This document shows positions 1-29,631 of a DNA stretch of 29,631 nt, one piece after another. The stretch spans positions 1 through 29,631 of IMG/VR virus record IMGVR_UViG_3300025127_000177; one strand, written 5' to 3'. The position numbers and the translations under genes were made by a program. The notes beneath the pieces are model-generated. The model saw only the letters and a list, made by a program, of their open reading frames with translations, was not told the origin of the DNA and searched no databases. The first letter of the stretch is position 1. Each line of letters starts with the position of its first letter. The stretch is from a virus.

Positions 1-1605
1 CCTAATGATTGGTCTGAGAAGCGTCCTGGCGGGTACCTGTTGAACGAGGTAATGCGAGGACACGATATGGTTCGCCGTGGTGTCGGATGTATACAGGGAG
101 AGACACCCTACCAATTTCTGAACAAGATTCAGAAAGTTGGATATCGACTCAATCCACTGATTGTTGATGTTGCTGAAACATTAATGGAACGTGGACATGT
201 AGTTGGTAAGTTTGTCCCTATCGTAGATATACCTCTACCACCTAAGCCTGTCGATATTGCTGAGAACTATGACTCACGCAAGCAATATAGGCGAGATGCA
301 GCAGAAGTAATGAACATCAATGCTGCATCATTTAAGAAGTCATGTAGAACACGCATGACAATGGAAGCAGTAAGAATGTTCAAGGATAAGAAAGAGTTCT
401 TCATTCCATGGTCATTTGACTATCGAGGACGTGCTTATCCCATCCCTGCCTTCCTAACTCCTCAAGATACTGACTTTGGTAAATCATTACTGAAGTTCAG
501 TGAGGAAGCATTCATGACGCCAGAAGCCGAGGAATGGCTAGCTTTCCAAGTTGCAACAACTTATGGTCTTGACAAAGAACCTATGCACTTACGTATGCAA
601 TGGGTTAAAGACAACGATGCGGTGATTTCTGCGGTCGCTCAAGATCCCATAGGTAACTTGTCAATCTGGGAAGCAGCTGATGAGCCTTGGCAATTTCTAG
701 CTGCATGTGATGAATACCACCATTGTGTTATTAACTGTGATCGAAATTACACTTCTCTGCCAGTTGCAACTGACGCCACCTGCAGTGGTTTACAAATACT
801 CGCCGGATTATGCCGAGACGCAAGAACTGCAAGTCTTGTCAATGTACTGCCAGGAGAAAGACCCGCCGATGCATATGCAGTCGTCGCCGAGCACGCTAAA
901 CCAAACGTCCCTGAGTCTATAAGACCTTACATGGACAGAAAAGCGGTCAAAAGAGTCGTAATGACTGTCCCATACAATGCTAAACCTCACTCTAATCGTG
1001 GATATATCCGCGATGCTCTTAAAGAGAAAGGAGTAGAGGTCAATAAGGATGATCTGACAGCAACTGTGAAGGCTGTAAGACAATCTATGGATGAGGTTGT
1101 ACCTGGTCCTATGGCTGCAATGAAATGGATTGAGACTGAAGTTGGTAAAGCGATTAAGAGAGGAGCCACACATCTTGAGTGGGTTACACCATCAGGATTT
1201 GTAGTCAATCAAAAGTTAAATAAGAAACGTGTTGAAGAAGTAAAACTACAGTTACTTGGTCGTGTTGAGATCAGAATTGCTACAGAAGATAGCGACAAAG
1301 TAGATCTTAGTCATCACAAGAACGCTACAGCACCCAACCTAATCCATTCGTTAGATGCATCCTTACTACACCTATCTGCACTCCGCTTCGACGCACCTAT
1401 ATCCCTCATACATGATTCGGTTCTATGTCGTGCTACTGACATGGGTACTCTTTCATCCATCGTGCGTGAGGTATACATGCACTTATTCGCTGAAAACTCC
1501 TACTTGGAGAATTGGGCTGAACAGATAGGTGCTGAAACTGAACCACCGATCATTGGAGATCTGAAACCAGAGTCCGTGATTGAATCCACTTATTTTTTCT
1601 GTTGA
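1..1605 (+). CDS. T7-like single-subunit DNA-directed RNA polymerase (5' partial)
   Basis: Phage-encoded RNA polymerase that transcribes the middle and late phage genes. The frame is open from base 1, so the gene begins upstream and about 534 codons of an expected 800 or more are present. The core motifs of T7 RNAP are in order: FDYRGRAYPIP; ATDATCSGLQ with the first catalytic Asp at 772-774; KRVVMTVPYNAK with the Lys equivalent to T7 K631 at 949-951 and the nucleotide-selecting Tyr (T7 Y639) eight codons on at 973-975; and IHDSVL with the second catalytic Asp at 1414-1416. The C-terminus ends in an aromatic foot (YFFC) comparable to T7 FAFA. An apparent internal TTG start at 40 is not the real start. 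The stop codon overlaps the next ATG as TGATG. Confidence 0.96.
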   Translation, partial: PNDWSEKRPGGYLLNEVMRGHDMVRRGVGCIQGETPYQFLNKIQKVGYRLNPLIVDVAETLMERGHVVGKFVPIVDIPLPPKPVDIAENYDSRKQYRRDAAEVMNINAASFKKSCRTRMTMEAVRMFKDKKEFFIPWSFDYRGRAYPIPAFLTPQDTDFGKSLLKFSEEAFMTPEAEEWLAFQVATTYGLDKEPMHLRMQWVKDNDAVISAVAQDPIGNLSIWEAADEPWQFLAACDEYHHCVINCDRNYTSLPVATDATCSGLQILAGLCRDARTASLVNVLPGERPADAYAVVAEHAKPNVPESIRPYMDRKAVKRVVMTVPYNAKPHSNRGYIRDALKEKGVEVNKDDLTATVKAVRQSMDEVVPGPMAAMKWIETEVGKAIKRGATHLEWVTPSGFVVNQKLNKKRVEEVKLQLLGRVEIRIATEDSDKVDLSHHKNATAPNLIHSLDASLLHLSALRFDAPISLIHDSVLCRATDMGTLSSIVREVYMHLFAENSYLENWAEQIGAETEPPIIGDLKPESVIESTYFFC

Positions 1606-2354
1606 TGTCTAATGAACTCGCCACGACCTCCACCGCACTAACCGCGATAATGGATACGTCAGTGGAGGATATCAAGACCAAGGACCAAGCCAAAGAGTGC
1701 TTCCAATATGGAGTACTAGCAGGCAAGGTCAGTTCACATCTAAAGAGAGTTGCTGTCACTGCTTGTGTTGACAAGCTAGGCATGACACGTAAGGACACAG
1801 GTGCTTTGCTTGTTATTGGCGCACATCAAGTATCCAATTTACTAAGTGAAGCACGGGCTGTGCAAATGGCTAAGCCTGCCACCATGGGCTCAAAAGGTTC
1901 CGTCATGACGGTACCTCCTGTGGAAAACCCACAGCAACTGTCTCAACTGCTCCCTACTCAACGTGATGTCAAGGCTTACGCTAAGGCTCCTGTTGCAGTG
2001 AAGGAGCAAGTCGTGGATCTATCCAACTCAACACCAACACCTAATGATGCGATTGTTGAGAAGGTCCGCTCACTAATCAATGAGGACTTTGAGATTGATA
2101 GCAGTTCTCTCACTAATGCTGAGAAAGACGAATGTCTAGAAGGTTTACATGTACGTGTTGAAGCATTGACTGCACACGCTGCATTCAATGACCAAGCCTG
2201 TGCTGCTGCTATGAAGGAGTACGGCTATCTAAATCAGGAAGGTTTTTGGCAAGACCATAAACCTCTCACAATCATTAGGAATCTACTTCCTAAATTATCT
2301 ACCGATGAGCGTAAACAGCTCATTGACTTACTTATTTCACCCATTAACCAATGA
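1605..2354 (+). CDS. hypothetical protein with a helix-turn-helix-like segment
   Basis: A 249-aa protein of no family I recognise. The ATG at 1605 shares one base with the RNA polymerase stop (TGATG), which favours it over the TTG one codon upstream and suggests translational coupling. The N-terminal third contains a stretch reading VDKLGMTRKDTGALLVIG followed by AHQVSNLLSEAR. Its spacing resembles a helix-turn-helix (LG-T...A..I...VSNLL). A Pro/Gln/Val-rich linker follows, then an acidic helical C-terminal half ending in a Leu/Ile-rich helix. Position directly behind the RNA polymerase and before SSB suggests a role in early transcription or replication control. That is inference from place and the HTH-like stretch only. 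Confidence 0.85.
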   Translation: MSNELATTSTALTAIMDTSVEDIKTKDQAKECFQYGVLAGKVSSHLKRVAVTACVDKLGMTRKDTGALLVIGAHQVSNLLSEARAVQMAKPATMGSKGSVMTVPPVENPQQLSQLLPTQRDVKAYAKAPVAVKEQVVDLSNSTPTPNDAIVEKVRSLINEDFEIDSSSLTNAEKDECLEGLHVRVEALTAHAAFNDQACAAAMKEYGYLNQEGFWQDHKPLTIIRNLLPKLSTDERKQLIDLLISPINQ

Positions 2355-2833
2355 ACGCTTTAGCATATGCAGAAATGCATCACAACCCTGCGTATAACAT
2401 CAACGTATTTGGTACAACACTGAACAACGTTATCGCAGCAATGAGTACCCTTAGTGGAAATACTGTCACTGGCGGTATTGAACATAGAGGACTATATCAC
2501 ACTGACAAGCGATTCAGTATTTACACAGGAATCCCATTCATGGGTAAAACTCCTATCTGCTCTTTGTTTAAACTTCTTGATTGCAGTAAACAAGCTGCCG
2601 TTGCTGTAAAGGGGCGCAAGTATTCCCACCATAAAATCACTGGTCCTGAGTACATGCGTAGTCTTATCATTCGATGCTTGCGTGGTCAAATTCTCAACCC
2701 AATTGTAAGGTTTGATCTTGCAACAAAAATGCTTGAGAAGCTTCGTAAATCTTCTATGAATAACAAGTTTGTCCGTCAAGCAATTAAACCTCAGAATGCA
2801 CGAAGTGCAGCATCTCTAATTATTTTTGACTAA
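2351..2833 (+). CDS. hypothetical basic protein
   Basis: A 160-aa protein I do not recognise. It starts with an ATGA overlap on the stop of the preceding gene, so the two are probably co-translated. It is rich in Lys and Arg in its C-terminal half (segments such as KMLEKLRKSSMNNKF), has no transmembrane segment or signal peptide, and has no obvious enzyme motif. A glycine-containing stretch (YTGIPFMGKTPI) superficially recalls a P-loop but lacks the GxxxxGK[ST] spacing. Its place just before SSB suggests a nucleic-acid-related early function, but nothing in the sequence proves it. Confidence 0.8.
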   Translation: MNALAYAEMHHNPAYNINVFGTTLNNVIAAMSTLSGNTVTGGIEHRGLYHTDKRFSIYTGIPFMGKTPICSLFKLLDCSKQAAVAVKGRKYSHHKITGPEYMRSLIIRCLRGQILNPIVRFDLATKMLEKLRKSSMNNKFVRQAIKPQNARSAASLIIFD

Positions 2834-2853
2834 TCCACTAACGTATAAACCTG

Positions 2854-3420
2854 ATGCCACGCAACATTATTAAAACTGAACAGCCTGTCATCCTTGAAGG
2901 ATTTCAAGCTGTGATGAAACCGAGTAAGTTTGGATACTCTCTTGCTACTACTGTTAGTCAAGAAGTAATCAATCTACTTGAAGACGATCGGATTGAGACC
3001 CTGAAGTGGTGTGAATCCAAATTGAAGAACCCTAAGCGCAGTGTATGTAAACCTGAGCCATGGGAGGAGGTAGCTAATGGACAATACAAGGTCAAGTTCT
3101 CATGGAATGAGACCAACAAGCCACCTATTGTTGACACTGAAGGAACTCCAGTTACAGACGAGGCAACACCTCTATATTCTGGATCAAAGGTCAAGGTCGC
3201 GTTCTATCAGAAACCATATATTCTCAAGGACGGCGTTACTTATGGTACTTCGCTTAAACTTGTGGGTGTGCAGGTTGTGTCTCTCAACGCTGAAGCGGGA
3301 GTCGACACAGGAGACATGAGTTCTGATGATGTTGCTGCTTTGTTCGGTAACACACAAGGCTATAAAGCAAGTGATCCAAATGTAACTGCGTCTGATGATA
3401 GTGATGCGGCAGTTTTTTGA
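2854..3420 (+). CDS. ssb: single-stranded DNA-binding protein (T7 gp2.5-like)
   Basis: A 188-aa protein that would coat single-stranded DNA at the phage fork and coordinate polymerase, primase-helicase and recombination. The C-terminus is very acidic and ends in an aromatic residue (DDSDAAVF), the tail by which gp2.5-type SSBs contact polymerase and helicase. The central part has the alternating beta pattern of an OB fold (YKVKFSWN, SKVKVAFYQKPYIL, SLKLVGVQVVSL). It is shorter than T7 gp2.5 (232 aa). It is followed by hli and the endonuclease, matching the T7 order gp2.5-gp3 with hli inserted. No clear Shine-Dalgarno precedes the ATG. Confidence 0.88.
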   Translation: MPRNIIKTEQPVILEGFQAVMKPSKFGYSLATTVSQEVINLLEDDRIETLKWCESKLKNPKRSVCKPEPWEEVANGQYKVKFSWNETNKPPIVDTEGTPVTDEATPLYSGSKVKVAFYQKPYILKDGVTYGTSLKLVGVQVVSLNAEAGVDTGDMSSDDVAALFGNTQGYKASDPNVTASDDSDAAVF

Positions 3421-3438
3421 TATAGCTGCTGTATTTCT

Positions 3439-3471
3439 TGTCTCCATGTTTGCAATAAAAATGTGGAGACA
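3439..3471 (+). promoter_or_regulatory. 13-bp RNA hairpin between ssb and hli
   Basis: An inverted repeat with left arm TGTCTCCATGTTT and right arm AAATGTGGAGACA forms a 13-bp stem (11 Watson-Crick pairs and two G-T wobbles) around a 7-nt loop. No T-run follows, so it is unlikely to be a simple intrinsic terminator. T7-like phages process polycistronic mRNA at RNase III hairpins between genes, so this may be a processing or 3'-end stabilising site. The function is inference. Confidence 0.6.
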
Positions 3472-3487
3472 CAGACCAGCATCATCA

Positions 3488-3500
3488 TTACATAAACAAA
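3488..3500 (+). promoter_or_regulatory. leader motif TTACATAAA before hli
   Basis: TTACATAAA lies 4 nt before the hli ATG. The same nine bases lie 2 nt before the psbA ATG (14401-14409). The first codons are also alike: ATGACCGTAGT in hli and ATGACCGCAGT in psbA. No Shine-Dalgarno is seen here. A shared translation-initiation region is one reading and chance is another. Confidence 0.4.
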
Positions 3501-3692
3501 ATGACCGTAGTAGTTGAAGAAAGAGGTCGTATGAACCTTTTTGCAAAAGAACCCCCAATTGAAATTATGGACGTGACTGAAACACACAATGAAAAAGCCG
3601 AAAGGCTGAACGGACGACTGGCAATGATTGGTGTCATTGCTGCACTGGGAGCATATGCGCTTACTGGACAGATTATTCCTGGTGTCTGGTAA
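3501..3692 (+). CDS. hli: high-light-inducible protein (Hli, LHC-like one-helix protein)
   Basis: A 63-aa thylakoid protein of the Hlip/SCP family, which binds chlorophyll and carotenoid and protects photosystem II during high light and infection. The family signature is visible as AERLNGRLAMIGVIAALGAY (residues about 34-53), containing the ExxNGRxAMxG chlorophyll-binding motif at the start of one transmembrane helix. The C-terminal TGQIIPGVW is typical of phage and marine cyanobacterial Hlips. The N-terminal 30 residues are polar. The stop overlaps the endonuclease ATG (TAATG). It sits in the replication block, more than 10 kb from psbA, whereas in P-SSP7 hli lies beside psbA near the capsid gene (recalled). 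Confidence 0.95.
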   Translation: MTVVVEERGRMNLFAKEPPIEIMDVTETHNEKAERLNGRLAMIGVIAALGAYALTGQIIPGVW

Positions 3693-4045
3693 TGGCTTTC
3701 AGGTCAGGACTTGAAGAGAAAGTCGCTGATCTAATGGTTGATTTAGGGATTGATTACGAATATGAATCAACACAGATTCCCTATCAAATTGAACATATCT
3801 ACACTCCTGATTTTCTATTGCCTAATGGCATCTATCTTGAGTGCAAAGGGTATTGGGAAGCCTCGGATCGTCGTAAGATTAAAGCCGTCAAACAGCAGCA
3901 TCCAGAGATCGATCTGAGGATGGTCTTCCAAGCACCCTTTAATACCATTAGTAAAAAATCTAAGACTACATACGCACGCTGGTGCGAGAAAAATGACATA
4001 CCATGGACCAGCTTCGGAAACATTCCAGGAGAATGGTTCCTCTGA
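3692..4045 (+). CDS. endonuclease I, Holliday-junction resolvase (T7 gp3-like)
   Basis: A 117-aa junction-resolving nuclease used for host DNA breakdown and for resolving branched phage DNA before packaging. It aligns by eye with T7 endonuclease I: AFRSGLEEKV, then DYEYES, then YTPDFLLPNGIYLECKGYWE. The catalytic set corresponds to E8, E23, D40, E50 and K52 (T7 E20, E35, D55, E65, K67). It is shorter than the 149-aa T7 enzyme, lacking its N-terminal extension and basic C-terminal tail. The ATG shares one base with the hli stop. The 3' end overlaps the primase gene by 53 nt. Confidence 0.95.
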   Translation: MAFRSGLEEKVADLMVDLGIDYEYESTQIPYQIEHIYTPDFLLPNGIYLECKGYWEASDRRKIKAVKQQHPEIDLRMVFQAPFNTISKKSKTTYARWCEKNDIPWTSFGNIPGEWFL

Positions 4046-5603
4046 ATTTATACGACATGAAGCATGTCCTAGTTGTGGCTCATCTGATGGCTTAGCTGTC
4101 TATACAGATGAGCACACTTTTTGTTTTGTGTGTCAGGAATGGTCCCCTGGCACTGACTCTGTTGTTATTCAAAAACACGTTATGACCACCCACTACAAGG
4201 GTGAAGCTGTCTATCTACCTAAACGTAAGATCTCCGAAAAGACTTGCGAACGGTTCAAGATATACAAGGATGGCAATACTCTTAGGTTCCATTACCACAA
4301 CTCTGATGGTCAGGTAATTGGTGCCAAAGTTAGAACTACCAATAAGATCTTTTCCTACGAAGGAGATACAGATGGATCATTCTTCGGACAACACTTATGG
4401 AAAGGGCACGGTAAACAAATTATCATCACTGAAGGCGAGCTTGATGCTGCAAGCTATGCCGAACTATATCCCACATGGGATGTGGTCTCGTTACCAACTG
4501 GAGCAGCCGGTGCCAAGAAAGCAGTTCAAAAGAACTATGAATTTCTCCAAGGTTACGACAGTATTATCCTTTGGTTTGATAATGATAAGCCGGGCTCTGA
4601 GGCGGCTAAAGCAGCAGCTGGTGTCTTACCACCTGGTAAGGTTTCCATCGCGCGATTAGCGGCATACAAGGACATCTCAGACGCTGTTCAAGCTAATGAT
4701 AGAGCAGCTATTGATGAAGCATTCTGGTCTAAGAAACCATATAGACCAGATGGAATCATTGAAGGAAAGAATCTCTTAGAAGAGATCACTACACCTAACC
4801 CACCAAACGATCATGACTATCCATTCGACGGTCTACAAAGACTTACACACGGGATCAGGTATGGAGAGCTTGTTACAATCACTGCAGGATCTGGTATTGG
4901 AAAGTCCAGCTTCTGTCGTGAGCTTGCAACTTCTCTACTTAAAAGAGGAGAACGAGTTGGTTACCTGGCTCTTGAGGAGTCCAATAGGAGGACCGCTTTA
5001 GGTCTGATGTCATCTGCTGTAGGTAAATCACTACATCTTGGAGAACCTACACATGAAGAACTCACGGAAGCGTTCGATCAGACGATGGTTGATTGGAACC
5101 TCTATCTTTTTGATGGTTTCGGCTCCTATGATCCTGATGTTATCTATAGTCGCATTGAGTATCTTGCTCAGGGTCTCGATTGTCGAGTCATATTTCTCGA
5201 CCATTTGTCCATCTTGTTATCCGGGCTTGACGGTGACGAGCGACGAATGATCGACTCAACTATGACTAAATTAAGGTCATTAGTTGAACGTACTGGAATA
5301 GCTTTATTTCTGGTATCACACTTACGTCGCTCTGGAGGCGATAAAAATCATGAAGAAGGAGCAAGAGTCACGCTTGGACAATTGCGCGGATCTGCTGCAA
5401 TCGCTCAACTCAGCGATAGCGTTATTGGACTGGAGAGAGATCAACAATCCGACAAAGATGGAAGTTCTACGACAGTTAGAGTGCTTAAAAATCGTTATTC
5501 AGGCGAATGCGGCATAGCTTGTACATTAACGTATGATTTAGAAACTTGTAAGTTTAATGAAACAGAACCCGAAGAGGAATTTAACCCGTCAACTGATTTC
5601 TGA
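3993..5603 (+). CDS. DNA primase-helicase (T7 gp4-like)
   Basis: A 536-aa bifunctional replication protein that unwinds the fork and makes RNA primers. The N-terminal zinc-binding domain has C25, C28, C44 and C47 (CPSCG and CFVC), the same spacing as T7. The TOPRIM primase domain shows ITEGELDAAS and WFDNDKPG. The RecA-like helicase domain has Walker A GSGIGKS (residues 299-305), ALEES, Walker B-like VIFLDHLSIL, VSHLRR and the LRGSAAIAQLSD region. The length is close to T7 gp4A (566). The start at 3993 is the only ATG upstream of the zinc-finger cysteines, so the 53-nt overlap with the endonuclease gene is probably real. Confidence 0.96.
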   Translation: MTYHGPASETFQENGSSEFIRHEACPSCGSSDGLAVYTDEHTFCFVCQEWSPGTDSVVIQKHVMTTHYKGEAVYLPKRKISEKTCERFKIYKDGNTLRFHYHNSDGQVIGAKVRTTNKIFSYEGDTDGSFFGQHLWKGHGKQIIITEGELDAASYAELYPTWDVVSLPTGAAGAKKAVQKNYEFLQGYDSIILWFDNDKPGSEAAKAAAGVLPPGKVSIARLAAYKDISDAVQANDRAAIDEAFWSKKPYRPDGIIEGKNLLEEITTPNPPNDHDYPFDGLQRLTHGIRYGELVTITAGSGIGKSSFCRELATSLLKRGERVGYLALEESNRRTALGLMSSAVGKSLHLGEPTHEELTEAFDQTMVDWNLYLFDGFGSYDPDVIYSRIEYLAQGLDCRVIFLDHLSILLSGLDGDERRMIDSTMTKLRSLVERTGIALFLVSHLRRSGGDKNHEEGARVTLGQLRGSAAIAQLSDSVIGLERDQQSDKDGSSTTVRVLKNRYSGECGIACTLTYDLETCKFNETEPEEEFNPSTDF

Positions 5604-5613
5604 ATACAAAGAA

Positions 5614-5760
5614 ATGAACAAACACTTCGAAGAAGAAGGTCTAGCTTTTCGTGTACAAGTACCTGAATTACCCGAATTAAATAAACCTAACCCACCTACA
5701 CCGGAGGCTATCAAACGAGCACAGTTCGTTGATAAGACCTATGTATGGACTGGCAGATGA
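5614..5760 (+). CDS. small hypothetical protein between primase and DNA polymerase
   Basis: A 48-aa product if translation begins at the ATG at 5614, 10 nt after the primase stop. An in-frame ATG at 5557 inside the primase gene would give 67 aa. The downstream start is preferred because it follows the close-packed layout of the other genes. The sequence is charged at the N-terminus (KHFEEEG) and Pro-rich in the middle (PELPELNKPNPPTPEA). Its stop overlaps the DNA polymerase ATG as ATGA. The protein is unrecognised. Its place suggests a translational bridge or a replication accessory factor. Confidence 0.6.
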   Translation: MNKHFEEEGLAFRVQVPELPELNKPNPPTPEAIKRAQFVDKTYVWTGR

Positions 5761-6275
5761 GTTTAGTTTTTGACATTGAAACTAATGGATTTCTAAAAGA
5801 TGTTTCTACCATCCACTGCCTTGCTATTCATGACCTCACTACAGAAAAAACTATCACGTATAACGATGCGGGTAACCAAGAACCTATCGTACGTGGGATA
5901 CAACGACTCCAAGACGCTGATCTCATTATTGGTCACAATATCCTTGGTTACGATCTGCCTGTTATTAGGAAACTATACGGCTGGTTTAACTCTCCTGGTT
6001 GCTCCATTGATACTCTTCTGCTTTCTAGGTTATACCACCCAGACATGATCAAAGTAGATAAGAAGCATAATTGGAAGCATATGCCGTTAAAGCTATACGG
6101 CAGACATTCTCTTGAGTCCTACGGTTATCGATTAGGTGAATTTAAAGGTTCGTTCTGCGCCAATACTGATTGGAAAGATTGGTCACAAGAAATGGAAGAT
6201 TACTGCATACAAGATGTACACGTCACCACCAAACTTTGGAAACACTTCACACCATACCTGAATGGATCTCGTTAG
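5757..6275 (+). CDS. DNA polymerase, 3'-5' exonuclease portion (N-terminal part of a frame-broken gene)
   Basis: Proofreading exonuclease part of a T7 gp5-like family A polymerase. Starting at 5757 (ATGA overlap with the preceding stop) gives MSLVFDIETNG, matching the T7 start, with Exo I D6/E8. Exo II is IIGHNILGYDLP and Exo III is YCIQDVHVTTKL. The reading frame stops at 6273-6275, about 8 codons after the point where similarity moves to the -1 frame: Tyr at 6255-6257 should be followed by PEWISLEHR, which begins at 6257. Insertion of one C in the CC at 6257-6258 would restore a single 583-codon polymerase. So this is one half of an interrupted gene, by mutation, sequence error or genuine split. 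Confidence 0.85.
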   Translation: MSLVFDIETNGFLKDVSTIHCLAIHDLTTEKTITYNDAGNQEPIVRGIQRLQDADLIIGHNILGYDLPVIRKLYGWFNSPGCSIDTLLLSRLYHPDMIKVDKKHNWKHMPLKLYGRHSLESYGYRLGEFKGSFCANTDWKDWSQEMEDYCIQDVHVTTKLWKHFTPYLNGSR

Positions 6276-7507
6276 AGCACCGAGTTCAGGAAATACTTAC
6301 TCAACAGGAGATACATGGCTGGCGATTTGACGAAGCTGCTGCATGGAAACTTGCATCGACTCTCAGACAAGAACTTCAAGATACTCATGAAGTATTACGA
6401 AATAGGCATCCTTACGTACGAGGAGGAGAATTCACTCCGAAACGAGATAACCGCACACAGGGATATGTCAAGGGTGCACCCATTACTCGACTAAAAGAAT
6501 TTAATCCAACATCAAGGGACCACATCGCATGGATCTTGCAAACATACTATGGCTGGACTCCAAGCCAGATGACAACTACTGGGAAACCTATCATCGACGA
6601 AGTGATTCTGAAAGAGATAGGGTCAGAGATTTCTATGATGTTTCTGAGATGTTTGACGGTAACGAAAATGCTTGGTCAGATCTCGGAAGGCATGAACGCT
6701 TGGCTGAAGCTATGTACGACTAATGGACGAATACATCACCATTGTTCAGTTGCAACTAATACGCACCGTTGTGCTCACAGAAATCCAAATTTAGCCCAAG
6801 TAAATAGTGATGAAAGATTTAGACGACTCTTCATTCCGAGCGAAGGTCTCACTATGGTCGGCGCTGACTTGTCTGGGATTGAGCTTCGTATGCTCGCTCA
6901 TTACCTTGCTCGTTATGACGAAGGAAGATACGCAAAGCTATTACTTGAGGATGACATCCACCAAGTCAATGCGGACAAGATTGGAATCTCCAGGCGTGCA
7001 GTGAAGACGGTCACCTACGCAATGTTGTATGGAGCTGGTGATGAAAAAATAGGACATTCTTATGACCAACAACTATCATCATCAGCCGCTAAACGCAAAG
7101 GTAAAGAGATTAGATCTGCGTATGTGGAAGCTATTGAAGGACTCGGTGAACTCTTGGAAGCAATTAAGAAAGCTGCGGAAAAAGGCTTTATTCGATCTCT
7201 CGATGGAAGAAAAATTGCGGTTGATTCACCTCACAAAGCATTGAATTTTTGCTTGCAGAGCGGAGCCGCAACGATCGCTAAGCGGTGGATGGTTATTAAC
7301 CAAGATACTATTAAACAAGCACAGCTATGTGCATCACAATTAGCTTTTGTCCATGACGAATTACAGTTCGAGTGTTCTAGAGAACATGTATCAGAACTAT
7401 CAACATCCCTGGTATATTCAGCTCTCGCGGCTGGAGAATATTACAAACTCAGAATCAAAATCGAAGCCGAAGCAGTCGAAGGAGATAACTGGAGCAATAC
7501 CCATTAA
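6170..7507 (+). CDS. DNA polymerase, polymerase portion (C-terminal part of a frame-broken gene)
   Basis: Palm, fingers and thumb of a T7 gp5-like family A DNA polymerase. Real similarity begins near 6257 (PEWISLEHRVQEI). The listed start is a TTG at 6170, and the first in-frame ATG after the junction is only near 6565, so independent initiation looks poor. Motif A is VGADLSGIELRMLAHY with catalytic Asp at 6866-6868. Motif B region is AVKTVTYAMLYGAGDEKIG. Motif C is FVHDELQF with Asp at 7355-7357. The C-terminus GDNWSNTH recalls the T7 end (NWAICH). The segment before FNPTSRDHI is much shorter than in T7, where the thioredoxin-binding loops lie, so thioredoxin dependence is doubtful. Confidence 0.88.
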   Translation: MERLVTRNGRLLHTRCTRHHQTLETLHTIPEWISLEHRVQEILTQQEIHGWRFDEAAAWKLASTLRQELQDTHEVLRNRHPYVRGGEFTPKRDNRTQGYVKGAPITRLKEFNPTSRDHIAWILQTYYGWTPSQMTTTGKPIIDEVILKEIGSEISMMFLRCLTVTKMLGQISEGMNAWLKLCTTNGRIHHHCSVATNTHRCAHRNPNLAQVNSDERFRRLFIPSEGLTMVGADLSGIELRMLAHYLARYDEGRYAKLLLEDDIHQVNADKIGISRRAVKTVTYAMLYGAGDEKIGHSYDQQLSSSAAKRKGKEIRSAYVEAIEGLGELLEAIKKAAEKGFIRSLDGRKIAVDSPHKALNFCLQSGAATIAKRWMVINQDTIKQAQLCASQLAFVHDELQFECSREHVSELSTSLVYSALAAGEYYKLRIKIEAEAVEGDNWSNTH

Positions 7508-7515
7508 ACACCCAC

Positions 7516-8271
7516 ATGAAACTACTGATAGATGCTGATTACATAGTCTACAAGTGCTGTGCAGCAGCTGAATACGATATCGATTACGGTGATGATGTGA
7601 TTGTTGTTGGTAGCTCCTTCAAGGAAGCCTATGGCAATGTCATTCGTGATTTGAACAAGATCAAGAACCAATACTTTGAGGGGGAACTAATCCTATTCTT
7701 TAGTGACTCTATCAACTTCCGTAAGACTGTGGATCCTGACTATAAGGGTCATCGCAACAGGAAGAAGCCTTGTGGCTATAAGCGAGTAATAAACAAGCTT
7801 GCTGAAAACTATCCACTAATCAGGATGCCTACCTTAGAAGCAGATGATGCTATGGGTATTTATGCAACATCGAATGATGACTGTATTGTGGTATCACCTG
7901 ATAAGGATATGAAACAAATACCGGGTACTTTGTATAACCTAACTGAGACATTCACCATCACCGAACAGGAAGGATGGGAATGGTTCCTAATCCAGACTTT
8001 GGCAGGAGACAGTACCGACGGTTATTCAGGAGCACCTGGATACGGCATAAAAACAAGCCAAAAATTTTTTGCCGATTACGGATACACTTGGAATAGTGTT
8101 GTCAAAGCGTTTAAGCAAAAAGGTCTAACAGAGCAAGATGCTTTGCGAAACGCACGTCTAGCAAAGATTCTTACCTCTAACGATTATGACAACGGACCGA
8201 TCCTCTTCAGCCCCACCATTTCCAGTGACGGAGATGACGATGGAACAAGAGTTCAAGATGAGACAGATTGA
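7516..8271 (+). CDS. 5'-3' exonuclease, FEN-like (T7 gp6-like)
   Basis: A 251-aa flap/5'-3' exonuclease that removes RNA primers and degrades host DNA to nucleotides. The metal-binding acidic clusters of the FEN/PIN-like fold are visible: LLIDADYIVY at the N-terminus, LEADDAMG, then SPDKDMKQIPG, and GDSTDGYSGAPGYG, which forms the helix-hairpin-helix entry. The length is a little under T7 gp6 (300). It starts 8 nt after the polymerase stop, as gp6 follows gp5 in T7 order. The last 20 or so residues are very acidic (SSDGDDDGT), and the 3' end overlaps the next small gene by about 32 nt. Confidence 0.93.
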   Translation: MKLLIDADYIVYKCCAAAEYDIDYGDDVIVVGSSFKEAYGNVIRDLNKIKNQYFEGELILFFSDSINFRKTVDPDYKGHRNRKKPCGYKRVINKLAENYPLIRMPTLEADDAMGIYATSNDDCIVVSPDKDMKQIPGTLYNLTETFTITEQEGWEWFLIQTLAGDSTDGYSGAPGYGIKTSQKFFADYGYTWNSVVKAFKQKGLTEQDALRNARLAKILTSNDYDNGPILFSPTISSDGDDDGTRVQDETD

Positions 8272-8383
8272 AGATGGTGTAGAGAAAGCTAGTAGAGAGG
8301 ATCTAATCATCATCCTGCTAGCACTACAACGTCAGTGTTTTGTCTTAGGAAACAACGTTAAAAACTTACTATCTCAATGGTAA
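8240..8383 (+). CDS. small hypothetical protein (REDLIIILLALQRQCF motif)
   Basis: A 47-aa product. GGAG at 8230-8233 is a good Shine-Dalgarno 6 nt before ATG 8240, so this start is preferred over in-frame ATGs at 8234 and 8186. The protein has one amphipathic-to-hydrophobic helix, REDLIIILLALQRQCFVLG, then a polar tail. It could be a small membrane-associated peptide or, as likely, a soluble helical adaptor. It overlaps the exonuclease end by about 32 nt and the DUF3310 start by 7 nt. The function is unknown; similar short proteins occur in cyanophages to my recollection. Confidence 0.6.
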   Translation: MEQEFKMRQIEDGVEKASREDLIIILLALQRQCFVLGNNVKNLLSQW

Positions 8384-8685
8384 ACAAATCACCCACACAC
8401 TACACCCGTGGTTCTATTGAGGTCTGGGATTTCATCCGAGATCAAGAGCTTAACTACCACCTTGGTAATGCTATTAAATATATTTGCAGAGCCGGTTACA
8501 AGAGTCCTGCGACGAAAGCGGAGGACATCAAAAAGGCTATCCACTATCTTGAAAATGAACTCGAACACATTGAATCAGCATTGCGTTTCTCAGAGCCTAA
8601 GCGATCAAGCGATAGCCTTCCGAGCGTCGTATGGAATCCAGAACAGCGTGGAGAACCGGACTATGCAACTGGGTTTGATCGCTGA
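8377..8685 (+). CDS. DUF3310 protein (T7 gp1.7-like nucleotide kinase family)
   Basis: A 102-aa protein. The family pattern is clear in residues 8-66: HYTRGSIEVWDFI, then YHLGNAIKYICRAGYK, then EDIKKAIHYLENELE. In T7 the related gp1.7 is an unusual dNMP kinase acting on dGMP and dTMP; whether this shorter homologue has that activity is inference. It sits with MazG-like and reductase genes, consistent with dNTP supply. The C-terminal 43 codons overlap the MazG-like gene in another frame for 131 nt and look unlike the conserved core. Confidence 0.85.
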   Translation: MVNKSPTHYTRGSIEVWDFIRDQELNYHLGNAIKYICRAGYKSPATKAEDIKKAIHYLENELEHIESALRFSEPKRSSDSLPSVVWNPEQRGEPDYATGFDR

Positions 8686-8944
8686 GGAATTTGAAGAGTT
8701 CCGATCAGCTGTCAATAATGAACCATACGATAATGAATTAAAAGAGTTAGCAGACCTTGTTTATGTCTGCTTCCAGTATGCCGAGAACATGGAGTGGGAC
8801 CTGGAGGAAGCACTAGACCGTGTTCACAAATCAAATATGTCGAAGCTTGGATTAGATGGTAAACCTATCCGTCGAGCTGACGGCAAGGTCTTGAAAGGAC
8901 CTAACTATCAACCACCTAATTTGAAAGATCTAGTCAATGCCTAA
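8555..8944 (+). CDS. MazG-like nucleotide pyrophosphohydrolase
   Basis: A 129-aa all-alpha NTP pyrophosphohydrolase. The conserved layout is IAFRASYG (helix 1), then MQLGLIAEEFEEFRSA with the EExxE metal-binding motif, then NELKELADLVYVCFQYAE with the ExxD motif, and a C-terminal NMSKLGLDGKP, as in phage MazG/PRA-PH relatives. Cyanophage MazG has been proposed to adjust nucleotide or alarmone pools. The frame is open to 8408, but the family needs only the region from about 8590, so ATG 8555 is chosen; ATG 8663 would lose helix 1. It overlaps DUF3310 by 131 nt and the reductase by 8 nt. Confidence 0.85.
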   Translation: MNSNTLNQHCVSQSLSDQAIAFRASYGIQNSVENRTMQLGLIAEEFEEFRSAVNNEPYDNELKELADLVYVCFQYAENMEWDLEEALDRVHKSNMSKLGLDGKPIRRADGKVLKGPNYQPPNLKDLVNA

Positions 8945-10313
8945 TCTAATCTCACGCACCGGACGGGTGCAATCTTGGATCGATGATCCCGAAGGACGCT
9001 TGCCAGTGTCCTGCACAGTATTTGTTGTTGAAGACTCAATGGAGGGTCCTAATGGAATCGAAGCATCATGGCGTTTCTCCTCTCATGCACTACGTCTGGG
9101 CGCTGGAGTCGCGATCCACCTTTCAAAACTACGACCGAGAGGAAGCGATAATGGCAAAGGACTCGTTGCTTCAGGTCCTGTATCGTTTGGACGAATTTAT
9201 AGCACGCTCAACGAAACTCTAAGGCGAGGTGGCAAGTACAAAAATGGTGCTTGCGTACTTCATCTAGATGCGTCTCATCCTGACATTGAAGAGTTCATTA
9301 GAACACCACGAGAAGAACTGCCATGGGTAAAGCGATGTGTAAACATCACTGATGAGTGGTGGAACGATATGGATCCACTAACTAAACAATATCTATTAGG
9401 AGGAATCAAGGCTGGTGACATCTGGCTAAACAAAGTTAAGTATGAAGGATCAAAAAGAATACGTGGAAACGTTTGTCTTGAAGTGTACTTGCCCAGCCGA
9501 GGAACCTGTCTGCTACAGCACCTCAACCTTGGAGCCTGTACATATGAAGACATCCCAAAAGCTTACGTTGTCGGGATGCAAGAACTTTGTGAGCTACATT
9601 CAAGGACGGGTGTGGGAGAGACAGGAGAGTACCTATCTTCTACCACTGATCGACAGGTTGGACTTGGAGTATTGGGTCTCGCAAATCTCTTGCGGAGATA
9701 CAACGTTAGTTACGAGCAGTTTGGACGTGCGCTCGAACACTATGACAAAGGAGATGCAAGAGCAACTGTCGCATACGAGTTAGTATCACGCATCGCTCAG
9801 GGCATCAAGGAAGCGTCTAAAATAGCGCGTCAATACAACATGGTTAGAGCCTTTGCAATCGCTCCCACAGCGTCTTGTAGCTACCGCTCACAGGACACTG
9901 ATGGGTTTACATGTACACCTGAGATTGCACCACCCATTGCACGGACTGTTGACCGAGATAGTGGAACCTTTGGTGTCCAAACATATGATTATGGCGAAGT
10001 AGAAATTGCATCCGAAGTTGGATGGGATAATTATAAAGCTGTCGCTGACGGTATTATGAAACTATACCGAAGCAGTGGACTTCTTCACGGTTACTCTTAC
10101 AATTGGTGGTCAGATTTAGCCACAATGAATGAGGACTTTATCGAAGAGTGGCTACGGTCTCCACAAACCTCTCTTTATTACAGCCTTCAAGTAATGGGTG
10201 ATGTACAAGATAAGTCTGATGCTTATGCTGCTCTTGATGATGCAGATGTTGATGAATATCTTGCTGACCTATTTGAAGGAGTAAACGAACCTCAATGTGA
10301 TTGTGCAGAATAA
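8937..10313 (+). CDS. nrdA: ribonucleotide reductase, catalytic alpha subunit (class I signatures)
   Basis: Reduces ribonucleotides to deoxyribonucleotides for phage DNA synthesis. At 458 aa it is minimal and lacks an N-terminal ATP cone. Visible active-site residues are C26 (LPVSC, like E. coli C225), N178, C180 and E182 in NVCLE (like N437, C439 thiyl, E441), C191 (like C462), a Tyr pair Y414-Y415 in SLYYS (like Y730-Y731 of the radical path) and C-terminal C454/C456. The Tyr pair and the adjacent ferritin-like subunit mark class I, whereas such genes are often labelled class II. A published reannotation of cyanopodovirus reductases from class II to class I (Harrison and colleagues, recalled) agrees. 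Confidence 0.9.
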   Translation: MPNLISRTGRVQSWIDDPEGRLPVSCTVFVVEDSMEGPNGIEASWRFSSHALRLGAGVAIHLSKLRPRGSDNGKGLVASGPVSFGRIYSTLNETLRRGGKYKNGACVLHLDASHPDIEEFIRTPREELPWVKRCVNITDEWWNDMDPLTKQYLLGGIKAGDIWLNKVKYEGSKRIRGNVCLEVYLPSRGTCLLQHLNLGACTYEDIPKAYVVGMQELCELHSRTGVGETGEYLSSTTDRQVGLGVLGLANLLRRYNVSYEQFGRALEHYDKGDARATVAYELVSRIAQGIKEASKIARQYNMVRAFAIAPTASCSYRSQDTDGFTCTPEIAPPIARTVDRDSGTFGVQTYDYGEVEIASEVGWDNYKAVADGIMKLYRSSGLLHGYSYNWWSDLATMNEDFIEEWLRSPQTSLYYSLQVMGDVQDKSDAYAALDDADVDEYLADLFEGVNEPQCDCAE

Positions 10314-10315
10314 CA

Positions 10316-11032
10316 ATGAATCCTTACGACAAATTAATGGCGCGGAAGCGCAAATGGACTCCGGTCAAACCTGTTGCAGGTACATGCCGGGAAGGCGCAG
10401 AAGAGACGATACACCGTGCTCTTGCCTTGAGACATATGGAACTACCTGTGGGAGATTTTATAACTGATGCCCTGGCTACTGAAGTGCCGTCTGTGGCACG
10501 CGACCTATTGCTTAGCAACGTCACCGATGAAAAGAACCATGACTTGGCTCTCGGTTACATCGCCGATGCTTACGGTACTGATCCTAAGGCGGAAGCTGAA
10601 GCACTTAAACTTAAAGAAGCGTGGACTTCGCATCCAGATCACACTGTGCTCAAAGCAATGGTTGCCGAGCGTGCGATTTTCTTCGTACTTCTCCCCTTTT
10701 TTCGGTGGAATGGTGATGCTGGAATGCGTACCGTTTCCGCTGACATCTCCAGAGATGAGCAAATTCATGTTGCAGCCAACTCTCTCGTGTGTACAGAACT
10801 GGGACTCAGACCGTCTGCTTCCTTGGATAAACTCAGGAAGGCAACTATTAACTGGGTCATGCAGCCACTAGGTAGAAACTCAGAGGTCAGATATTTGGAC
10901 AAAAAATTTTGGCTGGATAGCAGCGACAACCTGATGTATCAGGGCAAAGCTCCACAGTTTGCAGCCACTAAATCTGCTCGTATGCCTGCTTTCTTTGAGC
11001 ATAGTAATGTCAACCTCCCACAATACGCTTAA
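10316..11032 (+). CDS. nrdB: ribonucleotide reductase, ferritin-like beta subunit
   Basis: A 238-aa protein, small for NrdB, starting 2 nt after the alpha subunit; an ATG at 10301 is possible but less likely. Counting from 10316, the diiron-type ligand pattern is E42 (RHMELP), E72 and H75 (DEKNH), E118 (AERAIFF), and E148 and H151 (DEQIH), with 30-residue spacing in both halves. The residue four after the first His, the radical Tyr in E. coli (Y122), is Leu79 here. So the metal sites look complete but the classical tyrosyl radical cannot form at that place. It works with the upstream alpha subunit. Confidence 0.85.
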   Translation: MNPYDKLMARKRKWTPVKPVAGTCREGAEETIHRALALRHMELPVGDFITDALATEVPSVARDLLLSNVTDEKNHDLALGYIADAYGTDPKAEAEALKLKEAWTSHPDHTVLKAMVAERAIFFVLLPFFRWNGDAGMRTVSADISRDEQIHVAANSLVCTELGLRPSASLDKLRKATINWVMQPLGRNSEVRYLDKKFWLDSSDNLMYQGKAPQFAATKSARMPAFFEHSNVNLPQYA

Positions 11033-11195
11033 TTTTCTTGAGACAAAAGGTCTTCAAGCTAACGCAATCATTCAAGAAATGAATGAAACATTTCCACCCG
11101 TACAACCTACGCCACACGACAACATAGAAAAGATCATGTATCAAGCTGGTCAAAGATATGTTGTTGAGTGGTTAATCCAACGCATGGAAGAATAA
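11007..11195 (+). CDS. small hypothetical protein upstream of gp7.3-like gene
   Basis: A 62-aa product if the ATG at 11007 is used (26-nt overlap with nrdB); ATG 11079 would give 38 aa. The sequence is soluble, with a C-terminal helix IMYQAGQRYVVEWLIQRMEE. The MYxAGQRxVVxW pattern recurs, as I recall, in small proteins just before portal genes of T7-like phages, but I cannot name a family. It may be a minor virion or assembly factor. Confidence 0.65.
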   Translation: MSTSHNTLNFLETKGLQANAIIQEMNETFPPVQPTPHDNIEKIMYQAGQRYVVEWLIQRMEE

Positions 11196-11197
11196 CA

Positions 11198-11443
11198 ATG
11201 TGTCTTTTTAAAGCACCTAAGCCTCCAAAACTACCAGATCCACCGCCACTTCCTAAGGTTGCTCCACCGGCACCACCACCGCCACCAGTACTAGCACCAA
11301 AGCAATTGCAGCCAGAAGGCGCAGCACCTGACCTACGTATTGGTAGTCAGAAAGCAGTGTCTAGTTCACGTAAGCGTGTCAATTCTTCTTCAATGAAGAG
11401 TAGTTTAAACATGGGTGGTAATGCAGGAGGGCTAAACATATGA
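11198..11443 (+). CDS. T7 gp7.3-like tail/host-range assembly protein
   Basis: An 81-aa product from ATG 11198, with GGAAGA upstream as ribosome site. The N-terminus (MCLFKAPKPPKLPDPPPLPK and onward) is strongly Pro-rich. The C-terminus RKRVNSSSMKSSLN...GGLNI matches the style and order of the T7 gp7.3 tail (RKRARAGGKKSLSV...GGINI). It lies immediately before the portal gene, as gp7.3 does. In T7, gp7.3 is needed for tail fibre attachment or adsorption. The Pro-rich N-terminal half differs from T7. The stop overlaps the portal ATG (ATGA). Confidence 0.75.
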   Translation: MCLFKAPKPPKLPDPPPLPKVAPPAPPPPPVLAPKQLQPEGAAPDLRIGSQKAVSSSRKRVNSSSMKSSLNMGGNAGGLNI

Positions 11444-13059
11444 GCTGCCAGCAAAGATACAATGAGCTACAAAGTGAACGTCAGCAGTTCCTAGACGTTG
11501 CTTACACTTGCTCACAACTGACGCTGCCATACCTCATTTCAAGAGACGATGAAAATACAACACATCGTCCTCTTACAACACCTTGGCAAAGTGTAGGAGC
11601 AAAAGCATGTGTGACGTTAGCGTCTAAATTGATGCTAGCTTTGCTACCTCCACAAACAAGCTTCTTCAAACTACAAGTCAGAGATGACAAGTTAGGTGAA
11701 GATCTTGATCCAGAAATTAGAAGTGAACTTGACCTGTCATTCTCCAAGATGGAGAGGATGGTGATGGATTCTATTAATGCATCTAATGATCGAGTGGTTG
11801 TTCATCAAGCCATCAAGCACCTCATTGTAGGTGGTAACTCTCTTATCTTTATGGGTAAAGATGGTCTTAAGAACTACCCACTGAATCGCTATGTAGTGGA
11901 CCGTGATGGCAACGGTAATGTCATAGAAATTGTCACAAAGGAACTAATCAGTCGTCGTGTGCTTGGTCTGCCTCCAGCTGAAAACAAGAAACCTAATGAG
12001 GTATCAGCAGGTGGTGGTCTAAACGGTAGGACTGGTACAAATACATTCGATGATGACGTTGAGGTGTATACCCACGTCAAGCTAGATAAGAAGAACGGTC
12101 GCTGGACTTGGTATCAGGAGGCAGAAGATAAGCGTCTTCCTAATAGTCAAAGCACAGCACCAAAGAATGCTTCACCCTGGCTAGTACTTCGATTCAATAC
12201 TTTTGATGGTGAAGCCTATGGTCGTGGAAGAGTAGAAGAGTTTCTTGGTGATCTGAAGTCACTAGAAGCACTCTCTCAGGCATTGATAGAAGGCTCTGCA
12301 GCAGCCGCTAAGGTTGTCTTCCTTGTATCACCATCAAGTACAACTAAACCGCAGACTCTGGCTCAAGCTGGTAACGGTGCAATCATTCAGGGTAGACCTG
12401 ATGATGTACAAGTTGTACAGGTTGGAAAGACAGCTGACTTCAGAACAGCCTATGAAATGGCTAACCAATTAGGTCAGCGTATCTCTGATGCATTCATGGT
12501 ATTGAACATCAGACAATCAGAACGTACTACAGCAGAGGAAGTACGGCTGACACAACTGGAACTAGAACAGCAACTAGGTGGGATGTTCTCACTGTTGACT
12601 GTTGAGTTCCTTAAACCATATCTTGATCGTACCTTGATGGTGCTACAGCGTAGTGGTCAACTACCGAAGCTACCAAAAGGTATTGTCCGTCCACAGATCG
12701 TAGCTGGTGTAAACGCACTTGGTCGTGGTCAAGATAGGGAATCACTGATCCAGTTCATCACAACCATTGCTCAGACAATGGGTCCTGAATCAATCGCTAA
12801 GTTCATCAATCCTGATGAATATATTAAGCGACTCGCAACTGCACAAGGTATCGACGTATTGAACCTTGTTAAGAGTATGTCAGAGATTCAAGGGCAAGCG
12901 CAGCAACAACAACAAATGATGACACAGCAAGAACTTATTAAACAAGCTGGTCAATTTGCTTCGTCACCGATGGCTGATCCCACCAAGAACCCACAAGCTA
13001 TGGAGATGATGAATGGACTCACAGGAAACCAAGAAGCGGACCCGAACCCGGAAGGTTAA
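11440..13059 (+). CDS. portal protein (T7 gp8 head-tail connector)
   Basis: A 539-aa protein, nearly the length of T7 gp8 (536). It would form the dodecameric channel through which DNA enters and leaves and on which the tail is built. Features include the N-terminal HRPLTTPWQSVGAKACVTLA, the LMLALLPPQTSFFKL segment, the tail-proximal DAFMVLNIRQSERTTAEEVR and a Gln/Met-rich C-terminus (QGQAQQQQQMMTQQEL). Position after gp7.3-like and before scaffold fits. The final 47 nt overlap the next small gene. Confidence 0.95.
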   Translation: MSCQQRYNELQSERQQFLDVAYTCSQLTLPYLISRDDENTTHRPLTTPWQSVGAKACVTLASKLMLALLPPQTSFFKLQVRDDKLGEDLDPEIRSELDLSFSKMERMVMDSINASNDRVVVHQAIKHLIVGGNSLIFMGKDGLKNYPLNRYVVDRDGNGNVIEIVTKELISRRVLGLPPAENKKPNEVSAGGGLNGRTGTNTFDDDVEVYTHVKLDKKNGRWTWYQEAEDKRLPNSQSTAPKNASPWLVLRFNTFDGEAYGRGRVEEFLGDLKSLEALSQALIEGSAAAAKVVFLVSPSSTTKPQTLAQAGNGAIIQGRPDDVQVVQVGKTADFRTAYEMANQLGQRISDAFMVLNIRQSERTTAEEVRLTQLELEQQLGGMFSLLTVEFLKPYLDRTLMVLQRSGQLPKLPKGIVRPQIVAGVNALGRGQDRESLIQFITTIAQTMGPESIAKFINPDEYIKRLATAQGIDVLNLVKSMSEIQGQAQQQQQMMTQQELIKQAGQFASSPMADPTKNPQAMEMMNGLTGNQEADPNPEG

Positions 13060-13222
13060 ACAACAACCTAACGAGAAGGTAGAGCTGACCGTAGAAGATG
13101 CGGTAGAAAACAAGTATGCACCTAAACCGAAGGTTGGTGCTAATCGTCCTAAGAATATTGTGAATTCGGTTGGACTTGGAAACTTAAAAGTAGAAACTGT
13201 TAATGGCTACACTGACGTATGA
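13013..13222 (+). CDS. small basic hypothetical protein between portal and scaffold
   Basis: A 69-aa protein that fills the 143-nt gap between portal and scaffold and overlaps both (47 nt and 20 nt). It is highly basic at the N-terminus (KKRTRTRKVKQQ), has an acidic patch (VELTVEDAVE), then a Lys/Pro-rich tract and a C-terminal GLGNLKVETVNG. Amino-acid use looks like a real protein rather than a shadow. There are no membrane segments or known domain. A minor capsid or assembly role is possible from context. Confidence 0.7.
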   Translation: MDSQETKKRTRTRKVKQQPNEKVELTVEDAVENKYAPKPKVGANRPKNIVNSVGLGNLKVETVNGYTDV

Positions 13223-13976
13223 TCCCACTCCTGCTGATCAGCCTGAATTCAATGAAGCTGAGCAAGAAGCTCTAGCTATTGGTGAACAGGCTGAAGCAGA
13301 TCAGCAACAGATGCTGGCAGGTAAGTTTAAAGATGCTGAGGCATTAGAGCAAGCTTACATTGAACTACAAAAGAAACTAGGTGAAAACGATGGCGAAGAA
13401 GTGCGGGACGAAACGTCCTCCGAAGAAGTAAACGAAGAAGAAGCAGAGGTATCACCTGCTCAATCATTAATTACTGAAGCAACTACTATGTATGCAGAGT
13501 CTGGTGAACTAACACCAGAGGTACTAGAAAAGTTTAACTCTATGTCTAGTACAGATCTTGTGAATGCTTACATGGAGATGCAAGGCAATCTACCAACAGC
13601 AGCTTCACCTGATTTATCTGAATCAGAAGTAAATCAAATTAAGAATACTGCTGGTGGTGAAGAAGGTTATAACCAATTGATGGCGTGGTCTGGAGAGAAT
13701 CTAGACCCGTCTGATGTTGAAGCCTTTGACCAACTTGTCGAGAGTGGTAACTCACGTCTTATCAGGTTGGCAGTATCTGGACTTAAAGCTGAGATGGAGA
13801 AGTCAGTTGGATTTGAAGGGAACATGGTCACTGGTCGTGCGCCCTTCCAACCAGCTGATGTATTCCGCAGTCAGGCAGAAGTTGTAGAAGCTATGTCTGA
13901 CCCTCGTTATGACAGAGACCCTGCTTATAGGAATGATGTATTCCAAAAACTTGATCGTTCTAATTTAGAATACTAA
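13203..13976 (+). CDS. scaffolding protein (T7 gp9-like)
   Basis: A 257-aa, strongly acidic, helical protein that guides procapsid assembly and then leaves the shell. The N-terminal half is rich in Glu, Gln and Ala (EAEQEALAIGEQAEADQQQ), with KFKDAEALEQAYIELQKKLG, a motif seen in many T7-like and lambda-like scaffold proteins. The C-terminus carries RFDRDP-like content (DPRYDRDPAYRNDVFQKL), the usual capsid-binding end. T7 gp9 is 307 aa. It sits between portal and the capsid region. The stop overlaps the next ATG (TAATG). Confidence 0.92.
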   Translation: MATLTYDPTPADQPEFNEAEQEALAIGEQAEADQQQMLAGKFKDAEALEQAYIELQKKLGENDGEEVRDETSSEEVNEEEAEVSPAQSLITEATTMYAESGELTPEVLEKFNSMSSTDLVNAYMEMQGNLPTAASPDLSESEVNQIKNTAGGEEGYNQLMAWSGENLDPSDVEAFDQLVESGNSRLIRLAVSGLKAEMEKSVGFEGNMVTGRAPFQPADVFRSQAEVVEAMSDPRYDRDPAYRNDVFQKLDRSNLEY

Positions 13977-14215
13977 TGGCTAATAATGTAAGCCTCAAGA
14001 TGGGTACTCATAAGTCACGATCTGGAGGGCTTACAGCCAAAGGTCGTGCAAAGTACAACAAGGCAACAGGATCAAATCTAAAACCACCACAACCACAAGG
14101 AGGACCACGTAAACGGTCCTTCTGTGCCCGGATGGGTGGTGTAAAAGGACCAATGAAAAAACCAAATGGCAAGCCAACCAGAAAGGCACTTGCTCTACGT
14201 AAATGGAAATGTTAA
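13976..14215 (+). CDS. small basic protein (DUF6321-like)
   Basis: A 79-aa, Lys/Arg/Gly-rich protein. Blocks visible are GGLTAKGRAKYNKATGSNLK, then GPRKRSFCARMGGVKG, and a C-terminal ALRKWKC. This arrangement matches small proteins common in marine phages that I recall as DUF6321. It has two Cys and no membrane segment. Encoded between scaffold and capsid, it may bind DNA or assist packaging, but no function is established to my knowledge. Confidence 0.85.
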   Translation: MANNVSLKMGTHKSRSGGLTAKGRAKYNKATGSNLKPPQPQGGPRKRSFCARMGGVKGPMKKPNGKPTRKALALRKWKC

Positions 14216-14217
14216 TT

Positions 14218-14370
14218 ATGGCAGCTAAAAAAGGACTTTATGCAAATATCCACGCCAAGCGTAAGCGTATTGCTGCTGGCAGTGGTGAGAAGATGAGGAC
14301 ACCTGGTTCTAAGGGTGCTCCTAAAGATAAGAACTTTAAACGTGCAGCTAAAACAGCTAAGAAAAAGTAA
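14218..14370 (+). CDS. very small basic protein (YANIHAKRKRIAAGSGEKMR)
   Basis: A 50-aa product starting 2 nt after the preceding stop. It contains YANIHAKRKRIAAGSGEKMR and GSKGAPKDKNFKRAAKTAKK. This layout (YANIHxKRxRIxxGSGExMRxPGxKGAP) is widespread in phages, usually near structural genes, and the role is unknown. It is very basic, so nucleic-acid binding is likely by composition only. Confidence 0.85.
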   Translation: MAAKKGLYANIHAKRKRIAAGSGEKMRTPGSKGAPKDKNFKRAAKTAKKK

Positions 14371-14371
14371 T

Positions 14372-14409
14372 TAAGTGTGGTGGGTGGGAAGGTTCAACAC
14401 TTACATAAA
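14372..14409 (+). promoter_or_regulatory. hairpin and TTACATAAA leader before psbA
   Basis: TAAGTGT (14372-14378) and ACACTTA (14397-14403) form a 7-bp stem with an 18-nt loop that contains the purine-rich GGGAAGG. TTACATAAA at 14401-14409 ends 2 nt before the psbA ATG and is identical to the hli leader. The only Shine-Dalgarno-like sequence is in the hairpin loop, about 20 nt from the ATG, too far for normal use. Confidence 0.4.
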
Positions 14410-14411
14410 TT

Positions 14412-15485
14412 ATGACCGCAGTTCTACAACAACGGAAGTCCCAATGGGATTACTTCTGTGAGTGGGTGACGTCCACAAATAACCGTCTATACGTAGGGTG
14501 GTTTGGTGTCCTGATGGTGCCATGTCTGCTCGCCGCTACAACCTGTTTTATTATCGCATTTATTGCAGCTCCCCCAGTTGATATCGATGGAATCAGAGAA
14601 CCAGTCGCAGGATCATTGCTCTACGGCAACAACATTATCTCTGGTGCAGTCGTGCCCTCTAGCAACGCTATTGGATTGCACTTCTATCCAATCTGGGAAG
14701 CAGGCTCCCTCGACGAATGGCTCTACAACGGTGGTCCCTACCAACTGGTTGTGTTCCACTTCCTTGTCGGTATCTTCTCTTACATGGGACGAGAATGGGA
14801 ACTTAGTTATCGACTAGGTATGCGTCCCTGGATCTTTGTTGCTTACTCAGCTCCTGTAGCTGCAGCAACAGCAGTGTTCTTGGTCTATCCCTTTGGTCAA
14901 GGGTCCTTCTCTGATGGTATGCCACTTGGTATCTCTGGTACCTTTAACTTCATGCTTGTCTTCCAAGCTGAGCACAACATCTTGATGCATCCATTTCATA
15001 TGATGGGTGTAGCTGGTGTATTTGGTGGAGCATTGTTCTCTGCTATGCACGGCAGCCTTGTTACGAGTTCCCTTGTTAGGGAAACCACTGAGACGGAATC
15101 TCACAACAACGGGTATAAGTTTGGACAAGAAGAAGAGACGTATAACATCGTCGCAGCCCATGGTTACTTCGGACGTTTAATCTTTCAATATGCGAGCTTC
15201 AATAATTCTCGTAGTCTTCATTTCTTGCTTGCTGCTTTCCCAGTCATTGGCATCTGGTTTACCAGTCTGGGAGTTTCTACGATGGCATTTAACTTGAATG
15301 GTTTTAACTTTAACCAATCTATTATTGAGAATCACGGTCATGTAGTTAATACTTGGGCTGATATTCTGAATCGTGCCAACCTTGGCATGGAAGTCATGCA
15401 TGAACGAAATGCACATAACTTCCCACTGGATCTTGCTACTACCAGTACCAATCAAGTAGCACTAACAACTCCCTTAATTGGATAA
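14412..15485 (+). CDS. psbA: photosystem II D1 protein
   Basis: A 357-aa complete D1 core subunit that binds the reaction-centre chlorophylls, QB and the Mn cluster; the phage copy replaces host D1 that is photodamaged during infection. It has five transmembrane helices, TyrZ in [11 protein letters not shown], the MHPFH histidine region, the QB loop ([20 protein letters not shown]) and the C-terminal [13 protein letters not shown] followed by a 15-aa tail to be cut by CtpA. Residue 128, equivalent to position 130, is Glu (MGREWELS), the high-light type. It lies between scaffold and capsid genes, the usual cyanopodovirus place, and was acquired from the host lineage. Confidence 0.99.
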
Positions 15486-15488
15486 TAG

Positions 15489-16709
15489 ATGACTATTGAT
15501 CACAGAAAGGTGGTAGCTTTAGCCACATATGAATCTCCGTTTGTAAAACGGATTAATAATATTGACGATTATCAAGTTACCACCACTGTGACTCGATTTA
15601 CAAAAAGTGTTTGGTTAGAAAATCAGACTGATATTAGCTACAATATTGCGATTGCAAGTGATGGAGTTTCGTTTACCTTGAGGTCAACTGGAACAGTGAA
15701 CTACACTGTTGATTGGGGCGACGGTAATTCTGAAACAAGCACTTCCAATACGCTTGCTCATACTTATGCGTCCTCAGGTGCATATACGGTTAAAATAACC
15801 TCTAACTCTGATACTTATCGCCCGTACTATAACAATAGCGGCGACGAAGATCAAATTACATCGATTGTAGTAGGTACTGATGATTCTTCAATATTTAGTA
15901 ATAGCCTTTTAACTGCCTTTAATGGTGCACAGAACATGACCAATTACAGTCAATGGCGTTCCGCAAGTTCTGCTGTAACTGTTTTTAGAGATACTTGGAA
16001 AAATTGTTCTGGACTTACATCCTTTCCATTAATCGATACATCAAGTGGAATTGATTTTCTAAGTACTTGGCAATTTTGTTCTGGACTTACTGGGTCATTT
16101 CCTTTGATTGATACTTCAAACGGAACTGATTTCGGATCTACTTGGAATGGTTGTTCTGGAATTACGACTTTCCCTGCATTGAATACATCAAGTGGAACTC
16201 TTTTCATTTATACTTGGTTTAATTGCTCTGGACTTACATCGTTCCCTTCAATTAATTCATCAAGTGGAACTAATTTTAATGGTGCTTGGAGAAATTGTAC
16301 TGGACTTACATCATTCCCAATAATCGATACATCAAGTGGGACTAATTTTTCATCCACTTGGCATGGTTGTTCTGGTCTTACGTCATTCCCATCTATTAAT
16401 CTATCAAGCGCAACTACATTTGATTCTGCTTGGAGAAATTGTACTTCGCTTACAACATTCCCTTCAAATCAATTTGACACGACTGCTAATCTTACAGCGA
16501 TGGCTTTCCATAATGCATTTACAAATTGTGCTTTGACCACACAGTCTATTGAAAATATTCTGACATCTTTAGATACTAATGGTCAATCTAATATCACCTT
16601 GTCTCTTTCTTCTGGTACGAATGCTGGTAAAACAACTTGGACCAGTGCCGCAAATACCGCTTACAATAACCTTGTAGCTAAAGGTTGGACAATCACCTAC
16701 AACAACTAA
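15489..16709 (+). CDS. PKD-domain and BspA/DUF285-like repeat protein
   Basis: A 406-aa protein starting 3 nt after the psbA stop. Residues about 58-106 resemble a PKD fold (VDWGDGNSETS, then AHTYASSGAYTVKI). Residues about 169-330 are seven repeats of 24-25 aa with consensus TWxNCSGLTSFPxIDTSSGT, like the BspA-type leucine-rich repeats found on bacterial surfaces. The C-terminus (SIENILTSLDTNG, then AYNNLVAKGWTITYNN) is the usual end of such proteins. There is no signal peptide and no transmembrane helix. It could be a virion surface, adhesion or decoration protein, or act inside the host. The low-complexity AT-rich DNA suggests separate acquisition. No standard T7 homologue is known to me. 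Confidence 0.88.
   Translation: MTIDHRKVVALATYESPFVKRINNIDDYQVTTTVTRFTKSVWLENQTDISYNIAIASDGVSFTLRSTGTVNYTVDWGDGNSETSTSNTLAHTYASSGAYTVKITSNSDTYRPYYNNSGDEDQITSIVVGTDDSSIFSNSLLTAFNGAQNMTNYSQWRSASSAVTVFRDTWKNCSGLTSFPLIDTSSGIDFLSTWQFCSGLTGSFPLIDTSNGTDFGSTWNGCSGITTFPALNTSSGTLFIYTWFNCSGLTSFPSINSSSGTNFNGAWRNCTGLTSFPIIDTSSGTNFSSTWHGCSGLTSFPSINLSSATTFDSAWRNCTSLTTFPSNQFDTTANLTAMAFHNAFTNCALTTQSIENILTSLDTNGQSNITLSLSSGTNAGKTTWTSAANTAYNNLVAKGWTITYNN
15993..16499 (+). repeat. seven tandem 72-75 nt repeats inside the BspA-like gene
   Basis: Repeat units begin at 15993, 16065, 16140, 16212, 16284, 16356 and 16428. The period is 72 nt except one 75-nt unit carrying an extra Gly codon. CTGGACTTACATC and TCAAGTGGAACT recur almost unchanged, and GCTTGGAGAAATTGTACT occurs in both the fifth and seventh units. 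High DNA-level similarity points to recent duplication or slippage, always in whole codons. Confidence 0.85.
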
Positions 16710-16713
16710 TTCC

Positions 16714-16902
16714 ATGAGCAATACTGTTTACTACGTATGTCACGGACCCGAGGTTGTGCACCTAGTTGAAGTTTACGGTAATTCAACAGTGACCAGTGGT
16801 CAACCTAACATCGAACAATTTGATACTATTGAAGAAGCCTTAGCTCTGGCTATTGAATTTGGCTATGAGCAAGATAAATCAGATCTTGAAGCTCAAGCCT
16901 AA
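16714..16902 (+). CDS. small hypothetical protein
   Basis: A 62-aa acidic protein starting 4 nt after the repeat-protein stop. It reads as a compact alpha/beta fold: two beta strands (TVYYVCHGPEVVHLVEVYG) and a helical, acidic C-terminus (EEALALAIEFGYEQDKSDLE). It is unrecognised. The arrangement of strands followed by an EEA-type helix recalls small phage inhibitor-like proteins, but no motif supports a specific role. Confidence 0.7.
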   Translation: MSNTVYYVCHGPEVVHLVEVYGNSTVTSGQPNIEQFDTIEEALALAIEFGYEQDKSDLEAQA

Positions 16903-16946
16903 TAAACATTCACCTTACTTTAAAACAATTACATCGGAGTAATTAA

Positions 16947-17096
16947 ATGCCTTATACAGGACTCACAGTTGAATATGCAGTAAGTACAACAGGTGATCGA
17001 CTTTTTATTCCAGTTAATGCACCTGAAGCTACAACAGCTGAGCAACGTGCTCAATGTGAAAAACTTTCACCGGATGGAGTGGAGAGTGTAGTGTAA
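16947..17096 (+). CDS. small hypothetical protein
   Basis: A 49-aa product with a proper ribosome site, GGAG at 16936-16939, 7 nt before the ATG, which is stronger than at most genes here. The sequence opens PYTGLTVEYAVSTTGDRLFI and ends in an acidic, Gln-containing helix and VESVV. It has one Cys and no known motif. The good ribosome site is the main reason to accept it. Confidence 0.65.
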   Translation: MPYTGLTVEYAVSTTGDRLFIPVNAPEATTAEQRAQCEKLSPDGVESVV

Positions 17097-17130
17097 ATAC
17101 ATCTATTATAACTATCTAGTACGTTCATCT

Positions 17131-17295
17131 ATGTGGGACATTCAATGTACAACTGATGCTGCTATTATTATACGTGATGCTTTGCGTCTGTATAAAGAAC
17201 GTTGGGCAGGTGGTCACCCATCTGAACAAGAAGCTATAGCACATCTAGAATATCAATTCAATAAGTTAGTACTTGAGTCCACATTAGACGCATAA
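17131..17295 (+). CDS. small hypothetical protein
   Basis: A 54-aa helical protein, MWDIQCTTDAAIIIRDALRL at the start, then YKERWAGGHPSEQEAIAHLE. It lies between other tiny genes with about 35 nt of spacer on either side. Composition (Trp, Cys, mixed charges, no low complexity) is protein-like. No Shine-Dalgarno is visible. The function is unknown. Confidence 0.65.
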   Translation: MWDIQCTTDAAIIIRDALRLYKERWAGGHPSEQEAIAHLEYQFNKLVLESTLDA

Positions 17296-17298
17296 TTA

Positions 17299-17320
17299 CC
17301 ATGCATGGAACGGGGCATGG
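17299..17320 (+). promoter_or_regulatory. small inverted repeat CCATGC/GCATGG
   Basis: CCATGC (17299-17304) and GCATGG (17315-17320) form a 6-bp stem with a 10-nt loop, in the 42-nt gap between two tiny genes. No T-run follows. It may be an RNA hairpin or a protein-binding site. Only the symmetry is seen. Confidence 0.35.
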
Positions 17321-17337
17321 ATTACTAGGTACTAATT

Positions 17338-17445
17338 ATGTCTATGAATCTCATTCGTTTTATCGCTAACCAGAAGAAGAAAGCACAACGCTACCAAAGC
17401 GATGCTCTGCGTTATCGAGGTGTAGTTTATAAAGAGATTGGCTGA
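17338..17445 (+). CDS. very small basic protein with YRGVVY motif
   Basis: A 35-aa product, MSMNLIRFIANQKKKAQRYQ then SDALRYRGVVYKEIG. A weak AGG lies 8 nt before the ATG. The N-terminus is hydrophobic then basic. The end LRYRGVVY recalls the short YRGxxY motif of cyanobacterial DUF4278 peptides, which hints at a host-derived or cyanophage-conserved peptide. The final codons overlap the first arm of the structured RNA that follows, so either the coding signal or the structure may be fortuitous. Confidence 0.5.
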   Translation: MSMNLIRFIANQKKKAQRYQSDALRYRGVVYKEIG

Positions 17446-17483
17446 GTAAAAGCTCACAGGGAGGTGCAAGTCCTCCCGTCAAT
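17437..17483 (+). ncRNA. three-way-junction RNA element in the capsid leader (tRNA-like shape)
   Basis: Three stems nest exactly. P1 is ATTGGC (17437-17442) with GTCAAT (17478-17483), 6 bp with one G-T. P2 is TGAG (17443-17446) with CTCA (17453-17456) and loop TAAAAG. P3 is GGGAGG (17459-17464) with CCTCCC (17472-17477) and loop TGCAAGT. P3 looks like a tRNA T-arm and P2 like a 4-bp D-arm, but there is no anticodon arm and no CCA, so it is not a working tRNA. It lies about 120 nt before the major capsid gene. A transcript-end stabiliser or processing signal is plausible inference. Confidence 0.45.
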
Positions 17484-17486
17484 ATT

Positions 17487-17525
17487 GGTAGAGCCGGTAC
17501 GCCGATACCTCTACCGTCGACGGTA
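17487..17525 (+). promoter_or_regulatory. 7-bp hairpin overlapping a 14-bp perfect palindrome
   Basis: GGTAGAG (17487-17493) pairs with CTCTACC (17509-17515). The perfect palindrome TACCGTCGACGGTA occupies 17512-17525 and shares TACC with the right arm of the first hairpin, so as RNA the two stems exclude each other. As DNA the palindrome could be an operator for a dimeric protein. No T-run follows, so it is not an obvious terminator. Confidence 0.5.
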
Positions 17526-17602
17526 AGAAAAGACCATAACATTTTCAACAAAAAATTTTGCTAGCAAGAAGAACAATAACAACTTAGATTTATTTTTTAA
17601 TA
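17526..17602 (+). promoter_or_regulatory. AT-rich leader of the major capsid gene without a Shine-Dalgarno
   Basis: The 77 nt before the capsid ATG are A/T-rich and look unstructured apart from the palindrome TTGCTAGCAA (17558-17567). Directly before the ATG is TTTATTTTTTAATA, with no purine ribosome site; AAGAAG lies more than 30 nt away. An S1-type pyrimidine/AU-rich initiation region would fit a highly expressed gene. A phage RNA polymerase promoter is expected somewhere here, but I could not define it. Confidence 0.4.
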
Positions 17603-18622
17603 ATGGCTAATACTACTATTACTCCAATTGGTTCGATTAACTCGAACCCGTCAACCATTGGGCTTACCCAGGGTGGCGCTAACTATGATGCCAAGTATGC
17701 AACTTACCTGAAGCTATTTTCTGGTGAGATGATCAAAGCTTACGAGTCTGCCTGTATCGCTAAAGGTACAGTTCAGTCACGTACTCTTCGTAATGGCAAG
17801 AGTCTTCAGTTCATCTACACAGGACGAATGGAAGCTGGATATCACACACCTGGCACACCGATCCTTGGATCTGGTGATCCTCCGGTGGCAGAGAAGACCA
17901 TCGTGATGGATGACCTGCTGGTCTCCAGTGCATTTTTGTACGATCTCGATGAGACACTTGCGCATTACTCCCTTAGGTCTGAAATCTCTGCAAAGATCGG
18001 TCATGCTCTGGCTGAAGCTTATGACAAGAAGATCTTCCGAATGATCGCTAAGGCTGCTCGTGAAGCACATCCTATTACTGCATCACCTGGTCCCGAACCC
18101 GGCGGTTCAGTCATCAGCCTCGGCTCAGGTAATGCGTACAACGCTCAAGCACTTGTAGACGCTTTCTTTGAAGCCGCTGCAATCCTCGATGAGAAGAACG
18201 TACCTACCTCTGGTCGTTTCGCCGTTCTGGCTCCACGTCAGTACTACGCTCTGATTTCTCAGGTTGACACAAACATACTTAACCGTGACTTCGGCGCCTC
18301 ACAGGGCAGCATGAACAGTGGTGAAGGTCTCTATGAGATCGCTGGTATCTCTATCCGTCGTTCTAACAACCTGCCTTTCCTTGCTGGTTCTGTTAGCCGT
18401 GTTGATGGTGAGAACAATGACTACTCTGGTGACTTCACTAATCACGCTGGTTTGATTTACATGCGTGATGCTGCTGCTGTTGTCGAAGGTATTGGACCTC
18501 AAGTACAAACAACAGGTGCTGATGTTAAGACCATGTACCAAGGTGATGTCATCGTTGGACGTCTTGCCATGGGTGCTGGCACACTTAACCCTGCTGCTGC
18601 TATCGAACTGCAAGCTGCCTGA
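17603..18622 (+). CDS. major capsid protein (T7 gp10A-like)
   Basis: A 339-aa HK97-fold shell protein, close to T7 gp10A (345). It shows AKYATYLKLFSGEMIKAYE (like T7 ALFLKVFGGEVLTAF), RNGKSLQFIYTGRMEAGYHT, the DDLLVSSAFLYDLDETLAHY segment (like the T7 GLLTADVLIYDIEDAMNHYD region) and the C-terminal VIVGRLAMGAGTLNPAAAIE (like T7 IIAKYAMGHGGLRPEAAG). It is followed after 21 nt by a small gene and then a strong terminator, as T7 gene 10 is followed by its terminator. There is no sign of a 10B-type frameshift extension. Confidence 0.96.
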   Translation: MANTTITPIGSINSNPSTIGLTQGGANYDAKYATYLKLFSGEMIKAYESACIAKGTVQSRTLRNGKSLQFIYTGRMEAGYHTPGTPILGSGDPPVAEKTIVMDDLLVSSAFLYDLDETLAHYSLRSEISAKIGHALAEAYDKKIFRMIAKAAREAHPITASPGPEPGGSVISLGSGNAYNAQALVDAFFEAAAILDEKNVPTSGRFAVLAPRQYYALISQVDTNILNRDFGASQGSMNSGEGLYEIAGISIRRSNNLPFLAGSVSRVDGENNDYSGDFTNHAGLIYMRDAAAVVEGIGPQVQTTGADVKTMYQGDVIVGRLAMGAGTLNPAAAIELQAA

Positions 18623-18643
18623 TAATATTATTTTATAGAGATT

Positions 18644-18859
18644 ATGGCAAATCAAACTTCTGCAGCTGGCAACAATGGTGTCAGCGGAGCAACTGGAGGT
18701 ATCTCTGGCGGTAACACTGCCGTTCGTACTTCTGTTGCTAAGACTGCAAAAGGATACGGCTCTGCCGTTTCCGCTTCAACTGTTTATAGCGAGACTAAGA
18801 ACTTGCGCTTTGCTTACCACCCTGTGGAAGCAGACGCACCAGCTCGGGATCGCTCCTGA
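18644..18859 (+). CDS. small Gly/Ser/Ala-rich protein downstream of capsid
   Basis: A 71-aa product with AGAG before the ATG. The N-terminal half is Gly/Ser/Ala/Thr-rich (AAGNNGVSGATGGISGGN) and the C-terminus is charged (AYHPVEADAPARDRS). Co-transcribed with the capsid gene and located before the terminator, it is probably a capsid accessory or decoration protein by context. No recognised domain. Confidence 0.75.
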   Translation: MANQTSAAGNNGVSGATGGISGGNTAVRTSVAKTAKGYGSAVSASTVYSETKNLRFAYHPVEADAPARDRS

Positions 18860-18866
18860 TAACTAT

Positions 18867-18891
18867 GGGGACCTTCGGGTCCCTTTTTTTT
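18867..18891 (+). terminator. intrinsic terminator after the capsid operon
   Basis: GGGACC, tetraloop TTCG, GGTCCC, then an uninterrupted run of eight T. This is a textbook rho-independent terminator with a stable UUCG loop, placed like the T7 Tphi terminator after gene 10. It would let capsid mRNA be made in excess over the tail genes. Confidence 0.95.
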
Positions 18892-18914
18892 AATGTATTT
18901 ATTCCTAGTATATT

Positions 18915-19535
18915 ATGTCAACTGAAACAGAACTTTCCAGTGTGAATTCCATACTAGGAAGTATCGGGCAAGCACCTGTATCAAGAATCTATAATGATAG
19001 CAATGGTGAGTTTGTTTATATCAACCCTGAGATTGCTGTCGTTCATCAAATACTTAAAGAAGTAGATGCTGATGTGCAGAATGAAGGATGGATATTTAAC
19101 ACTGAGTTTAATTATGAGATGCTACCTAATGTAGATGGTGAGATTTATGTACCACAAGATGCCTTACGTCTTGATGTAAGTGAAGGTCAAGTCTATAGAT
19201 CTACGGATGTAGTGCGTCGTGGTGGAAAACTATATGACAGGTATAACCACACGTATATATTTTCTGAAAAAATTTGTCTTGACTTTACGTTTAAGATTCC
19301 CTATGAAGAACTACCTTCTGTCTTCAAGCGGTACATAACACTTAGAGCTAGTGGTCGTGCTGCTACACAGATGGTTACTAACCCCCAGCTAGTACAGCTA
19401 TTAGCACAGCAAGAAGCACAAGCCCGTGCATCATGTATGGAATACGAATGTAATCAAGGTGACCATACATTCTTTGGGACACCAGCCGGAACCGCCTACC
19501 AATCTTATCAACCTTATAGAACACTTGCACGATGA
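18915..19535 (+). CDS. tail tubular protein A (T7 gp11-like)
   Basis: A 206-aa adaptor between portal and nozzle (T7 gp11 is 196 aa). Typical segments are ELSSVNSILGSIGQAPV near the N-terminus, NEGWIFNTEFNYEMLPNVDG, IYVPQDALRLD and the C-terminal LPSVFKRYITLRASGRAATQ. It starts 23 nt after the terminator T-run, so a new promoter or readthrough must serve it. The gp12-like gene begins in an ATGA overlap at its stop. Confidence 0.94.
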   Translation: MSTETELSSVNSILGSIGQAPVSRIYNDSNGEFVYINPEIAVVHQILKEVDADVQNEGWIFNTEFNYEMLPNVDGEIYVPQDALRLDVSEGQVYRSTDVVRRGGKLYDRYNHTYIFSEKICLDFTFKIPYEELPSVFKRYITLRASGRAATQMVTNPQLVQLLAQQEAQARASCMEYECNQGDHTFFGTPAGTAYQSYQPYRTLAR

Positions 19536-22393
19536 CAGCTGTATCACAACTGCTACCTAATTTTATTCAAGGTATTAACGAACAACCGGATGAACTAAAG
19601 AAACCTGGTCAAGTTAGGGATGCAGTCAATGTGTACCCTGATGTCACTAAAGGACTTTGCAAAAGGACGGGTTATGAGAAAGTTACTGATGTAACTACTG
19701 CTACTACAGGTACTTGGTTTCATGTAACCAGAAGAGGAGGCACTCTACAGAAAAAATATATATTTCATGTTAGTAATTTTGGTTTTGTTTCTGGATGGGA
19801 TGCTGACACAGGCACAAGTCAAACTATTTTAAGATCGGAAGGACCAGTAAACCTAGGTTTAGGTAGTGAGGAGTTTAATGGCATAAATACACTAAACATG
19901 AGTGTTATTGAATATTTGTCCAGTGACTCAAACTATGACATTAAGACTGCAACATTAGCTGATACTACATTTCTTTGTAATACTAGTAAAGTTACGTCAA
20001 TGAGTTCTTCGGAAGAAGGAATACGTCCGTACGAATCTTTTATTGAGTTTAAGGCTGTTGATGTAACTAGAGCTTATCAAATAAATTTTGATAGAATTGG
20101 CAATAGCTCTAATACTACAAGTCAGGTTGTAGATTACGAAGAAGTTGAAAAATATAAATTCTTTTCAGGAGGAAGATATGAAGAAATTTCTCAATGTCCT
20201 GCAGCAGGCGCGCATAATTTATCTACTTCTATTGCTACTAATTCAAAGTATGATACTGATCCTAATGATGATGGAACTAGAAATGGAGCAATACAATTAA
20301 GAGTTACTATTGGTAGTCAGCCTAGAATTTTATCAAATAGTGGAGACTACTCTTGCGAATATTATATTAGTAATACTGTCCTATTGTCTGGTGGTGAGGG
20401 ATGGAAAGTAGGAGACACATTTAGAGTGAATTTACCTGGCACACATGGTGATGGGAATGAAACTATGGGTATCAAGTATAAGGTTACTGAAGTTTTAACA
20501 ACCACCGGTCCTGTAGATGTCCCTAATATCAGCGTAACACCAGCTGCTAATAATAATTCTGTACAGAGCCTTCAGAATCTTCTTGCAGATGAGATTATCT
20601 CTCGTGTAAGTGCTTTTGATAGTAACTTTGGGGAAGAGAATATTGAAATTATTGGTAACGGTATTTATATTTCAGACTCTTTGCCATTTAAGATAGATAC
20701 CACTGAAAGCGATCTTATAAATATACTCACCAACCAAGCTGAGAATGTTGACGGTAATTATCCTAATCCGGTAGCTGTTGTAAATAATGTATCTAAGCTT
20801 CCACTTGAATGTAAGCAAGGTTTTACTGTTAAGGTTCAAAATTCTTTTACAGAAGATGATGATTATTTTGTTCAATTTGTAAGAGATTATGGTGACGCTA
20901 TTTCCACAAGACCGATTCTTTCACCAACAGTAGATATTGTAGATACAAAAGTCTATACAATTACCACGACTGATGGTAATTTTGATTGGAGTACTGTAGG
21001 TCCTAATGTAACTTCAACTTCTCCTGTAGGTACTGAATTTAGAGCTAACGCTGATGGTACAGCTACAGGAAATAACAGTGTAACTGAAATACCCAGATAT
21101 GTAGAATCAGGTATGGGTTATTGGAAAGAAATAGCTAAGCCTGGTGAACGGTCAACAATGGATTCTGGTTCATTGCCACATGTTTTAAGATATAGAGCTA
21201 ATACTGATGATTGGGTTGTAACAAGCGTTAATTATGCTAAAAGAACTTGTGGTACTGAGGAGGAATTTACTCCAAGTTTTGTTCAGCAAAAAATCAATAA
21301 CATTCTATTTTATAGGAATAGATTAGTTTTCCTTAGTGACTCTAGTGTCGTCACTTCTAACGCTGGTGACTTTACTAACTTCTTCCCGTCAACAGCTTTA
21401 ACTGTTAGTCCTTCTGATCCTGTTGATGTTGAAGCAACATCTAACTATACTGCAAATTTATATTCAGGTATTCAGATTAATAATGCACTTATGATCTTTG
21501 GTGAATACAATCAATTCCTGCTAACTACAGATAGTGATATATTTTCACCGAACACTGCAAAGCTAAGTCAAGTCTCTTCTTATAAATTTGACACCAAGAG
21601 TGAGCCATTTATCATTGGTACTAATATAGGGTTTATTGGTAATACAAAAGACTCATCATCAATGTACGAAATGACAAATATATTTAGAGAAGGTCAGATA
21701 GATGTTGTAGAAAAGAGTAAACCTATTTCTAATTCTTTCGTTAATGATTATTGCATGACCAGTAGTAGCAAAGAAACTGGTCTAATTACATTTGGAAAGA
21801 AGGGTAGTGATACTATATGGCTCTATAAATACTTTAAAGAGAACAGTCAAAGTGACATACAACAAGCATGGTTTAAATGGAAACTATCATCTAATGTTAA
21901 TTATCAGTTTATTGACGGCAATAAGCATTATGTAGTTACTGATAGCGGTGAATTGTTGTGTAATGATTTAGAGTCTGATGTATATCAGGATAATGGTGTG
22001 GATTATGAGATGAAGCTTGTATTACCCACATTCTATGTTCTTAAGAATGAGCAGTCATCTTTTAAAGCAGATACTACCTCATCTTTAATCATTCATAGAA
22101 TGTATCTAAATACAGGTTTAAGTAATTTCTACACTATTAATATCGATAGATTTGGTAAGGATCCATATATTGTCAACTACGAACAATCTATTCAAGATGC
22201 ATACTTAGCAAGTCCTCTACCCGATGGATCACCTTCTGAACCTGTCACTGTTGAACATGAACAAAGCATTCCGTTATATGAACGAAATACAAGTCTAGAT
22301 GTATGCATTACTTCTGAATTCAATGGACCATTTACACTGTATTCATTGAGATGGGAAGGAGATTACAATAATCGTTATTATCAACGTGTCTGA
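19532..22393 (+). CDS. tail tubular protein B / nozzle (T7 gp12-like)
   Basis: A 953-aa tail nozzle protein, longer than T7 gp12 (794). The family start is clear: SQLLPNFIQGINEQPDELKK, then PGQVRDAVNVYPDVTKGLCK. The later conserved block is NNILFYRNRLVFLSDSSVVT, FFPSTALTVSPSDPVDVEAT and IFGEYNQFLLTTDSD. Extra length seems to come from inserted beta-rich modules, one around residues 220-320 (GGEGWKVGDTFRVNLPG) and one around residues 473-520 (KVYTITTTDGNFDWSTVG, then GTEFRANADGTATGN). Codon use is visibly more A/T-rich than in the capsid gene. The end overlaps the gp13-like start by 8 nt. Confidence 0.93.
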   Translation: MTAVSQLLPNFIQGINEQPDELKKPGQVRDAVNVYPDVTKGLCKRTGYEKVTDVTTATTGTWFHVTRRGGTLQKKYIFHVSNFGFVSGWDADTGTSQTILRSEGPVNLGLGSEEFNGINTLNMSVIEYLSSDSNYDIKTATLADTTFLCNTSKVTSMSSSEEGIRPYESFIEFKAVDVTRAYQINFDRIGNSSNTTSQVVDYEEVEKYKFFSGGRYEEISQCPAAGAHNLSTSIATNSKYDTDPNDDGTRNGAIQLRVTIGSQPRILSNSGDYSCEYYISNTVLLSGGEGWKVGDTFRVNLPGTHGDGNETMGIKYKVTEVLTTTGPVDVPNISVTPAANNNSVQSLQNLLADEIISRVSAFDSNFGEENIEIIGNGIYISDSLPFKIDTTESDLINILTNQAENVDGNYPNPVAVVNNVSKLPLECKQGFTVKVQNSFTEDDDYFVQFVRDYGDAISTRPILSPTVDIVDTKVYTITTTDGNFDWSTVGPNVTSTSPVGTEFRANADGTATGNNSVTEIPRYVESGMGYWKEIAKPGERSTMDSGSLPHVLRYRANTDDWVVTSVNYAKRTCGTEEEFTPSFVQQKINNILFYRNRLVFLSDSSVVTSNAGDFTNFFPSTALTVSPSDPVDVEATSNYTANLYSGIQINNALMIFGEYNQFLLTTDSDIFSPNTAKLSQVSSYKFDTKSEPFIIGTNIGFIGNTKDSSSMYEMTNIFREGQIDVVEKSKPISNSFVNDYCMTSSSKETGLITFGKKGSDTIWLYKYFKENSQSDIQQAWFKWKLSSNVNYQFIDGNKHYVVTDSGELLCNDLESDVYQDNGVDYEMKLVLPTFYVLKNEQSSFKADTTSSLIIHRMYLNTGLSNFYTINIDRFGKDPYIVNYEQSIQDAYLASPLPDGSPSEPVTVEHEQSIPLYERNTSLDVCITSEFNGPFTLYSLRWEGDYNNRYYQRV

Positions 22394-22826
22394 TTTAATT
22401 CACCCTATTACATTGGAGGCTGCTTATCAGGTAGCCTCTAATCTACGTCCAGATGACGCCAGAGAGGTTATAGAAGGTCATGGGCATATTCCTACCATTC
22501 ATATACCTCTCGCCTCTCAGAGGGGCTTCTGCGTCTATTTCACGATGCCTAGCGGCAAGACTGCCGGTATAGCTGGCGTAACAGATGAAGGTGCTATCTG
22601 GATGTTATGTACACCAGAGATTCATAAGTACCCAATCACCTTCGCTAGAGAGGCAAAACGTTTTGTTGACAGTAGACCTGAGCCTAAGCTTTGGAATATT
22701 GCAGATAAACGTAATACTGTTCACCTGAAATTACTTAAGTTCCTAGGGTTCAAGTTCTTAAGAGAAATTACATACGGACCCAATAATTTAACCTTTATTG
22801 AATTTAGCAAATGGTACTACCACTAG
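22386..22826 (+). CDS. gp13-like internal protein (DUF2833/acetyltransferase-like)
   Basis: A 146-aa protein, similar in length to T7 gp13 (138). It starts with GTG at 22386, overlapping the gp12 stop. Segments such as HPITLEAAYQVASNLRPDDA near the N-terminus, GIAGVTDEGAIWMLCTPEI in the middle and a C-terminal LLKFLGFKFLREITYGPN resemble the reduced GNAT-like fold of phage gp13 proteins. T7 gp13 is needed for internal core assembly; acetyltransferase activity is not established. Confidence 0.85.
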   Translation: MSDLIHPITLEAAYQVASNLRPDDAREVIEGHGHIPTIHIPLASQRGFCVYFTMPSGKTAGIAGVTDEGAIWMLCTPEIHKYPITFAREAKRFVDSRPEPKLWNIADKRNTVHLKLLKFLGFKFLREITYGPNNLTFIEFSKWYYH

Positions 22827-23494
22827 CTGCAGGTTTAGGCTTGCTTTCATTTGGTGCTTCAGCTCTTGGTGCAGTTGGTCAACACCAATCTGCATCAGCT
22901 GCTGCTCGTGCCCAAAATGAAGCAGCCATTAGTAATCACAAACATCGACTAAAAGTTCGAGCAAATAACTGGAGACGTGAACGTGAAATGTATGCGGCTC
23001 AAAAGTCGCAATATCAACAAGAAACAGGTGTTGGTGGTACAAACCAGTTAGCAGCACTAAGAGCGCAAGCTTCTAATCAACAACGATTAAATAATATTTA
23101 CAAAAAGGCAGGACTTACTCAGCAAGCTCAACTTGTCCAACTGGCTCAAGGATCAGGACTTCAAGCTGCTGCTGGTAGACGTGGGAGATCTGCTACTCGA
23201 CTTGATACCAATATAGTTTCTCAGTTTGGTCGTAATCAAGCGATCATAGCAGAGAGTTTACTTGGAGCACAATTTGCTGCTCGAACAAGGAATGACGCTA
23301 TTAGCCGTGCACAACTATCTGCTAACAATCAAGCTTTCTCTAATGTTGCATATGCACCTGAAGTTGGTGTAGCACCACCAGCACCAGTAATGAGATCAGG
23401 TCCATCAGGACTTGGATTAATGGCTGGACTAATGAGTGCTGCTGTAGATGGTGCTGGAGCTTATAAACAATTCGGTGGTACAGGTTTAAGTTAA
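22811..23494 (+). CDS. internal virion protein (T7 gp14-like)
   Basis: A 227-aa protein, like T7 gp14 (196), which forms the outer-membrane part of the DNA ejection conduit. The N-terminus is a hydrophobic, small-residue helix (LPLAAGLGLLSFGASALGAV), followed by Ala/Gln/Asn-rich helices (SASAAARAQNEAAI) and a Pro/Gly-rich hydrophobic C-terminus (GLGLMAGLMSAAVDGAGAYK). It overlaps the gp13-like gene by 16 nt and lies 2 nt before the gp15-like gene. Confidence 0.88.
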   Translation: MVLPLAAGLGLLSFGASALGAVGQHQSASAAARAQNEAAISNHKHRLKVRANNWRREREMYAAQKSQYQQETGVGGTNQLAALRAQASNQQRLNNIYKKAGLTQQAQLVQLAQGSGLQAAAGRRGRSATRLDTNIVSQFGRNQAIIAESLLGAQFAARTRNDAISRAQLSANNQAFSNVAYAPEVGVAPPAPVMRSGPSGLGLMAGLMSAAVDGAGAYKQFGGTGLS

Positions 23495-23496
23495 CT

Positions 23497-26025
23497 ATGG
23501 AACAACTACAATTTGACGATCACTTTCAAGGTGTAGGGTTTGATCCAATTAAACAAGTTGACCTCACCAAATCTTTAGATCGCAGAAACCAACGTCTTAA
23601 TAGAGCAGACGAAGAAGCTCTAGCTCAAGTTATACGCAATAATAATGTGCGCATCCAGAATGCACAAGATTCTGGTAATGATTTAATAGCACTTAGTAAA
23701 TTCTCAAGCAAGCTTACTAACCTAGTAGGTGACATTGCTAAGGAAAAGGAAGAGGAGAAAAAAAAAGAAGAATTTGCTGGCTTTTTGCGCCGTATTGCTT
23801 TTGGTCAGTTTGATATGAGTGGCTATAATAAAACAAAAGCCCTAGCTAAGGATCAGGCTCACACCGCAGCAAATGCAGAAGCCTCTGTATTAGGTGAAGG
23901 TGGTGAGAACTACGATGCTTCATCTCCCATTGGCAACAGTACTGCCTTAAGTAGTTTTCAAAAACTTAAAGCCGATAGTATGTTTAAGGTTATTAGTTTT
24001 CGACCTGATATTGATGCAGTTCTTGATTACAATGATCCAGATCGTGACTCTTTTACTAAGGCTTTACAAGAACAAACATATGAATGGGTAAAGAAGAATG
24101 GAATTCTTGGTCTTCCAGATGAGTTTCTAGTTGATACTATCTTACCAAGGGTGATTGAAGAGCAGCAGAAGGCAATCAGCGCATGGTCTAAGTTGAACGC
24201 CCTAAATGATTCTCAACGGCGTCAAGATGAAGCAAAAGCTGGATTATTGGCAGATTCTGATCCTACTGTTTTTCTTGATGCTGTACGTAATACTGTTGAT
24301 CGAAATGGTAAGACTCTAGGTTATGGAGGTGCTTGGACATTGCTCAATGAAGCCATAACTGAAGCACGTTTAGCAGGCTTGTTGACTGCTACTGATGTAG
24401 AAAAAATGCTAGACCACATCGTACCTGATGATTCTAAAAAGCGTACTTACGGTGAATTGCATAAAGCTAAGTTTCTCACGATTGCACGTCAGGTTAGTGC
24501 TGAACAACGTAAGATCTTTCAAGAATCAGAAGCAGAGAGACTGATTGAATTTAAACAGGCTGAACAAGAAAGAGTAGACGCACTATTAGATTTAGCTGAC
24601 AAAGATGGGTTTACTGAAGAACTTGCTGATCAATATAATGATCAATTGCGAGCAAAATTTGGTTTTGATAGTCAAGAGTTAGAAGTAATTAAGAAGAGTT
24701 CTGTTGATGCTAAGACCCGCAAGGTACAAGAAACCCAGATTGAAAGCTTAATGGCTATGAATCTACTGACACCTGAAAGTTTAAAGCGGTTTGATCCTAA
24801 GTTGCAGAAGAAGTATCGATCTCAAGCACAAGCTACAGCTAACTTGCGTAAGGAGAATGGTGACTTTAAAGATCAAGAAGAAGCAATTGAAGATATGGTT
24901 GAGCATCCTGTAACTGAATTGGGCATCGTTAAAAACCATCTTAATGTTGGCTTGATGATTGCCAAACAGAAGCGCAGATTCCATCAAATACTAGAATCAA
25001 AAGTATTGGCTGGTGATACTGATCCTGTAAATAGTGCATTTGCTCAGGTTAAGTATGAGTTTGAGAATGGTGGTTACTTTAAAAAAAACGGTGATCCACG
25101 TTCAGGTGTCATAGATCCCAAAAATCCATACGACGGTGTAGCACCTAAGTTCAATCCTTCTGAACAACAGGCAACACAGCAAGAGATTATCCGTATGAAC
25201 AGTTTACTTAAATCATACGGCAAGTCTGTACTTGACCTTGAGGATAATGGTATGAATCCTGTTCTATTTTCCAAGTCTCAAATAGAAGCAATGGGTAAAG
25301 GATATGGAGAAGAAGGCTGGAGTCCTAGTCCGGTATTGGAGTATCCAGCAGACATATTGGATATGGATTCACTTTCACTATATAACAAACTTAGAGAGAC
25401 AAATGGAATGGATGCTTTACCGGCTACACCTGCTTATGAGGTAATACAAAATCAATTAACACCCACACAACAACGACTACTTAGGCAATTTAAAACACCA
25501 GAGCGTACTGCTCGTGCTTTGACGGGTCAGTCACAATATAATCCTGAACTTGTACCTGGTGGTTACGGTAAGACTATACAAGAGGCTGCTTCTAAATATA
25601 ATATTGATCCTAGTATTTTGGCTGGATTGCTTTGGGCGGAAAGTAAGTATCTTCCAAAGTATATTGAAGGTCGTGAGACTTCTAGTTCAGGCGCTATTGG
25701 TATAGCTCAAATTATGCCGGACACTGCCGCTCAATATAATGTTGACCCTACAGATCCTATTGCATCAATTTATTTTGCTGCTAACTATCTAAGAGACATT
25801 ATGGATGGACGAGGTACAGAATATAATCGCCAAGTTAATCTTGACACAGCTATCTATATGTATAACGCTGGTCCTAACTATAAGAATCTTTCTACTTATC
25901 CTTTGCCTGGAGAAAATGCAGCATATCTGGGTAAAGTCAAAGAAGGTGCTGCTATGTACGGAAACGGTAAACAAGCATTATCTGATCCAGGAACTATGCG
26001 TTCCTCTATTCAACAACAACTATGA
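23497..26025 (+). CDS. internal core protein with C-terminal lytic transglycosylase domain (gp15-like)
   Basis: An 842-aa protein near the length of T7 gp15 (747) and in its place. Residues 1-630 are long, charged helices (KEKEEEKKKEEF and similar). Residues about 690-825 are a soluble lytic transglycosylase (SLT) domain: EAASKYNIDPSILAGLLWAE with catalytic Glu715, then SSGAIGIAQIMPDTAAQYNV, then TAIYMYNAGPNY. It would open peptidoglycan during DNA ejection. In T7 the SLT domain lies at the N-terminus of gp16, so here it sits on the neighbouring core protein. It ends in an ATGA overlap with the next gene. Confidence 0.92.
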   Translation: MEQLQFDDHFQGVGFDPIKQVDLTKSLDRRNQRLNRADEEALAQVIRNNNVRIQNAQDSGNDLIALSKFSSKLTNLVGDIAKEKEEEKKKEEFAGFLRRIAFGQFDMSGYNKTKALAKDQAHTAANAEASVLGEGGENYDASSPIGNSTALSSFQKLKADSMFKVISFRPDIDAVLDYNDPDRDSFTKALQEQTYEWVKKNGILGLPDEFLVDTILPRVIEEQQKAISAWSKLNALNDSQRRQDEAKAGLLADSDPTVFLDAVRNTVDRNGKTLGYGGAWTLLNEAITEARLAGLLTATDVEKMLDHIVPDDSKKRTYGELHKAKFLTIARQVSAEQRKIFQESEAERLIEFKQAEQERVDALLDLADKDGFTEELADQYNDQLRAKFGFDSQELEVIKKSSVDAKTRKVQETQIESLMAMNLLTPESLKRFDPKLQKKYRSQAQATANLRKENGDFKDQEEAIEDMVEHPVTELGIVKNHLNVGLMIAKQKRRFHQILESKVLAGDTDPVNSAFAQVKYEFENGGYFKKNGDPRSGVIDPKNPYDGVAPKFNPSEQQATQQEIIRMNSLLKSYGKSVLDLEDNGMNPVLFSKSQIEAMGKGYGEEGWSPSPVLEYPADILDMDSLSLYNKLRETNGMDALPATPAYEVIQNQLTPTQQRLLRQFKTPERTARALTGQSQYNPELVPGGYGKTIQEAASKYNIDPSILAGLLWAESKYLPKYIEGRETSSSGAIGIAQIMPDTAAQYNVDPTDPIASIYFAANYLRDIMDGRGTEYNRQVNLDTAIYMYNAGPNYKNLSTYPLPGENAAYLGKVKEGAAMYGNGKQALSDPGTMRSSIQQQL

Positions 26026-29000
26026 CAGATCCCATTGATCAAATCTTCAATGGTGAACCTGGAAGTGTAGATGAAGATGATCTACTTAAGATGCAAGCTG
26101 CTGAAGAGGCGGCTGAATTAAAAGTAGCAGCTCCTCAAGAGGAATCTGAAGCTTCACCTACACCACAGGCACAACCATCTGAAGAACCCGCTAAGGCGGA
26201 GAAACCAAAAGAAGAATCAGGTAAACTTGAATTCAAGGGTATGTCTAAAGAAGACATCCTTGGCGGTAAAGAAGTAAGACCTGGAGAAGAATTATTTGCA
26301 GGTGTTTCTGACTGGGTAGTTGATGCAGTCAACGTGACGGGTCTTAAAGCACCTAAGCTACCTAAGTATGAGAATGAAGTTGCACAAGCAGTACGGGAGA
26401 TTACTTCTGTTGTAGCGCCTACTGTAGCTTTATCTATGACAGGTATTGGTGCTCTTGATGCTGCAGCTAAAGGTTCTAAAGTAAAACTACTTTCCGATCC
26501 ATTTGTTAAATGGCTTGGAAAAACTGCATTTAGTGCTGGTGCTGGTGCTTCAGTTGATCTTATATCTGAAACATCAGAAGGTGATAACCTATCTGGTTCA
26601 CTGAAGAAAAGTTTTCCTCGTACTTATGCGTGGATTCCTGATGATATTGCCACCTTAGATACAGATAGCCCTGATGTTAAACGAATTAAAAACGCCACTG
26701 AAGGCACTGGTCTTGGTATCTTTGCTGATGTCCTTGGTGGATTCGCCACTATTCTTAGAAATGCACAGAGTGTACGAAACGCCACTAAGTGGATTCCTGA
26801 GTCTGAAAAAGCCAAGAAATGGCTAGCTAGTAATCTTGACGAAGCATCTGATGATGTAGAGGAAGTTATTGCTAAGAGTGCTGCTAAACGTTCTGATGAC
26901 CTTGATAGTATTGGTAGTTATAACTTCTCTAAATCACAGAATCTAGACGAACCTATTTTTGGCTTGCATGATATGTATGGCTATGAGGAAATGGGTATTC
27001 GTAGTGCTGATGATCTAGGTGTTGTTGGAGCTTCTGTTGATCTAGTACGGATACAAAATAACCTTGATTCGTCTTATGGTCGCCTTGGTTCAGTAATGAC
27101 TGAGCCAGCACTTAAGTTTGCATTAGAAGGTGTTGATGAGTATGACGCTGTTATGCGTGGTCTACGTGATTCATTGTCTGATGCTGGTGAATACGGATAT
27201 AGATTGAATGACGGTCGTCTTATTAATAGTAAGACCATTGGTGATGCTGCTGAACAACTAGCTGAAGATATGGGTTATATGACCAATAAACAGCTAGACG
27301 AGTTCCTTGAGCGTAATAAAACTCTTATTGATAAAGAGTTAGGGACTAAGACGCTTGGAACTACACCTATGGTTGCTGTTAAAAAGCAGCTTAAATCCTT
27401 GATGAAGGAGTTTGGTGATGTATCTGATGCTTTGGTAAGAACCAGTGTTGCTGGACAAGTATCTGATATGTCCTTTGCTGCACGTCTTGCTGATGGTAGA
27501 GCTGCTACACCACGTCTACAGGAACAGATTTTAGACCGTATTGAGCTGCTGATGATCGCCAATGGTGAGGCAGGTAAACAACGTGGTTTCCTGCTGAAGA
27601 TGATGGATACTGCTAAGCGTGGATTTAAACCATTATCACCTGATGAACTCCGTAAGAAGGGAGCAGATATAACAGCACAGCTTAAGGCAGAATCTAAACA
27701 GACAATAGATACTCTCCGTGAGATTAGTCAGAAGCGTCCAGATATGCTTGGACCTTTGTTGCTGGCATATGAAGCTACAGATGGCAATGTCAAGACTATG
27801 GATGCATTGAATAATTATATGCGTCAGTCAACTGGTGTCTTACGTAAAGCCTTTATTGATCGTCAACCTGAGATTCCTTCTGTTGTAATGCAAGGTTTCT
27901 GGGCAAATGTCTATAACTCTACGTTGTCTGCATTTGCTACACCAATCAAAGCTGGAGCTGCTAACGCTGCTTTGTTGGTTGAACGTCCTATTACAACAAT
28001 GATTGGTTCATTAAGTGATAAATATATGAGGCGTCGTGCCTGGTATCAATACTCAGCTATGGGTGATTCATTGAGAAAAGGACTGAAGTACATGGGTGAA
28101 ACCATGAGGAGGTCTGCACTTGATCCTAATTACTCTGGTGTTGCTGGTCGTGAATCAATGGTTCAACAGAATACCAAACAGTTAGAAGTAATGAATGCTT
28201 TTGCTGATGCAAAGGCTGCTGAAGGTGACTTTGGTCCTCAAGCCATGATGGCTCAGATTGAGGCTATTAACGACTTAGCACAACATCCATGGCTACGATT
28301 CGGAACACGTGCTATGCAGGCTGCTGACGGCTTTACACAGGCTGTTATAGGCAATGTAGAAGCACGAGGTAGAGCTTTTGATCAGGTAGCTAGGAATGCC
28401 AATATTGATGCTGATGCTATGGATCAAGTAGCTGAAGCAGCATATAAGGAGATCTGGAAACTAGATGAAAAGGGTAGGGCAATTATCTCTGATGACGCCG
28501 TTAGACGTGCTTCTGGTGAGATTGCTATGAACCTGGATAATAGTCTTAATAGTGGATTGTCAGAGATTATTAGACATGTACCAGCTGCAAAGCCGTTCCT
28601 TCTCTTTACCAAGACACCTATCAACATGATGGGATTTGCGGCATCTCACAGTCCTATGGGATTGTTTATTGATGAGGTAAATCAGTTTGGTAGATCCTTT
28701 GATCAGATACCTGCTGATCAAGCTAAAAAGCTCTTAAAAACCAGAGGTATTCCATTTGATGAGAATGCTGAAATTGCATACAACGCGATTCGTGCTGAGA
28801 TGAAAGGTCGTAAAGCCATAGGCACACTTGCTGTCATGTCTGCAATTGGTCTCATGATGAACGATAGTCTTACTGGGAATGGTTTCTTTGATAGACAGAA
28901 GCAACAACTTCGTAGATCAGTTGACTGGAAACCAAGATCAATCAAGGTAAATGGTAAGTGGGTTAGCTACGACAACTTAGGAGCTGTTACTGATTTGTTG

Positions 29001-29631
29001 GCATTAACTGCTGACATTATGGATAACTATGATGTGCTTGGTGAAGGTGATCTGGCGCAACTATTGAATGGATTGGGATTTGTACTTAGTGCATCTATCA
29101 CTGATAAATCAATGCTTGCTGGTATTGAACCTATCTATGACATTTTTAGTGGCAACGGTGGTGCTATCAACAGATGGGCAGCTAGCTTCATGCCTGCTGC
29201 AACCATGCCTGGTTCTAGTCAGATGGCTGAATTGACACGTTTGATGTCTCCTAACCTACGTGTTGTAGAAGAGAACCTAGCAGCGATGCTAGCTAACCGT
29301 ACACCTGCAAAACTTGCTCTACCTAAGGAGTATGACTTTGTTGATGGTGGTGAGGTTAATGGTCTAGAGAACTTCTTTGCACGTCTCTATAACACCTACA
29401 GTCCTTGGAAAGTTAATGGTGAGATTAGCTCTGAGAAACAGTTCTTGATCGACATTGAATATGACAAACGTCCTTCTATGGATACTGATGGTAGAGGTGT
29501 CAAGTTGACTCCACAAGAGCAATCTGATATTGCAAGACTAATGGGTAAGAACAAGACATTCAAGAAGGCTATTCAACGTGTCATGCGTTCTACTGAAGGT
29601 AAGGCATTTCGTGAAGCGTTTAAGAAAGCAC
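26022..29631 (+). CDS. large internal virion protein (gp16-like), 3' partial
   Basis: Open for 1203 codons from ATG 26022 to the window edge with no stop, so the C-terminus is missing. The first 75 or so residues are acidic and Pro/Ala/Glu-rich. Then come small-residue hydrophobic helices (VAPTVALSMTGIGALDAAAK), long helical regions and further hydrophobic helices near residues 630 and 930 (KAIGTLAVMSAIGLMMNDS). The size and the place after gp15 match the T7 gp16 role of forming the inner-membrane end of the ejection channel. No SLT motif is present at the N-terminus, in keeping with its presence in the upstream protein. Confidence 0.92.
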   Translation, partial: MTDPIDQIFNGEPGSVDEDDLLKMQAAEEAAELKVAAPQEESEASPTPQAQPSEEPAKAEKPKEESGKLEFKGMSKEDILGGKEVRPGEELFAGVSDWVVDAVNVTGLKAPKLPKYENEVAQAVREITSVVAPTVALSMTGIGALDAAAKGSKVKLLSDPFVKWLGKTAFSAGAGASVDLISETSEGDNLSGSLKKSFPRTYAWIPDDIATLDTDSPDVKRIKNATEGTGLGIFADVLGGFATILRNAQSVRNATKWIPESEKAKKWLASNLDEASDDVEEVIAKSAAKRSDDLDSIGSYNFSKSQNLDEPIFGLHDMYGYEEMGIRSADDLGVVGASVDLVRIQNNLDSSYGRLGSVMTEPALKFALEGVDEYDAVMRGLRDSLSDAGEYGYRLNDGRLINSKTIGDAAEQLAEDMGYMTNKQLDEFLERNKTLIDKELGTKTLGTTPMVAVKKQLKSLMKEFGDVSDALVRTSVAGQVSDMSFAARLADGRAATPRLQEQILDRIELLMIANGEAGKQRGFLLKMMDTAKRGFKPLSPDELRKKGADITAQLKAESKQTIDTLREISQKRPDMLGPLLLAYEATDGNVKTMDALNNYMRQSTGVLRKAFIDRQPEIPSVVMQGFWANVYNSTLSAFATPIKAGAANAALLVERPITTMIGSLSDKYMRRRAWYQYSAMGDSLRKGLKYMGETMRRSALDPNYSGVAGRESMVQQNTKQLEVMNAFADAKAAEGDFGPQAMMAQIEAINDLAQHPWLRFGTRAMQAADGFTQAVIGNVEARGRAFDQVARNANIDADAMDQVAEAAYKEIWKLDEKGRAIISDDAVRRASGEIAMNLDNSLNSGLSEIIRHVPAAKPFLLFTKTPINMMGFAASHSPMGLFIDEVNQFGRSFDQIPADQAKKLLKTRGIPFDENAEIAYNAIRAEMKGRKAIGTLAVMSAIGLMMNDSLTGNGFFDRQKQQLRRSVDWKPRSIKVNGKWVSYDNLGAVTDLLALTADIMDNYDVLGEGDLAQLLNGLGFVLSASITDKSMLAGIEPIYDIFSGNGGAINRWAASFMPAATMPGSSQMAELTRLMSPNLRVVEENLAAMLANRTPAKLALPKEYDFVDGGEVNGLENFFARLYNTYSPWKVNGEISSEKQFLIDIEYDKRPSMDTDGRGVKLTPQEQSDIARLMGKNKTFKKAIQRVMRSTEGKAFREAFKKA

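Follow-up and report, generated by a model that had tools for sequence, protein, structure and literature searches.

The window, that is, the whole stretch of 29,631 nt of viral DNA analysed here, carries the photosystem II D1 gene psbA (14412..15485, plus strand; Pfam Photo_RC, 302 bits) and, directly behind it, an ATG-started ORF of 406 aa (15489..16709, plus strand). To the left of this ORF are the genes for the portal protein (by similarity to S-CBP3), the scaffold, two small proteins and PsbA. To its right are three small plus-strand ORFs of 62 aa (16714..16902), 49 aa (16947..17096) and 54 aa (17131..17295), followed by the gene of the major capsid protein (MCP; 17603..18622, plus strand; PHROG 267), the right-hand neighbour of the cassette described below. 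The 62-aa product, referred to as o62, carries a YYVCHGPxxVH motif and is linked to BspA-type payloads. The 49-aa ORF belongs to a small family located in the psbA-MCP interval of several relatives, and the 54-aa ORF, weakly matching PHROG 628 (unknown function), lies before the MCP gene in several relatives. Among the best 80 of 407 loci retrieved with the capsid protein, the window MCP reaches up to 96% identity to other viral contigs and 94% identity to the capsid protein of psbA-carrying contigs. Elsewhere in the window, a DUF6321 gene (PF19846, 89 bits) at 13976-14215 recurs near the cassette in L005, L097, L099, L108, L126 and L135, and an hli gene (PHROG 178) at 3501-3692, far from psbA, is flanked by putative ssDNA-binding protein and endonuclease ORFs.

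The psbA junction and the 406-aa protein

The stop codon of psbA (15483-15485) is separated from the ATG of the 406-aa ORF by the triplet TAG (15486-15488), in agreement with the 3-nt distance given in the initial annotation. The psbA gene ends in ATT GGA TAA, with GGA preceding the next start codon. Of 58 sequences (the window and 57 relatives), 52 have a PsbA whose last residues before the stop are Ile-Gly, and in the six sequences with a long gene 0-3 nt after psbA the end is always ATT GGA TAA (15477-15488 of the window included). This constancy suggests that the D1 tail may supply a ribosome-binding GGA for the next gene, and the 406-aa ORF is probably translated together with psbA, a coupling that we infer from the sequence. 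RNA folding at the junction gave nothing special (z -1.08), and promoter and terminator consensus scans gave nothing decisive.

The description of the product as a PKD plus BspA-like repeat protein is borne out. A PKD domain exceeds the Pfam cut-offs at residues 60-109 (PKD_4, 31.1 bits against 27; PKD, 25.5 against 23.5), and the Ig-like domain as a whole, at about residues 50-105 (15636..15803, plus strand), appears as strands in the AlphaFold model. Behind it lies an array of 24-aa BspA-type LRR units (15983..16473, plus strand), in which Tandem Repeats Finder detects a 72-bp unit in 6.8 copies with 68% matches; the lag-24 self-identity of the protein is 0.42, the maximum of 2000 shuffles being 0.19. 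Seven W..C..LTSFP-like units can be recognised, their starts spanning residues 170-315. The C-terminal cap (about residues 346-406; 16524..16706, plus strand) consists of helices and short strands in the model and stands out in the alignment as conserved through the family.

The AlphaFold model, built with 25 sequences, has a mean pLDDT of 84, with residues 1-46 below 50, and lays out the strands at about 50-105, then the repeat region, then two helices and short strands at the end. Upon re-alignment of the model to the PDB, LRR proteins ranked top, with 7crb at Z 19.7 (292 residues, rmsd 3.9) and 4fs7, an example of the BspA-family fold, at Z 19.2 (283 residues, rmsd 3.5); in a plain Foldseek search against the PDB the LRR matches were weak (best E 0.009). 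The plant LRR protein 7crb, which is also the best PDB sequence match, is taken to reflect a shared LRR fold, not function. In the viral library, the best match is the 'PKD domain-containing protein' of S-SKS1 (E 1e-28). Pfam LRR_5 and DUF285 found no match in the window protein; each matches just one of the 25 aligned members at E <= 0.01, and the S-CBWM1 homologue reaches 26.7 bits for DUF285 (cut-off 25), with a sub-cut-off LRR_5 match. NCBIfam returned sub-cut-off matches alone, the better of which falls on the PKD part, and PADLOC gave a weak match for the LRR protein (E 0.0063). Because of the 24-aa repeats, the AlphaFold model and its alignment to LRR proteins, the product is, by repeat and predicted fold, an LRR protein outside Pfam LRR_5 and DUF285; the structural model had been proposed as a check in the initial annotation. 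The protein resembles the BspA-family LRR surface proteins in its short W..C..L repeats and in its modelled LRR solenoid, whereas it differs from them in that a phage encodes it, in its PKD domain and short phage anchor, and in lacking the LRR_5 and DUF285 matches.

The BspA proteins of L094 and L096 agree at all 252 of their 252 aligned residues, while their repeat numbers are exactly two 24-aa units apart; that of L090 is one unit away from each of them. Whole repeat units are thus gained and lost. In L005:1-3300, a single open frame of 1099 aa contains two consecutive PKD-LRR-cap units, and L102 starts with the end of an apparently similar tandem.

A shared N-terminus and exchangeable payloads

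Among the best 80 of 407 capsid-query loci, 57 include the end of psbA as well as the capsid gene (58 when the window is counted). In five of these 57 a long adhesin-like gene starts 0-3 nt after psbA: the genes are of lectin type in L169 (598 aa) and L176 (456 aa) and of unknown payload type in L167 (362 aa) and L214 (263 aa), while L186 has a 150-aa collagen protein and, behind it, a 611-aa collagen-like protein. The other 52 loci show no ORF of more than 250 aa starting directly after psbA. A survey of relatives for presence and repeat number, also proposed earlier, thus finds a gene in this slot in a minority of the surveyed loci and a repeat number that differs by whole units.

In L169 and L176, the gene lying 3 nt after psbA starts with the same ~46 residues as the window protein (residues 1-46; 15489..15626, plus strand), with 73% and 53% identity to the window over 51 columns, respectively, and continues as a lectin-like protein. 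A conserved N-terminal module with an exchangeable distal payload is therefore seen in three known members, the window, L169 and L176. The L169 payload matches PHROG 5939, 'tail protein', with CBM_4_9 just above its cut-off, and the L176 payload has a sub-cut-off laminin-G match. A scan of viral contigs with this N-terminal anchor confirmed two of 101 pattern matches, which are L169 and L176, and the search of annotated phages for anchor homologues returned nothing below E 2.

At identical anchor residues, the same codon is used in 30 of 37 cases between the window and L169, as compared with 150 of 296 in psbA (p 0.0004), in 22 of 27 between the window and L176 (143 of 289 in psbA; p 0.002), and in 17 of 25 between L169 and L176 (138 of 295 in psbA; p 0.06). 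The nucleotide identity of anchor codons 1-43 between the window and L169 (0.868) is not higher than that of the best 43-codon stretch of psbA (0.899). The codon likeness fits a recent exchange or a recombination site but is not proof of either.

The closest full-length relatives in annotated phages have other N-termini or settings. A tblastn search returned 33 records, with coverage above 80% in S-SKS1 and S-CBWM1 alone (two records each); the PKD protein of S-SKS1 (SWZG_00142) is 49% and gp93 of S-CBWM1 41% identical to the window protein. SWZG_00142 is, like the window protein, a PKD homologue with an adjacent o62 gene, but S-SKS1 is T4-like by its annotated genes, its o62 gene lies upstream, and its N-terminus is different and lacks the window anchor. 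S-CBWM1 gp93 has neither an o62 match nor the window anchor.

The initial annotation placed the ORF among host-derived accessory genes, a view that the relatives do not favour: those found are on phage contigs, and many of them adjoin fibre-like or head genes. In pattern-limited scans of a genome collection, none of 11 pattern matches was confirmed by the o62 alignment, and three of 60 were confirmed by the BspA alignment, all three in MAG contigs without a cyanobacterial name. One of the three also proved to contain an o62-like gene, which means that the genome scan can miss such genes. That contig, L224, is binned as a Euryarchaeota MAG and contains a BspA gene, the o62-like gene (BspA query; E 6e-19, beside the BspA gene) and, by eye, a terminase-like ORF; with this phage-like content, it may come from a phage and have been misbinned.

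An effector acting inside the infected cell or on the host surface, an accessory gene like psbA that would, for example, modify the infected cell, would suit the position 3 nt after psbA with its likely translational coupling, and the patchy presence of long adhesin-like genes there (five of 57 relatives among the best 80 of 407 loci). We nevertheless regard such a role as quite improbable. The 406-aa protein contains no strongly hydrophobic stretch (highest 19-aa mean, 0.89), good host homologues were not found in the pattern-limited genome scans, and the payload is common to fibre-region genes and is found fused to lectin parts. The ORF is instead probably one half of a phage cassette, as judged from the gene content around its relatives, and not a lone host-derived gene.

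Small putative partner genes linked to the payload

A profile scan of viral contigs with o62, which was pattern-based, gave 36 loci with 21 distinct cores (IMG/VR is redundant). In 34 of the 36, a BspA-type gene lies on the same strand within 174 bp of o62; in L095 and L117, which make up the remainder, o62 lies at the end of the contig. In addition, an o62-like gene was found in L207 (capsid query; E 6e-14), with the sequence just before it encoding a BspA C-terminal cap. The pair is present in contigs of T7-like as well as T4-like type, in either gene order and among head or tail genes: BspA precedes o62 in T7-like contigs and some others, and o62 precedes BspA in S-SKS1 and its relatives. 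In L134 and L139 BspA comes first and o62 second, ahead of the prohead protease gene, apparently at the same locus as in the S-SKS1 type. Among annotated phages, S-SKS1 alone has o62, and our partial search of the literature on cyanophage BspA proteins found no description of the BspA/o62 pair.

Behind the lectin-type payloads of L169 and L176 stands another small gene, P123 (113 and 120 aa), which matches PHROG 18574 (L169 copy, 7e-19; L092 copy, 4e-5). A P123 scan gave at least 35 loci; in 32 of the 35 listed, a lectin-type gene lies within 1.5 kb, and in 31 it is directly upstream, the loci without a nearby lectin gene (L244, L253 and L254) being at contig ends or on a short stretch. In the isolate S-TIM54, a protein 79.5% identical to the L169 P123 over 112 aa is encoded directly behind a 1026-aa 'virion structural protein' (deposited annotation), which consists of lectin modules with a different N-terminus. 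A relationship between the two partner families was rejected, hhalign giving a probability of 4.9% for o62 and P123.

To compare payload and partner, we tabulated those non-redundant adhesins that have 700 bp or more of 3' flank and left out genes with less. Redundancy was judged on identical last 150 residues, so that close relatives such as L097 and L098 are counted twice. The 85 BspA-only genes comprise 20 with o62, two with P123, three with both and 60 with neither; the lectin-only genes comprise 23 with P123, none with o62 and 24 with neither; and the four lectin-BspA fusions comprise two with both, one with P123 and one with none. For genes with exactly one partner, the counts (BspA/o62, 20; BspA/P123, 2; lectin/o62, 0; lectin/P123, 23) give a Fisher p of 7e-11, a test in which related sequences are treated as independent, so that p is uncorrected for relatedness. 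Loci fetched via a partner are over-represented for that partner, the lectin profile was seeded from three proteins, and the underlying scans were pattern-based, covering the best 80 of 98 loci in the wide BspA scan and the best 80 of 407 in the capsid scan.

The lectin-BspA fusions of L119, L120 and L232 (identical to one another) and of L231 are followed by both partners, that of L239 by P123 alone and that of L136 by none according to the cut-off; in L138 and L140 the contig is cut before the partner position. L092 and L125 begin with the end of a lectin part and have both partners; the table files L092 as BspA/P123, the o62 ORF start being outside the distance rule, and L125 as BspA-only with both partners. 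The exceptions are S-CBWM1, whose BspA gene is accompanied by a P123-like partner but by neither o62 nor a detected lectin part, and L097/L098, in which both partners are present and a lectin part was not detected. With 60 of 85 BspA-only genes having neither partner, a partner is not needed by all; 51 of these 60 come from the wide BspA scan (best 80 of 98 loci), and the closer BspA set contains six genes without and four with a partner. According to these sequence comparisons, the small gene co-varies with the payload, the exceptions being S-CBWM1, L097/L098, L239 and the many partnerless BspA genes.

Other small genes were noted beside adhesins. Genes of ~50-125 aa also stand behind distant BspA genes in L009, L010, L047, L065, L080 and L136, that of L136 being a weak o62 relative (E 6.5e-6). 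A gene of ~69 aa precedes adhesins that share a similar 'M.xHxN..TGK' N-terminus (L093:4403-4612, L119, L138 and L262:2709-2918); it was found in podovirus contigs and, by eye, in S-TIM54, and it may be the anchor-side counterpart of the partner gene.

The o62 product itself is predicted to fold as beta-beta-beta-alpha with a low-confidence tail helix (pLDDT 79). Neither Pfam nor PHROG gave a convincing match for its family (best weak E values, 0.023 and 0.029), and in the PDB Foldseek gave nothing better than E 1.3 and VIA-align a best Z of 3.2. Its distribution would fit a payload-specific partner, most likely an assembly chaperone or a cap for the LRR payload. Modular receptor-binding proteins with a cognate fibre chaperone are described for the Alteromonas phages A5 and V22, and are reported to be common to distant phages (PMC10579305); in a cyanophage, the myocyanophage Pam3, gp24 and gp25 are reported as such a pair (PMC9608196). 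The present cassette is similar to such systems in that host-recognition genes occur across distant phage families with a companion gene matched to the distal part, and differs from them in its LRR/PKD payload in place of a trimeric fibre, in its psbA-MCP location, and in a partner of 62 aa for which no chaperone homology was found.

It is also possible, and we hold this tentatively, that o62 is a separate small protein (a virion tip subunit, an inhibitor or an anti-defence protein) that is merely co-inherited. This would be in line with the invariant C-H-G residues in the o62 alignment and with the fold matches returned for o62, among which there is no chaperone. However, the payload-matched distribution, together with a different small gene at the same place for lectin payloads, argues for a payload-specific partner, and PADLOC, whose library holds defence and not counter-defence proteins, gave no match for o62 or P123.

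A putative virion adhesin and its site on the particle

We consider it likely, with a probability of about 0.7, that the ORF at 15489..16709 encodes a modular virion adhesin, consisting of anchor, PKD spacer, LRR binding part and cap, and that o62 is its payload-matched assembly partner, as deduced from gene comparisons and the predicted fold. The shared N-terminal module of ~46 residues would attach the adhesin to the particle, the PKD domain would act as a spacer, the BspA-type solenoid with its variable number of 24-aa units would offer the binding surface for a ligand, and the conserved C-terminal part would cap the solenoid. Recombination behind the anchor may replace a payload and its partner gene together, with the psbA-to-capsid interval as the adhesin slot. 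Surface binding was one of the options of the initial annotation, and a surface-binding role on the virion appears to be the best reading. That annotation is on the whole partly supported; the partner gene at 16714-16902 and the exchangeable N-terminus were absent from it.

On the virion, the putative adhesin may sit on the capsid, the neck or the tail. In podovirus-like contigs, the BspA gene or cassette lies between scaffold/hli and capsid genes, for example in L086, L092, L093, L119 and L120, or near tail-fibre, lysozyme or maturase genes (L121, L124, L126, L131 and L135). In T4-like contigs, it is flanked by capsid-assembly and prohead protease genes, or comes after neck-type genes or a long fibre-like protein. 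A phage-tail-lysozyme-like protein (Pfam, L093 copy) is among the neighbours in L086, L093 and L119. The BspA payload thus adjoins fibre, lysozyme, neck, portal or capsid genes, varying by contig; the earlier statement that the gene is outside the tail-fibre region holds for the window but not for the relatives near tail-fibre, lysozyme and maturase genes.

The PKD domain has an Ig-like fold. A Hoc-like capsid decoration, in which the anchor would sit on capsomers and a PKD-LRR arm would project from the head and tether the virion to particles or to the envelope of the host, a role apart from that of the main receptor-binding fibre, is a possibility to be entertained with reserve. It would suit the gene position between scaffold/psbA and MCP in the window, between capsid-assembly and prohead protease genes in S-SKS1 and before the portal gene in L101. 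Ig-like decoration proteins are reported for T4, T5 and N4, and the window protein is similar to Hoc, T5 pb10 and the N4 protein in its Ig-like domain and in a gene near capsid genes, but unlike them it has an LRR solenoid and no recognised capsid-binding domain. A decoration role is less easily reconciled with the relatives in tail-fibre and lysozyme regions and near neck genes, or with payloads fused to lectin parts that match a PHROG labelled 'tail protein'. PMC10575957 describes the capsids of P-SSP7 and P-SCSP1u, phages that may or may not carry this gene, as having no decoration protein, and Syn5 as having knob- and horn-like capsid proteins.

An accessory tail or neck adhesin, that is, a second receptor-binding protein that is carried by the portal-tail complex but expressed from the head module, seems possible but somewhat doubtful. 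Tail-fibre matches are nearby in L121, L124, L126 and L131, with lysozyme in L124 and L131, and in L004 and L006 a long protein with tail-fibre PHROG matches is encoded immediately before the gene. However, the 406-aa ORF sits far from the fibre position known from S-CBP3, and the Phage_T7_tail N-domain (PF03906) finds no match in the window protein, whereas the S-CBP3 tail fibre matches at 1.5e-18 in the same scan. With this diagnostic N-domain absent, the window protein is not a fibre of the T7 gp17 type. It has no counterpart among the standard T7 genes, consistent with the earlier remark that no standard T7-like function is known for it. For the proposed adhesin we lean slightly towards the head, because the gene sits beside capsid genes.

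T7-like phages are usually described as recognising their hosts via one type of tail fibre. A wider interpretation, rather unlikely in its entirety, is that the interval behind psbA would be a dedicated, expression-coupled adhesin slot in cyanopodoviruses, in which heads (LRR, lectin, collagen-like and others) are swapped at a nucleotide-conserved anchor, each with its partner; o62 would then found a new family of assembly factors for LRR payloads, and an adhesin on the capsid would form a second, fast-evolving attachment system. The o62 family is a new chaperone candidate, and the association of payload and partner offers a simple way to annotate 'hypothetical' small genes beside phage adhesins. 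If these phages do have a second adhesin locus, linked to psbA and the capsid genes, cyanopodovirus genomes would have to be read differently for host range and particle attachment.

Follow-up and report, generated by a model that had tools for sequence, protein, structure and literature searches.

tRNA-like structures, tRNA punctuation and phage RNAs that serve as RNase P substrates are already known. In animal mitochondria, tRNAs or tRNA-like sequences occupy the gaps between genes, and coliphage T7 carries regular processing places in its early-gene gaps and before its late genes, where long hairpins are cut by RNase III. Neither bacterial RNase P nor RNase Z needs more of a substrate than the acceptor/T-arm helix, and a stem-loop at the 5' end is a known kind of protection from 5'-dependent decay. 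RNase P processes tRNA-like viral RNAs, the phage M3 and C4 RNAs as well as mRNAs (PMC11143913), and cyanobacteria possess RNase P, RNase Z, RNase E and the 5'-3' exonuclease RNase J (PMC10989914).

The locus described here lies in the leader of the major capsid protein gene on a 29.6-kb fragment of an ocean cyanobacterial virus (29,631 nucleotides, the whole stretch that was analysed and hereafter the window). It contains a single copy of a three-way junction, termed the tRNA-like structure (TLS), which is real, conserved and clearly tRNA-like, with a well-supported architecture, and which ends 119 nt upstream of the capsid start codon at 17603. The features of the region are as follows.

17300-17321, + strand: degenerate core resembling a Glutamine-II riboswitch, 5' of the small ORF (17.2 bits, below cut-off)
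17339-17446, + strand: ORF of 35 codons (MSMNLIRFIANQKKKAQRYQSDALRYRGVVYKEIG), the TGA stop of which overlaps the TLS start (from sequence)
17437-17483, + strand: TLS, three-way junction (folding, covariation)
17437-17442, + strand: P1, 5' strand of the acceptor-like stem, partner 17478-17483 (covariation, fold coordinates)
17443-17456, + strand: P2, hairpin at the D-arm position; the loop end A-G is equivalent to N18-G19 (covariation)
17459-17477, + strand: P3, the T-arm, 6-bp stem with loop TGCAAGT (U54 G55 C56 A57 A58 G59 U60)
17478-17483, + strand: P1, 3' strand, joined to the 3' strand of P3 to give the 12-nt ruler from the T-loop to position 73
17484-17488, + strand: 'discriminator' A73 followed by UUGG and not by CCA; RNase Z is predicted to cut after 17484
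17487-17515, + strand: P4 stem-loop with a GCC...GATACC internal loop, which would be the 5'-terminal hairpin of a cut mRNA
17514-17523, + strand: perfect palindrome CCGTCGACGG, the centre of which differs in relatives and stays palindromic
17603-18622, + strand: major capsid protein gene served by this leader (T7-like by DNA similarity)

In the window, P1 is formed by six base pairs (17437-17442/17478-17483), P2 by four Watson-Crick pairs plus a U.G pair, and P3 by six pairs (17459-17464/17472-17477) that close the loop TGCAAGT at 17465-17471; the bases CA at 17457-17458 are unpaired. The 47-base junction with stems of 6, 4 and 6 pairs and two free bases, as drawn in the first-pass annotation, is exact, with the U.G pair to be added to P2. 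The isolated 47-mer folds at -18 kcal/mol (z -3.1), and 1 of 200 shuffled sequences folded equally well. Folding of 17430-17530, which the same annotation had proposed as a check, gave a divided answer: the TLS pairing is available, but in free folding a competing pairing of P1 is more stable by 2.5 kcal/mol (-33.9 vs -31.4 kcal/mol with P1 and P3 enforced). Thermodynamics alone is therefore insufficient to establish the fold and comparative evidence is needed; both stems are present in the free minimum-energy fold of only 90 of 157 leaders.

For this comparison, a covariance model was seeded from 12 hand-picked relatives and searched against 86 sources, namely the window, 80 contigs retrieved via the capsid protein and five phage records. 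It gave 52 matches, nearly all of them on contigs fetched by their capsid protein and not by the RNA, every one on the gene strand and the majority directly upstream of the capsid gene. In the 37 distinct matches, pairing holds in 96% of cells, both sides have changed in 138 of 502 cells, double changes occur in 12 of the 15 pairs, and the observed covariation was reached by none of 500 shuffles. These figures lean upward, since the seeds had been picked because they pair cleanly and the second alignment was made by fitting to the model. Even so, the effect greatly exceeds that in the controls: sliding the partner column by one position lowers the paired cells to 56-58%. Compensatory change in all three stems, named beforehand as the supporting outcome, is thus seen in relatives. 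At least 119 IMG/VR contigs contain the exact 19-mer of the T-arm hairpin (estimated chance expectation below 1), and its flanking stems vary in step. Two other matches were set aside. Among bacterial and archaeal genomes, the sole exact 19-mer match lies in an Aminicenantes MAG (L400, 6785-6803), at the apparent start of a group II intron, and owing to this context it is taken as an unrelated coincidence of a common T-loop hairpin; the match in a Halogranum virus is an ordinary tRNA-Asn T-arm.

The likeness to tRNA extends from the T-arm to the whole geometry of the element. P3 keeps the T-arm consensus, with the closing pair G53-C61, U54, C56, R57, A58 and a loop of 7 nt; U55 is replaced by G in most copies, and others carry a canonical TTCRANY loop. 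The 3' strand is continuous, leading from the T-loop by way of the T stem to the acceptor-like stem. In 125 of 131 matches, 13-14 nt separate the T-loop from the N-TTG boundary, the combined length of acceptor stem, T stem and position 73 in tRNA; the 'discriminator' follows the T-loop at a distance of 12 nt in almost all copies, which equals the acceptor plus T ruler of tRNA. This ruler is constant although the split between the two stems differs (5+7, 6+6 or 7+5, with 6+6 in the window) and the linkers differ widely. Contiguous acceptor and T pairs numbering 11-12 were found in 170 of 188 elements, vs 42% when the 3' strand was taken from another element; the outermost pair (1-72) is often mismatched, which leaves 11 rather than 12 pairs in 79 of the 188.

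The elbow provides the strongest single test of tRNA likeness. Where a P2 hairpin is present, a P2 loop that ends in AG goes with G55 in 48 distinct loop pairs and one that ends in GG goes with U55 in 8, with no crossed combinations; the association between N18 and N55 has a Fisher probability of 7e-10 when kinship is ignored, and the switch took place several separate times. Where the linker is plain and D-like (TGGTG or the like; n=21), GG and U55 are combined with the canonical UUCRANY loop, the one apparent exception being a P2 copy picked up by a loose pattern, and the S-CBP42 group, which has an extra hairpin, obeys the rule in the scorable cases. The D-loop/T-loop contacts 18-55 and 19-56 are in this manner visible through the covariation of N18 with N55, which we read as an exchange at 18-55 in which G18.U55 would stand for A18.G55 while G19-C56 would be retained. 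The hairpins that had been called T-arm-like and D-arm-like merit these names, given the kept T-loop consensus and the covarying contact. It is well supported that the TLS lacks a true anticodon arm and stacks an acceptor-like stem on a T-arm, with a short hairpin or linker providing the D-loop bases that dock into the T-loop. Automated searches recognise it as neither a tRNA nor a known family: ARAGORN found no tRNA in the window, and Rfam at gathering and permissive thresholds gave no family for the TLS in the window or its relatives, the tRNA model included. Nor is there a T7-type RNase III site, which would be an irregular duplex of about 20 bp; the longest stacked helix has 12 bp and carries the T-loop.

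The same place before the capsid gene, here called the slot, is occupied by several kinds of elements in relatives. An automatic census of 190 distinct capsid leaders assigned 115 to the tRNA-like form, 52 to a different hairpin and 3 to a complete tRNA, with 20 unclassified, about 10 of which by eye are slightly deviant tRNA-like copies and several incomplete contigs. The tRNA-like form is found in the isolates P-SSP7, P-SSP2, P-SSP3, S-SBP1, S-CBP3, S-CBP42, S-TIP37 and Syn5, and in some other cyanophages the slot holds shorter canonical tRNA-like structures. The complete tRNA genes comprise tRNA-Trp (L080, L365) and tRNA-Asp (L039), in addition to an annotated tRNA-Gly in isolate NATL1A-7; all are found by ARAGORN/Rfam and share nearly the same 3' boundary as the TLS. 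Because complete tRNA genes lie in the same slot of relatives, two ideas put forward in the first-pass annotation, a tRNA without its anticodon arm and a processing site, are favoured. The link to tRNA in its 'decayed tRNA' fits well, but 'decayed' is too weak a word, because the element is maintained by selection. The series from a full tRNA to a three-way junction within one slot favours descent or repeated exchange, as far as sequence comparison can suggest; for the TLS itself, descent from a tRNA and a separately built mimic both fit and cannot be told apart.

Roughly one capsid leader in four has the different hairpin, among them those of the isolates S-CBP1, S-CBP4, S-SRP01, S-RIP2, P-SSP10 and P-SCSP-R27W; the viral contigs that contain it number at least 120. 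Its ten covarying pairs enclose a 15-nt loop, CACCTCAGAGTCGGA, that hardly varies; N-TTGG follows, and it has no Rfam family. Sites include L020 1125, L050 2349 and the isolates in L521, L523, L525, L526, L529 and L531. Nearly all slot types end in N-TTG(G/C) and are followed by a stem-loop. A separate observation on the capsid gene is its apparent interruption near position 1377 of contig L392, by an insert that, judged by its core motifs, presumably resembles a group I intron.

Copies of the TLS are not confined to the capsid leader. P-SSP7 and S-SBP1 have two further copies each among the first (early) genes, and one copy precedes psbA in three phages. On a freshwater contig (L091, 480-1620), five small ORFs are separated by four copies, one per gap, in a stretch of some 900 nt, and downstream of each copy come an ATTGCC hairpin and a start codon; one copy, recognised by eye, has a divergent loop, ATCGAAT. 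Elements on the same strand at several gene junctions, as expected of punctuation, are therefore present in relatives.

Downstream of the element, P4 has an asymmetric internal loop (GCC...GAYAMC) of a sequence kept across phages, and its separation from the TLS in S-CBP42 indicates that it is a separate module. A hairpin begins within at most 3 free bases of the predicted start of the RNase Z product in 94% of 133 distinct leaders, vs 51% of shuffles. An encoded CC at that position is an anti-determinant for RNase Z. None of the scored TLS copies encodes CCA, which carries little weight because the copies were selected for T-rich positions 74-76. Perfect palindromes of 10-14 nt also follow P4 in relatives (CCGTCTAGACGG, CCGTCATGACGG, CCGTCGACGG, CCGTGCACGG, AACCGGTT and others), their count being a lead only, as it was made with a loose anchor that also caught unrelated stretches. 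A centre that changes and yet stays palindromic suggests a dyad function in the DNA or dimerisation of the RNA, and not a simple hairpin.

Taken together, we think it rather probable that the TLS is a tRNA-like punctuation mark at which host RNase P and/or RNase Z cut the phage transcript. This reading is preferred because the stems and the elbow covary, the ruler is fixed, tRNA genes have been exchanged into the slot and gene gaps are repeatedly occupied. We infer that recognition by the enzymes that mature tRNA is what unites the tRNAs, the stripped mimics and the constant downstream boundary. RNase P, on the 5' side, and/or RNase Z, on the 3' side after position 73, would recognise the acceptor/T-arm helix, and a cut would yield a capsid mRNA that begins with UUGG and bears the P4 stem-loop almost at its 5' end. 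Such a stem-loop should slow 5'-dependent decay, and the cut should uncouple capsid expression from the upstream genes; recognition, cleavage and stabilisation are all projected from the structure. A wider version, in which a working tRNA, a stripped mimic and the hairpin with the 15-nt loop are interchangeable, leading to the same cut and the same mRNA with a 5' hairpin, is offered tentatively, and we doubt it more than we believe it; in that case the hairpin would represent a processing signal of a new kind, or even a small self-cleaving RNA. As this hairpin, in which no clear resemblance to tRNA is seen, fills about a quarter of the leaders, the function shared by the slot may be other than tRNA recognition.

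One alternative, which we regard as unlikely, holds that the TLS is never cut and acts as a structural block or shield against 5'-to-3' decay by RNase J or entry of RNase E, in the manner of exonuclease-resistant RNAs. A compact three-way junction with a tertiary contact in capsid, psbA and early-gene leaders would suit such a role, and RNase J, a 5'-3' exonuclease, exists in cyanobacteria; a block gives no reason to expect real tRNA genes in this position, a ruler fixed at 12 nt or a constant N-TTG boundary, and 94% of the leaders already have a 5'-terminal stem-loop next. Very unlikely, in our view, is control through translation, by which ribosomes stopping at the upstream ORF within P1 would melt or form the TLS and so tune translation or processing of the capsid message, possibly under a glutamine riboswitch. 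Stop codons do lie inside P1 or P2 in the window, in relatives of P-SSP7 and in L091. Upstream of the slot, Glutamine-II matches in several relatives score 36-54 bits, above cut-off, whereas the search stretch in the window cut off the 5' end of the core (17.2 bits); the riboswitch and a tiny ORF (ending YRGVVYKEIG in the window) precede the TLS in many cyanopodoviruses, with riboswitch places at L147 684-737, L050 2148-2204 and L528 390-443. Against this stand the real tRNAs in the slot, which are left unexplained, and leaders with neither ORF nor riboswitch that keep the TLS (Syn5, S-CBP42 and freshwater phages). The concern that the overlapping ORF might be the sole cause of conservation, raised in the first-pass annotation, falls for a related reason, because the ORF covers 17339-17446 only and phages that lack it keep the structure.

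That these elements are functionless tRNA remnants or mobile tRNA targets, hitch-hiking in a variable region, we hold to be highly improbable. Full, partial and three-way-junction forms do resemble a decay series, and the slot is a place of module exchange, but strong compensatory change in the stems and the tertiary contact already contradicts this reading, as do the single orientation, the fixed boundary and the presence of several copies per genome. Hardly any credence is given to a ligand-binding leader, that is, a riboswitch whose UGCAA T-loop is like loop L4 of the cobalamin riboswitch. This loop and the leader position speak for it; the TLS has no Rfam riboswitch match at any threshold used, single strands resembling a conserved ligand pocket are absent, and the loop becomes the canonical UUCRANY together with its D-loop partner, so that a cobalamin-type T-loop riboswitch was set aside as a resemblance only.

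The open literature searched, from which most subscription journals are absent, gave no report of the TLS or of cyanophage tRNA-like leaders, and within the same scope none on the processing of phage mRNA by RNase P or RNase Z at such leaders or on the transcript ends there; a set of tRNA mimics lacking the anticodon arm, spread family-wide among cyanophages as probable gene punctuation, looks new. If punctuation by the TLS holds true, abundant viruses of ocean cyanobacteria would separate their gene messages with the tRNA-maturing enzymes of the host, the role that RNase III has in T7. The relatives would also provide many natural examples of minimal tRNA mimics whose elbow contacts co-vary, from which the requirements of RNase P and RNase Z could be learned, as well as a testable reason for small phages to keep tRNA genes: a tRNA in the slot may punctuate besides, or instead of, decoding.

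Among the described systems, phage M3 RNA and the C4 antisense RNA are substrates of host RNase P, and unlike the TLS they are not repeated elements in the leaders of capsid and early genes. Plant RNA viruses likewise mimic tRNA, by tRNA-like structures at their 3' ends, some of which RNase P can cut, but these structures end genomes and are aminoacylated, whereas the cyanophage elements are internal leaders without CCA. In mascRNA and menRNA (RF01684), a tRNA-like part of a long transcript is cut by RNase P and RNase Z and thereby sets an RNA end; these are nuclear RNAs of animals, have a small anticodon arm and define the 3' end, and their sequences are unrelated beyond the T-arm, the Syn5 element scoring 23.4 bits against a cut-off of 42.5 (E 0.94), far below threshold. 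With animal mitochondrial punctuation the TLS shares its position in gene gaps, the upstream stop codons that run into it and border cuts that would free mRNAs, but it belongs to lytic DNA phages of cyanobacteria, mostly lacks an anticodon arm and is here only presumed to be cut. The arrangement in early-gene gaps and before late genes is that of the T7 processing sites, with tRNA mimicry in the cyanophages where T7 employs its RNase III hairpins.
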